Assembly (NCBI RefSeq): GCF_900111275.1
Contig: NZ_FOGR01000004.1
Location: 434,001-498,000, forward strand
Origin: Rhizobium sp. NFR03
Lineage (GTDB): Bacteria > Pseudomonadota > Alphaproteobacteria > Rhizobiales > Rhizobiaceae
Direction of reading: 5' to 3'
DNA length: 64,000 nucleotides
The first letter of the stretch is position 1, and each line of letters starts with the position of its first letter. Of this stretch, positions 1 through 64,000 are shown in pieces. The position numbers and the translations under genes were made by a program. The notes under the pieces are model-generated. The model saw nothing but the letters and a program-made list of their open reading frames with translations, was not told where the DNA came from and made no database searches.

Positions 1-247
1 CCTTTGCGGCGCGGACGGCCTCCACAGCCTCCTCGCCCTGCCGACAGGTGACGATCTCGTCGATGACGGCGGCCTCGGTTGCAGGTCCGTCGCCGAAGAG
101 ATCGGCGGACAGGGCGTCGTAATCGCTGTTCGCGTCATCGGCCGTATCCGCAACAAGGTCGGCAAAGATCCGGTGGTAGGCATCCAGAATGCCCGCCTCG
201 TCATCGCAGATCAGGATACGGCGTTTCTCATATGTCGGTAGGGTCAT
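1..247 (-). CDS. Response regulator, receiver domain (partial, C-terminus outside window)
   Basis: The 82 residues present begin with a receiver-type beta strand and acidic pocket (RRILICDDEAGILDAY), the usual start of a CheY-like domain. The phosphorylated Asp and any output domain lie beyond the left edge, so the output type is unknown. A long insertion rich in Asp and Ala separates the first strand/helix from the next, which is unusual for a compact receiver. Its ATG overlaps the stop of the upstream sensor kinase (ATGA, 4 bp), so the two are one transcription and translation unit and probably a cognate pair. Confidence 0.8.
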   Translation of the reverse strand, partial: MTLPTYEKRRILICDDEAGILDAYHRIFADLVADTADDANSDYDALSADLFGDGPATEAAVIDEIVTCRQGEEAVEAVRAAK

Positions 248-2067
248 GCCGCATCTCGTCTCGAAAGGGCAGCGGGAAGGATGATCTTGAACGTGGCGCC
301 GCGCTGCGGCCCGTCACTTTCAACGGACAGGCGACCGCCCATGGCATTCACGGCATTTGCGCACCAGTGCAGCCCGACGCCGCGTTTTCCGCCGCTTTTG
401 GTCGTGAAGCCCTTTTCAAACAGGCGGACACGGTTTGCGCTGTCGATGCCGACACCGTCATCGCGCACGGTAAGCTCCACACTGGCGTTGCCGTCAGCGT
501 CAGCCATCCGCCGCGTCGTTATGTGCACATGGCCCGCCCCCGCGCCCGAGGCATCGATCGCCTCGGCAGCGTTGACGATCAGATTGCCGAGCACCTGTTC
601 CAGCGGAACCCGGTGGCCAAGAACCGTGAAGCTTCGAAGCTCGCTCACGTCGACGACAATTCCGTTGCGGCGTTCGATGAGCGGCAGTGCGTTGCGCAGC
701 GATGCCGCGATATCCACCTCGTCCAGCACGCGGTCGCGCTGGGCGGAGCGGTCCTGCTCCTTGAGAATATCATCGACATGCCGGAGCATGGAGACGAGCG
801 AGCCCACCTCCTCCAGTCGTGCGCGATCCTCCTCCATCAGCCGGGCGGACGACAAGGCGACGAACTGCTGGAGCTTCGCCGCGCGGTCAGGCGCGAGACC
901 GGGTTCGTTCAGCTGGTCCAGAGCCTTGGTCAGGTTCTGCTTCCACGGCGCGGCATTCGTTTTCGCGAGCTCCCAGGCGACGACCGAAATGGGGCTCAGC
1001 GCGTTGCGCACGTTGTGGAGGAGGCCCGCGGCCTCGTCCGCGGCGCCGTGATCGTAGTCCTGCCGCCGTAGCCTGTCGCGAAGCTCATCGAGCTGCCCGG
1101 CCATCTGGTTGAAGGAGACCACGGTTTCGCTCAACTCGTCGCGCTTTCCGTCCTCCGGCATCGCATCGAGATGACCCGTGGCCGCAACCGAGAGGAGGTG
1201 GGAGCGAAGCGTCTCGATACGGCGAATGACGATGTGGCGCAGGATGACGCCAAGCGCGAGAAGCAGGATCGTGGCGCCGGCCAGCAACAGGAGCAGCGTC
1301 GTCTGGATGGTCTTTTCGCCAAGGGCCGTGATGTCGCGCATCGTGTGCGATCGGATCATCGCGAGAGCTCGTCCATCCGGACCGATTAGCGGATCGACCC
1401 TGTCGACCGTTGCCCCACTCTGCGCCAGCGGGCGGCTGGGAAAAGTGGAGGTTGAAAGAAGCTCGAAATCGACACGGGTCGCGGACCGGATCGCGTCCAT
1501 GTCGAGAAGCCTGCCGAGGATCAGCGTACCCACCTGCCCGCCGGACCTGTCGGAGCGCAGGATGGGCGAAATACCGATGACGGCCAGCCCCTCCGGGGTG
1601 TTCAGCAGTGACGAGCGGATGTCGATGTCCGTCGAGCGCGACAGAAACGGGCTGCCGGCGGGCACCCTGTCGGTGGAAAGCAGCTTGAGGGGCCGCGGCT
1701 CGTCCGCGTCGAAAGCAAAGCCGGTATCGTGCACCACGCGCCCTTCCCCGTCGAGCGCGACGAAGTAGTTGACGCCAAGCGTTTTCAGGGATTCGGCGGT
1801 GATGTTCTTCTCTTCATAGTCAGGCGCGAGGCCCTTCATGAAATCGTGGGTATCGTCCCAGATGGCATAATCACCGGCACTGCTGGCGACCTGATCCTTC
1901 TGCAGCTGAATGGCCTCCAGAACGCGGCTCTGGTTTCGCTCGGCAGCCTGTTCCTCCAGAGCGGAGAAACTGGGCAGCACGGCAAGCCGCAGCGTGGCGA
2001 AGTTGAGAATGGCGGATACGGCGACGACACCGAGAAGCGCAACATTCAATTTGGTTACAAGACGCAT
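244..2067 (-). CDS. Membrane sensor histidine kinase with CHASE4-like periplasmic domain
   Basis: 607 residues. One membrane segment near residues 8-30 is followed by a periplasmic region containing the CHASE4-like stretch AGDYAIWDDTHDFM. A second membrane segment (about 255-275), a HAMP linker, a dimerisation helix with HNVRN around His351 and a GHKL ATPase domain (N box near LIVNAAEAI, then DDGVGID and GKRGVGLH) follow. The HNVRN box differs from the common HE/D-x-R-T-P box, so this is not a classical HisKA kinase. I chose the ATG at 2067 because AGGGG lies 8 nt upstream; an in-frame ATG at 2091 has a poorer site. It should phosphorylate the overlapping downstream response regulator. The ligand is unknown. 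Confidence 0.88.
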   Translation of the reverse strand: MRLVTKLNVALLGVVAVSAILNFATLRLAVLPSFSALEEQAAERNQSRVLEAIQLQKDQVASSAGDYAIWDDTHDFMKGLAPDYEEKNITAESLKTLGVNYFVALDGEGRVVHDTGFAFDADEPRPLKLLSTDRVPAGSPFLSRSTDIDIRSSLLNTPEGLAVIGISPILRSDRSGGQVGTLILGRLLDMDAIRSATRVDFELLSTSTFPSRPLAQSGATVDRVDPLIGPDGRALAMIRSHTMRDITALGEKTIQTTLLLLLAGATILLLALGVILRHIVIRRIETLRSHLLSVAATGHLDAMPEDGKRDELSETVVSFNQMAGQLDELRDRLRRQDYDHGAADEAAGLLHNVRNALSPISVVAWELAKTNAAPWKQNLTKALDQLNEPGLAPDRAAKLQQFVALSSARLMEEDRARLEEVGSLVSMLRHVDDILKEQDRSAQRDRVLDEVDIAASLRNALPLIERRNGIVVDVSELRSFTVLGHRVPLEQVLGNLIVNAAEAIDASGAGAGHVHITTRRMADADGNASVELTVRDDGVGIDSANRVRLFEKGFTTKSGGKRGVGLHWCANAVNAMGGRLSVESDGPQRGATFKIILPAALSRRDAA

Positions 2068-2346
2068 GAAAGATCCCCTGCGGGAAGGCATACACCGTCT
2101 TTGTAAAGTCGCGGTTGCAAAGGGTGGTTAATGTGTTTTCCCGGGCATCGACCTTCTCTCATGGCGCTCACTATGTTTGCCGAAACTATCGGACCTCCGC
2201 AGATAGAGGAGGGGTTGAGGACGGTTCGTCGGCTTCCGACTTAAGTCCTAGGTGACGGACCCTATCCATGGACTGAAGTCCCGGTCAGGAACCAACATGG
2301 TCGGCTGAGCCTTTCTGTTGCGAACCACAACACAAGGACCAGAACC

Positions 2347-2748
2347 ATGAAAACCGCCCTTCTCATTCCTTTCGCCGTGATGTCGCTCGGCTTCGGCACG
2401 GCCGCCTATGCTGACGGTAGCGGCACCGTAACCGGTCTTGCAGGCGGCGCGGCAACGGGTGCCGTTGTTGGCGGCCCTGTCGGCGCCGTCGTCGGTGGCG
2501 CCGTCGGCGCGATTGCCGGCACCGCGATCGACCCGCCGCCGGAGCGCGTCGTCACCTATGTTCGCGAGCAGCCCATGCCGACGCAGCGCGTCGTCGTCGA
2601 AGAGCCCATCGTGGTCGGCAAGCGCGTGCCGCAGACGGTCGTGCTCACGCCGATCCCGGAAGATCCGACCTATTCCTATGCCATCGTCGACCAGCAGCGC
2701 CTGATCGTCGATCCGCAGACCGGTCAGGTCGTCCAGATCGTTCAGTAA
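2347..2748 (+). CDS. Small exported glycine-zipper / DUF1236-type protein
   Basis: 133 residues. A cleavable signal peptide (cut near AAYA-DG) is followed by a glycine-zipper stretch around residues 30-60 with repeated GGxxG spacing, then a charged segment ending in DPQTGQVVQIVQ. The C-terminal part resembles DUF1236, common in rhizobial exported proteins of unknown role. Glycine zippers usually insert in or associate with membranes. It is monocistronic, with its own terminator directly downstream. Function is unknown. Confidence 0.75.
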   Translation: MKTALLIPFAVMSLGFGTAAYADGSGTVTGLAGGAATGAVVGGPVGAVVGGAVGAIAGTAIDPPPERVVTYVREQPMPTQRVVVEEPIVVGKRVPQTVVLTPIPEDPTYSYAIVDQQRLIVDPQTGQVVQIVQ

Positions 2749-2770
2749 GCGAATTCTTGAGTTCAACGAA

Positions 2771-2798
2771 GAGGCTCCTCGCAAGAGGGGCCTTTTTC
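2771..2798 (+). terminator. Rho-independent terminator of the DUF1236-type gene
   Basis: A 9-bp stem (AGGCTCCTC / GAGGGGCCT, one G-T pair) closes a GCAA tetraloop and is followed by a run of T. It lies 23 nt after the stop codon and just before the end of the convergent LysR gene. Confidence 0.85.
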
Positions 2799-2801
2799 GT
2801 G

Positions 2802-3689
2802 TCAGGCCTTCAACGCGTCCACGACGATCCTGAAGGCGGAGGAGTTTTGCCGGCGGCTGGGATAATAGAGGTAGTAGCCAGGAAACGAGGCGCACCAGTC
2901 GTCAAGAACCTGAATGAGGCGCCCAGCCTCGATGTCGGCGGTGACGAGGCTTTCCGGAACATAGGCGATACCATAGCCGGCGACCGCCGCATCGATCATC
3001 GCATAGGACGTGTTGAACGTCAGCTGTCCCTCCACACGAACCCGAACCTCACGACCATCCTTCTCGAACTCCCAGGCGTAAAGGCCTCCGGCGCGGGCCT
3101 GCCGGTGATTGATGCAGACATGAGCGACGAGATCCTGCGGTGTCGTGGGTATCGGGCGTGTCGCCAGATAATCCGGCGCTGCGACCGCAACCAGTCGCCA
3201 GTCCGGGCCGATGCGAACCGCGATCATGTCCTTGTCCAGACTCTCGCCCAGCCGCACACCGGCATCGAATTTCTCTTCCACAATATTGCGGAAACCGTTG
3301 TCGCTGTTGAGTTCGACCTTGATGTCGGGATATTCGCGCAGCAACGGGCGAAGCTTCGGCCAGACGATGCTCTCCTGCGCATAGTCGGACAAGGTGATGC
3401 GGACCGAGCCGGTCGGTTTGTCGCGGATCTCCATCAGTTCGTCGATCTCGGTTTCGAGTTCCTCGAGACGTGGCGCGAGCGACCGGATCAGGCGCTCGCC
3501 CGCCTCCGTCGGAGCAACGCTGCGCGTGGTGCGGGTAAGCAGGCGCAGGCCCATGCGCGCCTCCAGCTTCTTGATCGTGTGACTGATGGTCGACTGCGAC
3601 GTGCCGAGCTTCGCGGCGGCCTTGGTGAAACTCCGCTCCTCCGCAACGGCGAGAAACCAGAGCATGTCGTTTAGATCTTCGCGTTTCAT
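2802..3689 (-). CDS. LysR-family transcriptional regulator
   Basis: 295 residues, standard length. The N-terminal winged helix (about residues 5-64) has the usual pattern SFTKAAAKLGTSQSTISHTIKKLE and the RLLTRTTRSVAPTEAG wing. The rest is the periplasmic-binding-like effector domain. It is divergent from the MFS exporter gene with a 96-bp gap that contains a short inverted repeat TGATG-N2-CATCA (3711-3722), a possible binding site. By LysR habit it likely controls the MFS/hydrolase/cyclophilin-like operon and itself. The effector is unknown. Confidence 0.92.
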   Translation of the reverse strand: MKREDLNDMLWFLAVAEERSFTKAAAKLGTSQSTISHTIKKLEARMGLRLLTRTTRSVAPTEAGERLIRSLAPRLEELETEIDELMEIRDKPTGSVRITLSDYAQESIVWPKLRPLLREYPDIKVELNSDNGFRNIVEEKFDAGVRLGESLDKDMIAVRIGPDWRLVAVAAPDYLATRPIPTTPQDLVAHVCINHRQARAGGLYAWEFEKDGREVRVRVEGQLTFNTSYAMIDAAVAGYGIAYVPESLVTADIEAGRLIQVLDDWCASFPGYYLYYPSRRQNSSAFRIVVDALKA

Positions 3690-3785
3690 TGCTGGCTCGC
3701 CATCTCCGATTGATGTCCATCATCGATAAGTCCATGCGGATTGCAACGGCTAATTCCCGAACTGCATCCGGTCTATCTTGCCCGC

Positions 3786-5051
3786 ATGACACATCATGCA
3801 CTTACCCAGGATATTGCAGACATCGACCGTGGTGCGCCGGGAACACGCGGCACGGCGACACCGGGCGTGCCCAAGGCCGCATGGGGGGCCGTTTTCTCCA
3901 TGGCGCTCTGCGTTTCCGTCCTCATCGCTTCCGAATTCATGCCGGTCAGCCTTCTCTCTCCCATTGCTAACGAGCTGGGCGTGACGGAAGGCCGCGCCGG
4001 ACAGGCGATCTCGATCTCCGGCGTCTTCGCCGTCATCACCAGCCTCTTCGTGGCCGGCCTGACGCGCAAGGTGGACAGGCGGCTGGTGCTGGCGTCGTTT
4101 TCCCTGATGCTGGTGATCTCGGGAACGATCGTGACGTTCTCGCCGAACTATCTGGTTCTCATGATCGGGCGTGCTCTGCTGGGTGTCGCGATCGGCGGCT
4201 TCTGGTCCATGTCGACAGCAATCGTGATGCGTCTTGTCCCGGAAGATGCCGTTCCCAAGGGGCTGGCGATGCTGAATGCTGGGAATGCAATAGCCGCGAC
4301 GATTTCGGCGCCGCTCGGAAGCCTGCTCGGTAGCGCTATCGGCTGGCGCGGCGCCTTCTTCGCCGTGGTTCCCGTCGCGCTCCTAGCCCTCGTCTGGCAA
4401 TGGGTCAGCCTCCCCTCACTGCCGCCGCGCCACATCGAAGCCGGAGCCACGGCCGAAAACACCTCGGGCGGGACGTCGCCCAACGCTTTCCGGCTTCTCC
4501 TTCGGCCGCATGTGGCGATCGGCATGGCATCGATCCTGTTTCTCTTCATGGGGCAGTTCGCGCTTTTCACCTATCTCCGGCCTTTCCTGGAAACGGTGAC
4601 AGCGGTGTCGATCTCGACCTTGTCGCTTCTTCTCTTTCTCATGGGGTTGGCGGGCGTTGTTGGCACTTACCTCATCGGTCACCTGCTGAACGACCGGCTG
4701 TTTCCCGTTCTGGTCACGATCCCGCTGGTGATGGCGGTGATTGCGCTGGGGCTGATCGCCTTCGGCTCGTCCACGGCCCTGACGGCCATTCTCCTCATCG
4801 GCTGGGGCATGTTCGGCACGGCGGCCCCGGTCGCTTGGGGTACGTGGCTCAGCCGGACCATGCCGGATGATGCCGAAGCCGGCGGCGGGTTGCAGGTGGC
4901 GACCATTCAGCTTGCCATCACGCTCGGCGCGTCCACAGGCGGCATGTTCTTCGATGCCACCGGCTGGTGGATGACCTTCCTGTTTGCAGCGGTGCTTCTC
5001 GCCGGCTCCTCCCTCCTCACCGCGGCAGCGCTGCGCCCGCGATGCCGCTGA
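3786..5051 (+). CDS. MFS drug/sugar efflux transporter (DHA1 type)
   Basis: 421 residues with about 12 hydrophobic segments. It has the MFS loop 2-3 pattern (GLTRKVDRRLVL) and the antiporter-type helix 5 (NAGNAIAATISAPLGSLLG). It most resembles the AraJ/YdhP branch of inner-membrane exporters. A longer reading from 3741 exists, but 3786 begins the part that looks like the family. It heads an apparent operon with the Tat-exported hydrolase (52 nt later) and the cyclophilin-like protein, under the divergent LysR regulator. The substrate cannot be read from the sequence. Confidence 0.88.
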   Translation: MTHHALTQDIADIDRGAPGTRGTATPGVPKAAWGAVFSMALCVSVLIASEFMPVSLLSPIANELGVTEGRAGQAISISGVFAVITSLFVAGLTRKVDRRLVLASFSLMLVISGTIVTFSPNYLVLMIGRALLGVAIGGFWSMSTAIVMRLVPEDAVPKGLAMLNAGNAIAATISAPLGSLLGSAIGWRGAFFAVVPVALLALVWQWVSLPSLPPRHIEAGATAENTSGGTSPNAFRLLLRPHVAIGMASILFLFMGQFALFTYLRPFLETVTAVSISTLSLLLFLMGLAGVVGTYLIGHLLNDRLFPVLVTIPLVMAVIALGLIAFGSSTALTAILLIGWGMFGTAAPVAWGTWLSRTMPDDAEAGGGLQVATIQLAITLGASTGGMFFDATGWWMTFLFAAVLLAGSSLLTAAALRPRCR

Positions 5052-5103
5052 CAGAAAGCGGCACCGTTCTCTTCCCCGCTACACCCGAACAAGGACCACC
5101 GAA

Positions 5104-6213
5104 ATGACCCATGAAACCCAGCTCGACAAACTGAAGACGACGACGAGCGGCCTTGAGCGCCGCTACATTCTGAAAATGGCCGGCGCGGGCGTCGCCGCGC
5201 TCGGGGCAAGCTCCTTTTTCGACGCAGTGTCCGCACGGGCTCAGGACATGTCCAACGGTGCTTCCAATTTCTACACCAGCGATCGGGTGACCGTGCAGAA
5301 GGTCACGTTCAAGACCCAGTACCAGACGTCTGTCGCCGGCAACCTGTTCGTGCCAGACAACATGGACCGGGCGGTCAAAAACCCGGCGATCATCGTGGGT
5401 CATCCCATGGGTGCGGTGAAAGAGCAGAGTGCCAACCTCTACGCCACCAGGATGGCAGAGCAAGGTTTCGTTGCCATGTCGATCGACCTGCCCTTCTGGG
5501 GTGAGAGCGAGGGGCAGCCACGGAATTTGGTGTCACCGGAGGCTTACGCGGAAGCATTCAGCGCCGGCGTCGATTTCCTCGGGTCGCAGGCGTTTGTGGA
5601 TCGCAGGAACATCGGCGCGATCGGTGTCTGCGGCAGCGGCAGTTTTGTCATCAGCGCTGCCAAGATCGACCCGCGCATCAAGGCGATTGCCACCGTCAGC
5701 ATGTACGACATGGGCGCTGCATTCCGCGATGCGCTGAACAAGTCCCAGACGGTCGAGCAGCGCAAGGCGTTCATCTCCACGGCCGCCGAGCAGCGCTGGG
5801 CGGAGGCAGACGGTGCAAATCCGCAGTATATCGGCGGCACCACCCTGGAACTGACAGCAGATACCGACCCGATCCAGCGCGAATTCTATGACTTCTACCG
5901 CACCCCGCGCGGCGCGTTCACGCCGGCGGGCGTCACCCGGGAGACGACGACGAAGCCGAGTCTCAGCAGCAGCGTCAAGTTCATGAACTTCTACCCGTTC
6001 AACGATATCGAGACGATCTCGCCACGCCCGATGCTGTTCATCTCCGGTGATCAGGCGCATTCGAAGGAGTTCAGCCAGGACGCCTACAACAGAGCCTCGG
6101 AACCGAAGGAACTCGTCTGGATCAAGGGAGCGGGCCATGTCGATCTCTACGATCGGGTGGATCTCATTCCCTTCGAGAAGCTGAAGGGCTTTTTCGACCA
6201 GCATCTTGCTTGA
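5104..6213 (+). CDS. Tat-exported alpha/beta hydrolase, dienelactone-hydrolase-like
   Basis: 369 residues. The N-terminus has a twin-arginine signal (ERRYILKMAG, then a hydrophobic stretch ending ARAQ), so the enzyme is probably exported folded. The nucleophile elbow reads GVCGSGS around residues 174-180, with Cys176 at the position that carries Cys in dienelactone hydrolases; Ser178 is next to it. The catalytic His is likely His345 (GAGHVDLYD), and ISGDQAHS holds the acid region. AAGGA precedes the chosen ATG. Close relatives are annotated as YcjY/DLH-family hydrolases; the natural substrate is unknown. Confidence 0.85.
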   Translation: MTHETQLDKLKTTTSGLERRYILKMAGAGVAALGASSFFDAVSARAQDMSNGASNFYTSDRVTVQKVTFKTQYQTSVAGNLFVPDNMDRAVKNPAIIVGHPMGAVKEQSANLYATRMAEQGFVAMSIDLPFWGESEGQPRNLVSPEAYAEAFSAGVDFLGSQAFVDRRNIGAIGVCGSGSFVISAAKIDPRIKAIATVSMYDMGAAFRDALNKSQTVEQRKAFISTAAEQRWAEADGANPQYIGGTTLELTADTDPIQREFYDFYRTPRGAFTPAGVTRETTTKPSLSSSVKFMNFYPFNDIETISPRPMLFISGDQAHSKEFSQDAYNRASEPKELVWIKGAGHVDLYDRVDLIPFEKLKGFFDQHLA

Positions 6214-6246
6214 ACCCGGATCCGGGCTGGCACCGAGAGGCCGAAC

Positions 6247-6666
6247 ATGAATGACATCGCAGGCGCAGCCCTGATTTCCGCTATGTTTTCGCTTGTCACG
6301 GGAGAAACAGCCTTGGCGCAGGATCGCATCCGCATCTCCTCCAAATGGGGTGACGTGACCGCACATCTCGGCGATAACCCTGCTTCTCAGGCACTTTCAG
6401 CCATGTTGCCGCTGACGATCGAGATGAACGACCATCTGCGTCAGGAGAAAACCGGCCATCTGCCGAAATCTCTGCCTGCTGCGCCGCGCCAGCGCGCGTT
6501 CTCCGCCGGCACGCTCGGCCTGTGGAGCAGTGGTGACATCGTTATCTATTATCGGGATGGGCGCGTACCATCGCCTGGCATCGTTATCCTCGGGCAGGTC
6601 GACGGAGACGTCTCGATCTTCGACCGTCCCGGCAAGGTCAAGATCACGGTGGACAAGGCACGCTGA
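6247..6666 (+). CDS. Exported cyclophilin-like fold protein
   Basis: 139 residues. A short signal peptide (about 1-25, ending ALAQ) precedes a domain with the layout of the bacterial cyclophilin-like family: RIRISSKWGDVTAHLGDNPASQ, a GTLGLWSSGDIVIYYRDGR strand pair and ILGQVDGDVSIFD. It lies 33 nt after the hydrolase, probably the third gene of the LysR-controlled operon. The family is often found beside oxidoreductases and exporters; a prolyl isomerase activity has not been shown for such short forms. Confidence 0.8.
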   Translation: MNDIAGAALISAMFSLVTGETALAQDRIRISSKWGDVTAHLGDNPASQALSAMLPLTIEMNDHLRQEKTGHLPKSLPAAPRQRAFSAGTLGLWSSGDIVIYYRDGRVPSPGIVILGQVDGDVSIFDRPGKVKITVDKAR

Positions 6667-6796
6667 TGGCGCGCGCTCTTCCGTCATATTCATCTCCAGG
6701 AAGGGCAGCTTGTGCTGCCCTTCTTCAGGTTCGCGGCGAGGCCGCCCGGGCTCAGACCTCTTCCTGGATTTACACCGCTGCTGCGCTAACCCGGCG

Positions 6797-7753
6797 TCAG
6801 CCTTTCAACGAACGCAGGAAGTTGACAAGCTCCACCTGACGACGGGAGGCGGATGTCACCTCCTCGTCAACGCCAATCTGCCATGCAAGGTCCTGCCGGT
6901 CAGGATTTCGGTCGAGGCCTTCCAGCATGCGGGCATAGGCTTCCACAGCCTCTTTATTCTCGGCAAGCCCCTGTTCCAGCACGTCCTTCGACTGACGGCG
7001 AATGGAGGCGGCGATCTCGGAAAGATCGAGTTCCGGGTGATACTGCACGCCCCAGAAAACGCCGTTTCCCGATCGGATTTCCGCGGCTTCGGTCGGCGTT
7101 GCCTTGGATTGCGCCAGCCGGATGGCGCCCGGCGGGAGGTGATCGACCACGCTCGAATGCATGGCGGGTGCCGCCCAGACCTGCGGCCGGCCGTGAAAGA
7201 GCGGATGATCCCTCCCCTCGGCGGTCGGTACGATGTCGCGCGCAAATCCGACCTGCATGCCGGCCTCGCGTGGCTTGCAGCGCCCGCCGGCGGCGACGGC
7301 TGCGATCTGCAGCCCGGCACAGGAGCCGAACGCCGGAGTTCCCGCCGCAAACACGCGTGTCATGAAGGCCGCAGCCGAGCGCGTCTCCTCCGTCTGCTTG
7401 TGCATCTGAATGGGTGAACCGGCAAAGAGGACCCCATCGATGTTTGAGAAATCAGGGGACGTGTCGTCGCCTTCGACGCAGCAGATCGTCCCGATCAAGG
7501 CATCCGGATCAATCTTTCGAAGCGTCGTTGCATAGGTTTCGTAGGAGGCGGCGCCACTGGCTTTGCGGCGCTCGTTTTTCTCGTCGGCAGTTTCGCTGTC
7601 GACCACAAGGAGGCGAAGAGGCAAGAGATATCCGATCGGGTCATGAAGATGCACCCGGTAACGCACTGCCGCGATGATGGTTCGACTGAACCCCGCGGTG
7701 GCTGGCTTAAGCGCGTCCGCTCGGGCAAGCAACGTCATCTCACGTTGTTTCAT
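6797..7753 (-). CDS. Class I glutamine amidotransferase-like protein
   Basis: 318 residues from the chosen start. The triad is visible: Cys145 in AFGSCAGLQ, His239 and Glu241 in VQYHPELD. The domain is a stand-alone GATase1, close to GMP-synthase-type amidotransferases and gamma-glutamyl hydrolases such as PuuD. No synthetase domain follows. The ATG at 7753 has AAGGG upstream, but the first about 48 residues are not typical; a TTG start shortly before LRLLVVDSE would give the usual family length. It stands alone, divergent from the hybrid kinase gene. Confidence 0.82.
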   Translation of the reverse strand: MKQREMTLLARADALKPATAGFSRTIIAAVRYRVHLHDPIGYLLPLRLLVVDSETADEKNERRKASGAASYETYATTLRKIDPDALIGTICCVEGDDTSPDFSNIDGVLFAGSPIQMHKQTEETRSAAAFMTRVFAAGTPAFGSCAGLQIAAVAAGGRCKPREAGMQVGFARDIVPTAEGRDHPLFHGRPQVWAAPAMHSSVVDHLPPGAIRLAQSKATPTEAAEIRSGNGVFWGVQYHPELDLSEIAASIRRQSKDVLEQGLAENKEAVEAYARMLEGLDRNPDRQDLAWQIGVDEEVTSASRRQVELVNFLRSLKG

Positions 7754-7876
7754 GCTTACCCTTGCGCCGGCCTCCCGCCCGGCCTGAAAAGGTTGCTTCC
7801 GTCTTACGCGGATTGTACCCCTGTGGAACGCGCAATCGAAACCGTGACGAAGAGCCACCGGGATAAGGGAGACGAC

Positions 7877-9598
7877 ATGGCATCAAAAGACCGTGTTACG
7901 GCCGGCCTCAGCCGCGTGCTCGACAGGCTATCGGCCGCATCTACGGGCAGGGAAGACGGTGAGGATATGAAGCAGGCGGTGGTCAGGATCATCGTCTCCG
8001 GTATCGCCTTCGTCAGCGTCGTGCCGGGCACGCTTGCCGGCTACTGGCAGGATTTGCCGCATGGGATCCTCCTGCTTTTCGTCACCTACCTGCCGTTTTC
8101 CTGCGTCGTCTGGTGGTGGATGAGGACGCATCCGGGCGAGCAGCCCTGGCGGCGGACGATCGCCATCGTCTGCGACATTCCTTCCCTCACCTATACGCTC
8201 GCCAATGGCGGCGCGGGCATGATGCCGCTTTTCGCGCTTCTCCTGTGGGTCACCGTCGGCAACGGTTTACGCTTCGGGCCGCGCATCCTCATCGCCTCCA
8301 CAGCGATGGCGCTGGTTTCGATCGCGGTTGCGGCCCTGTTCAACGATTACATGCGGCAGAACCCGTATATCGTGGTCACGCTGATTGCGACGGCGGTTCT
8401 GGTGCCGGCCTATATTTTCGTGCTGATGAAGCGCGTGCAGCGTGCCTATATCGCGGCGCAGGAGGCCAACCTGTCGAAATCCCGGTTTCTAGCGCAGGCA
8501 AGCCATGATCTTCGCCAGCCGGTCCACGCCATCAGCCTCTTCACCGCCTGTCTTCGCGATGCCGATCTCCGGCAGAGCGAGCTGGGCATGGTCGACAATA
8601 TCGACCGCTCGCTCCAGAGCATTTCGCGCCTGTTCAAGTCGCTGCTCGACGTGTCCACGCTCGACAGCGGCAAGGTCGTGCCGCGCTACGAGGCGGTCGC
8701 GATTGCCGATATCCTCGACGACGTGTTGCAGCAGAACACCGACATGGCGCAGGCGAATGACTGCAAGCTTGGCGTCAGCAACTGCAAGAGCGTGGTGATC
8801 ACGGATCGCACTCTCATCACGACGATGCTGCAGAACATCGTTAGCAACGCGATCAAATATGCGCCGGGCCGCGCGATCATGATCGGCTGCCGGCGTGAAA
8901 GCGGAATGCTTTCGGTTCAGGTCTACGATCAGGGCCCCGGGATCTCGCCGGAACATCAGCAACGCGTTTTCGAGGAATTCTACCAGATACGTGCGCGCGG
9001 CGACCGCGATATCGAGGGCGTCGGCCTCGGCCTGTCGATCGTCAAGCGGCTGGCCCAGCTGATGGACTTGAGGGTCAGGCTGCGTTCGACGCCGGGGCGC
9101 GGAACCTGCGTGACGCTCGCCGGGCTGCCAATCTCCTCGCGCAATGCCACGGCCCCGCGCCGCGCGCCCCGCGCCGCGGATACCGCTTCCGGGATCGACG
9201 GCTTGCGGATCCTGCTGGTCGAGGATGACGATGCCGTGCTGCGCGCGACGGCAAGTCTTCTGCAAAAATGGGGCTGTGAGGTTCAGGCCGAAACCGGTGT
9301 TCCCGCCGTGGTCACGTCCTGCGATCTCGTCATTGCCGATTTCGACCTTGGCGAAGGCACGACCGGGAGCGACTGTATCGAAACCGTGCGCCGGATGCTC
9401 GGACGCTCCGTGCCGGCAGTCGTCATGAGCGGACACGACCCCGGCCGGGTGCGCGACGAACTTGACGACGACGACATTCCCATCCTGTCGAAGCCGGTGC
9501 GCCCTGCCGAACTTCGCTCCGTCATCATGGCCGCAGCCATGGAAGCCGCCGGCCGAACGAGGGAGCAAGCCGCGATCCCGCAGAGCGATAGCCGATAG
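7877..9598 (+). CDS. Hybrid sensor histidine kinase with C-terminal receiver
   Basis: 573 residues. An N-terminal membrane part (roughly five hydrophobic segments, residues 35-190) is followed by a HisKA domain with His210 in SHDLRQPVH, a GHKL ATPase domain (NIVSNAIKYAP, YDQGPGIS, GVGLGLSIVK) and a receiver domain with the acceptor near Asp488 (LVIADFDL) and Lys in ILSKPVRP. The SHDLRQP box and internal receiver are typical of hybrid kinases that act with NarL/LuxR-type regulators; one lies convergent 12 nt downstream. AAGGGAG stands 7 nt before the ATG. The signal is probably sensed in the membrane. Confidence 0.9.
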   Translation: MASKDRVTAGLSRVLDRLSAASTGREDGEDMKQAVVRIIVSGIAFVSVVPGTLAGYWQDLPHGILLLFVTYLPFSCVVWWWMRTHPGEQPWRRTIAIVCDIPSLTYTLANGGAGMMPLFALLLWVTVGNGLRFGPRILIASTAMALVSIAVAALFNDYMRQNPYIVVTLIATAVLVPAYIFVLMKRVQRAYIAAQEANLSKSRFLAQASHDLRQPVHAISLFTACLRDADLRQSELGMVDNIDRSLQSISRLFKSLLDVSTLDSGKVVPRYEAVAIADILDDVLQQNTDMAQANDCKLGVSNCKSVVITDRTLITTMLQNIVSNAIKYAPGRAIMIGCRRESGMLSVQVYDQGPGISPEHQQRVFEEFYQIRARGDRDIEGVGLGLSIVKRLAQLMDLRVRLRSTPGRGTCVTLAGLPISSRNATAPRRAPRAADTASGIDGLRILLVEDDDAVLRATASLLQKWGCEVQAETGVPAVVTSCDLVIADFDLGEGTTGSDCIETVRRMLGRSVPAVVMSGHDPGRVRDELDDDDIPILSKPVRPAELRSVIMAAAMEAAGRTREQAAIPQSDSR

Positions 9599-9610
9599 GC
9601 GCCTTACCGG

Positions 9611-10258
9611 TTATTGCGGGCGCGTCGTCAGCAACCCTTCGGCCGCCGCCTTGGCCACGGCAGCCGCCCGCGAAGCGACGCCGAGTGCGCGGAAGAGCGC
9701 CGACACGTGAATGCGCACCGTGAACGGAGATATGCCGAGTTCGATGCCGATTTCCTTGTTGCTCTTGCCCTCGGCAATCAGCATCAGAACCTCCGACTGG
9801 CGGTCTGTCAGTGTCGCCTGCCTTGCATCCGCCTCGCCTCCCGTGCCGCCCCTTCTTTTGTCAGGCAGCAACAGCACCAGATCGCCATTGCGAACGGCCT
9901 CGATCGCCCCCAACATGGCATCCGGCGAGACGGCCTTGTTGATGAAGCCGTTGATACCGCAGGCCATGGCAGCATCGACCGTTGCCAGTTCGTCCGTCAT
10001 GGAGATGATGACGATGGACGATTGCCGGAATTCCTGACGCAGCGCCGGAAGCGTGTCCATGATGCTGCTGCGCGAGAAGAACAGGTCGAGCAGGAACATG
10101 GAGGGCGGCTTGGCTTGGCGCCTTGCGATGGCAAGAGCATTCTCCAGCGTATCGCTTCCGACCACGGTTGCAAGAGGCAGCCTTCGCCCGATGAGAGCGC
10201 TCAATCCGTCGCGAAACACAGGATGGTCATCGACCACGATGATGGTTTCTGTCGTCAA
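9611..10258 (-). CDS. NarL/LuxR-type response regulator
   Basis: About 215 residues. The receiver domain ([14 protein letters not shown], acceptor Asp in FLLDLFF, Thr in SMTDE, Lys in INKAV) is joined to a LuxR-type helix-turn-helix near residues 150-200 ([36 protein letters not shown]). No ATG is available. The TTG at 10258 is chosen because GGGAG lies about 9 nt upstream; another TTG at 10282 would add 8 residues. It converges on the hybrid kinase, its likely partner. Target genes are unknown. Confidence 0.87.
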
Positions 10259-10429
10259 AACTGGGTCTCCCGGGTCTTGCAACCGAACACTTAACAGCCC
10301 GCACCCACAAAAGACATGTCCGTTTTCAAGACCGATGCGCGCGGGAGAGTTTGTCCGGATCGTGTTGAAACAACGAGATAGTGCCTTTGCACACTTGTCC
10401 TGGCCGACCTCCTGTAGCGACTGAGGGTG

Positions 10430-11026
10430 TTACTTCGGGCTCGCCAACGCGATGGTGCGCTGGAGGGCGGCGTCGAAGCCCTTGAGCGAAATGGAAAACG
10501 GCACCTCGGCCTCGGGATCGCTCGCCTGCGCCTTGACGATCAGCTTCGTGCCGGAACGAAGGGACTGCGTGATGGCGTCGGTAAAGAGCAGCGACACGAC
10601 GCATCCGACCGGCAAGCAGGTGCGGAACGGCGCCGGCTTTCCGGCCGGCAGGTCATCGACGGCAAAGGTCGCACCCTTTTGCAGGGCGAGACCGAAGGGA
10701 AGGATGAGATTGCCGCGGAGACGGCCGTCTTCGGCCGGGCGCAGTTCCATCAGCAGGACGCGCTGGCCGTTGCCATTCGCCTGGGTCTGGGACAGCGAGC
10801 ATTCCCGCGCGCCCGCGCCAGGCTTGCCCTTGGCCGCCTCACTGGCCTTATCCGCTGCTGCACCCTGCGTGGCGCAGCGCACGGTCCAGTCATCATAGCT
10901 TTCCGTCAGCGCGGAGGGCTGTGCGGGTGCCGGCGTCTGGGTCTGGGTCTGGGCCTGGGCCGAAACGCCCGTCACGGCGGCGCATGCCAGCGCCGCCGTG
11001 AGAGACAGATGAGGGAGACGCCGCAT
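10430..11026 (-). CDS. Invasion-associated locus B (IalB) family protein
   Basis: 198 residues. A signal peptide (cut near VSAQA) is followed by a Gln/Thr/Pro linker and the IalB-type domain: YDDWTVRC near the start, QRVLLMELRP, GNLILPFGLAL, and the paired cysteines in FRTCLPVGCVVSLLF. IalB is a periplasmic/outer-membrane-associated protein first described in Bartonella and widespread in Rhizobiales; its biochemical role is unclear. Its ATG shares a base with the autotransporter stop (TGATG), so the two are translationally coupled. Confidence 0.88.
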   Translation of the reverse strand: MRRLPHLSLTAALACAAVTGVSAQAQTQTQTPAPAQPSALTESYDDWTVRCATQGAAADKASEAAKGKPGAGARECSLSQTQANGNGQRVLLMELRPAEDGRLRGNLILPFGLALQKGATFAVDDLPAGKPAPFRTCLPVGCVVSLLFTDAITQSLRSGTKLIVKAQASDPEAEVPFSISLKGFDAALQRTIALASPK

Positions 11027-14000
11027 CAGAAGCGCACGCGCAGCTTCGCATCGACGCCGTTGGCCATGCCGTCATCGCCGAACTCGCCATTGTAGGAGAC
11101 GCCGAGCGTGGTCGTCTGCGAGAGGTTCACATCCAGTCCGACCTGCACGATGAAGGCATCCTGCGACACCGGCGCACCCCTTACGGCGTAGCTGTCGCTG
11201 CCGGCAAAGGCGAGACGCGAGGCTGGATCGGTATCGCCGAAGGCATGCCGCCAGCCGAGCGTACCGCTGGCAACCGTGGGAAGACCACCGAGCGTGAGGT
11301 CCGACGAGGCACGCAGACCAAGCGTCGTGAACGTCGTGTTGGTCGTGTCGCCCTCCCCGCGGAGTGCTGCGGAACCGCCCTTTTCGCGGAAGCCGTCCGT
11401 GTCCAGATTGACGTGCGCCACATTCACGAAGGGCTCGAAGGCTGCGAATTCCGTCTGGATCTCGTAGCCGAGTTCCCCATAGACCTGGAAGGAGCCGGCA
11501 TCATAGTCGGCCTTCAGATCCTGCGAGACGCCGGGGAAATCCACCGACCGCTTGGTGGAGATCTGGTGGTTGGTGTAGGAGAGGCCCGAACGCAGGGACA
11601 GCGCGCCCAGCTGTGTGCCGCCGTAGAGGCCGATGGTGTAGTTGTCGCTATCGGCAGAGGACGAACGGCTGTCGACGTCGATGCTGGTGCGGCTGTAGCC
11701 GAGGAAGACGCCAAGCCGCGAGACCGGCCCGACCAACGTGTCGATACCCGTGACGAGACCACCGGTCGAGACATCTGCTTCCGCCACACCGTTGCCGGCG
11801 TCGATATTGCTCCAGGAACCGAACGCCTGGCCCCAGACAGACCATGCGGGATCCACGACCTTCGGCGTGACGGCCGACATGGGATCGTCCGTCCAGCGGC
11901 CATTGTCCCAATAGTTGTTGACGGGCACGGGCTTGGCCGCAACGTCGCCCGAAGCCGCACGTAGCCGGTCGTTCGTCGCATCCCGCGTCTGGCTGGCGCC
12001 GGTGATCAGGCCGGATTTGACCGAGCCATGCGCCTCGCCCGACAGCCTGTCGAAGGCGCCCCGTGCCTCGTCCGCACTCAGAAGCAGGAGGCTGTTGTAG
12101 AGCGCGAGCGATTCCCCGCTCTGCTCGAGCGTGTTCAGCGACCGTGCCACGGCAACCTGGTTGCGCGTATCGGCAACACTGTCGAACAAGCCGGTTTCCG
12201 GCGGCTCTGGATTCGTCGGTGGTGTCGGCGGTGGCTCCGGGTTGGTGGGAGGCGTCGGCGGGGGCTCCGGGTTGGTGGGAGGCGTCGGCGGCGGCTCCGG
12301 GTTGGTGGGAGGCGTCGGAGGTTCCGGGTTCGTCGGGGGCGGTGTGGTGGGAGGCTCGGGGTTAGGCTGCCCGTTACCCGGATCCTTGACGGAGATCCGC
12401 AGGTCCACATCCTTTGCAGTCTGGTCGAGCGCAACGTCGAGGAAGGCGGATTTCGAGACGACCTGCGCGAATGTGCCGGTGATGCCGCCCTGTGCCGTCA
12501 GGATCTTATAGGTCTGGCCCGTCTGGTAGCTGGTCGCCGCGTCCAGCGCGGTCACCTGAACCGAGCTGTCCTTGCCGATCGTCGCGCGGCCGAGGCCATC
12601 GACAGCAATGGGTTTGCCGGCTGCATCGTAGCCGGCATTCTGCTTGACGGTTTCCACCGAGATGCGGTCGCTCGCGCCGTTGCCGGCGACATCGACGTCG
12701 TAGATCGCACCCTCAGCGAGATCGAGATCTCCGCGCACGGTGATGGTGCCCAGCGGATTGCCCGTGTCGCCGGGCGAGATGGTGGCGCCGCGATCGATAA
12801 AGGTGCTGCCGATCGTGCCGAAGCCGGCGAGCTTTCCATAGGCTCCCGTCACATTGCGCTGGCCGTTCAGCGTATCGCCCCAGACATCGACGGCGCTCGT
12901 ATAGGTCTCGCTGCCGAGGAAGTTCGTGACGACCTGACCCGTCTGGCCGCCGATGACCAGCGTACCGTTCTTCACGTCGAAATTCGTTCGGTTGGGGGAA
13001 ACGGTATCGTCGTCGGCCAGCGCCGTGCCGAGGTCGCCCTTCAGCACAAGCCGGCTGTTTCCGTCCACGATGACGCCACCGGCATAGCTATCGAGGGAGG
13101 CGAAGCCCGTCAGGTCGCCGGAGAGGATCGTCTCGCCGGACAGGCTGACGATCGACCCGTCGCCGACGATCTTGTTGGAGAAGTCATAGCCCGTATTCGT
13201 GTGGTTGAAGACGAGACGACCGGAGCCGGAGGTGCCGAAATTCACCACCGTTCCCGCGCTGACCGTGCCGGCAGCTTGCGTGTCGAGCGCGCGCGGAAGG
13301 CCCTGAAGGGCATCCGTGTCGATCTGCCCGCCAATGACGAGATAGCCGTCACTGCCGATATTGATCCCGTTCGCGGCATTCAGGTTACCGCCATTGGCAA
13401 CGACGACATGGCTGTCTGTCTCCACGCTTATCGCATTCGTTGCCGTGAAGGAGGAACCGGCGCCCGTGACCGTCAGATTGCCGACATCGTCGAGATCCGC
13501 GATCGATGTGCTCATCGCGCCGCCATTCTCGATCGTCAGATTGCCGCTGAGGTCGAGCCGGCCCGAATTGATCCAGCTGGAGCCCGCGCCCGTGACGATC
13601 GCGCCGCCCTCGGCCGTCGTCGTCGTGAATTGTCCGATCGAGGCCTGGTTCGTCAGGATCGCACCGCCCTGCTCGACCTTGACGAGGCTCGGCGTCGTGA
13701 GCATACCCTGCATGCCGAGATAATTCGCCGAGACGACGGATCCCGCGCCGGTGACCAGCAGTTTGCCCTGCGCGCCCTGTCCCTCGCCGACATAGATGTT
13801 TTTGGCATCCACCTTGCCGCCGCCTTCGACGATCAGCGTGCCGTCGCCGCCGGTGATGCACATGACGGAATAGCCGTTGCAGCCGCCGCCGATGCTCAGG
13901 CTGTTGCCGAGCACATAAGGCGTGCGTACCACATTCAGTTCGGAGCCGGGCCCGGAGACCGTGACGGTTGCCTGCGATCCGCCGAGGCCCGCGATGATGC

Positions 14001-14277
14001 CGCGATTGGCGATCAGCACGTTCGCACCGCTGTTGATGGTCAGCGTGGTGCCCTTGTTCTCAAGCCCGATGATCATGTCATCGGCAAAGCTCTGGTCGGT
14101 GCTCCAGACCACATTGCCGCTGTCCTGGATGTAATCCTTGTCGTCCAGTGCGAGCGCCGGGCCGGCCAGAAGCGAGGCGGAGACCGGCAGCAGCAGGAGG
14201 GAACGGCGGGTGACGGTCAATGCCGTCGAACTGCGCAAGCCACGATTCCGGTTTCGCAATTGCTCTTGTCGTCCCAT
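11026..14277 (-). CDS. Type V autotransporter with proline-rich hinge
   Basis: About 1083 residues. A long basic N-region plus signal (RRSLLLLPVSASLLAGPALA) leads into a passenger of glycine/asparagine-rich beta-helix-like repeats (GGDGTLIVEGGGKV, VTGAGSVVSANYLG). Then comes a hinge of NPEPPPTPPT repeats (about residues 635-690) and a C-terminal beta-barrel of about 270 residues beginning near WSVWGQAFGSW and ending in aromatic-terminated RVRF, as autotransporters do. GGAG lies 9 nt before the ATG at 14277; in-frame ATG 14286 and GTG 14292 are also possible. A surface adhesin or secreted factor is likely. It is co-translated with the IalB-like protein downstream. Confidence 0.92.
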   Translation of the reverse strand: MGRQEQLRNRNRGLRSSTALTVTRRSLLLLPVSASLLAGPALALDDKDYIQDSGNVVWSTDQSFADDMIIGLENKGTTLTINSGANVLIANRGIIAGLGGSQATVTVSGPGSELNVVRTPYVLGNSLSIGGGCNGYSVMCITGGDGTLIVEGGGKVDAKNIYVGEGQGAQGKLLVTGAGSVVSANYLGMQGMLTTPSLVKVEQGGAILTNQASIGQFTTTTAEGGAIVTGAGSSWINSGRLDLSGNLTIENGGAMSTSIADLDDVGNLTVTGAGSSFTATNAISVETDSHVVVANGGNLNAANGINIGSDGYLVIGGQIDTDALQGLPRALDTQAAGTVSAGTVVNFGTSGSGRLVFNHTNTGYDFSNKIVGDGSIVSLSGETILSGDLTGFASLDSYAGGVIVDGNSRLVLKGDLGTALADDDTVSPNRTNFDVKNGTLVIGGQTGQVVTNFLGSETYTSAVDVWGDTLNGQRNVTGAYGKLAGFGTIGSTFIDRGATISPGDTGNPLGTITVRGDLDLAEGAIYDVDVAGNGASDRISVETVKQNAGYDAAGKPIAVDGLGRATIGKDSSVQVTALDAATSYQTGQTYKILTAQGGITGTFAQVVSKSAFLDVALDQTAKDVDLRISVKDPGNGQPNPEPPTTPPPTNPEPPTPPTNPEPPPTPPTNPEPPPTPPTNPEPPPTPPTNPEPPETGLFDSVADTRNQVAVARSLNTLEQSGESLALYNSLLLLSADEARGAFDRLSGEAHGSVKSGLITGASQTRDATNDRLRAASGDVAAKPVPVNNYWDNGRWTDDPMSAVTPKVVDPAWSVWGQAFGSWSNIDAGNGVAEADVSTGGLVTGIDTLVGPVSRLGVFLGYSRTSIDVDSRSSSADSDNYTIGLYGGTQLGALSLRSGLSYTNHQISTKRSVDFPGVSQDLKADYDAGSFQVYGELGYEIQTEFAAFEPFVNVAHVNLDTDGFREKGGSAALRGEGDTTNTTFTTLGLRASSDLTLGGLPTVASGTLGWRHAFGDTDPASRLAFAGSDSYAVRGAPVSQDAFIVQVGLDVNLSQTTTLGVSYNGEFGDDGMANGVDAKLRVRF
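12202..12365. repeat. 30-bp tandem repeats encoding the autotransporter proline hinge
   Basis: Units of 30 bp (for example 12241-12270 and 12271-12300, differing by one base) with diverged flanking units encode about five copies of the decapeptide NPEPPPTPPT on the minus strand. Such in-frame arrays commonly vary in copy number. They are part of the coding sequence, not a CRISPR: there are no unique spacers. Confidence 0.9.
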
Positions 14278-14498
14278 GCTTTCCATCTCCACTGCTCAGG
14301 CAGACCCTCTGAAAATTCGGGTGAATTTCAGTAAGGTCGAGACAGCGGATAAAACACAGTCGAACCGGCGCGGCCATTAGCACGCATGTGCTAGTCTCAG
14401 GAGGCGACGCCCGGTATTTTGCACGTTTGCCGCGAAAAGAGCATTGCGGCAGACCCCGCCGTGAAGCATCCGACGCGTTCGCGTGAACGCGTGGCACG

Positions 14499-15398
14499 TC
14501 AGTCCAGCGATGCCATGTAGGCTGGCAGCTGCTCCTCGAAAAACTTGGAGAAGGAGGCAATGCGCGGGGGCAGCGTCTGGTAGGGCGGATAGAACAGGGT
14601 CAGCCAGAGATCCGGCGGCGCCCAGCCCCTGAAGACCTGAACGAGGCGGCCTGTGCGGATATGTTCTGCAATATGAAAGCCAGGAAGCATGGCCACACCG
14701 GCGCCATCCGCTGCCATGCTGGCCAGGACCTCGCCACTGTTGGCGCTGAAATCGCGACCGGCCGAGATCGTCATGCTGGAACCGCCATCCGAAAGAACCC
14801 AGTTTTCCCGCCGGCTTTCACCACTATAGGCGAGGCAATCATCCGGTTTCAGCTCGTTCGGGTGCTCCATGGCCACGAAGCGGCTGCCGGGAGCGGCCAC
14901 GAGAATGCGCGGCACCACCCTTATCTTTCTCCAGATCGTGAACTTGTCCGATGGCTGCGCGGAGATGCGGATCGCCAGATCGTAGTCGTCATCGACAATG
15001 TTCACCAGACCATCCGACAGCGAGATCTCGAAGCTCATCTTCGGAAACCTCTCCTTGAAACCCGAAAGGATCGGCGGCAAAACGGCCTTGCCGAACCAGG
15101 TCGGCGCGCTGATGCGCAGGCGTCCCTGATCGGCCTTGTGCGCGTTCATGACGTCGCGCCGTGCCGCCTCCAGCGTCTTCACCGCCGGCTGGATCTGCGC
15201 GGCAAAGATCGCGCCGTCCGTCGTCAGCGAGACCTGCCGCGTGGTGCGCACGAAGAGCTGTACGCCCAGTTCCGCCTCCAGCGCCGCGATCGCCCGTGTC
15301 ACGGCGGCAGGCGTCATGTCGAGTTCGCGCGCCACCTGAGCGAAGTTCCGCTTCTCGGCCGCCAGCAGAAAGGTGCGCAGAGCCTTATAGTCGTTCAT
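14499..15398 (-). CDS. LysR-family regulator of the dioxygenase/hydrolase island
   Basis: 299 residues. The winged helix occupies about residues 1-60 (NFAQVARELDMTPAAVTRAIAALEAELGVQLFVRTTRQVSLT), followed by the effector-binding domain. It is divergent from the ring-cleaving dioxygenase gene. The 111-bp gap contains GCAATTCAAT-N10-ATTGCAATTC (15417-15446), and the same element recurs before the isochorismatase gene at 16559-16588, so both units are likely controlled by this protein. The inducer is probably an aromatic or quinone compound, inferred from the neighbours. Confidence 0.9.
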   Translation of the reverse strand: MNDYKALRTFLLAAEKRNFAQVARELDMTPAAVTRAIAALEAELGVQLFVRTTRQVSLTTDGAIFAAQIQPAVKTLEAARRDVMNAHKADQGRLRISAPTWFGKAVLPPILSGFKERFPKMSFEISLSDGLVNIVDDDYDLAIRISAQPSDKFTIWRKIRVVPRILVAAPGSRFVAMEHPNELKPDDCLAYSGESRRENWVLSDGGSSMTISAGRDFSANSGEVLASMAADGAGVAMLPGFHIAEHIRTGRLVQVFRGWAPPDLWLTLFYPPYQTLPPRIASFSKFFEEQLPAYMASLD

Positions 15399-15416
15399 GT
15401 CACTGTTTCACTTTCA

Positions 15417-15446
15417 GCAATTCAATAGCAAGAAATATTGCAATTC
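15417..15446. promoter_or_regulatory. Probable LysR operator, copy 1
   Basis: GCAATTCAAT, ten variable bases, then ATTGCAATTC. It contains the inverted pair GCAAT/ATTGC 15 bp apart. It sits 19 bp from the lysR start and 64 bp before the dioxygenase ATG, the normal place for a LysR site. The two 10-base arms and their spacing are repeated exactly at 16559-16588. An ACTGTTTCA box lies at 15402-15410. Confidence 0.7.
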
Positions 15447-15509
15447 CGTCCGGGGATCAATGGGCGTACTTACGGTCATCGTCAAGCAAAGCCGCAGAAA
15501 GGCACCGAC

Positions 15510-16442
15510 ATGATCAAGGACATCAAGGGACTGCATCACGTAACGTCGATGGCATCGGACGCGCGGCAGAACAACCATTTCTTCACGCAGACACTGGGCC
15601 TGCGGCGCGTCAAGCAGACTGTCAATTTCGACGATCCGAGCGTCTACCACCTCTATTACGGTGACGAGACCGGATCTGCCGGCACTGTCATGACCTACTT
15701 TCCCTTTCAGGACATGATGCTCGGCCGACCGGGCGTCGGGGAAGTCGGGGAGACGCAGTTCTCCGTACCGAAGGGCACGTTGAAATACTGGCAGGATCGC
15801 CTCCTCGCACAGGGCGTCGCAGGCCTGGAGCAGGACACCGTTTTCGGTGCCAACCGGCTGCGGTTCATGGGTCCGGATGGCGACGGTCTCGCTTTGATCG
15901 AGTCCGCTGACGACGCCCGTGCCCCCTGGCTCGGCGACGGCATCCCCGACGATGTCGCCATTCGCGGCTTTGCCGGCGCCCGCTTCAGCCTGCATGAAAC
16001 GGCTGCGACGGAAGAACTGCTCGGCTTCATGGGCTATCAGCGTGCCGGAAAGGAAGGCGATGTCACCCGCTTCATCATGCCGGACGGCAATGGTGCGGAT
16101 ACGATCGATCTTGCCGCCCTTCCGCAGACGCCGTTTGCCCGTCAGGGTGCCGGCTCGGTCCATCACATCGCCTTTGCGGTCGACAATCGCGAGAAGCAGC
16201 TGGAGGTGCGCAAGGCCCTGATGGACACGGGATATCAGGTGACGCCGGTCATCGACCGGGATTACTTCTGGGCGATCTACTTCCGCACGCCCGGCGGCGT
16301 TCTCTTCGAGGTCGCCACCAACGAGCCGGGCTTCAACCGCGACGAGGACACCGCCCATCTTGGCGAAGCTCTCAAGCTGCCCGGCCGCTACGAAGCCTTC
16401 CGCGATCAGATCGAGGCGAACCTCGTCCCCCTGGCTGCCTGA
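15510..16442 (+). CDS. Ring-cleaving dioxygenase (VOC family, MhqO/hydroquinone type)
   Basis: 310 residues made of two vicinal-oxygen-chelate modules: GLHHVTSMASDARQNNHFFTQTLGLR at the start and SVHHIAFAVDNREKQLEVRKAL in the second half, with GGVLFEVATNEPGF supplying the C-terminal metal-ligand Glu. The first His of GLHHVT, a His of SVHHIAF and this Glu are the expected Fe/Mn ligands. The length and two-module build match the YkcA/MhqO group that opens hydroquinone-type rings. AAAGG precedes the ATG. It is divergent from the LysR regulator and followed by a strong hairpin. Confidence 0.88.
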   Translation: MIKDIKGLHHVTSMASDARQNNHFFTQTLGLRRVKQTVNFDDPSVYHLYYGDETGSAGTVMTYFPFQDMMLGRPGVGEVGETQFSVPKGTLKYWQDRLLAQGVAGLEQDTVFGANRLRFMGPDGDGLALIESADDARAPWLGDGIPDDVAIRGFAGARFSLHETAATEELLGFMGYQRAGKEGDVTRFIMPDGNGADTIDLAALPQTPFARQGAGSVHHIAFAVDNREKQLEVRKALMDTGYQVTPVIDRDYFWAIYFRTPGGVLFEVATNEPGFNRDEDTAHLGEALKLPGRYEAFRDQIEANLVPLAA

Positions 16443-16470
16443 ACGATAGAATCCGACAAAACATTGACTT

Positions 16471-16507
16471 TGCATCGCCGCGACACCGAAAGGTTCGCGG
16501 CGATGCA
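16471..16507 (+). terminator. Strong hairpin after the dioxygenase gene
   Basis: A perfect 13-bp stem (TGCATCGCCGCGA / TCGCGGCGATGCA) with an 11-nt loop lies 28 nt after the dioxygenase stop. It lacks a T run, so it may terminate weakly or protect the 3' end of the mRNA. Confidence 0.6.
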
Positions 16508-16558
16508 CGTTTGCGGTCACCACTCTCACCGAATAGGACAGGGATAATTGCCGGAATC

Positions 16559-16588
16559 GCAATTCAATGAAAATATTTATTGCAATTC
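16559..16588. promoter_or_regulatory. Probable LysR operator, copy 2
   Basis: Second copy of GCAATTCAAT-N10-ATTGCAATTC, with a different spacer, directly followed by TGAAACAGT (inverse of the ACTGTTTCA box near copy 1). It lies 178 bp before the isochorismatase ATG in the 323-bp gap after the dioxygenase. The rest of that gap holds only the terminator hairpin at 16471-16507 and no gene that I can support. Confidence 0.68.
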
Positions 16589-16765
16589 TGAAACAGTAAG
16601 TTGTGGCGTAGATTTCATATCAGCAGCAAAGACGGCGTCTTCCTGCTCCTGCTGACGGCGAATGGGTCGCATGGAGGCGGAGGGGCATCAAGGACCGCCA
16701 ACCCGAACGATCGCTGCTGCCATCGTGAAACCCGCAAAAGCGGCGAAAACCTAGAGGAAAAGACC

Positions 16766-17455
16766 ATGTCCAAGTTCGAAGTCCTGACCCCGGCAAACAG
16801 CCAGCTCATCTTCATCGACCAGCAGCCGCAGATGGCGTTCGGCGTTCAGTCGATCGACCGCCAGACCTTGAAGAACAACGTCGTCGGCCTCGCCAAGGCG
16901 GCCAAGATCTTCGACATCCCCACGACCATCACGACCGTGGAAACCGAGAGCTTCTCGGGCAATACGTTTCCCGAACTTCTCGCCGTTCATCCCGAGAACG
17001 ACATCCTCGAGCGCACCTCGATGAATTCCTGGGACGACCAGAACGTTCGCGACGCGCTGGCGAAGAATGCGGCACAGGGCCGCAAGAAGATCGTCGTCTC
17101 CGGTCTCTGGACGGAAGTCTGCAACACGACCTTTGCGCTGTCTGCTCTTCATGACGTGCCGGAATACGAGATCTACATGGTTGCCGATGCGTCCGGCGGC
17201 ACCTCGCTCGAAGCGCATAATCGCGCCATGGACCGTATGATTCAGGCCGGCATCATCCCCGTCACCTGGCAGCAGGTCCTCTTGGAATGGCAGCGCGACT
17301 GGGCTCGCAAGGAAACCTATGACGCCGTCACCACGCTGGTGAAGGAGCATTCTGGCGCCTACGGCATGGGTATCGACTACGCCTACACCATGGTTCACGG
17401 CGCTGAAGAGCGCGTGAAGCACGGCAAGCGCATCGGCCCGAACCCGGCCAAGTAA
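16766..17455 (+). CDS. Isochorismatase-family cysteine hydrolase (YcaC-like)
   Basis: 229 residues. The fold is recognisable from LIFIDQQPQMAFGV (catalytic Asp), a central Lys region (GRKKIVVSGLWTEVC) and the nucleophile Cys119 in TEVCNTTFAL. The family cleaves amides or ester-like bonds (nicotinamidase, isochorismatase); this branch resembles YcaC, whose substrate is unknown. AGAGGA lies before the ATG. It starts the isochorismatase-XapX-amidohydrolase unit, with a 12-bp hairpin between it and XapX that could make it the most expressed gene of the three. Confidence 0.88.
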   Translation: MSKFEVLTPANSQLIFIDQQPQMAFGVQSIDRQTLKNNVVGLAKAAKIFDIPTTITTVETESFSGNTFPELLAVHPENDILERTSMNSWDDQNVRDALAKNAAQGRKKIVVSGLWTEVCNTTFALSALHDVPEYEIYMVADASGGTSLEAHNRAMDRMIQAGIIPVTWQQVLLEWQRDWARKETYDAVTTLVKEHSGAYGMGIDYAYTMVHGAEERVKHGKRIGPNPAK

Positions 17456-17467
17456 GAGTAAGCCAGC

Positions 17468-17495
17468 ACCGCTCCGGCACGCCTGCCGGAGCGGT
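17468..17495 (+). terminator. Intercistronic hairpin after the isochorismatase gene
   Basis: A perfect 12-bp stem (ACCGCTCCGGCA / TGCCGGAGCGGT) around a 4-nt loop, 13 nt after the stop and 27 nt before the XapX ATG. There is no T run. It probably acts as a partial terminator or mRNA-stabilising element inside the operon. Confidence 0.55.
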
Positions 17496-17521
17496 CGTAC
17501 CGCAATCGTGGAGCACATCCC

Positions 17522-17809
17522 ATGAAAGTCTATCTCCTGTCCCTTGGTGCCGGGCTGCTTGTCGGCATCGTCTATAGCCTGCTCAACGTCCGCTCGCCGG
17601 CACCGCCCGTCATCGCCCTCGTCGGCCTCCTGGGTATTCTCGTCGGCGAGCAGGTCATTCCGCTTGCAAAGTCGCTCTGGACACGCGAGCCGGCGGCTGT
17701 TTCCTGGCTGCATCAGATCAAGCCGCACGTGTTCGGTCACCTGCCGAAGGGCGGTAGCCACAGTGAGGTTGCCGGCCACCCGGCATCGCCTCGTGAGGAG
17801 CGTATCTGA
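17522..17809 (+). CDS. XapX (DUF1427) small membrane protein
   Basis: 95 residues. Two hydrophobic helices separated by a short Pro-containing turn (GAGLLVGIVYSLLNVRSPAPPVIALVGLLGILVGEQVIPLAK) match the XapX domain; the remaining about 45 residues are a soluble tail. XapX proteins are named after a gene of a xanthosine uptake cluster, but the role is unknown. They commonly lie beside isochorismatase-type hydrolases and YtcJ-type amidohydrolases, as here. Its TGA overlaps the next ATG by one base. Confidence 0.87.
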   Translation: MKVYLLSLGAGLLVGIVYSLLNVRSPAPPVIALVGLLGILVGEQVIPLAKSLWTREPAAVSWLHQIKPHVFGHLPKGGSHSEVAGHPASPREERI

Positions 17810-19791
17810 TGGCCACGCGTCGAAACTTTCTGGGCGGAGCGTCGAGCCTGGCGCTCTCCAACCTCTTTTCCCCGGCGAAAGCCGCCGATACCAACCAGAC
17901 AGGAGGAACTAGCATGCATCCAGACCTCATTCTCCATAGTGGCCGCGTCACCACGCTCGACCGCGCCAACCCCAACGCCACGGCCATCGCCATCAAGGAC
18001 GGGCTGTTTCTGGAGGTCGGTTCCGACAGCGAGATCATGGCGCTGGCCGGGCCTGACACGAAGATTGTCGATCTCAAGGGCAAGCGCGTGCTTCCCGGCT
18101 TGATCGACAACCACACCCACGTCATCCGCGGCGGCCTGAACTACAATATGGAACTTCGCTGGGACGGCGTGCGCTCGCTGGCCGACGCAATGGACATGCT
18201 GAAGCGTCAGGTGGCGATCACGCCCGCGCCGCAATGGGTGCGCGTGGTCGGCGGCTTTACCGAACACCAGTTCGCGGAAAAACGTCTGCCGACGATCGAG
18301 GAGATCAATGCGATCGCCCCGGATACGCCGGTCTTCCTGCTCCACCTCTATGATCGTGCACTCCTCAACGGCGCCGCCCTGCGCGCCGTCGGGTATACCA
18401 GGGATACCCCGAACCCGCCCGGCGGCGAGATCACCCGGGATACCAATGGTAACCCGACGGGCATGCTGCTCGCCAAGCCCAATGCCGGCATTCTCTACTC
18501 GACGCTTGCCAAGGGGCCGAAGCTGCCGCTCGACTACCAGGTCAACTCGACCCGCCACTTCATGCGCGAGCTGAACCGGCTGGGCGTGACCGGCGTCATC
18601 GATGCGGGCGGCGGCTTCCAGAACTACCCGGATGATTACGCCGTCATTCAGAAGCTGTCGGATGAAGGTCAGATGACCGTGCGGCTGGCCTACAACCTCT
18701 TCACCCAGAAGCCGAAGGAGGAAAAGCAGGACTTCCTGGACTGGACGTCGAGCGTCAAATACAAGCAGGGCAACGACTATTTCCGTCACAATGGCGCCGG
18801 CGAGATGCTCGTTTTCTCGGCTGCCGACTTCGAGGACTTTCGCCAGCCGCGCCCGGAAATGGCGCCGGAAATGGAAGGCGAGCTGGAAGAGGTCGTCCGG
18901 GTTCTGGCCGAAAACCGCTGGCCGTGGCGCATGCATGCGACCTATGACGAGACCATCTCCCGCTCGCTCGATGTGTTCGAGAAGGTCAACAAGGATATTC
19001 CGCTCGAAGGCCTCAACTGGTTCTTCGACCATGCCGAGACGATTTCCGACCGCTCCATCGACCGGATCGCGGCGCTCGGAGGTGGCATCGCCACCCAGCA
19101 TCGGATGGCCTATCAGGGCGAGTATTTCGTCGAACGGTATGGTCATGGCGTCGCGGAAGCCACGCCGCCGATCGCCAGAATGCTGGAAAAGGGCGTCAAC
19201 GTCTCCGCCGGCACGGATGCGACCCGTGTCGCGTCCTATAACCCCTGGGTCTCGCTCTCCTGGATGGTCACGGGCAAGACGGTCGGCGGCATGCAGCTCT
19301 ATCCCCGGGCCAATTGCCTCGATCGCGAAACCGCGCTGCGCATGTGGACCGAAAAGGTCACATGGTTCTCCAACGAGGAAGGCAAGAAGGGCCGCATCGA
19401 AAAGGGCCAGTTCGCCGATCTCGTCGTGCCGGACAAGGACTTCTTCTCATGTGCGGAAGACGAGATCTCGTTCCTGACCTCGCAACTGACCATGGTCGGC
19501 GGCAAGGTCGTCTATGGTGCCGGTGACTTCAAGGCGCTGGACGAGAACGACGTACCACCGGCCATGCCGGACTGGTCGCCGGTGCGCACCTTCGGCGGCT
19601 ACGCGGCCTGGGGCGAGCCGGAGGGTGCGGGCGCCCGCTCGCTCCGCCGCACCGCCATCAGCACCTGCGGCTGCGCCAGCGATTGCGGCGTCCACGGGCA
19701 CGACCACGCCGGGGCCTGGACATCGAAACTGCCCATCTCGGATCTGAAAGGCTTCTTCGGAGCGCTTGGCTGCTCCTGCTGGGCCGTCTGA
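17809..19791 (+). CDS. YtcJ-like metal-dependent amidohydrolase, Tat-exported, with Cys/His-rich tail
   Basis: 660 residues. It has an N-terminal twin-arginine signal (TRRNFLGG, then a hydrophobic stretch ending AKAAD). The amidohydrolase_3 core has the HxH metal site at His102/His104 (LPGLIDNHTHV), further His in WRMHATYDE and FDHAET, and a catalytic-type Asp in AGTDATR. After the core a tail of about 40 residues contains CGCASDCGVHGHDH and CSCW near the very end, resembling a small metal-binding element and not usual for the family. Export suggests periplasmic action on an amide or carbamate-like compound. The substrate is unknown. Confidence 0.87.
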   Translation: MATRRNFLGGASSLALSNLFSPAKAADTNQTGGTSMHPDLILHSGRVTTLDRANPNATAIAIKDGLFLEVGSDSEIMALAGPDTKIVDLKGKRVLPGLIDNHTHVIRGGLNYNMELRWDGVRSLADAMDMLKRQVAITPAPQWVRVVGGFTEHQFAEKRLPTIEEINAIAPDTPVFLLHLYDRALLNGAALRAVGYTRDTPNPPGGEITRDTNGNPTGMLLAKPNAGILYSTLAKGPKLPLDYQVNSTRHFMRELNRLGVTGVIDAGGGFQNYPDDYAVIQKLSDEGQMTVRLAYNLFTQKPKEEKQDFLDWTSSVKYKQGNDYFRHNGAGEMLVFSAADFEDFRQPRPEMAPEMEGELEEVVRVLAENRWPWRMHATYDETISRSLDVFEKVNKDIPLEGLNWFFDHAETISDRSIDRIAALGGGIATQHRMAYQGEYFVERYGHGVAEATPPIARMLEKGVNVSAGTDATRVASYNPWVSLSWMVTGKTVGGMQLYPRANCLDRETALRMWTEKVTWFSNEEGKKGRIEKGQFADLVVPDKDFFSCAEDEISFLTSQLTMVGGKVVYGAGDFKALDENDVPPAMPDWSPVRTFGGYAAWGEPEGAGARSLRRTAISTCGCASDCGVHGHDHAGAWTSKLPISDLKGFFGALGCSCWAV

Positions 19792-19801
19792 TCGCAAACA
19801 A

Positions 19802-19826
19802 GGACGGGCGGCATTGCCGCCCGTCC
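19802..19826. terminator. Bidirectional hairpin between amidohydrolase and higA
   Basis: A perfect 11-bp stem (GGACGGGCGGC / GCCGCCCGTCC) with an ATT loop, 10 nt after the amidohydrolase stop and between convergent genes. No T run on either side. Confidence 0.6.
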
Positions 19827-19851
19827 GACGGACGCGGAGATATTGTCGTCG

Positions 19852-20160
19852 CTATGCCGCTTTGGTCAGAGGCTTGGCACGATCCACGCGCGCCCGCTGG
19901 TCGGGCGAGTTCATGACGTTCCACAGGTCGCTGCGCCGCTGCGTGTTCAGCCAGAAGTCCGGGCTGTTGCCGAATACGCGCGCCAGAATGAGCGCGGTCG
20001 CCGCCGTTACGTTGCGCCGGTCGTTGCAAAGTTCGTTCACATGCTTGCGCTGCACGCCCATCGCCTCGGCCAGCGCCGCCTGCGTCAGGCCGAGCGGCTG
20101 CATAAATTCTTCTGTCAGGATTTCACCGACCGTGGCAGGCTTGCGTGTGGTCATCAACAT
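19852..20160 (-). CDS. higA: HigA-family antitoxin
   Basis: 102 residues. The helix-turn-helix reads GLTQAALAEAMGVQRKHVNELCNDRRNVTAATALILARVFGNSPDFWLNTQ, the signature of the HigA/VapI addiction-module antidote family, which binds the HigB mRNA interferase and represses its own operon. The usual toxin gene directly upstream is not intact: only a remnant resembling the HigB C-terminus is seen ending 9 nt before this ATG. The gene therefore appears to be an orphan antitoxin, possibly kept as a regulator. Confidence 0.9.
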   Translation of the reverse strand: MLMTTRKPATVGEILTEEFMQPLGLTQAALAEAMGVQRKHVNELCNDRRNVTAATALILARVFGNSPDFWLNTQRRSDLWNVMNSPDQRARVDRAKPLTKAA

Positions 20161-20169
20161 GGCATCACC

Positions 20170-20289
20170 TTACCGATAGCTGTGGTCGTCGAGATGGATA
20201 TCCGACGCTTCGCCGCGACCGCCGTTCCTCGGGAACACCAGCCGCGACGGATTGTACAACTGTTTTCCGCCACGCCAAGCACTCTGAGA
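20170..20289 (-). pseudogene. higB: Probable higB toxin remnant
   Basis: The open stretch ends in a stop 9 nt before higA, exactly where a higB gene should end. Its last residues (SRLVFPRNG, then ASDIHLDDHSYR) can be aligned with the HigB C-terminal pattern RxxFxW...VEIVDYH. An in-frame TAG lies upstream at 20290-20292, and no HigB N-terminal half was found, so the toxin would be dead. The resemblance is short; this is an inference from position plus pattern. Confidence 0.42.
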
Positions 20290-20313
20290 CTATTTCATAA
20301 ACCGAAACAATAT

Positions 20314-20335
20314 CACAATTATTCCTTCAATTGTG
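20314..20335. promoter_or_regulatory. Inverted repeat upstream of the doxX operon
   Basis: CACAATT-N8-AATTGTG, 74 bp before the DoxX ATG. The arms are perfect. It resembles an operator; its AATTGTG half shares ATTG/CAAT sequence with the LysR element at 15.4 and 16.6 kb. Which protein binds is unknown. Confidence 0.45.
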
Positions 20336-20409
20336 CATCACGGTGTAACCGCGCACTATCGCTCCATCAACTGCAGCCGATCCACCCGGCCAACCTCAAG
20401 GAGCAGGAC

Positions 20410-20862
20410 ATGACCCTTTCATCGAACGACCCTATACGCGGCCGTCTCTCGCGTCTGATCGGATCTCCCGTCACGCGGACCGTCTCTCTTCTCGCGCTCT
20501 GCGCGGCCTATATTCAGGGGCCGATCACCAAGATCCTCGACTTCGATGGCGCGCTGGCTGAGATGAACCATTTCGGGCTTCAGCCCGCAGCCTTCTTCGC
20601 CACGGCCGTCATCGTCTTTGAACTTACGGCCTCGGCCATGGTCGTCTCCGGCGTTCTGCGCTGGGCCGGTGCGCTTTCGCTTGCCGCCTTCACGCTTCTT
20701 GCAACCTTCATCGCGCTGCGTTTCTGGGAACTGGCGCCCGGCATGGACCGCATGATGGCGACCAATGCCTTCTTCGAACATCTCGGCCTCGCAGGCGCCT
20801 TCGTCCTCGTCGCTGCCACCGACCTCAACAGAATGGACCTCAACAAGGGAGCACGCACATGA
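20410..20862 (+). CDS. DoxX-family integral membrane protein
   Basis: 150 residues with four hydrophobic helices and the DoxX pattern (FFATAVIVFELTASAMVVSGVLRWAGALSLAAFTLLATFIALRFW). DoxX-like proteins are inner-membrane proteins linked to quinone/thiol redox homeostasis; MhqP of the Bacillus hydroquinone-response regulon is one. AAGGAG lies 8 nt before the ATG. The stop overlaps the MFS gene start (ATGA), so they are co-translated. Confidence 0.87.
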   Translation: MTLSSNDPIRGRLSRLIGSPVTRTVSLLALCAAYIQGPITKILDFDGALAEMNHFGLQPAAFFATAVIVFELTASAMVVSGVLRWAGALSLAAFTLLATFIALRFWELAPGMDRMMATNAFFEHLGLAGAFVLVAATDLNRMDLNKGART

Positions 20863-22457
20863 CCGCCGCAAAATCGACCGGGGGCAGCTTCGCGCCTCTC
20901 GCACAGCCCGTCTTCGCGGTCCTCTGGATCGCCACGGTCCTTGGAAACACCGGCAGCTTCATGCGCGATGTCGCCAGCTCCTGGCTGATGACGGACCTCT
21001 CGGCATCGCCGGCCGCCGTCGCCATGGTGCAGGCGGCGGGAACCCTGCCCATCTTCCTGCTCGCCATTCCCGCAGGCGTGCTCACCGATATCCTCGACCG
21101 TCGCAAATTCCTGATCGCGGTCCAGCTGCTGCTCGCATCCGTCAGCATCTCGCTGATGATCCTTTCGCAGATGGGCATGCTCTCCGTCAGCGCGCTGATC
21201 GGCCTCACCTTTCTCGGCGGCATCGGTGCGGCTCTCATGGGACCGACATGGCAGGCCATCGTGCCTGAACTGGTGAAGCGCGAGGATGTGAAAAGTGCCG
21301 TGGCGCTCAACTCGCTCGGCATCAACATCGCCCGGTCCATCGGCCCTGCCGCCGGCGGCCTTCTTCTCGCGGCCTTCGGTGCTGGTATCACCTATGGCGC
21401 GGATGTCGCCAGCTATGTCTTCGTCATCGCCGCCCTCGTCTGGTGGCCCCGCGCCAAGAAGGGGAACGACGCGTTGCAGGAGAACTTCTTCGGCGCATTT
21501 CGGGCCGGACTTCGCTACACCAGGTCGAGCCGGCCTCTCCATGTCGTGCTGATCCGCGCAGCCGTGTTCTTCGCCTTCGCCAGTGCCGTCTGGGCCCTTC
21601 TGCCGCTGGTCGCCCGCCAGCTTCTGGGTGGTGATGCGAGCTTCTACGGCATCCTGCTCGGCGCGGTCGGCGCCGGCGCCATCGGCGGAGCGCTGGTCAT
21701 GCCGAAGCTGCGCGAACGCCTGAGTTCCGACGGTCTTCTCCTGACCTCTGCGCTTACCACCGCGGCTGTCATGGGCATCCTGTCGCTGGCCCCTCCCAAA
21801 GCGATTGCCATCCTCTCCCTGCTCTTCCTTGGCGCCGCATGGATCACGGCCCTGACCACGCTGAACGGTGCGGCACAGGCCGTGCTTCCCAACTGGGTTC
21901 GCGGTCGCGGGCTTGCGGTCTACCTCACCGTGTTCAACGGCGCGATGACGGCGGGCAGCCTTGGCTGGGGCGCCGTCGGCGAGGCCGTCGGCATCCGCTC
22001 GACGCTGGTCATCGGCGCGGCAGGCCTTCTCGTCGCGGGTTTCCTCATGCACCGGGTCAAGCTGCCGGCGGGCGATGCCGACATGGTGCCCTCCAACCAT
22101 TGGCCGGAACCCCTCGTTGCCGAACCTGTCGCCCATGATCGCGGCCCGGTCCTCATCCTCATCGAATATACCGTCGAGAAAGAGAACCACCGCGCCTTCC
22201 TGCATGCCATCGACGGCCTGTCCCAGGAGCGTCGCCGGGATGGTGCCTATGGCTGGGGCATCACCGAGGACTCGGCCGATCCGGAGAAGATCGTGGAATG
22301 GTTCATGGTCGAATCCTGGGCGGAACATCTGCGGCAGCACAAGCGGGTTTCCAACGCCGACGCCGACCTGCAAGGCAAGGTTCTCGCCTACCATCGCGGC
22401 CCGGAAAAGCCGGTCGTCCGTCACTTCCTGACGATCAACCGTCCCGGCGCTGCTTGA
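20859..22457 (+). CDS. MFS exporter (MFS_3 type) with C-terminal soluble extension
   Basis: 532 residues. Residues 1 to about 410 form a 12-helix transporter of the enterobactin-exporter/DUF894 group ([30 protein letters not shown] at the start). The last about 110 residues are soluble and have the look of an antibiotic-biosynthesis-monooxygenase-like ferredoxin fold ([64 protein letters not shown]). Such fused carriers recur in Rhizobiales. It overlaps DoxX by 4 bp. The substrate may be an aromatic or quinone-like compound, judged only from the neighbours. Confidence 0.87.
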
Positions 22458-22618
22458 AGGCGGTGAGCGAGAACGACGGGAGGCGTAACGAACGCCTCCC
22501 GATCATTGCGAAAACGGCAACGAACTCGACAGTGTTGCGGCAATTGTGTGAGCCAGCGCTTTCCGACAAAATCGCTTCATCAGACAAAGCCCAACCCACA
22601 TCACAGGAAACCAGCACC

Positions 22619-23455
22619 ATGAGCACCATCACCACACAGGACGGCGTCGAGATCTTCTTCAAGGATTGGGGAAGCAAGGACGCGCAGCCGATCGTTTTCC
22701 ACCATGGCTGGCCGCTGTCATCCGACGACTGGGATGCGCAGATGCTGTTCTTCGTCTCCAAGGGCTACCGCGTCGTTGCCCATGACCGGCGCGGCCACGG
22801 ACGTTCCGCACAGGTCGCGGATGGCCACGACATGGATCATTACGCCGCCGACGCCTTTGCCGTCGTGGAACACCTCGACTTGAAGAACGCGGTTCATATC
22901 GGCCACTCGACAGGCGGCGGCGAAGTTGCGCGCTACGTCGCCAGACACGGCCAGCCGGCCGGGCGTGTCGCCAAGGCCGTCCTCGTCTCGGCCGTGCCGC
23001 CGCTGATGCTGAAGACGGAAGGCAACCCGGACGGGCTGCCGATGGATGTATTCGACGGCTTCCGTTCGGCGCTGGCCGCCAACCGTGCCCAGTTCTTCCG
23101 CGATGTCCCGGCAGGCCCGTTCTACGGCTTCAATCGTGACGGCGCAACGGTTCATGAAGGCGTCATCCAGAATTGGTGGCGTCAAGGCATGATGGGCGGC
23201 GCGAAGGCCCATTATGATGGCATCAAGGCCTTCTCCGAAACCGACCAGACCGAAGACCTCAAGGCCATCACGGTTCCCACGCTGGTGCTGCACGGCGAGG
23301 ACGACCAGATCGTTCCGATCGGCGCCTCCGCCCGCAAATCCGTGAAGTTGCTCGCGAACGGCACGTTGAAGACCTATCCCGGCTTCTCGCACGGCATGCT
23401 CACCGTCAATGCCGACGTACTCAACGCCGACCTGCTGGCCTTCGTGCAAGCCTGA
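22619..23455 (+). CDS. Alpha/beta hydrolase, non-heme chloroperoxidase/arylesterase type
   Basis: 278 residues, the normal size. The oxyanion segment is [12 protein letters not shown], the nucleophile elbow GHSTGGG (Ser near residue 99), the acid in [10 protein letters not shown] and the His in GFSHGM near the end. The overall sequence matches the non-heme chloroperoxidase/aryl esterase group, which hydrolyses esters and shows perhydrolase side activity. AGGA precedes the ATG. CAATTGTG at 22541-22548 in the leader shares bases with the island's operators. A hairpin terminator follows. Confidence 0.9.
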
Positions 23456-23467
23456 TATTGGCCACAG

Positions 23468-23493
23468 CGACGGATGCGCTCCCGCATCCGTCG
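23468..23493 (+). terminator. Hairpin after the hydrolase gene
   Basis: A perfect 11-bp stem (CGACGGATGCG / CGCATCCGTCG) around CTCC, 12 nt after the hydrolase stop and 28 nt before the next ATG. No clear T run. Confidence 0.6.
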
Positions 23494-23521
23494 CCCGTTC
23501 CGACAACAAAACGGTGATGAT

Positions 23522-24214
23522 ATGACCCGCAACGCCACAGCCCTGAAGCTTACCCCGGAGCTCGTCGCAAAGACGTTGCGGGTGGTCGAGGATCAGGGAC
23601 CGGAGCCGAACCAGACGCCGATCTCGCCGGCGCAACTGGACGCCCTCGTTTCCCGCATCGAGGCGGAAGCGGACGGCGACATTTGGGTCTTCGCCTATGG
23701 CTCCCTGATGTGGAACCCGGGCTTTACGGTCTCGGAGAGCGAGCCTGCCTTAGCTTACGGATGGCACCGGGCCTTCTCGTTGCGCATCGAGCGCCTGCGG
23801 GCGACGTCGGCGGCACCGGGCCTGATGCTCGCGTTAAGACAGGGCGGAAGCTGCGCCGGCCGCATTCTGAAGCTGCCATCCGAGACGCAGCGGGCAGATC
23901 TCCGCACGCTTCTCGCCCGCGAAATTCGCTATGCCGAAGTCTCCGACATGGTGCGCTGGGTCCCCGTCAGGACGTCGTCCGGTACGCGCAGGGTTCTCAC
24001 CTTCTGGGCCAGTGCGCGGCAGTGTCCCCTGACGGAAAGCATCCGCCTCGAAGAAGCCGCCGTGCTCATCGCCCAGGCCTGCGGCCCCGCCGGATCCTGC
24101 GCGGAATACCTGCACCGCACAGTCTGCGACTTGGCAAAACGCAACATTCTCGACCGCAATCTCTGGCGCCTTCAGGAAATGGTCGCCGCAAGACTGACCG
24201 CTCTTCCGGCGTGA
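23522..24214 (+). CDS. Gamma-glutamylcyclotransferase, ChaC family
   Basis: 230 residues. The glycine-rich substrate loop FAYGSLMWNPGF, the GWHRAFSL motif and GRILKLP are characteristic of ChaC-type enzymes, which cleave glutathione to 5-oxoproline and Cys-Gly in the cytosol. A catalytic Glu is expected in the LAREIRYAEVSD segment. The gene follows the hydrolase with a hairpin between them. A glutathione-turnover enzyme fits a detoxification setting, but co-regulation is not proven. Confidence 0.88.
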   Translation: MTRNATALKLTPELVAKTLRVVEDQGPEPNQTPISPAQLDALVSRIEAEADGDIWVFAYGSLMWNPGFTVSESEPALAYGWHRAFSLRIERLRATSAAPGLMLALRQGGSCAGRILKLPSETQRADLRTLLAREIRYAEVSDMVRWVPVRTSSGTRRVLTFWASARQCPLTESIRLEEAAVLIAQACGPAGSCAEYLHRTVCDLAKRNILDRNLWRLQEMVAARLTALPA

Positions 24215-24427
24215 CGCGAAGGCCGCCGGAGCGGCGAGGTGTTCACGTCTGCGCGAGAACGGACGAATTCATCTTCCGAAACGGTGGAGATATCGGTCAT
24301 CTTCTTGCGTAAATGCTCGATTATTTTTACAAATCCGTCGCTTACGATGCGAGCCAAACATGGCCGCATCGCGGGGTCGAGGGCCTGCCCTCGCGTTCCC
24401 TCCCCCCTGCGTCCCAAGGAGACGGAT

Positions 24428-25543
24428 ATGACATTGAAGACAATCACCGCGGCGTTGGCGGCAACGCTTGCCTTTTCGCCGCTTGCGGCAACGACGGCCC
24501 ATGCCGACATCACCATCGGCCTCGTCGCACCGCTGACGGGTCCGGTTGCCGCCATCGGCGCCCAGATCAAGAACGGCGCGGAAACGGCCGTCGAGGAGCT
24601 GAACAAGAAGGGCGGCATCAACGGCGAGAAGCTCGTTCTGAAAATCGCGGACGATGCCGGGGAGCCGAAACAGGGCGTCTCCGCTGCCAACCAGCTGATC
24701 GCCGAAGACATTCGCTTCGTGGTCGGCCCGGTCACCTCCGGCGTCTCCATCCCCGCCTCGGTCGCCTTTGCCGAGAACGGCACGCTGATGGTCACCCCCA
24801 CCGCGACATCGCCGGAACTGACCGCGCGCGGCCTCACCACCGTCTTTCGCACCTGCGGCCGGGACGACCAGCAGGCGGACGTCGCCGCGAAATATGTCGT
24901 TGAGAACTTCAAGGACAAGAAGATCGCGATCCTCAACGACAAGGGTCAGTACGGCAAGGGCCTTGCCGACGCCTTCAAGACCTCGCTGAACGCCGCCGGC
25001 GTCACGGAGATCTTCAACGATGCGCTGACGGCCGGCGACAAGGATTTCAGTGCGCTCGTGACACGCATGAAGGCGGAAGGCGTCGAGGTTCTGTATTTCG
25101 GCGGCTATCACCCGGAAGCGGGCCTTCTGGTGCGCCAGATGAAGGATGCCGGCATGACCGTGCAGCTGATCGCGGGCGATGGCTTGTCGAACAGCGAGTT
25201 CATCGCCACCGGCGGCGATGATGCCAACGGCACCATCTACACCAACGCCGCCGACGCGCTGAAGAGCGCCGACAGCAAGGCCGCAGCCGACGCGCTGACC
25301 GCCAAGAACATCCCGGTCGAAGCCTTCACGCTCAACGCCTACGCCGCCGTCGAAGTCATCGCCGCCGGCATCACCAAGGCCGGCAGCAAGGACGATGCCG
25401 ACGTCGTCGCCCAGGCCCTGAAGGATGGCGCCCCGATCAAGACCGCCATCGGCGAGCTGACCTACGGCGAAACCGGCGACCTCACCTCGCAGAGCTTCTC
25501 CGTCTACAAGTGGGAAGGCGGCAAGACCGTCGCCGCCGAATAA
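24428..25543 (+). CDS. Branched-chain amino acid ABC transporter substrate-binding protein (LivK-like)
   Basis: 371 residues. A signal peptide (1-26, ending AHAD) precedes the type I periplasmic binding fold: [78 protein letters not shown]. This is the usual LivJ/LivK/BraC pattern for Leu/Ile/Val and other amino acids. AAGGAG precedes the ATG. No permease or ATPase genes lie beside it, so it must serve a transporter encoded elsewhere. A good terminator follows. Confidence 0.93.
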
Positions 25544-25565
25544 TCCGGCAACGACCGATCAGCAG

Positions 25566-25590
25566 CGGGCGCCTTCGTGGCGCCCGTTTG
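25566..25590 (+). terminator. Terminator of the livK-like gene
   Basis: Stem CGGGCGCC / GGCGCCCG with loop TTCGT, followed by TTTGCGTTT, starting 22 nt after the stop. Confidence 0.8.
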
Positions 25591-25619
25591 CGTTTGGTGG
25601 GCAGGCAAACTCTCGTTCC

Positions 25620-26180
25620 TCAAACCGACTCTCGGAGCGAGGAAAGATATCGTTCGGCCGACGTCACCTCGGCATAGCCGAACGCGAGCGCCGCCATGAA
25701 GGCGGCGTGCACCTTGACGGCTGCAACGGTCTCCCCGTCAAATTCCAGGTCCCGCGTCGCGCAGGCATCCTCGATAACTGTCGTTTTGTAGCCAAGGTCG
25801 GAGGCAGCGCGGGCGGTTGCGTCGATGCACATGTGGCTCATGGCGCCGACGATCGTCACCGTCTCGATTCCCGCCGTCTTGAGAACCGTCGCCAGACCGG
25901 TCTCCCGGAAGGCGTTCGGATGCGTTTTCGTGATGACGGGCTCGCCCTCTGCCGGAGCCATTGTCGATACGATATCGGCACCCTCCGTTCCCGCCACAAA
26001 GAACGGCGACCCTTCCGGGCTTTCGTGACGCACATGGATGACGAGATCCTGCGTATGGCGGGCTGCGGCCGTTACTTCGGCGGCTTTGGTGATGGCCTCG
26101 TCGATCCCGACCAGCGAAAACCGGCCGGAGGCGAGATAGTCGTTCTGGAGATCGACAATGATGATGGCGCGCTTGCTCAT
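25620..26180 (-). CDS. Isochorismatase-family cysteine hydrolase
   Basis: 186 residues. Catalytic Asp in AIIIVDLQNDYL, Lys in ITKTHPNAF and nucleophile Cys in GAMSHMCIDATARAASDLGY give the full triad of the nicotinamidase/isochorismatase family. The pattern SHMCIDAT is typical of the YcaC/PncA-like hydrolases paired with DJ-1/AraC regulators. It is divergent from such a regulator (84-bp gap), which is therefore the likely controller. The substrate is unknown. Confidence 0.9.
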   Translation of the reverse strand: MSKRAIIIVDLQNDYLASGRFSLVGIDEAITKAAEVTAAARHTQDLVIHVRHESPEGSPFFVAGTEGADIVSTMAPAEGEPVITKTHPNAFRETGLATVLKTAGIETVTIVGAMSHMCIDATARAASDLGYKTTVIEDACATRDLEFDGETVAAVKVHAAFMAALAFGYAEVTSAERYLSSLRESV

Positions 26181-26264
26181 GATGCTTCCTTTCCCGATGA
26201 GCGCCTAGACTACCGCAATCAGAGCGTCGATAAGAGTGGCGACATCGACAGATATCGGGGCGAT

Positions 26265-27266
26265 ATGGACAAACACGCGCACATGATCGAAATCGGTATC
26301 ATGGGATACGAGGGCGCACAGGCCGCAGCCATCCTGGGCATGACCGATCTTCTGCTCGCCGCGAACGGCATTGCCGGGCGAGCGCGCGCACCCGAACGGC
26401 CGCAGATCCGCGTCTGCCACTGGTCGCTCGAGACGGGGCGATCCTCACCCGGCCGGAGCTTCGATTCAGCTCCCCAAGGGTCTTGCGATCCCGCCGTCAT
26501 CATCGTGCCACCGGGCCTCGGCGGACCGCTGACGGAGCTGGAAGCAAGGGTGTATGCCGGATGGCTCGTCCAGCAGCATGCGCAGGGCGCAGTTCTGTGC
26601 TCGATCTGCAAAGGCGCTTTTCTGCTTGGCGAGACAGGCCTTCTCGATGGCCGAACGGTAACCACACATTGGAGCTATGCAGAGCCGTTGCTGGAGAGGT
26701 TCCCCAAAGTGCTCTTGAACACCGACCGTCTGATCATCGACGACGGCGATATCATCACGGCGGGCGGGGTGATGGCGTGGATCGACCTCAGCCTCATCCT
26801 CGTCGCGCGTTTCCTGGGCCCGGCCGTCATGATGGATACCGCACGGGCGTTTCTGGTCGATCCGCCGGGACGGGAGCAGAGCTTCTACAGCCCGTTCTCC
26901 CCTCGCCTGCATCATGGCGATGCGGCGGTGCTCAAGGTTCAGCACTGGTTGCAAGCCACGGGCGGTGCGGAGACGCGCCTTCCAATCCTCGCCGATCACG
27001 CGGGTCTGGAGCCTCGCACCTTCATGCGCAGGTTTCAGAAGGCGACGGGCCATACGACCGGCGACTATGTGCAGCGCCTGCGCGTGACACGGGCGCGGGA
27101 CCTGTTGCAGCTGACCCGCGATCCGGTCGATGCCATCGCATGGCAGGTGCACTACAAAGATACCGGCGCCTTCCGCAAGGTCTTCACCCGCATCGTCGGC
27201 CTCTCCCCGGGCGAGTACCGCCAGCGCTTTCGCGTGACGGCAATGGAGGCAGGTCACGCCGGGTAA
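26265..27266 (+). CDS. GlxA-type AraC regulator with DJ-1/PfpI domain
   Basis: 333 residues. The N-terminal DJ-1/PfpI-like domain (IEIGIMGYEGAQAAAILGMTDLL, with the elbow SICKGAFLLGETGLL containing a Cys) is followed by an AraC-type double helix-turn-helix (LPILADHAGLEPRTFMRRFQKATGHTTGDYVQRLRVTRARDLL, then the second helix before GLSPGEYRQRF). GlxA-type regulators often control carnitine, arginine or amide catabolism. The divergent isochorismatase gene is the likely target. The ATG at 26265 is used; 26283 is an alternative. Confidence 0.88.
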   Translation: MDKHAHMIEIGIMGYEGAQAAAILGMTDLLLAANGIAGRARAPERPQIRVCHWSLETGRSSPGRSFDSAPQGSCDPAVIIVPPGLGGPLTELEARVYAGWLVQQHAQGAVLCSICKGAFLLGETGLLDGRTVTTHWSYAEPLLERFPKVLLNTDRLIIDDGDIITAGGVMAWIDLSLILVARFLGPAVMMDTARAFLVDPPGREQSFYSPFSPRLHHGDAAVLKVQHWLQATGGAETRLPILADHAGLEPRTFMRRFQKATGHTTGDYVQRLRVTRARDLLQLTRDPVDAIAWQVHYKDTGAFRKVFTRIVGLSPGEYRQRFRVTAMEAGHAG

Positions 27267-27380
27267 CGATCCTCTCTCAACCTCCTGCCTCTGTCTTTCC
27301 GCATTGTCCGACGCGAAGCCTTTTCGCTTTGCCGGAGAATGCTCTATGAAGCAGGCAAAACGGTATTTGGAGACCATGAA

Positions 27381-27626
27381 TTGAGCAATGACTGGAACAA
27401 GGGTGTGACGCTTGCGCTGGAAGGGCCGGGAACGTTTACCACGATCACCAACAATCAGCAGGCCTCCTGGGCGCTGATCGAAGACTGGCCGCTCGAAGAC
27501 GGCGAAGCGCTGGATGCGGCGCTTCTGACGCTGGAGGCCGCGATGAAGGGCAAGAAGTCGGCGGAAGCCGCGCGGCTGTCCTTCATTGCCGCCGCCCATG
27601 AAGCGGGCATCGAGATCAAGGAATAG
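27381..27626 (+). CDS. DUF982 family small protein
   Basis: 81 residues from the TTG at 27381. The pattern WNKGVTLAL...A.WALIEDWPLEDGEALDAALLTLEAAMKGKKSAEAARLSFIAAAHEAGIEI fits DUF982, a family of about 75-90-residue proteins almost confined to Rhizobiales and of unknown role. TTG is preferred because GGAG lies 8 nt upstream and the domain starts just after it; an in-frame ATG at 27339 would add 14 residues but has its GGAG only 1-2 nt away. A 12-codon frame (27346-27384) ends over this TTG. Confidence 0.75.
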   Translation: MSNDWNKGVTLALEGPGTFTTITNNQQASWALIEDWPLEDGEALDAALLTLEAAMKGKKSAEAARLSFIAAAHEAGIEIKE

Positions 27627-27672
27627 CGATCGGGCCGACGCCGAACCTCGATGGGAAAGTTCGAACCGCCTG

Positions 27673-28377
27673 TTACCGCGCGATCTTGGCAAATCCCTTT
27701 GCGAGGATCAGGCCGGTCGGTCTGCCGGTCGGGGAGCCGCCTGCCTGCTCCAGCGTGAGCTCGTAGAGCTGGCTGTCGTGCGGCTTGGGCAAGGAAGGCC
27801 CGTTCAGGCGCACAGAGCGGGCGTCATCGATGAGGCCGAGCGAGACCGGGCCGCGTTCGGCCGACGGCAGGGTCCAGACCTCGATCGTCTTGCCCTCGGG
27901 AACCTCGAAGTCCGTCAGCAGCCGCACGGCGGCTTTCTCGTTGCCGAAATCCTCCACGATCGCCTTCACATCGCCGGCCTCGTTGACGAGCACCGCGACG
28001 ACGAGCGGTTCGACGGTGCGCATGAGGTTGAACGAGAGTGCCACGGCAAGGATGACGGCCGCGACCATGGCCGCGAGCGCCGTCGCCCGCCAGCCGCCAG
28101 GCCTGTTGTCGTTTGCCGTCGGCTTGTGCGCAGCCCCGGTCCGTGAACCCTGCGCCGGCAGCCCGGCTTCGATGCGGCTCCAGAGATCGTCACCGACGAT
28201 GGCGGCCTCCGCCGTGTCGTCCAGCGGCAGAAACCGTTCCCGGCTGGCAGCGACGGCGGCCTTGAGGTCGGGATCGCGCTCCATGTTGGCTTCGACGCGC
28301 AGTCCGTCCGCCGCATCCAGAAGGCCCAGCACATATTCGTCGGCGATGACGCCGATATCGGTCCGGTTATCCGTCAT
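27673..28377 (-). CDS. Membrane anti-sigma factor (RskA-like)
   Basis: 234 residues. The cytosolic N-terminal part (ADEYVLGLLDAADGLRVEANMERDPDLKAAVAASRERF) resembles the anti-sigma domain. A single membrane helix follows near residues 98-118 (ALAAMVAAVILAVALSFNLM), then a periplasmic RskA-type domain (FEVPEGKTIEVWTLP ... GLIDDARSVRLNG). No HCC zinc motif is visible, so it is of the non-zinc type. The ATG overlaps the sigma factor stop (ATGA), as expected for a sigma/anti-sigma pair made in balance. Confidence 0.87.
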   Translation of the reverse strand: MTDNRTDIGVIADEYVLGLLDAADGLRVEANMERDPDLKAAVAASRERFLPLDDTAEAAIVGDDLWSRIEAGLPAQGSRTGAAHKPTANDNRPGGWRATALAAMVAAVILAVALSFNLMRTVEPLVVAVLVNEAGDVKAIVEDFGNEKAAVRLLTDFEVPEGKTIEVWTLPSAERGPVSLGLIDDARSVRLNGPSLPKPHDSQLYELTLEQAGGSPTGRPTGLILAKGFAKIAR

Positions 28378-28925
28378 GCCATGCACTCCCGCAAAGCGGA
28401 AAGGCCGCGCCGGATCCATGACTTCGTCGTGCCGAGCGGAATACGCAGCCGGCCGGCAATCTCGCCGTGGGAATAGCCGCCGATATAGGCCATGAGAATG
28501 CCGCGCCTTTTGGTTTCATCGAGCGCGCCCAGGCAATCGTGAAGGCGGGAGGTGCGATCGAGCTGGTGCCAGGCCGCCATGACGTGATCGACCTGATCGC
28601 GCTCGCGCAGGACCTCGACATCTTCGACGGTATATTCCCGCTTTCCGTCGCGCAGCAGGTTGAGGGCGCGGTTGCGAACGATGGCGTAGATCCAGCCGCG
28701 GGCAGAGCCGCGATCCGGCTGATACTGGTGGGCCTGCGTCCAGATGCGGATGAAGCTTTCCTGAACCACCTCTTCGGCAAGATCGCGGCGTCGCACGATG
28801 CGCTCGGCGACCGTCACCAGACGCCCGGCCTCCCGATCGAAGATGCCGCGCAATGCCGTGCGATCACCCTTGGCGCAGGCGGCCAGTGCCGTCGTCAGAT
28901 CGTCCGGCGGTGAGCCCATCAACAT
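28374..28925 (-). CDS. ECF RNA polymerase sigma factor
   Basis: 183 residues. Region 2 is seen in DREAGRLVTVAERIVRRRDLAEEVVQESFIRIWTQAHQY and GSARGWIYAIVRNRALNLLRD; region 4 in CLGALDETKRRGILMAYIGGYSHGEIAGRLRIPLGTTKSWIRRGLSALRE. It resembles the SigK/RskA-type group. AAGG stands 6 nt before the ATG. It is followed by its anti-sigma factor and is divergent from a DUF4394 gene, which is a likely target. Confidence 0.92.
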   Translation of the reverse strand: MLMGSPPDDLTTALAACAKGDRTALRGIFDREAGRLVTVAERIVRRRDLAEEVVQESFIRIWTQAHQYQPDRGSARGWIYAIVRNRALNLLRDGKREYTVEDVEVLRERDQVDHVMAAWHQLDRTSRLHDCLGALDETKRRGILMAYIGGYSHGEIAGRLRIPLGTTKSWIRRGLSALRECMA

Positions 28926-28970
28926 GCAAGACCTTTTTCATTCCACATCGCGCCGTTGGCGCGTTCTTAC

Positions 28971-28998
28971 CTACTCTACCCGCCCTACTCTACCCGCC
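28971..28998. repeat. Tandem 14-bp direct repeat upstream of the sigma factor gene
   Basis: CTACTCTACCCGCC occurs twice without a gap (28971-28984, 28985-28998), about 46 bp from the sigma factor start and inside the 207-bp divergent gap. It may be a recent duplication or a regulatory repeat. Confidence 0.8.
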
Positions 28999-29132
28999 CA
29001 TGTGCGGAAATGGATGCGGCTTCAGATTATTTTTTACCTCCCTGCATCCAAACGCGCCTCCTCCCGTGTCTTCAAGACAGGAAGCATCGCCATACACGCG
29101 CAGATGCCTTCCCCAACACACGGGAGAATTCC

Positions 29133-29921
29133 ATGAAGACCGTTCGTTTCGCCTTGATCGCCTCCACCCTTCTCGTTGCCGGCACCAGCAGCGTTTTTGC
29201 CGCGCCCGTCCTCGGCCTCACCGGCGATAAAACCCTCGTCATGTTCGACACGGAGAAGCCCGCCGTCACGAAGAGCATGGATGTTACGGGCGTCGACAAG
29301 CTCGTCGGCATCGACTTCCGCCCCGGAAACAAGACCGTGATCGGCGTCACCCCGGAGAACGAGATCGTCTCGATCAACCTTGAGACGGGTGCTGCGACGT
29401 CGGTCGCCAAGATGGACAAGATGCTGACGATGACGGCCGCGCCCGTGGTGGTCGATTTCAACCCGATGGCCGACCGTCTGCGCTTCATGACCGGCACTAC
29501 CAACCACCGCGTCCACCCGGATACCGGCGCCGTCACGGTCGATGGCGCACTCGCATACGAGGACGGCGACATGCACAAGGGCGAGACGCCCGAAATCGTC
29601 GCTGCGGCCTACACGAACTCGATCGGCAAGCCGGAGAAGACAGCGATGTACAACATCGACGCGACGATCGGTGCCCTGATCCAGCAGACGAAGCCGAATG
29701 ACGGCACCTTGAAAGCCATCGGCAAGCTCGGCCTGAAGGACAAGCCGGCCACCTACGCCTTCGACATCCAGGGCATGGCGGATGGCGGCAACGCTGCCTA
29801 TCTCGCCGCCGGCAAGACGCTCTACACCGTCGATCTGAAAACCGGTGCCGCCACGCAGATCGGTGCGATCACCGGTCTTGACGGCGACCTCCGCGACATC
29901 GCGATCCTCCCTGCGATGTAA
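29133..29921 (+). CDS. Exported DUF4394 protein
   Basis: 262 residues. A signal peptide (1-24, ending SVFA) is followed by beta-propeller-like strands typical of DUF4394: GLTGDKTLVMFDTEKPA, LVGIDFRPGNKTVIGVTPENEIVSINLETG, FNPMADRLRFMTGTTNHRVHPDTGAVTVDG. GGGAG precedes the ATG. It is divergent from the ECF sigma/anti-sigma operon, an arrangement that suggests control by that sigma factor and an envelope-stress role. Function is unknown. Confidence 0.87.
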   Translation: MKTVRFALIASTLLVAGTSSVFAAPVLGLTGDKTLVMFDTEKPAVTKSMDVTGVDKLVGIDFRPGNKTVIGVTPENEIVSINLETGAATSVAKMDKMLTMTAAPVVVDFNPMADRLRFMTGTTNHRVHPDTGAVTVDGALAYEDGDMHKGETPEIVAAAYTNSIGKPEKTAMYNIDATIGALIQQTKPNDGTLKAIGKLGLKDKPATYAFDIQGMADGGNAAYLAAGKTLYTVDLKTGAATQIGAITGLDGDLRDIAILPAM

Positions 29922-29996
29922 TCGCAGCCCTCCCTGCGATGTAAGTTCTATAAAATGGTGCGGCCGCGCAGGTGTGCGGCCGCATATTCCAGGTCT

Positions 29997-31097
29997 CTAT
30001 ATGATCCGGATGCGGGGACCGTCGTCGCTGTGGCCGCGCACCGCGACGGATGCGCGCTCCACCAGCTGCGTTGGCAGGATGAGGTGTCGCGGCGCGCATT
30101 GCTCTCCGTTCAGCCGCTCGATCAGCATTTTCGCGGCCGCCTCTCCCATCTCGTAAACCGGCTGACGGACGACCGTGATGGGCGGCGTCGTCACCGCCGT
30201 CCATGCGGCATCATGGAATGTGACGAGCGAAAGCGCGCCCGGCATGTCGATCCCTTGCTCGCGGGCAACCTTGAAGATTTCCAGCGCGATGAGGCTGTCG
30301 GAGGCAATGATGGCGCTGGGGGGCGTGCCCTCCCGCAGCAGGTCGATCGTCAGGCGGCGCGTCGCGTCCGAGGTATTGGCACCCAGACGGACCCATCGGC
30401 GCATGTCTGCGATACCGGCCTCGGCACCGACCTCGAGGAACCCCTCGATGCGTTCGCGCACGGATGCGGTCAGGATGTCGCCCGTGTCACGGTAGAGATG
30501 GGTCGGCGTATCGCAGGCGGTGACATAAGCGATCTCGCGGTGGCCGCGCTCTACCAGAAGGCGGGTCAAGGCTTCCGCTGCCTGCCGGTCGTCCGCCGTG
30601 ACGCTATCGACCGCGAGCGCGGCGATGGCGCGATCCAGAAGGACCAGCGGCCGGCCGGTCTGCCCGATCTCTTCGAGATGACCAACGGTGCTTTCCTGTG
30701 CCGGTGACACGATCAGGCCATCGACCCGCTTTGCCACCAGCGTGTTGATCGCCACGCGCTCGGCTTCGACATCCTCACCGGAATTGGCGAGGACCACATT
30801 GAAGCCGCTGGCGCGGGCGGCATCCGAAATCCCCCGCACGGCCGACCCGAAGAACGGGTTCTCGATGTCGCCGACGACGACGCCGATCGTTCCCGACCGG
30901 CCGGTGGTCATGCTGCGCGCCAGTTCGTTGGGGCGATAATCCAGCTCCTGCGCGGCCAGCATCACCGCGTCGCGCGCCTTGTCGCTGACAGTTCCGTAAC
31001 CGCCAAGCACACGCGCAGCGGTGGCTTTCGATACGCCCGACAGTCGCGCCACGTCTGCGACCGTCGCGGCGGCCGTTTTCGGCTGAGGTTCTTTCAT
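29997..31097 (-). CDS. LacI-family repressor
   Basis: 366 residues. N-terminal helix-turn-helix and hinge (ATVADVARLSGVSKATAARVLGGYGTVSDKARDAVMLAAQELDYRPNELARSMTTGRSGTIGVVVGDI), then the type I periplasmic-binding-like sensor domain. It is divergent from the amino-acid-type ABC importer. The 224-bp gap carries three ACCGGT-centred palindromes, the classic shape of LacI-family operators, so it probably represses the importer and FAD-enzyme operon and itself until its ligand appears. Confidence 0.93.
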   Translation of the reverse strand: MKEPQPKTAAATVADVARLSGVSKATAARVLGGYGTVSDKARDAVMLAAQELDYRPNELARSMTTGRSGTIGVVVGDIENPFFGSAVRGISDAARASGFNVVLANSGEDVEAERVAINTLVAKRVDGLIVSPAQESTVGHLEEIGQTGRPLVLLDRAIAALAVDSVTADDRQAAEALTRLLVERGHREIAYVTACDTPTHLYRDTGDILTASVRERIEGFLEVGAEAGIADMRRWVRLGANTSDATRRLTIDLLREGTPPSAIIASDSLIALEIFKVAREQGIDMPGALSLVTFHDAAWTAVTTPPITVVRQPVYEMGEAAAKMLIERLNGEQCAPRHLILPTQLVERASVAVRGHSDDGPRIRII

Positions 31098-31119
31098 GCG
31101 CAGAGCTTTACAAGAGATG

Positions 31120-31148
31120 TTGACGACCGGTCAACGAGTATATATCAA
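31120..31148 (+). promoter_or_regulatory. Putative promoter of the amino-acid-type ABC operon with LacI operator 1
   Basis: TTGACG, 17-nt spacer, TATCAA. The palindrome GACCGGTC (31125-31132) overlaps the end of the -35 box and the spacer, so a bound repressor would block polymerase. Confidence 0.5.
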
Positions 31149-31161
31149 TCGTAAAGCCCCT

Positions 31162-31196
31162 AAGAGACCGGTCTCTTTTTCAAAGAAACCGGTCTC
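31162..31196. promoter_or_regulatory. LacI operators 2 and 3
   Basis: AAGAGACCGGTCTCTT (31162-31177, perfect 16-bp palindrome) and GAAACCGGTCTC (31185-31196, one mismatch from perfect). The centres are 21 bp apart, two helical turns, and 41 bp from operator 1. Confidence 0.75.
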
Positions 31197-31321
31197 AGGC
31201 TCATCAGAACGAGAACGGCTCATGACATCATGATCACGCCGGAGGGAGATCCTCTGTCCGGCAAGGCCTCATCATGTCCTGCAAAGCCGATCCGCCCCAA
31301 CCCCAGAGACGGAGAACCATC

Positions 31322-32179
31322 ATGACCCCTGCAGCTTCGCCGAAAATCTCTCTCCCCGCACGCCTGCGAACGGCAGCCCTTGCCGTGACGCTCGCTCTGT
31401 CCGGCGGCCTCGTGCTTTCGGGCAATGTGGCCACATCGGCGCTGGCCGCCGAGAACCCCTACGGCCTGATCGACCCGCAAACCATCAGCGTGGGCACGAT
31501 GGGCGATGCCAAGCCCTACACCTTCACCACGGTCGATGGCGGCTTCACGGGCTTCGACATCGAACTGTTCCTCGACGTCGCCAAGCGCATGGGCTTCACG
31601 AAGGATCAGGTCATTTTCACGGGCCAGGAATTCTCCGCTTTGATGCCGTCCGTTGCCAACGGCCGGTTCGACGTTGCCGTTGCCGCCATCGGCACGACCG
31701 ACAAGCGCAAGCAGACGGTCGATTTCTCGGACGGCTATCTCGCCGGTTACCTCTCCGTCGTCACGCCGGAGGCCGCGATCACCGATGCAGCCTCTCTCAA
31801 GGGCAAGCGCCTCGGCGTCGTGCAGGGGACCTTGCAGGAGATCTATGCGGAAAAGACGTTCACCGGCACCGATCTCGTCAAGTTCCCGGACAATAACTCC
31901 GCGATTTCGGGCCTCAACAACGGCACCGTCGATGCGCATTTCCTCGATTACGAAGCCGCGAAGGACTATACGACACGCTACCCCACGCTGAAGGTCGCCA
32001 TCAATATTCCGAGCTTCGACGCTCCGGCAGGCTTCGTCATCCGCAAGGGCAACGACGCTTTGCGGACGGCGTTCAACAAGGCTCTCCATGAGGCCATGCA
32101 GGACGGCACCTGGAAGACGCTTTACGAAAAGTGGTTCCCCGGCTCGCCGATGCCGGATGCCTACCTCCCCAAGAAGTGA
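31322..32179 (+). CDS. Amino-acid-type ABC transporter substrate-binding protein
   Basis: 285 residues. A long signal region (about 1-42, ending ATSALAA) is followed by the type II binding fold of polar amino acid receptors: [78 protein letters not shown] precedes the ATG. It is the first gene after the LacI operators; the fused permease-ATPase follows 158 nt later. The ligand cannot be assigned with certainty; amino acids or opine-like compounds fit the family. Confidence 0.9.
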
Positions 32180-32337
32180 CGCCACCGAGCATGTCCGAAG
32201 CGGAATCGCTTCGGTTTCGGACAATGCGGAAAAACAGGTGACGAGAGCCGGTCGCATGTCGCGGCCGGGTATTCGTCCGCTGCCGCTTGGCCTTGCGTGT
32301 GCCGGCGGCGGCTGGAGACACTTTTAAGGAAGACCGC

Positions 32338-33852
32338 ATGAACTGGTTCGATAATATCAGCCGGAGCTTCTTCGACTGGAACGCGATGGCCGAAGTTCTG
32401 CCGACGATGATCACGGTCGGGCTCAAGAACACCCTCATCCTCGCCTTCGCTTCCACGGTTTTCGGCGTCGTCATCGGCATGATCCTCGCCATCATGGGCA
32501 TATCCCGCTCTGCATGGCTGCGCATTCCCGCCCGGCTCTACACCGATATCTTCCGCGGCCTTCCCGCCATCGTCACCATCCTGCTCATCGGCCAGGGTTT
32601 TGCGCGGATCGGGCGGGACCTGTTCGGCCCGTCTCCCTATCCGCTCGGCATTCTGGCGCTCAGTCTCATCGCCGGCGCCTATATCGGCGAAATCTTCCGC
32701 TCGGGCATCCAGAGCGTGGATCGCGGACAGATGGAGGCATCGCGGGCGCTCAGCATGAGCTATGGTCAGGGCATGCGCATCATCGTCGTGCCGCAGGGCG
32801 TGCGCCGGGTGCTGCCGGCACTGGTCAACCAGTTCATCGGCAATGTGAAGGATTCGAGCCTCGTCTACTTCCTCGGCCTTCTCGCCTCCGAACGCGAGAT
32901 CTTCCGCGTGGGGCAGGATCAGGCCGTGGTTACGGGCAACCTTTCTCCGCTTCTTCTGGCCGGCGTCTTCTATCTGGTCATCACGGTGCCCCTGACGCAT
33001 GTGGTCAACACCATCGACACGCGGCTGCGGATCGGCAAGCAGAAGACGACCACCGTCACGAGCGGGCTGGAGGAAGTCTCCGAACTCGACCGCGCGCAAC
33101 AGACCAAGGACACCAGCGCCGTCTTCAAGGGCGGCAGCCTCGAGGTGCGCGACCTGACCATGGCCTATGGCGAGCTCGACGTGCTGAAGGGTGTCGATCT
33201 CACCGTCAAGCCGGGCAGCGTGACCTGCATCATCGGCCCGTCCGGCTCCGGCAAATCGACGCTGCTGCGTTGCCTCAACCGCCTTGTCGAGCCGAAAAGC
33301 GGAACGCTGCTGCTGGATGGCGACAGCATTCTCGCGATGAAGCCCGAGAAGCTGCGCCGCCGCGTCGGCATGGTGTTCCAGCACTTCAACCTCTTTCCCG
33401 ATCACACGGCGCTCGACAACGTCATGCTGTCGCTCACCAAGATCAAGCATATGCCGCGCGATCAGGCCGAGCGGATCGCCATGGCCCGGCTTGCCGATGT
33501 CGGCCTTGCCAGCCGCCAGCATCACCGCCCCGGCGGGCTGTCCGGCGGACAGCAGCAGCGCGTCGCCATCGCCCGGGCGCTGGCCATGGAGCCGGAGGTC
33601 ATCCTGTTCGACGAAGTCACGAGCGCGCTCGATCCGGAACTGGTCAAGGGCGTGCTGAACCTGATGGCGGATCTCGGACAACGCGGCATGACCATGGTGG
33701 TCGTCACCCACGAAATGGGCTTTGCCCGACGGGTGGCCGATCAGGTCGTGTTCATGGACGAAGGCCGCGTGGTGGAAGCCGGCACCCCGACGCAGATCTT
33801 CGACGACCCGCAAAGCCCGCGCCTGCGCCGCTTCCTTGCCGAAGTGTTGTGA
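32338..33852 (+). CDS. Fused permease-ATPase of an amino-acid-type ABC importer
   Basis: 504 residues. Residues 1 to about 225 are a HisM/GlnP-type permease with the EAA loop (MEASRALSMSYGQGMRIIVVPQGVRR). After a linker of about 40 residues comes a GlnQ-type ATPase (from about 262) with Walker A GPSGSGKST, Q-loop VFQHFNLFPD, signature LSGGQQQR, Walker B VILFDEVTSALDP and the switch His in VVTHEMG. Permease and ATPase are normally separate; here one chain holds both, so a homodimer would make the whole translocator. AAGGA precedes the ATG. Confidence 0.93.
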   Translation: MNWFDNISRSFFDWNAMAEVLPTMITVGLKNTLILAFASTVFGVVIGMILAIMGISRSAWLRIPARLYTDIFRGLPAIVTILLIGQGFARIGRDLFGPSPYPLGILALSLIAGAYIGEIFRSGIQSVDRGQMEASRALSMSYGQGMRIIVVPQGVRRVLPALVNQFIGNVKDSSLVYFLGLLASEREIFRVGQDQAVVTGNLSPLLLAGVFYLVITVPLTHVVNTIDTRLRIGKQKTTTVTSGLEEVSELDRAQQTKDTSAVFKGGSLEVRDLTMAYGELDVLKGVDLTVKPGSVTCIIGPSGSGKSTLLRCLNRLVEPKSGTLLLDGDSILAMKPEKLRRRVGMVFQHFNLFPDHTALDNVMLSLTKIKHMPRDQAERIAMARLADVGLASRQHHRPGGLSGGQQQRVAIARALAMEPEVILFDEVTSALDPELVKGVLNLMADLGQRGMTMVVVTHEMGFARRVADQVVFMDEGRVVEAGTPTQIFDDPQSPRLRRFLAEVL

Positions 33853-33926
33853 CACGCCCTTTTCCACTCTGCCGCCCGGCAGCCTGACGTTCGCTTTTCA
33901 GCAATAGCCAACACGAAAGACCTCCC

Positions 33927-35051
33927 ATGCCCGACAACACCATCTCTTCCGCCGTCATCATCGGTGCCGGTATCTTCGGCGTCTCGACAGCCGTGCAGCT
34001 TCTGCGGCGCGGCGTGTCGGTCGTTCTCGTGAATGACGGCCCGGTCGCCAACGGCGCTTCCGGCCGCTCTCTGTCCTGGCTGAACTCCGCCCGCATGCGC
34101 TCCAATCCCTATCACCTGCTGCGCATGGCCGGCATCGACCGGTACAGGACGCTGGCGAGCCGGATCGGCCCTGTCGACTGGCTCCGCTTCGATGGCGGCC
34201 TGACCTGGGACGCGGAAGACGAGACCAACGAGATCGCGGCGGCCTATGCCCATGAAGTGTCGCTTGCCTACGACGCGCAGCATCTGGCGCCCGGCGATGT
34301 TGCCAAGGTGACGCCCGGCGTCGATGCCTCCGCCATCACCGGCAATGCGGCGATCTTCAATCCCGGCGAAGGCTGGGTCGATCTGCCATCGCTCATTGCG
34401 TTGCTGCTCGCCGATTTCACCGCTCTCGGCGGCACGCTCGTCACCACCGAGGGCGGCGCCAGCGTAATCATCGAGAACGACCGCGCAGCCGGTGTGCAAA
34501 CCAAGGCCGGCGTACGGCATATGGCGGATGCCGTGCTGATTGCCACCGGTCCTGCCGTGCCCGCAATGGCTGCCGACCTCGGCGCAATCATCCTCGACGG
34601 CACCCCCGTCGCCCTCCTGCTGACGACGAAGCCGATCGACCATCCGCTGAAAGCCGTGCTCAACACGCCTCGCGTCGCCGTGCGTCCTGCTCCGGGCGGC
34701 GCCTTCGTCATCGATGCCGACTGGGCCGCAGACGAGGTCGTCTCGCATGCGGACGGTTCCTACGAGGTGAAAGACGCGACGATATCGGGCCTTCTGGCCG
34801 AGGCATCCAGGGTTCTTGCCGGTCATCCCAAGCTGGAGCTCGCGTCCTACGCCGCCGGGCGCAAGCCCATACCGGAAGATGGCGATCCGGTGCTGGGCGC
34901 GCTGGCGAACCTGCCCGGCTGCCATGTCGCCTTCAGCCACAGCGGCGCAACGCTCGGCCTCATCGTCGGCGAACTCACCGCCTATGAAATGGCAACCGGC
35001 GAGCGTCACCCGCTGCTCGAAACCTTCCGCCCGGAACGTTTCAGCGCCTGA
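33927..35051 (+). CDS. FAD-dependent amino-acid oxidase/dehydrogenase (DAO family)
   Basis: 374 residues. The FAD-binding motif is SAVIIGAGIFGVSTAVQLLRRGVSVVLVNDGP, followed by the DAO-type GASGRSLSWLNSARMRSNPYHLLRMA segment. The C-terminus carries the second FAD contact (GRKPIPEDGDPVLG, SHSGATLG). Such enzymes oxidise D-amino acids, glycine-type amines, sarcosine or opines. Following the ABC importer by 74 nt and under the same LacI sites, it probably oxidises the imported compound. Confidence 0.9.
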   Translation: MPDNTISSAVIIGAGIFGVSTAVQLLRRGVSVVLVNDGPVANGASGRSLSWLNSARMRSNPYHLLRMAGIDRYRTLASRIGPVDWLRFDGGLTWDAEDETNEIAAAYAHEVSLAYDAQHLAPGDVAKVTPGVDASAITGNAAIFNPGEGWVDLPSLIALLLADFTALGGTLVTTEGGASVIIENDRAAGVQTKAGVRHMADAVLIATGPAVPAMAADLGAIILDGTPVALLLTTKPIDHPLKAVLNTPRVAVRPAPGGAFVIDADWAADEVVSHADGSYEVKDATISGLLAEASRVLAGHPKLELASYAAGRKPIPEDGDPVLGALANLPGCHVAFSHSGATLGLIVGELTAYEMATGERHPLLETFRPERFSA

Positions 35052-35148
35052 CGAAGCGCAGCGTGCGTCATGTCGTCGGGCGCGCTGCTGCCGCCGGACC
35101 ACGAAGCCGCAATGGCTTGTGGCCAGATACTCGCACGGCCTCGTTCGC

Positions 35149-35844
35149 TTATACCGAGCGACCGAGCATGGTCAGTGCATTCTCGATGGCTGCACCCGAG
35201 GCCGTGTTGTCGAACACGCACCAGCTATCAGCTGCGAGCAAGCGGCGGACTCTCTCGATCTCCGGCTCGTCATAGCTGGAATAGTAGATTTTCGGTGCGC
35301 CGTGGAGCCGGACATAGACCGGTGGCATCGGGAACGTCTCGGCGGGCCAGACCGGCGCCGGGTCCGCAAGGACGCGGTCGATAGCGTGACATTCCAGCAG
35401 GGACAGGACGTCCGGGGACTGCCAGCTCTTGTGACGCGCCTCGATGACGATCCGCCCCTCGAACCTCTGGCGCAGCGCGAAAAGAGCTGACTCCACGACG
35501 GCAGGATCATAGCCGAGGCTCGGCGGCAGCTGGCAGAGGAGCGGTCCGATCTTGTTGCCAAGCGGCTCGATCTCCGTAAGGAAGCCATCGAACAACAGCC
35601 CGATCTCGATCAGCCGTTGCTCGTGAGTGATGGCCTTGGGGAGCTTCAGCGCAAAACGGAAGTCGTCCGGCACGCTATCCGCCCAGCGGGCGTAGGTGGA
35701 CGTCCTGTGCGGCTTGTAGAACGTCGAGTTGACCTCGACGCCGTTGAACACCGAGGCATAGCGGGCCAATCCGGAACCTTCGGACGCGAAATGTCCGGCA
35801 ACGATCCTCGGGATCGACCAAGCTGCTGTCGCGATGACCGGCAT
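35149..35844 (-). CDS. DUF72 (YecE-like) protein
   Basis: 231 residues. The TIM-barrel-like DUF72 pattern is clear: FNGVEVNSTFYKPHRTSTYARWADSVPDDFRFALKLPKAITHEQRL, GPLLCQLPPSLGYD, RIVIEARHKSW, YVRLHGAPKIYYSSYDEPEI. The family is widespread and of unknown activity. It is monocistronic and in the opposite direction to the FAD enzyme gene. Confidence 0.9.
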   Translation of the reverse strand: MPVIATAAWSIPRIVAGHFASEGSGLARYASVFNGVEVNSTFYKPHRTSTYARWADSVPDDFRFALKLPKAITHEQRLIEIGLLFDGFLTEIEPLGNKIGPLLCQLPPSLGYDPAVVESALFALRQRFEGRIVIEARHKSWQSPDVLSLLECHAIDRVLADPAPVWPAETFPMPPVYVRLHGAPKIYYSSYDEPEIERVRRLLAADSWCVFDNTASGAAIENALTMLGRSV

Positions 35845-35876
35845 GTCCTCACCACGCGCCGCGAGACAAGATCCGG

Positions 35877-36191
35877 CTAACGGCTCGTCACATCGCGCGC
35901 CCCTGCCTCCCGAAATGCGGCCTGCGCCTTGTCGATATCGTCAAGGGAGAGATCGACGGAGACCTGAAGCTGACCATCAAGCGCCGCATCCGTTCGAACG
36001 CCGTCCCCTTCGCGGTTCTCGACATCGCCTCCCGACGGCTTCGTGCCTGCGGTGTTCTCCGAACCTTTTGCCTCGACGAAGACGTCAGATCGGTCGATGC
36101 CATATTGCTGAACGAGGTGCTCGATGGCGAGGTCGGCGGCTTCGCGCGTGTCGAAGGTGGCGGTAAGGGTTTTCACATTGTCGCTGGACAT
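35877..36191 (-). CDS. Small acidic stress-type protein
   Basis: 104 residues, cytosolic, acidic. The start (VKTLTATFDTREAADLAIEHLVQQYGIDRSDVFVEAKG) and end (VSVDLSLDDIDKAQAAFREAGARDVTS) look like two halves of a YflT-like or ferredoxin-like fold, but I cannot name the family firmly. A perfect GGAAC-N16-CGTT promoter lies directly upstream, placing it in the general stress regulon of EcfG in alphaproteobacteria. Confidence 0.75.
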   Translation of the reverse strand: MSSDNVKTLTATFDTREAADLAIEHLVQQYGIDRSDVFVEAKGSENTAGTKPSGGDVENREGDGVRTDAALDGQLQVSVDLSLDDIDKAQAAFREAGARDVTSR

Positions 36192-36217
36192 GCATCGTCT
36201 CCTGTTGCGTCACGGGA

Positions 36218-36242
36218 AACGGAATGGTGCTGCTGAGGTTCC
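36218..36242 (-). promoter_or_regulatory. EcfG (general stress sigma factor) promoter
   Basis: On the minus strand GGAAC, 16 nt, CGTT: an exact match to the alphaproteobacterial EcfG consensus (GGAAC-N16/17-cGTT). It ends 26 nt before the ATG of the small acidic protein, giving a short leader. Confidence 0.8.
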
Positions 36243-36412
36243 CATGGGTAGATTCGCGAAGGTGCTGAAAGCGGGGCGCAGGCCTCTCACGTGTGGCCAA
36301 GGCAGATGCCCAGCCGCATATCGAGAACGGCCGTCTTGTCCGCAAGCTGTGACTGAAACCGTTCGGCGAGGAATAAGATGCGTCTGCGCCCATCCTGACA
36401 GAACGGCGTCCG

Positions 36413-37219
36413 TCAGTCTCCGAAACGCTGCCGGAGGAAGTTGAGCGCCTCTTCTGCCTCTTCCGCCGAGATCGTATGGCCGACACCGGGGAATATGCGT
36501 GATGTCACGGTAAAGCCTGCCGCTTCGAGCTGGCTTGCGGCGGCAACGGATGCGGCCGGTGGTATCGTCCGGTCGTTTCCGCCATGCATGAGGTAGATGG
36601 CCGTATCCGTCCCTGAGCGGGTGACAGGCGGGAATGGCATGAACCCCGCAAATGTGACGAGCGCGCCGACCTTCCAGCGCCCGGTGGCGACGGCATCGAG
36701 CGCCATGATGGCGCCTTGCGACACGCCGACGAACGCCACCCTGTCGAGATCGTTCTCGAATCCCTCCTTCTCGACGATGCCGCCGATGAGCGTATCGAAT
36801 GCGCTGCGGGCAACCTTGATACGGTCGGGCCGCATGACCTGATCATCGACCGCGAACCATTGGTAGCCCTGGGATCTATGCCGAAAAGGCGCGTTGGGCG
36901 CGACGAACCGCGTCTCCGGCAGGCGCGATGTCCAGGCGTTTCCGATCTGCGCCATGACGCTCCCCGAGCCCCTTATGCCGTGGAGAAAGATGACGAGGCT
37001 GCGCGACGTTGCAGCGGAACGCCCTACAGCGCCCGCTGCCAGTGTGGTCTTGCCGACGAAGATGCTGATGGGAGAGGATGTCTCCTCGACGGCGGACCGT
37101 ATCGAAGGCCCGCTGTCGGACGGTAACATCGTCGCTTCCGCATGCAGCGACATGAGAGCGAGCCACATCGCAACGATGCATGGAAAGGACCATGAGGGGA
37201 GAGCATTGACGCGAGCCAT
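36413..37219 (-). CDS. Exported alpha/beta hydrolase (phospholipase/carboxylesterase type)
   Basis: 268 residues from the ATG at 37219, chosen for AAGG 6 nt upstream. A signal peptide (about 1-30, SFPCIVAMWLALMSLHAEA) precedes the hydrolase core: FLHGIRGSGSVM, nucleophile elbow GVSQGAIMAL, acid region LMHGGNDRTIPPAAS and His in GVGHTIS. It belongs to the abhydrolase_2 (YpfH/EstB-like) group of carboxylesterases. The export signal suggests a periplasmic or lipoprotein location. The substrate is unknown. Confidence 0.85.
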   Translation of the reverse strand: MARVNALPSWSFPCIVAMWLALMSLHAEATMLPSDSGPSIRSAVEETSSPISIFVGKTTLAAGAVGRSAATSRSLVIFLHGIRGSGSVMAQIGNAWTSRLPETRFVAPNAPFRHRSQGYQWFAVDDQVMRPDRIKVARSAFDTLIGGIVEKEGFENDLDRVAFVGVSQGAIMALDAVATGRWKVGALVTFAGFMPFPPVTRSGTDTAIYLMHGGNDRTIPPAASVAAASQLEAAGFTVTSRIFPGVGHTISAEEAEEALNFLRQRFGD

Positions 37220-37453
37220 CGGTAGCCTTGGTTTCATCCAGCACCAGAATCTCTATGGCGACAAAACGTTCCGCCTCTTTGCGTCGCGAGCAATCATTTT
37301 CCGGCGTTTCCAACTCTTTCCCGCATGACCGCCGAAGAATACCCCACCGGCGAACATCGCGTCGCATGTTCCAAATACCGTCATTGCTGCACCTGCGTCA
37401 TGCGCTCATGTTTATCAGCTAATTCTTTCAGTACCGAATCGTACGAATGGGGC

Positions 37454-37478
37454 GGAACATTCGGTATGGGTAAGTGTT
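37454..37478 (+). promoter_or_regulatory. EcfG-type promoter of the exported PepSY-like gene
   Basis: GGAAC, 16 nt, TGTT; one base from the EcfG consensus. It lies 45 nt before the ATG at 37524. The remaining about 230 bp back to the divergent hydrolase gene (37220-37453) hold no further feature I can support. Confidence 0.7.
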
Positions 37479-37523
37479 TCCGATCCGAGACCTGAAACAT
37501 GGTCTGGAATAGAGGACCCACAC

Positions 37524-37841
37524 ATGAAGAAGCTTTTTCTCGCTACGGCTATTCTTGCCGTTTCTGCGTTTGGCGTAAACGCCCAGACGACCCCGGCCCC
37601 TTCGGCAAACGGTGACACGCCAGCCGTTGCGACGCCTGATTCCGGCAATGCGACAGCACCCGTCGAAGGCGCGAACTCGTTCACCGAGGCGCAGGCCAAG
37701 GAACGTATCGAGGCCGCAGGCTACACGGAACTCAACGATCTGATGCTGGACGACAAGGGCATCTGGCAGGCGAAGGCCATGAAGGACGGGAAATCGGCAG
37801 CGGTTTCCATGGACTATCAGGGCAACATCGTTTCGAAATAA
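37524..37841 (+). CDS. Small exported PepSY-like protein
   Basis: 105 residues. A signal peptide (1-20, ending VNAQ) is followed by a Pro/Ala-rich linker (about 21-50) and a compact domain (FTEAQAKERIEAAGYTELNDLMLDDKGIWQAKAMKDGKSAAVSMDYQGNI) with the half-PepSY look: helix, then two strands ending in a Gly turn. It is located in the periplasm. The EcfG-type promoter upstream suggests stress induction, probably together with the next gene 23 nt later. Confidence 0.8.
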   Translation: MKKLFLATAILAVSAFGVNAQTTPAPSANGDTPAVATPDSGNATAPVEGANSFTEAQAKERIEAAGYTELNDLMLDDKGIWQAKAMKDGKSAAVSMDYQGNIVSK

Positions 37842-37864
37842 TAAGCGCTCCTGCGCTGGAAAGT

Positions 37865-38482
37865 ATGATCATGAAGACCGTTACAGGACTGTTCGACGAC
37901 TATAGCGATGCAAGCACCGCCGTAAGCGCTCTGGAAGCTCGCGGCATCCATTCCGACAATATCAGCATCGTCTCCAACAATGCGGACGGCCGCTACAAGG
38001 ATGGCGACCATGACAGCAACGCGGCGGAAGGTGCCGGTACCGGCGCTGGCATCGGCGCCGTGGTCGGTGGTGCGGGCGGGCTGCTGACAGGCCTCGGCAT
38101 CATGGCGATCCCGGGCGTCGGCCCCGTCGTCGCTGCGGGCTGGCTTGCGGCTACGGCACTGGGTGCCGTTGCCGGCGCTGCCGCCGGTGGCGCGACAGGC
38201 GGCTTGATCGGCGCGCTCACATCGTCGGGTGTGGATGAAGACCATGCGCATGTCTATGCCGAGGGTGTTCGTCGCGGCGGCACGCTCGTAACTGCCAAGG
38301 TTGACGATGACATGCAGCCTGAAGCCGAAGCGATCCTCAAGAAGTCGAACTGGGTCGATCCCGTCGAGCGGCGCAATGCCTATACCCAGCAGGGCTGGAC
38401 GAAGTTCGATGACACCGCTGCACCCTATGGCGCAACGGAAATCGAAGAAGAGCGCGCCCGCTATCCGCGTCGCACTCTGTAA
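37865..38482 (+). CDS. General-stress-protein-17M-like protein with glycine-rich membrane segment
   Basis: 205 residues. The first about 35 residues (KTVTGLFDDYSDASTAVSALEARGIHSDNISIVSNN) match the general stress protein 17M/YflT-like domain. A Gly/Ala-rich hydrophobic stretch follows (about 55-120), which may insert as a hairpin, then an acidic domain (VYAEGVRRGGTLVTAKVDDDMQPEAEAILKKSNWVDPVERR). An ATG at 37871 is an alternative start. It lies 23 nt after the exported PepSY-like gene and likely shares its EcfG promoter. Confidence 0.85.
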   Translation: MIMKTVTGLFDDYSDASTAVSALEARGIHSDNISIVSNNADGRYKDGDHDSNAAEGAGTGAGIGAVVGGAGGLLTGLGIMAIPGVGPVVAAGWLAATALGAVAGAAAGGATGGLIGALTSSGVDEDHAHVYAEGVRRGGTLVTAKVDDDMQPEAEAILKKSNWVDPVERRNAYTQQGWTKFDDTAAPYGATEIEEERARYPRRTL

Positions 38483-38503
38483 CGATCCGTCACATTCCAA
38501 AGC

Positions 38504-38530
38504 AAAGGGCCGGAGCAATCCGGCCCTTTC
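38504..38530 (+). terminator. Terminator of the stress gene pair
   Basis: A 10-bp perfect stem AAAGGGCCGG / CCGGCCCTTT with a 6-nt loop, 22 nt after the stop codon. Confidence 0.85.
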
Positions 38531-38731
38531 GCCATGCGTTCAGCATATGAAAACAGGGGCGCGTTCGACCGCGGCGAACCGGCTTTCTCGTTCGGCATCA
38601 TCTTATCGGTGCCGGAGCGCCTTGCGTTCAGGCGCATCGGTCTCTATCTCATCAGCATACCAAAAAGCTCAAGGCTTGCGCTCGCTTTGCGAAGCGATTG
38701 CCCTGCGCGTCGTTTTTTAAAGGACATTCCC

Positions 38732-38875
38732 ATGACCAATATCGATAAGCCGTACGAGCCCGTTTCGTTTGCCAAGAAGCACCGCATCTCCGTGGAGGAC
38801 GCCACCGCCATCCTCAAGGAAGCTGCCGGCAACAAGAAGCTCGCGGACAAGGAAGGCCGCCGCGTCGCCGTCTGA
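38732..38875 (+). CDS. Small hypothetical protein (47 residues)
   Basis: 47 residues. AAAGGA lies 7 nt before the ATG. The sequence FAKKHRISVEDATAILKEAAGNKKLADKEGRRVA is helical and basic, with spacing like a single helix-turn-helix. I do not recognise a named family. It stands alone between the stress genes and the ABC ATPase remnant. Confidence 0.65.
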   Translation: MTNIDKPYEPVSFAKKHRISVEDATAILKEAAGNKKLADKEGRRVAV

Positions 38876-38893
38876 GCGGTCACCCGGCCCGGC

Positions 38894-39060
38894 CTAACCT
38901 ACCTCTTCATCAGCCATAACCTTGCCGTCGTTCGCCATATGGCGGACGGGAGTGTCGTGATGTAGCTTGGCCGGATCATCCAGCAGGCCAATACGATGTG
39001 CTGTTTGCCAACCCGCGACATCCCTACACGCGGCTGGTTGAGACGTCGCCGAGAGACCCC
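38894..39060 (+). pseudogene. Remnant of an oligopeptide ABC transporter ATPase (OppF/DppF type)
   Basis: The reading LTYLFISHNLAVVRHMADGSVVM, then a TAG at 38963-38965 where the family has Tyr (VMYLGRI), then LGRIIQQANT, followed after a one-base frameshift by VLFANPRHPYTRL. These are the switch-His region and the diagnostic C-terminal motif of oligopeptide/dipeptide ABC ATPases. Nothing of the Walker A or signature region remains. The fragment ends exactly where the amidohydrolase gene begins, so it is a scar of a lost peptide-type transporter operon. Confidence 0.88.
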
Positions 39061-40260
39061 ATGATAACGACAGAAACGCTTTTCACCAATGCCAGGCTGA
39101 CGGATGGCGCGCTCTGCGACATCACCGTTGCCGAGGGACGGATCACGGCGATCGCGGCTGCGGGCATGCCGTCAGGCGTGGCCGACACGATCGATATCGG
39201 CGGTGCGCTGCTGGTGCCGTCCTTCGTCGAGGGGCATATCCACCTCGATACCAGCTTCTACGGCGACCGGTGGATTCCGCACAAACCCTGCACGGACGGG
39301 TTCGATGTGCACGAGCGGGTCGCGTTTCAGGCCGAAAACATGGCCTCTGCCACGCCGATGGACAAGCGCGCACGCGACCAGCTCGACCTCTGCATTGCCA
39401 ACGGCTCCTTGCAGATGCGCAGCCATGTGATGGTGGACGGCTCCGTCGGGCTGACATCGCTGGAGACGATCCTTGCCGTGCGCGAGGATTACAAGGATAA
39501 GATCGACATCCAGCTCGTCGCCTTCCCGCAGTCCGGCATCCTCAAGAGCCCCGGGACGCCGGACCTGCTCGACGCGGCGCTCAGCCTCGGCGCCGATCTC
39601 ATCGGCGGGCTCGATCCCGCAAGTTTCGACCGGGATGTGAACGGCCATCTCGATGTGGTCTTCGGTCTTGCCGAGAAGCACGGCGTCGATATCGACATCC
39701 ACTTGCATGATGCGGGCTCGATGGGGGCTTTTACCATCGAGGAGATCTGCGCGCGCGCGACAGCGCTCGGCATGCAGGGCCACGTCACCGTCAGCCATGC
39801 CTATGGCCTCGGCGATCTCGCGCCCGATCCGGCCCGCAGGCTGGCGGCGAAGATCGCGCGCGCGGGCGTCGCGATCATGACCAACGCGCCCGGAAACCAT
39901 GTCTTCCCGCCTGTGGCGCTTCTTCGCGACGAAGGTGTCGTGGTCTTCAGCGGTAGCGACAATATCCGCGATTCCTGGTGGCCTTACGGCGATGGCGACA
40001 TGCTGCGCCGCGCCGAGATCATCGGCTACCGCTCCGGCTTCTACACGGACGCCGAGCTTGCCGCCGCCTTCGACGTGGTGACCGCGGCCGGCGCGAAGGC
40101 GCTGCGTCTGCAAGGCTACGGCATCGAGATCGGCGCGCAGGCCGACTTCGTCACGCTGGACGCCGACCACATCCCGCTCGCCGTCGTCTCGGTGCCCAAG
40201 GGGCGCCGGGTGTTCAAGGGCGGACGGCTGGTCGCCGAGAATGGGAAGGTGTTGCAGTAG
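39061..40260 (+). CDS. Amidohydrolase, cytosine-deaminase-like
   Basis: 399 residues. Metal-binding motif EGHIHLD near residues 58-64, a His in DIHLHDAG, His in VTVSHAYGL and Asp in VVFSGSDNIRDSWWPYGDGDM correspond to the four-site metal/catalytic layout of cytosine deaminase and related amidohydrolases. It lacks a signal peptide. In relatives such genes often follow oligopeptide-type ABC transporters; here only the transporter's last fragment remains just upstream. The substrate may be a cyclic amide or N-acyl compound, not a confirmed pyrimidine. Confidence 0.87.
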   Translation: MITTETLFTNARLTDGALCDITVAEGRITAIAAAGMPSGVADTIDIGGALLVPSFVEGHIHLDTSFYGDRWIPHKPCTDGFDVHERVAFQAENMASATPMDKRARDQLDLCIANGSLQMRSHVMVDGSVGLTSLETILAVREDYKDKIDIQLVAFPQSGILKSPGTPDLLDAALSLGADLIGGLDPASFDRDVNGHLDVVFGLAEKHGVDIDIHLHDAGSMGAFTIEEICARATALGMQGHVTVSHAYGLGDLAPDPARRLAAKIARAGVAIMTNAPGNHVFPPVALLRDEGVVVFSGSDNIRDSWWPYGDGDMLRRAEIIGYRSGFYTDAELAAAFDVVTAAGAKALRLQGYGIEIGAQADFVTLDADHIPLAVVSVPKGRRVFKGGRLVAENGKVLQ

Positions 40261-40343
40261 ACGGCAGAGCGCAAACGCCGACGTCCGCCACAAAAGCGAC
40301 CATCCTCGCCGTTACGGGTCCCACTTCAACGAGGACCCCGACG

Positions 40344-40661
40344 ATGCGCTTGTTTATGCTCACTCTTCCGATCGTAATGGCGACGACTGTCGTTCATGCG
40401 TCGTCCGACGACGCTTGGGCGAAGCTCGACCTGAAGGTCGCGGAGACCTGCGCGGCGGCGAGCGGGCTGAAACATGCGCATGTGTCGCAGATCATCGCGT
40501 TCGACGATTCGCTCGGCAAGGTCGCGACGCTCGTCAGCGGCGTCTTTCCGCAAAAGGCGCTGAAGGGCGCCCATGGCAAGATGCTCTGCATCTTCGACAA
40601 GGCTTCGGGCAAGACGTGGATCGACGAGGCCAAGGGCTGGAGCGCGCCGGATCTGCGCTGA
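40344..40661 (+). CDS. Small exported hypothetical protein
   Basis: 105 residues. A signal peptide (1-19, ending VHAS) is followed by a domain with two cysteines (KVAETCAAASGL and GKMLCIFDKASGKTWID), which could form a disulfide in the periplasm. GAGGA stands before the ATG. I do not recognise the family. The following 247 bp (40662-40908) contain no gene I can support. Confidence 0.65.
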   Translation: MRLFMLTLPIVMATTVVHASSDDAWAKLDLKVAETCAAASGLKHAHVSQIIAFDDSLGKVATLVSGVFPQKALKGAHGKMLCIFDKASGKTWIDEAKGWSAPDLR

Positions 40662-40908
40662 TCGCCATCGGCACTTTCGGCCCTGCTCCGACGGTGCTCG
40701 TCTAGGGCAGGCTCATCGTGCTTTTCTCCGCCATGGCGTGGCTGCTGCGCCGGTTCGGCACGCGGGACTGAGCCCGTTGCGATGCGCCGTCGCGCTTGCG
40801 GGCGTCCATGTCGTGCCGACACCGGCCATCGGCCATTCCAGCGCGTAGACAGGGGAACCCCCACCCGATCCGTCCGTTCACCTGGAATGCACGGACAACC
40901 GGTCGATC

Positions 40909-41781
40909 ATGACATCCAAGACACGCGGTTACCTCTACGTCCTCCTCGCCGTCACCATCTTTGCGGGGCAGGATGCATTCTCCAAGCTGCTGGGTGAAAA
41001 GTACCCGCCCATCATGGTCGTCATGGTGCGCTTCTGGGCCTTTGCGGCGTTCGTCATAGTCATGGCAGCCTTTGCACCGGGCGGGCTCCGGCGCGCCTTC
41101 GTCACCCGGCGGCCGGTCCTGCAGATCTTTCGCGGCGTGCTCCTGGTCGGCGAGGTCGTCATCGTCGTCTTTGCCTTCATCGCGGCCGGCCTTGCCATGA
41201 GCCAGTCCATCCTGCAGGCAACGCCGTTGATCGTCACGGTTCTTTCCGTACCGCTGCTCGGCGAGAAGGTCGGCTGGCGGCGCGCCCTTGCAGTGGTGAC
41301 CGGTCTGTTCGGCGTGCTGGTCATTATCAATCCACTGGCGGTCCAGTTCGATCTCCGCCTGCTCGTGCCGCTTGCTGCCGCCTTCATGTACGGCTTCTAC
41401 AGCATCGCGACACGGGCGGTGAGCCGGGACGATTCCGCCATGACCAGCGTTCTCTATGCCGGCGTCTTCGGTGCACTGGCGGCAACGCTGGTCGGCCCGT
41501 TCTACTGGACGCCCATCGCGCCGGCGGACTGGCCCGCCATGATCGCGCTCTGCATCTGTGGCGCCACCAGCCATTATTTCCTCATCAAGGCCTATGGCCT
41601 GCTGACGGCGGTCGAGGTGCAGCCACTGACCTACCTGCAACTCGTGCTGAGTGGCGGCGTCGCGGTCCTGTTCTTCGGCGAAACGGTGACGCTCAACATG
41701 ATCGTCGGCGCGTTCATCGTCGTCGGCGCGGGGCTCTTCACCGTCTGGCGCGAGCACCGGGTCGTTCAGCGAGCCGGGTAG
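40909..41781 (+). CDS. DMT-superfamily (EamA) transporter
   Basis: 290 residues with about ten hydrophobic helices in two EamA repeats. The N-terminus reads GYLYVLLAVTIFAGQDAFSKLLGEKYPPIMVVMVRF, and the second repeat ends with YLQLVLSGGVAVLFFGETVTLNMIVGAFIVVGAGLFTVWRE, both diagnostic for drug/metabolite exporters. It is convergent with the TetR gene, with only 6 bp between them. The substrate is unknown. Confidence 0.9.
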   Translation: MTSKTRGYLYVLLAVTIFAGQDAFSKLLGEKYPPIMVVMVRFWAFAAFVIVMAAFAPGGLRRAFVTRRPVLQIFRGVLLVGEVVIVVFAFIAAGLAMSQSILQATPLIVTVLSVPLLGEKVGWRRALAVVTGLFGVLVIINPLAVQFDLRLLVPLAAAFMYGFYSIATRAVSRDDSAMTSVLYAGVFGALAATLVGPFYWTPIAPADWPAMIALCICGATSHYFLIKAYGLLTAVEVQPLTYLQLVLSGGVAVLFFGETVTLNMIVGAFIVVGAGLFTVWREHRVVQRAG

Positions 41782-41787
41782 ACGTCG

Positions 41788-42381
41788 CTATCCCGGCTCG
41801 GCAAGCAGGCCGGTCGCAAGCGCTTGAAACGCCTCGATGGCTTTCGGCAGCACGCGCGCGGCGTCATCGCTCGCTGCGACCCACAGGGCAGCGTTGAGGG
41901 CGGCACCGCTCAGCAGGCGGGCGGCGGCCTCGGCATCGACAGGCTTGACGACGCCGGTTGCCATCAGCCGCTCGAGCGTGCGCCGCGTCACCTGCAAGCA
42001 GCTGTCCTGGCTCGGCCATTTCGACGGATCGCCCAACACGGCGGGCCCGTCGAGAAGCACGATCCGCTGCACGTCCGGATCGAGCGACATCTCGATATAG
42101 GCCGTGCCCTCGGCCAGAAGTCCCGCCCAGTCATCCGCCATTCCGGCACCCACCGCTTGAGCGCGCGCCGCCATCTCCCCGTCGATCTGATCGACCACAG
42201 CGGCGAGCAGTCCCTTCTTGTCGCCGAAATTGTGGTAGAGCGCGCCGCGCGTGAGCCCCACCTCGGCCGTCAGCTCGTCCATGGACGCCGCCGCATAGCC
42301 CTTGTCCGCAAAGGCTCGCCGTCCGGCCGCAATCAGCTTTGCCCGGTTTTCCTCCATCGTTTCCGCACGTGTTTTCGCCAT
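41788..42381 (-). CDS. TetR-family regulator
   Basis: 197 residues from the ATG at 42381 (AAGGGG 6 nt upstream). The helix-turn-helix is LIAAGRRAFADKGYAAASMDELTAEVGLTRGALYHNFGDKKGLLAAVVDQIDGEM. The C-terminal ligand domain is diverse, as in the family. It is divergent from the Rid-family gene, and three ATACG-N3-CGTA palindromes lie between them, so it likely represses both. Confidence 0.92.
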   Translation of the reverse strand: MAKTRAETMEENRAKLIAAGRRAFADKGYAAASMDELTAEVGLTRGALYHNFGDKKGLLAAVVDQIDGEMAARAQAVGAGMADDWAGLLAEGTAYIEMSLDPDVQRIVLLDGPAVLGDPSKWPSQDSCLQVTRRTLERLMATGVVKPVDAEAAARLLSGAALNAALWVAASDDAARVLPKAIEAFQALATGLLAEPG

Positions 42382-42399
42382 CTCGACCCCTTCTTTCAC

Positions 42400-42465
42400 A
42401 TACGCAGCGTATCTGTATTTGACATACGCCTCGTACGCGACTACATCTGTGCATACGCACCGTAT
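42400..42465. promoter_or_regulatory. Three TetR operators overlapping the Rid gene promoter
   Basis: ATACGCAGCGTAT (42400-42412), ATACGCCTCGTAC (42424-42436) and ATACGCACCGTAT (42453-42465): three copies of ATACG-N3-CGTA(T/C). A plus-strand promoter TTGACA (42419-42424), 17 nt, TACATC fits between and overlaps the middle copy. Confidence 0.78.
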
Positions 42466-42529
42466 CTGAAATCTCCGCCCATCGGAAGCGTGCTGCGATG
42501 CGGACGCCCATCCATCAAAGGATCACTCG

Positions 42530-42919
42530 ATGACCACCCGCCAAGCCATCTTCCCGAAAGACCGCCACGCGCTTTATGAGAAACACCACTATTCCGCCGC
42601 CATCCGCTCCGGTGAACTCTTGTTCGTTTCCGGTCAGGTCGGCAGCCGCATCGACGGCTCGCCCGAGCCGGATTTCGCCGCACAGGTGGAACGCGCCTTT
42701 GAAAATCTGAAGGAAACACTTGCCGCCGCCGGTTGCACGTTCGAGGACGTGCTGGATGTAACGACCTTCCATACCGATCCGGAGCATCAGTTCGAAACCA
42801 TTCTGCCGATCAAGGACCGCTATTTCGGGACGAAGCCCTACCCGGCATGGACCGCCCTCGGCGTCACCTGGCTTTCCGGCTTCGACTTCGAAATCAAGGT
42901 TATCGCCCGCATTCCCTGA
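42530..42919 (+). CDS. Rid-family (YjgF/YER057c) protein
   Basis: 129 residues with the Rid trimer fold pattern: HYSAAIRSGELLFVSGQVG near the start, FENLKETLAAAGCTFEDVLDVTTFHTDPEHQFETI in the middle, and PYPAWTALGVTWLSGFDFEIKVIARIP at the end. The conserved catalytic Arg of true RidA (in PARxxV) is replaced here (PAWTALG), so imine deaminase activity as in RidA is doubtful; it belongs with the Rid subfamilies of unknown substrate. TetR operators precede it and a strong hairpin follows. Confidence 0.88.
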   Translation: MTTRQAIFPKDRHALYEKHHYSAAIRSGELLFVSGQVGSRIDGSPEPDFAAQVERAFENLKETLAAAGCTFEDVLDVTTFHTDPEHQFETILPIKDRYFGTKPYPAWTALGVTWLSGFDFEIKVIARIP

Positions 42920-42934
42920 GCGGGCGAAAGCCAT

Positions 42935-42967
42935 AGAGCCGGCTCCCTGAAAGCCCGAGCCGGCTCT
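42935..42967. terminator. Hairpin between the Rid gene and SDR gene
   Basis: A perfect 11-bp stem AGAGCCGGCTC / GAGCCGGCTCT with an 11-nt loop between convergent genes. Confidence 0.65.
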
Positions 42968-42984
42968 GTCTAGCCTGAGTGCCG

Positions 42985-43719
42985 TCAGACCTGCGCGAGG
43001 CCACCATCCACGAACACTTCGCCGCCCGTCATGAAGCTGCTGTCGGCGGAGGCGAGGAAGGCAGCGACAGCGCCGGTTTCGGCCGGATCTCCCACGCGGC
43101 CGAGAACGGTGGTCGCGCCGATCGCGTCCATGCCTTCGGCACCCAGCACCTCCTGCGCAAGCTCAGTGGAGATCGGCCCCGGCGACATGACGTTGACGCG
43201 GATGCCGGTGGCCCTGAGATCGAGTGCCCAGCTGCGTGCCAGATTGCGCACGGCCGCCTTCGTGGCGCTGTAGACGCTGAAGGCCGGTGTGCCCATGACC
43301 CCAGTGCTGGAGCCGGTCAGGATGATCGAGCCGCCGGCGCCCATCAGCGGCAGTGCCTTCTGCACGGTGAAGATCAGCCCCTTCACGTTAAGGTCGAAGG
43401 TCTCGTCCACATGCTCCGGCGTGATGCTCCCGAGCGCCGCAAACGCTCCTGTGCCTGCATTGGCAAGCACGATATCAAGCCCGCCGCGCTCGGTCTTCAC
43501 GGTTTCATAAAGGCGGTCGAGATCGGGCAGATGCGTGACCGAACCCTGCACGGCGCGTGCCGAAGGCCCGAGCTGCTGGACGGCCGCATCCAGTATCTCC
43601 TGCCGCCGGCCGAAGATATAGACGAAGGCGCCTTCCTCGACGAAGCGCTTGGCCGCTCCGAGTCCGATGCCGGTTGCGCCGCCTGTGATGACGGCTGTTT
43701 TCCCTGTCAGTCTGCTCAT
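42985..43719 (-). CDS. Short-chain dehydrogenase/reductase
   Basis: 244 residues. Classical SDR motifs: TGGATGIG (NAD(P) loop), NAGTGAF, catalytic Ser in ILTGSSTG and YSATK (Tyr/Lys), then the SPGPIST loop. The basic FGRRQE segment after strand 2 suggests NADP(H). AAGGAG lies before the ATG at 43719. It is divergent from the HxlR regulator, a common pairing in which the SDR answers electrophiles. The substrate is unknown. Confidence 0.92.
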   Translation of the reverse strand: MSRLTGKTAVITGGATGIGLGAAKRFVEEGAFVYIFGRRQEILDAAVQQLGPSARAVQGSVTHLPDLDRLYETVKTERGGLDIVLANAGTGAFAALGSITPEHVDETFDLNVKGLIFTVQKALPLMGAGGSIILTGSSTGVMGTPAFSVYSATKAAVRNLARSWALDLRATGIRVNVMSPGPISTELAQEVLGAEGMDAIGATTVLGRVGDPAETGAVAAFLASADSSFMTGGEVFVDGGLAQV

Positions 43720-43742
43720 GACGTTCTCCTTGGTTGAGACCA

Positions 43743-43792
43743 TACCAAGGTGGCCAGACACACACCTGTTGACAAGTATGCACCTTTTGGTA
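43743..43792. promoter_or_regulatory. Inverted repeat in the SDR/HxlR divergent region
   Basis: TACCAAGGTG (43743-43752) and CACCTTTTGGTA (43781-43792) are inverted relative to each other, the second with two extra bases. They lie within the 83-bp gap and are the likely HxlR binding site. Confidence 0.5.
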
Positions 43793-43802
43793 AGTACCTA
43801 TC

Positions 43803-44243
43803 ATGGCCACAGAAATGCAAAAACAACCTCTGTCGGAGCCCCGCAGCTGCACCCCGACCTTGCCCGGCTTCACCTGCGGGCTGGATGCGACCCTGCGGGT
43901 GATCTCCGGCAAGTGGAAACCGCTGATCCTTTACTTCGTCGCACAGGGCGGCCCTACCCGCTATGGCGCCCTGCGCCGCGCGGTGCGCGATGTCAGCGAC
44001 AAGATGCTGATCCAGCAATTGAAGGAACTGGAGGCCGACGGCCTCGTGAAACGCACCGATTACAAGGAAATCCCGCCACGCGTGGATTACAGCCTGACCC
44101 CGCTCGGGCACAGCCTCGCGCAGGCGCTCGTGCCACTCTGCACCTGGGGCACCGAGAATATGGCCGAAGTCACGCGGGTCTTTGCCGAACGGGAGGCCGT
44201 AGCCCTGTGGGACCAGACCCGGCGCGAGCGGCAGGACAGCTGA
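43803..44243 (+). CDS. HxlR-family regulator
   Basis: 146 residues. The winged helix (CGLDATLRVISGKWKPLILYFVAQGGPTRYGALRRAVRDVSDKMLIQQLKELEADGLVKRTDYKEIPPRVDYSLTPLG) is an exact match to the HxlR/YodB/QorR type. The Cys just before the domain is at the position used for redox or electrophile sensing in several members. It is divergent from the SDR gene, its likely target. Confidence 0.92.
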   Translation: MATEMQKQPLSEPRSCTPTLPGFTCGLDATLRVISGKWKPLILYFVAQGGPTRYGALRRAVRDVSDKMLIQQLKELEADGLVKRTDYKEIPPRVDYSLTPLGHSLAQALVPLCTWGTENMAEVTRVFAEREAVALWDQTRRERQDS

Positions 44244-44252
44244 ACGCGACGC

Positions 44253-45179
44253 CTACGAAAGGCCTTGCCCGTCCCGCCTTGTCCTGATGAAGTCGATGAA
44301 GGCGCGCAGCGGGGTGGGGACGAGGCGGCGGCCGGGATAGTAGAGGAAGGGGCCGGGGAAGCCTGACCACCAGTCTTCGAGCACCGGCTCCAGCGCTCCG
44401 CTGTCGAAATGCGGCTGCAGCCAGTCTTCGAACAGCGAGACGATGCCGATCCCTTCGATGGCTGCGGCAACGCCGAGATCCGAGCCGCCGCCAGCCTGCA
44501 CGACGAGCTGCGGCGATGGATCGACGCGCACTGTCTCCTCCCCACGCTCGAATTCCCAAGGGGTGACGGAACGCCCGGCAAAGCGGCTGCGGATGCAGGT
44601 ATGCGCCAGCAGGTCGCTTGGATGCGCCGGTCGGCCTCTGGCATCGAGATAGGCCGGCGAGGCCGCGGCGGCAAAGCGCTGGATGCGCGGACCGATCGGC
44701 ACCGCAATCATGTCCTGCTCCAGCCGCTCGTCATAACGGATGCCGGCATCGCAGCCGGCGGCGTTGATGTCGACGAAGCTCTCGTCCGTCATGATTTCGA
44801 GCCGGATATCGGGATAGGCCTTGAGGAAGGCCGGCACGATCTGCGGCAGGATCAGCCGCGCCGCGCTGATCGGCACATTCAGCTTGAGGCTTCCCGCAGG
44901 CTTGTCGCCGAGGCTGACGACATGTCGAAGCGCCGCGTCGATTTCCCGCATTGCCGGGTTCACCCGCTCCATCAGCGCCCGTCCCGCGTCCGTGGGTGCC
45001 ACGCTGCGCGTCGTCCGGTTGAGAAGCCGGATGCCGAGCTGGGTTTCGAGCCGGCGAACGGCGTCGCTGAGGGCCGATGCGCTGGTGCCCGACGCTCTTG
45101 CCGCTTCGCGAAACCCGCAGGCGGAGGCCACGGCCAGAAACGCCTTCACGTCATCCATATCGAATGCGTCACCCTGCAC
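44253..45179 (-). CDS. LysR-family regulator
   Basis: 308 residues from the GTG at 45179, chosen because GGAGAG lies 5 nt upstream; an ATG at 45158 is the alternative. The N-terminal winged helix reads FREAARASGTSASALSDAVRRLETQLGIRLLNRTTRSVAPTDAG. It is divergent from the aldo/keto reductase gene and probably controls it. It converges on the HxlR gene with 9 bp between. Confidence 0.9.
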   Translation of the reverse strand: MQGDAFDMDDVKAFLAVASACGFREAARASGTSASALSDAVRRLETQLGIRLLNRTTRSVAPTDAGRALMERVNPAMREIDAALRHVVSLGDKPAGSLKLNVPISAARLILPQIVPAFLKAYPDIRLEIMTDESFVDINAAGCDAGIRYDERLEQDMIAVPIGPRIQRFAAAASPAYLDARGRPAHPSDLLAHTCIRSRFAGRSVTPWEFERGEETVRVDPSPQLVVQAGGGSDLGVAAAIEGIGIVSLFEDWLQPHFDSGALEPVLEDWWSGFPGPFLYYPGRRLVPTPLRAFIDFIRTRRDGQGLS

Positions 45180-45286
45180 GATATCTCTCCACTGTCCGCC
45201 AACCCGCACAACCCGTTCTCATTACCACGGATTATCAAGCGGCGGGCGCTGCCATATCTTGCTTTCATCGACACAAGGAGACTTTC

Positions 45287-46159
45287 ATGACCGACATCAA
45301 AAAGGCAGGCACGTTCCGGCTCGGCAGTTACACCGTGACGCGTCTCGGCTACGGCGCGATGCAGCTTGCGGGGAAAGGGGTTTTCGGACCGCCGCGAGAC
45401 CGCGCGGAGACCGTCGCTGTTCTGCGGGAGGCCATCGGGAGCGGGGTCGATCATATCGATACGAGCGATTTTTATGGCCCGCATATCACCAACCAGATCA
45501 TCCGCGAGGCGCTGCATCCCTATCCGGATCATCTCGTCATCGTCACCAAGGTCGGTGCCGTGCGCGGTGCCGACGCCTCATGGAATCCCGCTTTCTCCAG
45601 GCAGGCGTTGACCCGGGCAGTGCACGAGAACCTCGAAAACCTCGGGCTGGAGACGTTGCCCGTCGTCAACCTGCGCGCCATGTTCGACGTGCATGGACCG
45701 GCAGAGGGCTCGATCGAGGCGCCCCTTTCGGTGCTGATGGAGCTGCAGGCGCAGGGCCTCATCCGCCATATCGGCCTGTCGAACGTCACGCCCACGCAGA
45801 TCGCCGAGGGCCTGGGGATGACCGACATCGTCTGCGTGCAGAACCAGTATAATCTTGCCCACCGCGGCGACGACGCCCTGATCGACGACCTCGCGGCCGC
45901 GGGCACGGCCTATGTGCCCTTCTTCCCCCTCGGCGGCTTCTCGCCCTTGCAGTCGGCAGCGCTGAGCGATGCCGCAAGCGAACTGGGCGCCACGCCCATG
46001 CAGGTGGCCCTGGCGTGGCTTCTCGCCCGCGCGCCCAATATCCTTCTGATCCCCGGCACCTCTTCCCGCGTTCATTTGCGCGAAAACCTGGCCGCCGCCG
46101 ATCTGGAGCTTCCGGCCGACATCCTCTCACGCCTCGACGCAATCGGGGCCGCGGGCTGA
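45287..46159 (+). CDS. Aldo/keto reductase
   Basis: 290 residues. Barrel motifs: LGYGAMQLAGKGVFGPP, catalytic Asp and Tyr in DHIDTSDFYGP, Lys in VIVTKVGA, and the NADPH-binding C-terminal IPGTSSRVHLRENLAA. The family reduces aldehydes and ketones with NADPH. AAGGAG precedes the ATG. The divergent LysR gene is its likely regulator. Confidence 0.92.
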   Translation: MTDIKKAGTFRLGSYTVTRLGYGAMQLAGKGVFGPPRDRAETVAVLREAIGSGVDHIDTSDFYGPHITNQIIREALHPYPDHLVIVTKVGAVRGADASWNPAFSRQALTRAVHENLENLGLETLPVVNLRAMFDVHGPAEGSIEAPLSVLMELQAQGLIRHIGLSNVTPTQIAEGLGMTDIVCVQNQYNLAHRGDDALIDDLAAAGTAYVPFFPLGGFSPLQSAALSDAASELGATPMQVALAWLLARAPNILLIPGTSSRVHLRENLAAADLELPADILSRLDAIGAAG

Positions 46160-46172
46160 TCCCGTTCAGCGC

Positions 46173-47270
46173 TCAGGCGACGTTTGCCCGGTTCGCCGTC
46201 TGCTGCCCGCCGATCTCATGCGCGTTGACCATGGCGCCCGCGAGCTGGCGGAAGCTGACCGTGCCCACGGGCTTGCCGGCAGCGTCCACCACGGTGGCAT
46301 CGTCTTCGGGCGTGGCAACGAGGATGCGGAGCGCTTCCTCGATCGTGACGTCGGAAGCGATCGTGCGGGCGGGTGCATGGCCCTGCGACGGTGTGCGCAG
46401 CGGGGTCATCACGGCTTCCACATGCACCACGCGGCCGCGGTTCACCTCGCGCACGAAGCTTGCGACATAGTCGTCGGCCGGGCGCAGCACGATGTCCTGG
46501 CTCGTCCCCTGCTGGATCACCTCGCCGTCGCGCAGGATGGCGATCTGGTCGCCGAGGCGCAGGGCCTCATCGAGGTCGTGCGTGATGAAGACGATCGTCT
46601 TGCGGATCTCGGCCTGGATGTCGAGAAGCACCGACTGCATGTCCATGCGGATCAGGGGGTCGAGCGCGGAATAGGCCTCGTCCATGAGGAGCACGGGCGC
46701 ATCGTTGGACAGCGCGCGGGCCAGCCCCACGCGCTGCTGCATGCCGCCGGAGAGCTGGTTGGGGTACTTGCTCTCAAAGCCCTTCAGTCCGACACGCTCC
46801 AGCCAGCGCATGGCGATGTCGCGCGATCTGGCGCGCTCGATGCCCTGGATCTCAAGGCCGAACATGGTGTTGTCGAGCACGCTGCGATGCGGCAGCAGCG
46901 CGAACTTCTGGAACACCATCGCCGTCTGGTGGCGCCGGAAGCTGCGCAATTCGGCAGCGCCCATCTTCACCACGTCGACGCCATCCACCAGCACCTCGCC
47001 GGCCGTCGGGTCGATCAGCCGGTTGATGTGTCGGATCAGCGTGGACTTGCCGGAACCCGACAGGCCCATGATCACCTGGATAGAGCCCGAGGCGATCTCG
47101 ATATTGATGTCGCGAAGGCCGAGCACATGGCCGTGCACGGCGTTGAGCTCAGTCTTCGTCATGCCGTTGCGCACCGCATCCACATGGGCGGCGGCATTGG
47201 GGCCGAAGATCTTGTAGAGATTGCGCACGGCGATGCCGCCGAATGTCGTGTGGAGAGCGGGATCAGCCAT
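46173..47270 (-). CDS. Betaine/choline ABC transporter ATPase
   Basis: 365 residues. It has the N-terminal extension of the ProV/OpuAA group (NLYKIFGPNA, TKTELNAVHGHVLGLRDINIEI), Walker A GLSGSGKST, signature LSGGMQQR, Walker B LLMDEAYSALDP and a His switch FITHDLDEAL. A C-terminal part of about 100 residues is CBS-like (VTIEEALRILVATPEDDATVVDAAGKPVGTVSFRQLAGAM). The gene overlaps the permease end by 8 bp. It is the last gene of a binding protein-permease-ATPase operon, the order of rhizobial choXWV. Confidence 0.92.
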   Translation of the reverse strand: MADPALHTTFGGIAVRNLYKIFGPNAAAHVDAVRNGMTKTELNAVHGHVLGLRDINIEIASGSIQVIMGLSGSGKSTLIRHINRLIDPTAGEVLVDGVDVVKMGAAELRSFRRHQTAMVFQKFALLPHRSVLDNTMFGLEIQGIERARSRDIAMRWLERVGLKGFESKYPNQLSGGMQQRVGLARALSNDAPVLLMDEAYSALDPLIRMDMQSVLLDIQAEIRKTIVFITHDLDEALRLGDQIAILRDGEVIQQGTSQDIVLRPADDYVASFVREVNRGRVVHVEAVMTPLRTPSQGHAPARTIASDVTIEEALRILVATPEDDATVVDAAGKPVGTVSFRQLAGAMVNAHEIGGQQTANRANVA

Positions 47271-48150
47271 GAACGATCTCCCGGTGCTTCTGGAGCCGCT
47301 TGCCATAGGCCTGGCTGACGCGGTCGAAGATGATGGCGATGCCGACGATGGCGAGCCCGTTGAACATGCCGAGCGTGAAATACTGGTTGGCGATGGCTTT
47401 CAGCACCGGCTGTCCCAGCCCCTGCACGCCGATCATCGAGGCGACCACGACCATGGCGAGCGCCATCATGATCGTCTGGTTGATGCCGGCCATGATGGTG
47501 GGCAGCGCCAGCGGCAGCTGCACCTTGAACAGCTTTTGCCGCTCCGAGGTACCGAACGCGTCGGCCGCCTCCAGCACGTCCTTGTCCACGAGCCGGATGC
47601 CGAGGTCCGTCAGCCGGATCATCGGCGGAATGGCGTAGATGACGACGGCGATCAGGCCGGGCACGCGGCCGATGCCGAGCAGCATGACGACCGGAATGAG
47701 ATAGACGAAACTCGGCATGGTCTGCATCACGTCGAGGATCGGGTTGACGATCCGCTGGAACGTGTTCGAGCGCGCCATGAGAATGCCGATGGGCAAGCCG
47801 ACGGCGATGGAGAGCACCGTGCAGACGAAGATCATCGCCACAGTGCGCATCGTGTCGGTCCACATGTCGAAATAGCCGATGAGCAGCAGCGTCACGAGAC
47901 AGCCGAGCACGATCTTCGCGTTGCGGCTGGCAAACCAGGCGATCACGAGAATGATCGCCGTGATGATGGGCCATGGCGTCTGCGTCATGAAACGATCGGT
48001 GGCGAGCAGGAAGCTCTGGAGCGGCGAGAACAGCGTCTCGATCGCGTCGCCATAGGTGCGGGTGAAGCCCCGGAATCCTTCGTCGATGGCTTTCTTCAGA
48101 TTGCGAAGCGCGTCGTCATCCATATGTGGAAATGTGTAAAACCATTCCAT
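47263..48150 (-). CDS. Betaine/choline ABC transporter permease
   Basis: 295 residues. The ATG at 48150 has AAAGGA upstream. About six to seven hydrophobic helices and the OpuAB/ProW-type loop ADAFGTSERQKLFKVQLPLALPTIMAGINQ, with GIGRVPGLIAVVIYAIPPMIRLTDLG before it. It forms the inner-membrane channel for the binding protein and ATPase of the same operon. The stop overlaps the ATPase start. Confidence 0.92.
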   Translation of the reverse strand: MEWFYTFPHMDDDALRNLKKAIDEGFRGFTRTYGDAIETLFSPLQSFLLATDRFMTQTPWPIITAIILVIAWFASRNAKIVLGCLVTLLLIGYFDMWTDTMRTVAMIFVCTVLSIAVGLPIGILMARSNTFQRIVNPILDVMQTMPSFVYLIPVVMLLGIGRVPGLIAVVIYAIPPMIRLTDLGIRLVDKDVLEAADAFGTSERQKLFKVQLPLALPTIMAGINQTIMMALAMVVVASMIGVQGLGQPVLKAIANQYFTLGMFNGLAIVGIAIIFDRVSQAYGKRLQKHREIVHG

Positions 48151-48213
48151 GCGGGTTCCTTTCTCTGGAAGGAGCCGTGCGACGTCTTTTTCTTCTTCTG
48201 ACGGCAAGTGGAA

Positions 48214-48238
48214 AGGCGGTGCGCCGGGCGCACCGCCT
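48214..48238 (-). terminator. Intercistronic hairpin after the betaine-binding protein gene
   Basis: A perfect 11-bp stem AGGCGGTGCGC / GCGCACCGCCT with a 3-nt loop, 12 nt after the binding protein stop on the minus strand and before the permease. It likely lets the binding protein be made in excess. Confidence 0.65.
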
Positions 48239-48249
48239 CATAGGATCGA

Positions 48250-49251
48250 CTAGAGCGCTGCTTCGATTTTCGCAGCGGCGTCGGCCGAGACCCACTTGGT
48301 CCAGATGTCCTTGTTCTCCTTCAGGAAGTGCTTGGCACCGTCTTCGCCGCTCGCCTGATTGTCCGTCATCCAGGCCATCAGCTTGCCGATGGTCTCGTTG
48401 CTCCAGGAGCGCTTTTCGAGATAGGTCATGACCTCAGGGCCGACCTTCTCGGAGAAGGGCTTGGCGACCAGCGTGACGATGGTGTCGACAGGCCATGCGT
48501 TCGGCTTCGGGTCGGGGCAATCGGCAACGGTGTTGCAGCGCTTCCACTCGGCCGGGTCCGCATCGACGCCGGCTTCGAGCTTGACCATCGGGTACTTGCC
48601 GAGCAGAGCCGTCGGCGCCCAGTAATAGGCGGCAAAGCCCTTTTCGCGCTCGTAGGCCTTGGCGATCGCGCCGTCGAGGCCGGCGGCCGAGCCGGTATCG
48701 ACCAGCGTGAAGTTCGCCTTCTCGGCCTCATAGGCCTTGAACAGCTGCGTCGTCACAACCGTGCCGCCCCAGCCCTGCGGACCGTTGAGGACGGCACCCT
48801 TGCTCGTGTCTTCCTCGTTCGGGAAAAGCTCCGGGTGCTTCAGAAGGTCCGGGATGGTCTTGATGTCGGGATGCTTGTCGGCGATGTATTTCGGGATCCA
48901 CCAGCCCTGGTTGCCGCCTTCCGGCAAAGGCGAGCCGACCTTGACGATGCGGCCCTCTTCCGTGCCCTTGGCCACGACGTCCGGCAGCAGGTCCACCCAG
49001 GCCTCGGGCGCGATGTCCGGCTGGCCCTTCTCGGCCATGGAGGTGATGGTGGGAACGGTGTCGCCGACGGTGATCTCGGCCTGACAGCCATAACCCTCGT
49101 TCAGGATCAGCTTGTCGAGATTGGAGATGACCTCCGCGCTCTGCCAGTTCATGCTGGCAATGGTGACGCTGCCGCACTCGGCGGCGCTGGCGGCGGATAC
49201 GCCGGCAAACAGGCCCATCATCAGGCAGGTTGAGGCCAGAAGTTTCTTCAT
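48250..49251 (-). CDS. Betaine/choline-type ABC substrate-binding protein
   Basis: 333 residues. Signal peptide 1-23 (ending ASAA), then an OpuAC-type domain: SVTIASMNWQSAEVISNLDKLILNEGYG, PEAWVDLLPDVVAKG, aromatic-rich WWIPKYIADKHPD and YYWAPTALLG. Trp and Tyr residues of this kind form the cage for quaternary ammonium groups in the family. It is the first gene of the operon. Choline, glycine betaine or proline betaine are the candidate ligands; the sequence alone does not decide. Confidence 0.92.
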   Translation of the reverse strand: MKKLLASTCLMMGLFAGVSAASAAECGSVTIASMNWQSAEVISNLDKLILNEGYGCQAEITVGDTVPTITSMAEKGQPDIAPEAWVDLLPDVVAKGTEEGRIVKVGSPLPEGGNQGWWIPKYIADKHPDIKTIPDLLKHPELFPNEEDTSKGAVLNGPQGWGGTVVTTQLFKAYEAEKANFTLVDTGSAAGLDGAIAKAYEREKGFAAYYWAPTALLGKYPMVKLEAGVDADPAEWKRCNTVADCPDPKPNAWPVDTIVTLVAKPFSEKVGPEVMTYLEKRSWSNETIGKLMAWMTDNQASGEDGAKHFLKENKDIWTKWVSADAAAKIEAAL

Positions 49252-49284
49252 TGTCGTTCCCCTTTGTTTTTAGCGGCTAGGCGT

Positions 49285-49314
49285 AAAAAAGCGGGCGGCC
49301 GCGGATACCCGCTT
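49285..49314 (-). terminator. Terminator downstream of the TetR gene
   Basis: On the minus strand AAGCGGG, a 12-nt loop, CCCGCTT followed by TTTT. It ends the minus-strand transcript from the TetR side and separates it from the betaine transporter operon. Confidence 0.7.
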
Positions 49315-49541
49315 CATGGGCTTTGAAGGACAGTCTCCTCATCCTCGATATCGACCAAAGGCGGCGCCTCTTTCGGGCGCGCTTTCCCTCGCGAATGCTC
49401 CTCTTCCGGTCGTCCGAGACTTACGGAAGCTGCGTGATTGTGGCGGATGGACCGGGGCGGCGACATCCCTGTCGCGCCATTCGAGGGCGCGATTAGACGA
49501 GCAGGGAGAGGTTTGGTTAGGGTCGCCGGTGCAGCCTCCAT
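49314..49541 (-). CDS. Possible small protein after the TetR gene
   Basis: 75 residues. The ATG lies 6 nt after the TetR stop and the frame ends exactly at the terminator, so it could be the second gene of that unit. The end (PPLVDIEDEETVLQSP) looks protein-like, but the first half is low-complexity and the ribosome site (GAGG about 11 nt away) is weak. No family is recognised. Confidence 0.38.
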   Translation of the reverse strand: MEAAPATLTKPLPARLIAPSNGATGMSPPRSIRHNHAASVSLGRPEEEHSRGKARPKEAPPLVDIEDEETVLQSP

Positions 49542-49547
49542 GTGCGC

Positions 49548-50177
49548 TCAAGCCTCGCTGTAGCCGTGGCGGGCGTAGAACCGGTGGAGTTCCCGTGGCT
49601 CCGGGTCCCGTCCCGTGAAAATCGCGATGTAATGCGGGATGCGTTTCATCCGCAGCGCCACGTCCTCGCGGGCCTGCATGGAGATATAGCCGATCTGCAC
49701 GAGATAGGTCGTACGCGCCCTGACATCCGCGCTCACCTCGTCATGTCCGAAACGGATGAACATCCGGGCAAGCGCCGCCATCCGGGCTGCGTCCGCGCGC
49801 TGGACTTCCGCCTCGATGTCAGGGGATTGCAGCGCCCAGCTGCGCACCGCGAACTCGAACCGGGCATCGAAGAGGGATGTGTCGATCCAGCAGTCGAATA
49901 CGTTCAGCATCGCCTCGACCAGCGTTTCGGCGTAGGCTTCGGACTGCCGGACGATGTTGCCGGTGTTCGTATCGCGCCAGCGGGCCATCAGCGCATCCAG
50001 CAGCGCTTCGCGGTCCTTGAAGAACCAGTAGAAGCTGGTGCGCGAGAGGCCGAGCCGCTTGGCAAGCGGCAGGATCTTCACCGAATCCACGCCCGATTCC
50101 AGCAGCGAGGCATAGGCGGCATCGAACCACCCCTCATAGGACCCTCGCCAGCCGCTGTCGTTCACTGCCTGCTCCAT
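49548..50177 (-). CDS. TetR-family regulator of the flavin oxidoreductase
   Basis: 209 residues from the ATG at 50177. The helix-turn-helix is WFDAAYASLLESGVDSVKILPLAKRLGLSRTSFYWFFKDREALLDALMARW, followed by a ligand domain with the FARxEFAVRSWA-like pattern of TetR_C groups. It is divergent from the N-methylproline-demethylase-like gene; ATGTACA/TGTACAT arms lie between them. It probably responds to the amine substrate. Confidence 0.9.
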   Translation of the reverse strand: MEQAVNDSGWRGSYEGWFDAAYASLLESGVDSVKILPLAKRLGLSRTSFYWFFKDREALLDALMARWRDTNTGNIVRQSEAYAETLVEAMLNVFDCWIDTSLFDARFEFAVRSWALQSPDIEAEVQRADAARMAALARMFIRFGHDEVSADVRARTTYLVQIGYISMQAREDVALRMKRIPHYIAIFTGRDPEPRELHRFYARHGYSEA

Positions 50178-50218
50178 GAGGACGAGGCTACCAAAACCGG
50201 CAGCCGTAAACAAGCTAA

Positions 50219-50269
50219 ATGTACACAGCTGTTTTCGTTGTTGACACACCTGTACATTCCTCGCTAGCC
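50219..50269 (+). promoter_or_regulatory. Promoter and TGTACA operator of the flavoenzyme gene
   Basis: ATGTACA (50219-50225) and TGTACAT (50251-50257) form inverted arms. TTGACA (50241-50246), 17 nt, CTAGCC (50264-50269) is a plausible promoter; the second arm lies in its spacer, so TetR binding would repress. Confidence 0.55.
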
Positions 50270-50302
50270 TCAGCCCTATCCCCCATCAGCGGAGCTTAAG
50301 GC

Positions 50303-52342
50303 ATGTCCAGCGACCCCCTCTTGCAGCCCTACAAGCTGAAGCATCTGACCCTTCGCAATCGCATCATCGTCACGTCGCACGAGCCTGCCTATCCCGAGGA
50401 TGGCATGCCGAAGGAGCGGTATCGCGCCTATACCGTGGAGCGGGCAAAAGGCGGCGTCGCGCTCACGATGACGGCCGGGTCGGCCGCGGTTTCGAAGGAC
50501 AGCCCGCCAGTCTTCAACAACCTGCTCGCCTATAAGGACGAGATCGTGCCCTATATCCGGGCGATGACCGATGCCGTGCACGAGGAAGGCGCGGCCATCA
50601 TGATCCAGCTCACCCATCTCGGCCGGCGCACGCGCTGGGACAAGGGCGACTGGCTGCCGGTGCTCGCCCCCTCGCACCAGCGGGAGGCCGCCCATCGCGC
50701 CTTCCCGAAGAAGCTTGAGGATTGGGATATCGCCCGCATCATCGCCGATTTCGCCGATGCCGCCGAGCGCATGAAGGCGGGTGGCATGGATGGTGTGGAG
50801 CTCGAAGCCTATGGCCACCTTATCGACCAGTTCACCTCACCTGTGACCAACGAGCTCGACGGCCCCTATGGCGGCTCCTCGCTCGACACCCGCCTGCGCT
50901 TCTGTCTCGACGTGTTCAGGGCCATGCGCGCCCGGGTGGGCGACGACTTCATTCTGGGCGTGCGCTACACGGCGGACGAGTGTCTGCCCGGCGGCACCGG
51001 GCAGGCGGAGGGCATCGAGATCTCGCGCCGCCTGCGCGACAGCGGCCTCATCGATTATCTCAACGTCATCCGCGGCCATATCGATACCGATCCCGGCCTC
51101 ACCGACGTGATCCCCATTCAGGGCATGGCCAATTCCCCGCATCTGGATTTCGCGGGCGAGATCCGCGCGGCGACGAACTTCCCCACCTTCCACGCCGCCA
51201 AGATCCCCGATGTCGCCACCGCCCGCCACGCGATTGCAAGCGGCAAGGTCGATATGGTCGGCATGACGCGGGCGCACATGACCGATCCGCATATCGTGCG
51301 CAAGATCATCGAGAAGCGCGAGGAGGACATCCGTCCCTGCGTCGGCGCCAATTACTGTCTGGACAGGATCTACCAGGGCGGCATGGCCTTCTGCATCCAC
51401 AACGCCGCGACGGGACGCGAGGAGACCATGCCGCACACGATCCCGAAGGCTGAGACGCCGCGCAGGATCGTCATCGTCGGCGCGGGCCCGGCGGGGCTCG
51501 AGGCGGCGCGCGTCTCGGCCGAGCGCGGCCATTCCGTCGTCGTCCACGAGGCGGCGAACAATCCCGGCGGACAGATCCGCCTGACGGCCCGGAGCGAGCG
51601 CCGGCGCGAGATGATGAGCATCATCGACTGGCGCATGGGCCAGTGCGAAAAGCACGGCGTCGCCTTCCATTTCAACAGCTGGGCGGATGCCGAGACGATC
51701 GCGGCCGAACGCCCGGACGTCGTCATCATCGCCACCGGCGGCTTGCCGCACACGGAGGTTCTCACCTCCAGCAACGATCTCGTGGTCTCCTCATGGGACA
51801 TCATCAGCGGCGATGTGAAGCCGGGCGCCAACGTGCTGGTCTTTGACGATGCCGGCGACCATGCGGGCCTGCAAGCTGCAGAGATCATCGCGAAATCGGG
51901 CGCAAAGGTCGAGATCATGACGCCGGACCGCGCCTTTGCGCCGGAGGTGATGGCGATGAACCTCGTACCCTACATGCGCTCGCTCCAGGCGCTCGACGCC
52001 ACATTCACCGTTACCTACCGGCTGCAATCGGCCGAGCGGCGCGGCAACGCCATCGTCGCCCGTGTCGGCAGCGATTACGGCGGGGTTGCCCGGGAGCGCA
52101 TTGTCGACCAGATCGTCGTCAACCACGGCACCATCCCGCTCGACGATCTCTATTTCGACCTGCGTCCCGCCTCCCGCAACCTCGGCGAAATCTCCTATGA
52201 CGCCCTCATCGCCGGCCAACCGCAGACCCTGACCCGAAACCCCGAGGGCGCCTACCAGCTTTTCCGCATCGGCGACGCGGTGGCGGCACGCAATACGCAT
52301 GCGGCGATTTACGACGCCTTGCGGCTGGCAAAGGATCTGTGA
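50303..52342 (+). CDS. NADH:flavin oxidoreductase, N-methylproline demethylase-like
   Basis: 679 residues. The N-terminal FMN barrel of the old-yellow-enzyme type (LTLRNRIIVTSHEPAYPEDG, THLGRRTRWDKG, VELEAYGHLIDQFTSP) is followed by a cysteine cluster and a C-terminal FAD/NAD domain (RIVIVGAGPAGLEAARV). The layout equals 2,4-dienoyl-CoA reductase and the StcD-type demethylases of stachydrine/dimethylglycine pathways. The iron-sulfur cluster has Cys346, Cys352 and Cys364; the second of the usual four cysteines is Ala349. Together with the betaine-type importer it suggests demethylation of N-methylated amino acids. Confidence 0.9.
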   Translation: MSSDPLLQPYKLKHLTLRNRIIVTSHEPAYPEDGMPKERYRAYTVERAKGGVALTMTAGSAAVSKDSPPVFNNLLAYKDEIVPYIRAMTDAVHEEGAAIMIQLTHLGRRTRWDKGDWLPVLAPSHQREAAHRAFPKKLEDWDIARIIADFADAAERMKAGGMDGVELEAYGHLIDQFTSPVTNELDGPYGGSSLDTRLRFCLDVFRAMRARVGDDFILGVRYTADECLPGGTGQAEGIEISRRLRDSGLIDYLNVIRGHIDTDPGLTDVIPIQGMANSPHLDFAGEIRAATNFPTFHAAKIPDVATARHAIASGKVDMVGMTRAHMTDPHIVRKIIEKREEDIRPCVGANYCLDRIYQGGMAFCIHNAATGREETMPHTIPKAETPRRIVIVGAGPAGLEAARVSAERGHSVVVHEAANNPGGQIRLTARSERRREMMSIIDWRMGQCEKHGVAFHFNSWADAETIAAERPDVVIIATGGLPHTEVLTSSNDLVVSSWDIISGDVKPGANVLVFDDAGDHAGLQAAEIIAKSGAKVEIMTPDRAFAPEVMAMNLVPYMRSLQALDATFTVTYRLQSAERRGNAIVARVGSDYGGVARERIVDQIVVNHGTIPLDDLYFDLRPASRNLGEISYDALIAGQPQTLTRNPEGAYQLFRIGDAVAARNTHAAIYDALRLAKDL

Positions 52343-52507
52343 AGATCGCGTTCTCCCCCGAAGCAACGCCTTCGGGACGGGAAACGGCATCTTTTTGGTT
52401 GCCTTCGATACCGGCTTTGCGCGAAAACGGGGCCTTTGCAGCGGCCGTGGCGAAAGCTCCGGCGACGGCTGCGTCATGAGTTAGGGATAAGCGCGATTAT
52501 CAAGATA

Positions 52508-52708
52508 ATGGTACTGCTCCACAGCGCCGCCGGTCTGGACTGGCAGGCGCCCCCCAAAGGCACGAGCCTGAAGACCCTTGCCGAAGCCGAAGAGCAAGGC
52601 TTCATCCTCATTCGCGGGGAATATCAGAAACGACAATTCCGCCTGACGGAGCTGGGCCACCGGCACGTCGAACAGGATCGGCAGCGCCTTGCTGCGCGCA
52701 GGCTCTGA
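52508..52708 (+). CDS. Possible small winged-helix-like protein
   Basis: 66 residues. The end (FRLTELGHRHVEQDRQRL) resembles the last helix of winged-helix proteins, and the middle (TLAEAEEQGFILI) the wing region; the recognition helix itself is not convincing. There is no clear ribosome site, and an earlier in-frame start exists. It may be a fragment. The next 444 bp (52709-53152) hold no gene I can support. Confidence 0.4.
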   Translation: MVLLHSAAGLDWQAPPKGTSLKTLAEAEEQGFILIRGEYQKRQFRLTELGHRHVEQDRQRLAARRL

Positions 52709-53152
52709 GCAGCCGCTACGTCGCGCCTTGTCACCATGAACCAGCGGAAGACACGATCCACGTCCTGGCCTTCCGGCATCTGAGAGAAACAGGTTTTTGA
52801 ACGGCGAGAGAGTCCGCTCGAGAACGACAGGCCGATGACCATATCCACGCAGGCTGGCGCGCCCTGTCGCGATTGCTGACGCCGTTGCCGGGGCAGGTGA
52901 TCCCGGATGGCAAGTCGATTGTCCATTACCCGGCAAAAGAGGTCGCGCGCCGCCTTTGGCCTGCTGCCGCATTCTTCTCTGGCGCCGGACGGCATCCGGG
53001 TTGCCGATCCGGTCTCGGGCACGCCCCTGATCGTACCCAGGGGCAGGCCAGAGCGCGCCCCTGCCACGGTGGCATCGCCTTTCCGGTGAAAACCTGCACC
53101 GGATCGTGCGACATGCGGGCGCGGGCTTTGCGCCGGTATCGTCCGGCCTGCT

Positions 53153-53635
53153 TCAGGCCGCGACCTCCTGCGGAAGCTGCTCTCTCTCGAACATGCGTTC
53201 CAGGTTGAGGAAGCAGACCATGCCGTCCGGCTGGGCGATGATGCCGTCGGCATAGTGCATGCCGGGGGAGATGCTGATCTCCGGGACCGGCTGCAGCAGG
53301 CTTGCCGACACCGTCAGGATGTCGGAGACGCCATCGACGATGAGGCCGATGGCCATGCCGTGTATCTCGGCCACGACGATGGCGCTGCGCTGGGTCGGCT
53401 CCGAGCTGTCCATGCCGAGCTTGTTGGCAAGATCGATGATCGGAATGACCATGCCGCGCAGGTTCATCACGCCGATGACATCCGGCGGGGCATGCGGGAT
53501 CGGCGTGGCCGGGCCCCATCCGCGAATCTCGCGGATGGTCGTCGTACGCACGCAGAACGCCTGCCCGTGCAGCCTGAAGGCGATGATCTCAAGCGTGTCG
53601 CCTGTGCCGGATACCGATGGGTTCAAGCCGCTCAT
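53153..53635 (-). CDS. cheW: CheW chemotaxis coupling protein
   Basis: 160 residues. The CheW fold pattern is complete: LEIIAFRLHGQAFCVRTTTIREIRGWGPATPIPHAPPDVIGVMNLRGMVIPIIDLANKLG, then AIVVAEIHGMAIGLIVDGVSDILTV. It links chemoreceptors to the CheA kinase at the inner membrane. Its ATG shares one base with the stop of the chemoreceptor gene upstream (TGATG), so this adaptor is probably made for that receptor. No cheA, cheY, cheR or cheB is in the window. Confidence 0.93.
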   Translation of the reverse strand: MSGLNPSVSGTGDTLEIIAFRLHGQAFCVRTTTIREIRGWGPATPIPHAPPDVIGVMNLRGMVIPIIDLANKLGMDSSEPTQRSAIVVAEIHGMAIGLIVDGVSDILTVSASLLQPVPEISISPGMHYADGIIAQPDGMVCFLNLERMFEREQLPQEVAA

Positions 53636-55596
53636 CAAAAATCCTCCCATGTCTGCTTGGTCGCGGCATTGCCGGAAAAGGCCTGTGCGACCTTGCCAGC
53701 CAGCCGCTTCGCCGGCGAAGCCACCGGGCGGTGGGACGCGCCTGCCGCCATGGCGGATGCGGTCTGACGCAACGCGCCGCCCAGCTGGAACTGGGAGATC
53801 AGCTCGCGCAGGCGCTGGGCTTCACCGGCAAGCGTCGCGCTGGCGGCATTGCTTTCTTCTACCATGGCCGCGTTCTGCTGCGTCACCTGGTCCATCTGGT
53901 TGACGGCCGTGTTGACCTCGGCAAGGCCGACCGACTGTTCGCGGGCGGATGTAGCGATCGCGTCCATGTGCTGGTTGACGGTGACGATGTAGCCTTCGAT
54001 GGTCTTCAGCGCCTCGCCCGTGTCGCTGACGAGCTTCACGCCGCTCTGAACCTCCTGCGAGGAATTGCGGATCAGATCCTTGATCTCCTTGGCCGCTTTC
54101 GCCGAACGCTGGGCGAGCTCGCGCACTTCCTGTGCGACGACGGCAAAGCCCTTGCCGGCATCGCCCGCTCTTGCTGCCTCGACGCCGGCATTCAGCGCCA
54201 GCAGGTTGGTCTGGAAGGCGATTTCGTCGATGACGCCGATGATGTTGGAGATTTCGTTCGAGGACTGCTCGATCTTCTGCATGGCATCGACCGCATTGGC
54301 CACGACCGCGCCGGACTGGGCAGCACTTTCGTTGGCAAGAAGGGCGATCTTGCGGGCTTCCTCGGCGCGCTTGGAGGCATTGGTGACATTGACGGTGATT
54401 TCATCGAGAGCCGCTGCGGTTTCCTCGAGCGAGGCGGCCTGCTGTTCGGTCCGCTTGGAGAGATCCTCCGTGCTGGCGCTGATCTCGCGGGTTCCGGTGT
54501 CGATCTGGGTGCTGGCACCGGCCACGGCCCGCATCGTTTCCGCAAGCTGTTCGATCGCGCCGTTCAGATCGTGGCGCAGGGCCTCGAAGTCAGGGGCGAA
54601 CGCGTCGTTCAGCTGGAAGCCGAGATCGCCGGCGGCAAGGCGGCGCAGGCCGGTGGCAAGGCCGGCCGTCGCTTCCTGAAGGAGAACCCTTGCGGTGGCT
54701 TCCGCATCGGCCGCCATACGAACGCGATCGGTCTCCGCCTGAAGGCGTGCCGCGTCTGCTTCCTGCTCCAGGCGCGTGTTGTTGATGGCGGCCTTGCGGA
54801 ACACCTCGACGGCCCCGGCCATATCGCCGATTTCGTCTTTCCGGTTCGTATAGGCAAGATCGATATCGGTATGACCTTCCGCAAGTTTGCGCATGGCCTG
54901 CGTCATGATGCGGATCGGCTGACCGACGCTCTTGATAAGGATGAAGGCCGAGAGCGTGAGCACGAGCACGATCGCCAGCCCGATGGCGAGCGCGACCGTA
55001 TTGGCTTGTGCGACCGTCGCATTCAGAGACTCTTTTGCGCCCGCCGTGAAGCGGGTGGCGTTCTTTTTCGCTTGGTCGATGGAAACGGCCGTGTCGTCGG
55101 CGATTTTCTTGCTTTCGGCGGCGGGGACGATGGCGATGGCGGCATCTTTCTCGTCGTCGTTCAGCTCACCGCCGCCCTTCTTCTGGAAGGCCTCCGCGAT
55201 CGCGATCGAACGTTTTTCGGTCAAGAGCTCAAAGCTTCTGAGACCCTCCCGGATCTGAATGAGCACGTCCGGGATCATCGCCAGCGCGATCGGCCGATCG
55301 AGGGCGTTCCAGCCAGTTTCATAGTTCGTCTTGACGTCTTCGAATGAATTGGCTGCTTCGTTCTGCGTCTTGGCAAGGCTGATGCCGCGCGAGGCGAAGC
55401 GCATGCGGGCCAGTGCGAGTTCTGCGTTGACGATGCCGTTGAGGATCGTCTGCTCGCGTTCCACGACCTCGTTCGCCGCATTGACCTGCCGACTGGAAAT
55501 CTGCTGGTTGGCGATCATGCCGACGATCAGCAGGATGCCGATCCCCGATGATACGAGCAATTTGGTTCCAACTTTGGCATTCTGGATGATCGACAT
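53635..55596 (-). CDS. Methyl-accepting chemotaxis protein
   Basis: 653 residues. First membrane helix about 8-30, a helical periplasmic domain rich in charged heptads (about 32-190, four-helix-bundle-like), second helix about 192-215, HAMP (QPIRIMTQAMRKLAEGHTDIDLAY), and the signalling hairpin with [48 protein letters not shown]. The last residues TWEDF match the xWxxF CheR-docking pentapeptide. GGAG lies 8 nt before the ATG. It is coupled to cheW. The ligand is unknown. Confidence 0.94.
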   Translation of the reverse strand: MSIIQNAKVGTKLLVSSGIGILLIVGMIANQQISSRQVNAANEVVEREQTILNGIVNAELALARMRFASRGISLAKTQNEAANSFEDVKTNYETGWNALDRPIALAMIPDVLIQIREGLRSFELLTEKRSIAIAEAFQKKGGGELNDDEKDAAIAIVPAAESKKIADDTAVSIDQAKKNATRFTAGAKESLNATVAQANTVALAIGLAIVLVLTLSAFILIKSVGQPIRIMTQAMRKLAEGHTDIDLAYTNRKDEIGDMAGAVEVFRKAAINNTRLEQEADAARLQAETDRVRMAADAEATARVLLQEATAGLATGLRRLAAGDLGFQLNDAFAPDFEALRHDLNGAIEQLAETMRAVAGASTQIDTGTREISASTEDLSKRTEQQAASLEETAAALDEITVNVTNASKRAEEARKIALLANESAAQSGAVVANAVDAMQKIEQSSNEISNIIGVIDEIAFQTNLLALNAGVEAARAGDAGKGFAVVAQEVRELAQRSAKAAKEIKDLIRNSSQEVQSGVKLVSDTGEALKTIEGYIVTVNQHMDAIATSAREQSVGLAEVNTAVNQMDQVTQQNAAMVEESNAASATLAGEAQRLRELISQFQLGGALRQTASAMAAGASHRPVASPAKRLAGKVAQAFSGNAATKQTWEDF

Positions 55597-55680
55597 GAAT
55601 AGCTCCGGTAATATGTGTGTTTGGCGTGATCTCTGATAGGCGAACGCCGGAAGCAAAGTCATTCTGCCGGAGGCTATGAA

Positions 55681-55703
55681 AACACGGAGATCATGTCCGT
55701 GTT
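55681..55703. promoter_or_regulatory. Inverted repeat upstream of the chemoreceptor gene
   Basis: AACACGGA-N7-TCCGTGTT, a perfect 8-bp inverted repeat about 85 bp from the receptor start, in the 402-bp gap shared with the PAS-HTH gene. The rest of the gap (55597-55998) shows no gene that I can support. It could be an operator for the adjacent regulator. Confidence 0.5.
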
Positions 55704-55998
55704 GCAAGTCATGGAAATTGGCGTGCTCTGCCGCGCGACGCGTCAGGCACGTATCTTGATGGAACGGCTTTCCGGCGATCGCATCGAACTCCTCAGCCCG
55801 GCGCGGAAAGCCACGAGCGATCATTTCATTAATTTGTTGTATTTCAGATAACCATTGATTTATGAAATGTACTGAAGACGCCCTTTTCGGGCGCAGAACT
55901 GGTCGTTTCCGATAAACGATACGGGACCTTGAGCGGATACTGACCGAAAACCGGTCACGCAGCGGTCGTCGACGTCGGAACGCCCTCGGGGGAACGGC

Positions 55999-57093
55999 AT
56001 GCCGACAACGAGCCTCCTGGGGCACGACGCGATCCGTGCCGGCGACGGTCACGACGCCGGCAGTCATCGGCTGTCGGGTATTTCCTCGCGACATTTTCTG
56101 AAGCTGGTGGAAGATCAGGGCCGGGTCGGCTTCTGGTCGATCGATTTCGAGATCGGGCAGATGAACGGTTCGGTGGGGCTTTTCCGCCTGCTGGGTCTTC
56201 AGCCTTTCACGCCGCTCGACTTTACTGGCATGATCGGGATGATCCACCCGGCCGACCGGGGCGCAAACGACGACATGCTCGCGGTCATGCGCTCGGGTCA
56301 GGCGATCGAGCGGGAATTTCGCGTTATCCGGCCCGACAGGACCCTTCGCTGGCTTCAGAGCAAGGCGGAAGTTCTCGTGGACCCTGACGGCGTTCCCCAG
56401 CGCGCGCTCGGAATGATGACGGATGTCACCGATCAGCACGAGGCGCGGATCATCGCGGGCGAGGGATGGCACAGCTATCAACGCCTGATATCGGCCATCG
56501 CCGCCGTCAAATGGCGGATCCTGCCGGACGGCAAGATCCTCTCGCTTCTTCGCTGGGAAGAGCTGACCGGCCAGCCGCTGGCTGCGGCCGACAACTGGGG
56601 ATGGCTGGAGGCCGTTCACCCTGATGACCGCGATGGCGTTCTCACGCTCTGGGCGGAATGCACACGAACCGGCCACCCCTATTCCGTCGATCTTCGCATC
56701 CGCTGCGTGGACGGAAGCTTTCGCCGCTACCTGATGCGTGGCGCGCCGCTCTGCGAGCCGGCCGGGACCGTGCGGGAGTGGATCGGCGTCCTCATCGAGA
56801 CGGCCCCCCTCCCCTCGACCGTGGGGTCATCGCCCGATGCGGTCAAGACACTGGACGGCGCGCATATTCGCGCGGCACGCGCTCTTCTGGACTGGAGCGT
56901 CGAGGATCTGTCGCTCAAGGCGAGCGTCTCCGTCTCGACGATCCGGCGGCTGGAGCACGGCACCGGAAACCGCACGCGGCTCCCTCACGTCGAGGCCATC
57001 CGCAACAGCTTGCAGGGAGGTGGCGTGCGCTTCGGTCTCGGACCGGATGCGGAGATCAGCGTGAGCCTCGGCAACCGGACGGACGGACAATGA
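55999..57093 (+). CDS. PAS-domain regulator with C-terminal helix-turn-helix
   Basis: 364 residues. Two PAS_3-type domains (about 30-150: VGFWSIDFEIGQMNGSVGLFRLLGL ... REFRVIRPDRTLRWLQSKAEVLVDPDGVPQRALGMMTDVTDQHEA; about 160-270: VKWRILPDGKILSLLRWEELTGQPL ... YSVDLRIRCVDGSFRRYLMRG) are followed by a short XRE-type helix-turn-helix (HIRAARALLDWSVEDLSLKASVSVSTIRRLEHG). No kinase or cyclase domain follows, so the PAS modules act directly on DNA binding. It lies between the two chemoreceptor genes. Confidence 0.88.
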   Translation: MPTTSLLGHDAIRAGDGHDAGSHRLSGISSRHFLKLVEDQGRVGFWSIDFEIGQMNGSVGLFRLLGLQPFTPLDFTGMIGMIHPADRGANDDMLAVMRSGQAIEREFRVIRPDRTLRWLQSKAEVLVDPDGVPQRALGMMTDVTDQHEARIIAGEGWHSYQRLISAIAAVKWRILPDGKILSLLRWEELTGQPLAAADNWGWLEAVHPDDRDGVLTLWAECTRTGHPYSVDLRIRCVDGSFRRYLMRGAPLCEPAGTVREWIGVLIETAPLPSTVGSSPDAVKTLDGAHIRAARALLDWSVEDLSLKASVSVSTIRRLEHGTGNRTRLPHVEAIRNSLQGGGVRFGLGPDAEISVSLGNRTDGQ

Positions 57094-57156
57094 TCGAACG
57101 TTGAGGCTCTTACAACAGTGAGATCGCCTGACAGGGACGCTACCGCATTATCCGAC

Positions 57157-57178
57157 GCCGAAGCGATGACGCTTCGGC
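57157..57178. terminator. Hairpin between the PAS-HTH gene and the second chemoreceptor gene
   Basis: A perfect 9-bp stem GCCGAAGCG / CGCTTCGGC with loop ATGA between two convergent genes; no T run. Confidence 0.55.
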
Positions 57179-57188
57179 TGGAAATACT

Positions 57189-59519
57189 CTAGAATTCCTC
57201 CCAGCTTTCCTGCACGGCGGCGTTGCCGACGGCTGCGCGGGTGACGCTTGCACCCTGTTTTCTCGCCGGCGAAGAGACGGTGCGCTCAGCCGGGCGCCGG
57301 GCGGGCTTTTGTGCGGAACTTGCCGCCATGAGGGAGGCGGTGCGGTGCAGCGTGCTGCCGAGCTGGAACTGTGAGACGAGCTCGCGCAGACGGCTGCTCT
57401 CGGTGGCAAGCGTTGCGCCGGCGGCGCTGGTTTCCTCGACCATGGCCGCGTTCTGCTGGGTCACCTGGTCCATCTGATTGACCGCCGTATTGACCTCTGC
57501 AAGGCCGACCGACTGCTCTCCGGCCGAGGTGGCGATCGAGGCCATGTGCTGGTTGACCGTGATGATGTAGCCCTCGATCATCTTCAGCGCCTCGCCCGTG
57601 TCGCTGACGAGCTTTACGCCGTTCTGCACCTCGTTGGAGGAGTTGCGGATCAGGTCCTTGATGTCCTTTGCAGCCTTTGCGGAGCGCTGGGCGAGTTCGC
57701 GGACTTCCTGCGCGACGACGGCAAAGCCCTTGCCCGCCTCCCCTGCCCGCGCGGCCTCGACACCGGCATTGAGCGCGAGAAGATTGGTCTGGAAGGCGAT
57801 CTCGTCGATGACGCCGATGATGTTGGAGACCTGATTGGAGGAGGCCTCGATCTTTTGCATGGCATTCACGGCATCGCCGACGACACGGCCGGACTGTGCC
57901 GCGCTGTCGTTGGCGAGCAGGGCGACCTTGCGGGCCTCGTCTGCACGCTTGGAGGAGTTGGCGACGTTGACGGTGATCTGGTCGAGTGCTGCCGCCGTTT
58001 CCTCAAGCGAGGCCGCCTGCTGCTCGGTGCGCCTGGAAAGATCGTCGGCGCTGCTGCTGACCTCCCGGCTACCGGTGTCGATGGCGTCCGTCGCCTCCGC
58101 CACCGCGCGCAGCGTCTCGGACAGCTGCGTAACCGCAGCGTTGAAGTCGGCGCGCAGCGTTTCGAAATCGGCGGCAAAGGGTTCTGCCAGCTGGAAGGTC
58201 AGATCGCCGTCCGCGAGGTGCTTCAGGCCTTCGCCAAGCCCCATCGTCGCCTGCGCCATATCGGCGGCGCGGATGCGATCGGCCTCGGCCTTGCGCTGAC
58301 GTTCGTCTTCGCTCAGGCTGCGGTTGGCCGCAGCTTCCTGCTCCAGCCGCATCCGCGCCATGGTGCTGTCGCGCAGCACCTCCAGCGAGCGCGCCATGTC
58401 GCCGATCTCGTCCTGGCTGCGCGTATCGGGCAGATCCGCATCCACCCGGCCGGCTGCAATCGACGTCGTGGCCGCGATCACTTTGGCGAGACGGTTGCGG
58501 AAGCGATTGGCCAGCGCCGTGGCGACCGCGATCAGCAGACCGGTTGCGATGCCGACGACGATGAGCGAGGTCATGGCAAGGCTTTTCAACCCGGCGAAGA
58601 GAGCGGGAATGGGAACGGAGACGACCGTGTACCATGTGGTTCCCGGAATGATGTTGACCGGGACGGCCACGGCGACGGTCTGCACGCCGTCGGCCCCTGC
58701 CATGTCCACCGGCTCGCCGGGATGGGCGATCGCCTGCTCCCAGGCCCCGGCATCGAGCCCCGACTCTTTCAGCGACTTGCCGAGAAGCGCCGGATCGGGA
58801 TAGGCGACGATGCTGCCGCCCTGACTGATCAGCGCGACGAAACCCGCACCCAGCGGCTTGAGGCTCGAAAGGTCCTTGTTAAGACTGTCGAGCGCCGTAT
58901 CGACGCCGGTGACGCCGACGAACCTGCCGTCGTTCATCAGCGGCACCATGAAGGAGGTCATCAGGACGTTCTTGCCGTCGATGGCATATTGATAGGGCTC
59001 GGTGAAAAAGTCGCGGCCGGTCTGCTTGGGAACCTGATAATAGTCGCCGGGGCCCGGCTTGTCGTAATCGACCAGCGGATCGTGCAGGATCGCGTCGCCC
59101 GAACGCGCGAAATAGGGCACATAGCGACCCGATGCGTCATGGCCCGGTTTGCCCTTGTAGTCGGCATCCTTGCCGTCGAACGCGTTGGGCTCCCAGCCGG
59201 TGCTGACGCCGAGGGCCGCGGGCGTGTCGATCAGAAGCTGGCGGAGAAACCCGTCTGCCACATCGCGGGAGGGCGCATCCGCCTGGATGGCGGAGACCAG
59301 AAAAGACCGCATGTTGAAGCTGAGCGTCTTCAACGCTTCAAAGCGCGTCTCGACATTGGCGGCGCTGGTCGCGGCCGCATTGGTCATCTCGGCGATCGAA
59401 CGATCCCGAACCTCGTGATAGGCCAGATAGAGAAGAATGCCGGCCGTTGCTACCGTTGTGGCCACCCCCGTGGCGACGATGGCGAACATATTGCGGCCAG
59501 TGGCAGTTTTCGGGAACAT
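57189..59519 (-). CDS. Methyl-accepting chemotaxis protein with dCache-type sensor
   Basis: 776 residues. First membrane helix about 10-32; a large periplasmic domain (about 35-320) with double-Cache features ([86 protein letters not shown]); second helix about 322-345; HAMP and the MCP hairpin. It ends in SWEEF, a CheR-docking pentapeptide. Cache domains of this type often bind amino acids or other small molecules. GGAG precedes the ATG. The next 479 bp upstream (59520-59998) show nothing I can support. Confidence 0.94.
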
Positions 59520-59998
59520 CCGGCGTCTCCAAACGAAGTCTTTGCTTCAACAGACAGGCAAAACATCTGCCACGCTCCTGGCTGACGCGGAGCGGTATCG
59601 TCTATCTCATTGTTTTAGAGAGATTTGGTTGAGATATTTTTAACGGAACCGTCATGAATTCGTAGCGCGATGTATTGTATGGTCCTGGCCGCAATACAGT
59701 TCGTCTAGTCTTACGCTTACCCTAAAAATAGGCTTAGGCTTTCCACTTCGTCGCTCGGATGAATACATCGCTAAAGCAACAGAACAGCCGAAGTCTCCCC
59801 TATCCTCCCCTCTTGTTCGCGGTCGGATCTGCCGGTGGGGCAGGAGAGACGTCGTGTGCGTCGCGTGCAGTTTCTCTGCCTTGGTCGCGAAGAAGGCCGC
59901 TTGCTACGAGATAAGCAAAGCAGCCACAGCATGACAGCCATCCGCTCGAGGCGGACGTGTAGCCGCCTCTGCCGCAGCGCAACGAATAGGTCGCTCCG

Positions 59999-60256
59999 TT
60001 ACGTCTCCCGCCTCTCGGCGTGAACGATCAGCCGACCGAGGCCCATGAGGGCGATGCCCGCGGGAATGGCAGGGATTGTGGTCAGAGACTGCAGAACGGC
60101 GAGGAGGACGTAGGGATGGAGACCGGTTATCCATGCCAGGGGCACCAGACCGAAGATAAAGATCAGGAGACCTGCCAGAATGATTGCCCAGCCCGGAGAC
60201 CTGAGGTAGCCGAAAATGAGGAGGAGCAGGAAGACGGCGGCGACGAGCGTTCCCAT
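59999..60256 (-). CDS. Small membrane protein
   Basis: 85 residues with three hydrophobic helices (LVAAVFLLLLIFGYL, WAIILAGLLIFIFGLVPLAWITGL, VLLAVLQSLTTIPAIPAGIALMGLGRLIV) and a short basic tail. GAAAG lies before the ATG. I do not recognise a named family. Function is unknown. Confidence 0.6.
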   Translation of the reverse strand: MGTLVAAVFLLLLIFGYLRSPGWAIILAGLLIFIFGLVPLAWITGLHPYVLLAVLQSLTTIPAIPAGIALMGLGRLIVHAERRET

Positions 60257-60419
60257 GAGTGTCTTTCGCTAGGATTGGACCAGCTTCCCATTCAACCCCC
60301 GCAGCGGCACAAGCGCAATGCTGCGAGGGCATTTCCGAGGAAACGCGATATCTTGTGGTTCAGAGGCTTCCCGTGGCGCCTCCTGAACCAAGCCCTCTTG
60401 TTGTCACGCCTCGCCGTTT

Positions 60420-61080
<661 letters not shown>

Positions 61081-61111
61081 GATGGGGGTCGGCCTGACGG
61101 CCATAGCGCTC

Positions 61112-61129
61112 AGTTGACAGCTGTCAACT
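61112..61129. other. parS: parS centromere site 2
   Basis: Identical 18-bp palindrome 49 bp from the first. Both lie upstream of repA. Between them and repA (61130-61526) there is no other gene I can support. Confidence 0.9.
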
Positions 61130-61526
61130 CACGCGCACCGGCGGGGAAGAAAAGGCCGAAATTGCCTTCATCATCACTACGGAACGACCCCTTTCTTCCC
61201 CGCCCATCGACACCCGCCTACTCTCGAACCGCGCAGCCGGCCCAAAACCGGCTGCACAGGCACTGTGGGCAGGGAATGATTCGTTTTTAGGGACATCACA
61301 AATCGCTTGACGCGACTCAGCAACCGACCTCAACCTCTAACGGACGCGGACGGATATATGTGGATACGGCGTAACAGGCTTCAGGCTCTGTATATGGGAC
61401 GGCTCAACGTATACCCTGAGCCGAGAGAATCGGGAGCGATCGATGGATCGACCCTTCATCGGCACCGACATTGTCGCAAGCAGGAATCCCGCCTGCAAGC
61501 GGAAGCACAGCGAGGAAAGAAACGAC

Positions 61527-62789
61527 ATGGCCCCAACGGCCCCAACGACACGCTCCGGCCCTGATGACGGGGCGCCGGCAACATCGGCGGATCTGACGAT
61601 CGCAGCGGATGCGAGCGCGCTGTCGGAACAGCTGAAGGCGATGCGCGAGCGGTTGTTTCCGCCGACCGCCACGAAGACGCTTCGGGCGTTCTCCTCCGGC
61701 GAGGCGGCCAAGCTGATCGGCGTTTCCGATGGCTATCTGCGCCAGTTATCGCTGGCGGGCGAGGGGCCGCAGCCGGCAACCGGCGCCGGAGGCCGACGCT
61801 TCTATTCGCTCGCCGACATCAACGCGCTGCGCCTCCATCTGTCCGAACAGGCGCTGGCCAAGGGACATGTCGCCAAGGCGCGCGGTTACCTGCCCCGGCG
61901 GGACGCGGAGGCCGGCGAACGTCTGCAGGTCATCTCCGTCACCAATTTCAAGGGCGGCTCGGGCAAGACGACATCGGCCGTGCATCTGGCGCAATATCTG
62001 GCGCTGACCGGCCACCGGGTGCTCGCGATCGATCTCGATCCGCAGGCCTCCCTGTCGGCGCTCTTCGGCTATCAGCCCGAGCTGGACCTCACCGGCAACG
62101 ACACGCTCTACGGCGCCATCCGCTACGATGCAGAACAGCGGCCCTTGTCCGACGTCATCCGCCAGACCTATTTCCCCGGGCTCGATCTCGTGCCCGGCAA
62201 TATCGAGCTGCAGGAGTTCGAGCATGTGACGCCGCAGGCGCTGGCCGATCGCCAGTCGGGGCGGGAGGGGGCGGGGCCCCTGTTCTTCGCCCGCATCCAG
62301 GCCGTTCTGGACACTGTGGAATCCGATTACGATGTGGTCGTCATCGATTGCCCGCCGCAGCTCGGCTATCTCACGCTGTCGGCGCTCTGCGCCTCGACCT
62401 CCGTCATCGTCACCGTGCACCCGCAGATGCTGGATATCGCCTCGATGAACCAGTTCCTGTTCATGACGGCCGACCTGCTGTCCGTCGTGCGGGATGCGGG
62501 GGGAACGCTGAACTTCGATTTCCTGCGTTACCTCGTCACCCGCTTCGAGCCGAATGACGGGCCGCAGGCGCAGATCGTCGGCTTTATGCGCTCGCTGTTC
62601 GGCGAACGGGTGCTGACGGCCCCCATGGTCAAATCGACCGCCGTGTCGGATGCGGGCCTGACCAAGCAGACGCTCTACGAGGTCGGACGAGAGAATTTTA
62701 CCCGCGCGACCTACGACCGCGCGGTGGAATCGATGAATGCCGTCAACAGCGAGATCGAAACGCTGGTGCATGCGGTGTGGAACCGCTGA
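61527..62789 (+). CDS. repA: RepA, ParA-type partition ATPase of a repABC replicon
   Basis: 420 residues from the ATG at 61527 (AGGAAAG upstream); an in-frame ATG at 61443 with GGGAG would give 448. The N-terminal helix-turn-helix (FSSGEAAKLIGVSDGYLRQLSLAGEGPQP) precedes the deviant Walker A ISVTNFKGGSGKTTSAVHLAQYL, DLDPQASLSALFGYQ, and Walker B YDVVVIDCPPQLGYLTLSAL. RepA partitions the plasmid with RepB and represses the repABC operon. It lies directly after the parS sites and 89 nt before repB. Confidence 0.94.
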   Translation: MAPTAPTTRSGPDDGAPATSADLTIAADASALSEQLKAMRERLFPPTATKTLRAFSSGEAAKLIGVSDGYLRQLSLAGEGPQPATGAGGRRFYSLADINALRLHLSEQALAKGHVAKARGYLPRRDAEAGERLQVISVTNFKGGSGKTTSAVHLAQYLALTGHRVLAIDLDPQASLSALFGYQPELDLTGNDTLYGAIRYDAEQRPLSDVIRQTYFPGLDLVPGNIELQEFEHVTPQALADRQSGREGAGPLFFARIQAVLDTVESDYDVVVIDCPPQLGYLTLSALCASTSVIVTVHPQMLDIASMNQFLFMTADLLSVVRDAGGTLNFDFLRYLVTRFEPNDGPQAQIVGFMRSLFGERVLTAPMVKSTAVSDAGLTKQTLYEVGRENFTRATYDRAVESMNAVNSEIETLVHAVWNR

Positions 62790-62878
62790 CGGGACTTTGC
62801 GACGGGCCGCAAGGCGCCGCGCTGTTGCTTAAGGGTTGAGCGAGAGGCTTTCGGGCCGCTTTCGCAGAAAGGGATCGG

Positions 62879-64000
62879 ATGATGGCGGGGAACCGCAAGA
62901 GCGAACTGAAGGCGCTGTTTGGTGGCGGGCTGAGCCCGGCCGACGTGGCGCGTGCGGCGCAGGCTCATAAGCCGGCTCAACAGCTGAGCCCGCAGCCGGG
63001 CACCGAAGGTCCGGCACCGGAGCGGAAATCGGCTGTCGAGGACGGCAGTGCCGGTCCTGCAAGCCCGGGCGAGGGTACGCCGCATACGCGCAGCGCCTCC
63101 AGCGCGGTCAAGGCCATGGGGCTGTCGCTGAATGCCATCACCCGCGAGGCTGAAGAGGCCCGCGTGCTGCGTCAGGCGCTGTTGGAAGGCGAACGCGTTG
63201 TTGGCATCGACCCCGCGCAGATCGAGGCTTCCTTTGTCGAGGATCGCCTGGCGATCGACGGCCCGACGGACGAGGATTTCGAGGCGCTGGTCGAGAGCGT
63301 GCGCGAAGCCGGGCAGCAGGTGCCGGTGCTTCTGCGCCCGCACCCGGAAAAACAGGGCTTCTACCAGACCGCCTATGGCCACCGCCGCATTCGCGCCGCT
63401 GCCCGCCTCGGCCGTCCGGTCAAGGCGGTCATTCGCGCTCTGACCGACGACGAGCTGGTTCTGGCGCAGGGCAAGGAGAACGCCGAGCGGCGCAATCTCT
63501 CCTTCATCGAGCGCGCGCTTTTTGCCCGCAATCTCACCGAGCGGGGTTTCGACCGCAAGACGATCGGCGATGCGCTGGCCGTGCAGAAGAGCGAGCTTTC
63601 GCGGCTGTTGCAGGTGGTCGAGAGCGTGCCGGACCGGTTCATCCGCCACATCGGCCCGGCGCCGAAGGTCGGGCGCGAGCGCTGGATGAAGCTTGGGGAG
63701 ATCCTGTCGAAAGAAGCCCGGCAGGTGCAGTCCATCGACGTCATCCATTCCGCAAAGTTCAAGGCGGCCGACAGCGACCGGCGCTTCCAGATCCTGTTTT
63801 CCCATCTCGACGCCATCGGCAAGCCGATGAAGATCCGGCGCGGGGCAGGAGAGGACGATGCAAGGCCGCTGGCGGATGCACAGGGCCGGGTCTTTGCCCG
63901 GCTCAAGGTGGAGGGCGGGACGACGCGGATCGAGTTTGCCGAGCACACGCCGTCGGCCTTCATCGACGCCGCAGCCGAGCTTCTGGCCAGGGCGCACGAG
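62879..64000 (+). CDS. repB: RepB, ParB-type centromere-binding protein (partial, 3' end outside window)
   Basis: The first 374 codons are present. Motifs of the ParB/Spo0J family: GQQVPVLLRPH, YGHRRIRAAARLG (the GxRR loop of the CTP-binding fold), GKENAERRNLSFIERALFARNL, then the helix-turn-helix FDRKTIGDALAVQKSELSRLLQVV. AAAGGG precedes two adjacent ATGs (62879, 62882). RepB binds the parS palindromes at 61.1 kb. repC, which carries the origin, must lie to the right of the window. Confidence 0.94.
   Translation, partial: MMAGNRKSELKALFGGGLSPADVARAAQAHKPAQQLSPQPGTEGPAPERKSAVEDGSAGPASPGEGTPHTRSASSAVKAMGLSLNAITREAEEARVLRQALLEGERVVGIDPAQIEASFVEDRLAIDGPTDEDFEALVESVREAGQQVPVLLRPHPEKQGFYQTAYGHRRIRAAARLGRPVKAVIRALTDDELVLAQGKENAERRNLSFIERALFARNLTERGFDRKTIGDALAVQKSELSRLLQVVESVPDRFIRHIGPAPKVGRERWMKLGEILSKEARQVQSIDVIHSAKFKAADSDRRFQILFSHLDAIGKPMKIRRGAGEDDARPLADAQGRVFARLKVEGGTTRIEFAEHTPSAFIDAAAELLARAHE

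What the first reader, a model, noticed from the sequence alone, without database searches (positions are those of the whole stretch)
14499..23455. A LysR island with the same long operator in front of two operons, resembling a quinone-detoxification system
GCAATTCAAT-N10-ATTGCAATTC occurs at 15417-15446 and 16559-16588 with different spacers, before the dioxygenase and before the isochorismatase-XapX-amidohydrolase unit. Further downstream come DoxX, an MFS carrier with an extra domain, an esterase-type hydrolase and a glutathione-cleaving enzyme. Ring-cleaving dioxygenase, DoxX and hydrolase are the three activities of the Bacillus MhqR (hydroquinone) regulon, here with unrelated regulation and two extra exported or membrane parts (XapX, Tat amidohydrolase). 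The functional reading is inference; the repeated operator is directly visible.
Basis: partly seen in the sequence, partly recalled or inferred. Interest (0 to 1): 0.75.

Follow-up and report, generated by a model that had tools for sequence, protein, structure and literature searches.

The report
LysR regulon with four repeated operators
A bacterium carries an island of probable detoxification genes in which one switch protein appears to control four gene groups through the same kind of DNA tag; the tag is conserved in relatives, but the compound the island deals with is not known.

Summary
The repeated 30-mer is real: exactly two copies in the window and in the whole 5.4 Mb genome. A matrix trained on relatives puts four sites on top in 64 kb: 15417, 16559, and two weaker ones at 20304 (before DoxX-MFS) and 22517 (before hydrolase-ChaC). 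Each ends exactly 20 bp before a -10-like hexamer. In 247 family genomes the operator-plus-promoter pattern occurs 41 times in 15 genomes, with 0 reversed-control matches. The LysR orthologue is in 14 genomes; 13 are among those 15 and the 14th has diverged operators. In 79 loci, 44 of 44 LysR genes at 77% identity or more have the site 17-20 bp from their start codon. So this is a LysR regulon, probably an activator with autoregulation (inferred). The dioxygenase is MhqO/PcpA-like, but the hydrolase is chloroperoxidase/esterase-type, not MhqD-like, and an MhqE-D look-alike pair lies elsewhere in the genome. In relatives outside the family the constant part is isochorismatase, XapX and amidohydrolase. 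A quinone role is plausible, unproven.

The parts
14499..15398 (-). LysR-type regulator, probable regulator of the island
   Evidence: PF00126, PF03466; orthologue co-occurs with operators
15417..15446 (+). operator 1 (dioxygenase; also 18 bp from the LysR start codon)
   Evidence: 47.7 bits; exact match
15467..15472 (+). -10-like hexamer TACTTA of the dioxygenase promoter
   Evidence: begins 21 bp after operator end
15510..16442 (+). MhqO/PcpA-family ring-cleaving dioxygenase
   Evidence: 3oaj E 1.5e-72, 4huz E 5.8e-42
16559..16588 (+). operator 2 (isochorismatase unit)
   Evidence: 45.2 bits; exact match
16609..16614 (+). -10-like hexamer TAGATT
   Evidence: begins 21 bp after operator end
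16766..17455 (+). YcaC-like isochorismatase-family hydrolase
   Evidence: PF00857; 1yac E 1.8e-25
17522..17809 (+). XapX/DUF1427 small protein
   Evidence: PF07235 E 2e-39, TIGR03510
17809..19791 (+). Amidohydro_3 enzyme with Tat-like leader
   Evidence: PF07969 E 3e-131; leader read by eye
20304..20333 (+). operator 3, degenerate (DoxX-MFS)
   Evidence: 26.4 bits
20354..20359 (+). -10-like hexamer CACTAT
   Evidence: begins 21 bp after operator end
20410..20862 (+). DoxX-family membrane protein
   Evidence: PF07681 52.6 bits
20859..22457 (+). MFS_3 exporter
   Evidence: PF05977 E 4e-240
22517..22546 (+). operator 4, degenerate (hydrolase)
   Evidence: 18.6 bits; conserved in place in same-genus loci
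22567..22572 (+). -10-like hexamer CAAAAT
   Evidence: begins 21 bp after operator end
22619..23455 (+). chloroperoxidase/arylesterase-type alpha/beta hydrolase (ABH)
   Evidence: 1zoi E 2e-133, 1a88 E 2e-131
23522..24214 (+). ChaC-like protein, probably co-transcribed with ABH here
   Evidence: PF04752; no site of its own (best 9 mismatches)

Best explanation
The island is one regulon. The LysR protein recognises a 30-bp operator made of two same-direction GCAATT half-sites 23 bp apart. The operator ends 20 bp before the -10 hexamer of each target promoter, so it would cover about -62 to -33, where LysR-type activators classically bind. On an inducer LysR most likely activates four units: the MhqO/PcpA-type ring-cleaving dioxygenase; isochorismatase-XapX-amidohydrolase; DoxX-MFS exporter; and the chloroperoxidase/esterase-type hydrolase, with ChaC probably carried along. 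Because operator 1 lies 18 bp from LysR's own start codon, LysR probably also restrains itself. The gene set suggests detoxification or breakdown of a phenolic, quinone-like or ester/amide-bearing aromatic compound. Shown by sequence: operators, spacing, conservation, link to LysR. Inferred: binding, activation, autoregulation, inducer, substrate. My separate estimates: shared regulon 0.93, activation 0.75, (hydro)quinone-like substrate 0.4.
For: Four top matrix hits in 64 kb at the four units (47.7, 45.2, 26.4, 18.6 bits; best hit away from these places -0.7). Same spacing to -10 in window and relatives. 41 composite matches in 15 of 247 genomes, 0 reversed controls; 40 of the 41 precede genes of one small set. 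LysR in 14 of 247 genomes, 13 of them among the 15; the 14th, G004, has sites of 40.3, 17.0 and 14.4 bits. 44 of 44 LysR genes at 77% or more have the site 17-20 bp from the start codon. The hydrolase changes place between genomes and usually keeps an operator. General LTTR geometry: introduction passage of PMC5603801.
Against: No binding or expression data. Operators 3 and 4 of the window are degenerate (4 mismatches to the general pattern), are missed by the composite pattern at 3 mismatches and may be decaying. Operator 4 (18.6 bits) lies below the highest of 200 simulated windows (23.1; mean 3.1, sd 4.5), so position and orthology carry it, not the score. T6 and A18 of the T-N11-A motif are both present in only 28 of 36, 16 of 23, 19 of 24 and 11 of 30 distinct sites. 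In 4 of 79 loci operators occur with no LysR in the fetched stretch; G194 has an operator-ABH pair and no LysR orthologue at E <= 1e-130. L008's ABH has no clear site (9 mismatches).
Confidence: 0.8

Rival explanations
1. One reading: a quinone-detoxification system equivalent to the Bacillus MhqR regulon with another regulator. The inducer and substrate are (methyl)hydroquinones, and dioxygenase, DoxX and hydrolase do the work.
For: MhqO-family dioxygenase with aligned metal-ligand residues (ligand identity recalled); DoxX family; a pirin, a family I recall as quinone-linked, in the Pantoea cluster.
Against: Hydrolase is of another family; no Pfam nitro- or azoreductase among the 10 proteins scanned; dioxygenase match in only 3 of 28 outside-family loci and missing from some same-family islands (L078, L080, L207); a separate MhqE-D look-alike exists in the genome.
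Confidence: 0.3
2. Core-pathway reading: isochorismatase, XapX and amidohydrolase (with DoxX and MFS) break down and export an aromatic amide, imide or ester; the dioxygenase is an add-on that clears a released phenol.
For: In 28 outside-family loci found with the isochorismatase: amidohydrolase in 27, XapX in 23, DoxX in 20, MFS in 15; both enzymes belong to hydrolase families.
Against: No substrate evidence; the loci were selected by the isochorismatase; sequence matches to solved amidohydrolases are weak.
Confidence: 0.35
3. The repeats are bound by another transcription factor, or by LysR as a plain repressor.
For: No binding data; a few operators occur without a nearby LysR.
Against: Operator lies next to LysR in 44 of 44 loci and ends upstream of -35, not over -10 or +1, for the four targets; loci lacking LysR lack the operator in 28 of 32, though relatedness is not removed.
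Confidence: 0.12
4. The identical sites are recent promoter duplication or a mobile repeat without regulatory meaning.
For: Operators 1 and 2 are nearly identical in the window.
Against: Spacers and flanks differ; four site classes with their own consensus, conserved across genera with constant spacing; not dispersed elsewhere in the genome.
Confidence: 0.02

Closest known systems
LysR-type regulons of aromatic catabolism (PnpR/PnpM of Pseudomonas WBC-3)
   Same: One LTTR for several operons including hydroquinone ring cleavage and its own gene (passages of PMC5603801)
   Different: There the footprint holds GTT-N11-AAC at -80 to -64, and LTTR activation sites are said to have no conserved motif; here both half-sites are GCAATT in the same direction, 23 bp apart, at fixed distance from -10. 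Different gene set.
MhqR regulon of Bacillus subtilis and mhqRED of Staphylococcus aureus
   Same: MhqO-family dioxygenase, an alpha/beta hydrolase, in Bacillus one operator before several units (passages of PMC6798810); DoxX family (MhqP, recalled)
   Different: MhqR is a MarR-type repressor with a 9-9 bp inverted repeat at -6 to +12 in S. aureus; other hydrolase family; extra isochorismatase, XapX, amidohydrolase, MFS, ChaC
LinE/PcpA hydroquinone dioxygenases
   Same: Sequence family (4huz, E 5.8e-42)
   Different: No chlorinated-aromatic pathway enzyme recognised among the 10 island proteins scanned
Cofactor-free chloroperoxidases / arylesterases
   Same: ABH matches chloroperoxidase L and arylesterases over its whole length
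   Different: Natural substrate in this regulon unknown; some off-island copies have Tat-like leaders

Membership tests
LysR-type regulator with LTTR-type target promoters | LysR HTH and LysR substrate domains | tested here: met
   PF00126 and PF03466 above cut-off
LysR-type regulator with LTTR-type target promoters | Site lies upstream of and overlapping -35 of target promoters | tested here: met
   Site end 20 bp before a -10-like hexamer in all four window promoters and in the class consensus of relatives; transcription starts not mapped
LysR-type regulator with LTTR-type target promoters | T-N11-A dyad in the regulatory site | tested here: inconclusive
   T6 and A18 in 28/36, 16/23, 19/24, 11/30 distinct sites; full ATTC-N9-GAAT dyad in 8/36, 1/23, 0/24, 0/30
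LysR-type regulator with LTTR-type target promoters | Protein binds the site and activates on an inducer | not testable with these tools
   needs footprint, EMSA, RNA-seq
Mhq quinone-detoxification system | MhqA/E/O-type ring-cleaving dioxygenase | tested here: met
   3oaj MhqO, E 1.5e-72, residues 2-308
Mhq quinone-detoxification system | MhqD-type phospholipase/carboxylesterase (Abhydrolase_2, recalled) | tested here: not met
   Abhydrolase_2 15.6 bits, cut-off 23; nearest solved relatives chloroperoxidase/esterase
Mhq quinone-detoxification system | DoxX-family protein (MhqP, recalled) | tested here: met
   PF07681 52.6 bits; family level only, not compared with MhqP
Mhq quinone-detoxification system | MarR-type MhqR repressor | tested here: not met
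   the adjacent regulator is LysR
Mhq quinone-detoxification system | Induction by and tolerance of hydroquinones | not testable with these tools
   needs experiment

The most novel reading that the evidence does not exclude
The isochorismatase-XapX(DUF1427)-amidohydrolase-DoxX-MFS cluster is an undescribed, widely shared proteobacterial pathway that breaks down and exports a toxic plant-derived aromatic amide or ester. Rhizobiaceae wired it, with an MhqO-type dioxygenase and a mobile esterase, to one LysR through self-contained operator-gene cassettes that shuffle between positions and replicons. XapX would gain its first function.
Probability: 0.35. Interest if true: 0.65.

Novelty: new variant of a known kind. 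Interest (0 to 1): 0.5.

Why it matters
DUF1427 was singled out in 2005 as a domain of unknown function then known only in plant-associated Proteobacteria (abstract and passages of PMC554113); the loci found here extend beyond plant-associated genera by title, e.g. Psychrobacter and Nitrosovibrio. It now gains a conserved partner set and a defined regulon that can be tested in model symbionts (Sinorhizobium meliloti 1021 pSymA; Rhizobium 3841 pRL12). One lysR deletion tested with a panel of plant phenolics would show what the module is for. The operator, with two conserved same-direction half-sites at a fixed distance from -10, also gives a clean test of how a LysR-type protein reads its activation site.

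Tried and rejected
Rejected: (a) the repeat as chance; (b) a plain duplicated promoter; (c) the MFS C-terminal part as an unusual fusion, since the Pfam MFS_3 model covers it; (d) the same part as an ABM-type monooxygenase: hhalign against one Azotobacter ABM protein gave probability 0.1% and the profile had no credible PDB match (best E 0.61). (e) The palindrome CACAATT-N8-AATTGTG before DoxX, first taken for another regulator's site, overlaps operator 3 and was not pursued. (f) Salicylate responses of Rhizobium 3841: passages of PMC4136779 held no isochorismatase; the listed amidohydrolase and dioxygenase carry pRL1202xx tags, which I took to lie elsewhere without checking coordinates.

Literature: 'XapX' 13 papers, judged from the listing, mostly unrelated, one Citrobacter genome paper, none opened. 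'DUF1427' 1, passages seen. isochorismatase+DoxX+LysR 0. Tags and accessions of strain 3841: 1, not opened. MhqR+quinone+Sinorhizobium 3, not opened. At least 3 of XapX, LysR, isochorismatase, amidohydrolase: 4, none with XapX, not opened. Broader: 79 papers, 20 listed, PMC4136779 opened for passages, none opened; 14 papers, 10 listed, PMC5603801 and PMC3382589 opened for passages; 2, PMC6798810 opened for passages. I found no description of this regulon in these searches; only an open-access library without preprints was searched.

Led nowhere: structure prediction of the MFS C-terminal part, machine busy at all six tries, so no fold search was made.
Full report
OBSERVATION. The 30-mer is at both stated places, with 0.00 expected in shuffles, no third copy within 3 mismatches in the window, and only these two exact copies in the 5.4 Mb genome. 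Gene identities were checked with Pfam and NCBIfam.

MORE OPERATORS THAN REPORTED. In five plasmid-borne relatives the same operator (up to 3 mismatches) stands before the dioxygenase and the isochorismatase, and a variant like GCAATTAAATCGAAACTATTGCTGCAATTG before DoxX; the hydrolase (ABH) has a further variant. I aligned upstream regions in 20 relative loci plus the window. The DoxX site begins 101-124 bp before the start codon in 14 of 16 relatives with DoxX at 4-5 mismatches to the exact pattern; L080 has 7, L076 has none and its DoxX follows the amidohydrolase closely. The isochorismatase lacks its own site in L070, L071, L072, L076 and L077, where it follows the dioxygenase within about 150 bp. 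ABH of L008 has no clear site. L079 and L081 held none of the genes. Upstream regions of ChaC, amidohydrolase and MFS, used as controls, gave at best 7-10 mismatches.

A matrix built from 47 distinct relative sites, leaving out the window and the same-genus L080, gave as the four best sites in the window, both strands: 15417 (47.7 bits), 16559 (45.2), 20304 (26.4), 22517 (18.6); the best place not overlapping these scored -0.7. In 200 Markov-1 windows the maximum averaged 3.1 (sd 4.5, highest 23.1), so site 4 alone is within the extreme of chance. All four lie on + upstream of the four transcription units, and a -10-like hexamer begins exactly 21 bp after each. In the 79 genome-contig loci a conserved hexamer sits at the same offset in all four classes. 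In two same-genus genomes the DoxX and ABH sites are weak but in place (L080; L207, 17.0 and 14.4 bits).

GENOME-WIDE TESTS. In 247 genomes of the family the dioxygenase at 78% identity or more occurs in 12; each of the 12 has the operator (up to 3 mismatches) ending 63-73 bp upstream by coordinates. Among the listed copies at 71% or less I saw, by eye, none with such a site; the list was cut. At 3 mismatches the simple pattern also gives many chance hits: 61 of 247 genomes, against 8 reversed-control hits. The stricter composite (operator + 20 + -10) at 2 mismatches gave 41 matches in 15 of 247 genomes and 0 control matches. By gene assignments, 40 of the 41 precede dioxygenase, isochorismatase, DoxX, ABH, YoaK/DUF1275 or DUF1622 genes; one (G105:C16) is at a contig end and unresolved. 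At 3 mismatches in 14 chosen genomes there were 44 matches and 0 controls, one inside a coding frame and presumably chance (L125). The window's own operators 3 and 4 are not among either set. The LysR orthologue (E <= 1e-130) is in 14 of 247 genomes: 13 are among the 15 operator genomes; the 14th, G004, has sites of 40.3, 17.0 and 14.4 bits. The two operator genomes without it are G239, which has only a LysR fragment match (residues 46-132) beside the dioxygenase, and G194, which has an ABH gene with an operator alone.

79 NAMED LOCI (selected by the isochorismatase, best 80 of 576, so not a random sample; L134, L137 and L181 share contig lengths with training contigs). All 44 loci with LysR at 77% or more have an operator above 25 bits; of 32 without a LysR of 60% or more, 4 have one and 28 do not (Fisher p 7e-17; relatedness not removed). 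Of 142 operators, 135 were linked to dioxygenase (41), DoxX (36), ABH (31) or isochorismatase (27). Of the other 7, L133, L139 and L152 precede a YoaK/DUF1275-like frame and L206 lies beside LysR with a RidA-like frame after it (frames read by eye); L135, L137 and L151 were not inspected further. In 44 of 44 LysR genes the operator is 17-20 bp from the start codon. Three homologues at 62-66% (L184, L198, L201) have a candidate diverged site at 18-20 bp (26.8, -0.1 and 13.3 bits); the -0.1 case rests on position and eye alone. Gene order is shuffled, ABH above all, and ABH usually keeps an operator.

FUNCTION. The dioxygenase belongs to the MhqO/PcpA family, with His10, His219 and Glu267 aligned to the metal ligands (ligand identity recalled). 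The isochorismatase-like protein is YcaC-like, with Asp18 and Cys119 kept; I know of no established substrate for YcaC. ABH is a chloroperoxidase/arylesterase, not MhqD-like. The amidohydrolase leader is Tat-like by reading; in the listed non-Rhizobiaceae plasmid homologues of about 59-76% identity the match begins at query residue 32-41, so export is probably a rhizobial addition. In 28 loci named from genera outside the family (my sorting by title), amidohydrolase matches occur in 27, XapX in 23, DoxX in 20, MFS in 15, ABH in 3, the dioxygenase in 3 (1 at 60% or more) and LysR at 60% or more in 4. Related clusters are annotated in Pantoea, with a pirin, Burkholderia and partly in Acinetobacter plasmids, without this operator (the best matrix scores there were 12-13 bits). 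The dioxygenase paralogue at G000:C20 (64%) stands next to a DLH/Abhydrolase_2 hydrolase with no operator. The island is therefore a LysR regulon for a compound that may, but need not, be a hydroquinone.

MECHANISM. LTTRs commonly bind a regulatory site near -65 and an activation site near -35, the latter without a known conserved motif (introduction passage of PMC5603801; a 'sliding dimer' model is mentioned in a passage of PMC3382589). Here the operator would span about -62 to -33 and repeats GCAATT at both ends with a 23-bp period (autocorrelation 0.94 over 116 sites). I infer activation and, from the site beside the LysR start codon, autoregulation; neither was measured.

VERDICT. Observation confirmed and doubled; interpretation partly supported. 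The regulon is well supported by comparative sequence; its substrate is open.

Noticed in passing
19852-20160 (-) and about 20170-20238 (-): HigA-family antitoxin gene without an intact HigB partner; a short HigB-like 3' end, recognised by eye, remains beside it. HigA sits between the amidohydrolase and DoxX units in the window, L080 and L207 and was found in none of the 79 loci.
   Followed up: partly
G000:C20:334627-335544 (L082:8628-9554): Second dioxygenase, 64% identical, next to a DLH/Abhydrolase_2 hydrolase: an MhqE-D look-alike pair without the operator. Dioxygenases of this family match in 141 of 247 family genomes.
   Followed up: partly
L121:2466-3443 and L122:4435-5430: Off-island hydrolase (ABH) copies with their own operator and Tat-like leaders, unlike the window copy.
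   Followed up: partly
L206:13400-14700 (Xanthobacter tagetidis): An 80% LysR orthologue with the operator outside Rhizobiaceae, next to a RidA-like frame; possible horizontal transfer.
   Followed up: no
plasmid NZ_CP034167.1, 77071-78051 (Escherichia albertii): Partial amidohydrolase match, 86.5% identical over residues 162-488, unexpected in this host.
   Followed up: no
11026-14292 (-): 1088-aa autotransporter-like frame (by reading) with proline-rich repeats just left of the island.
   Followed up: no
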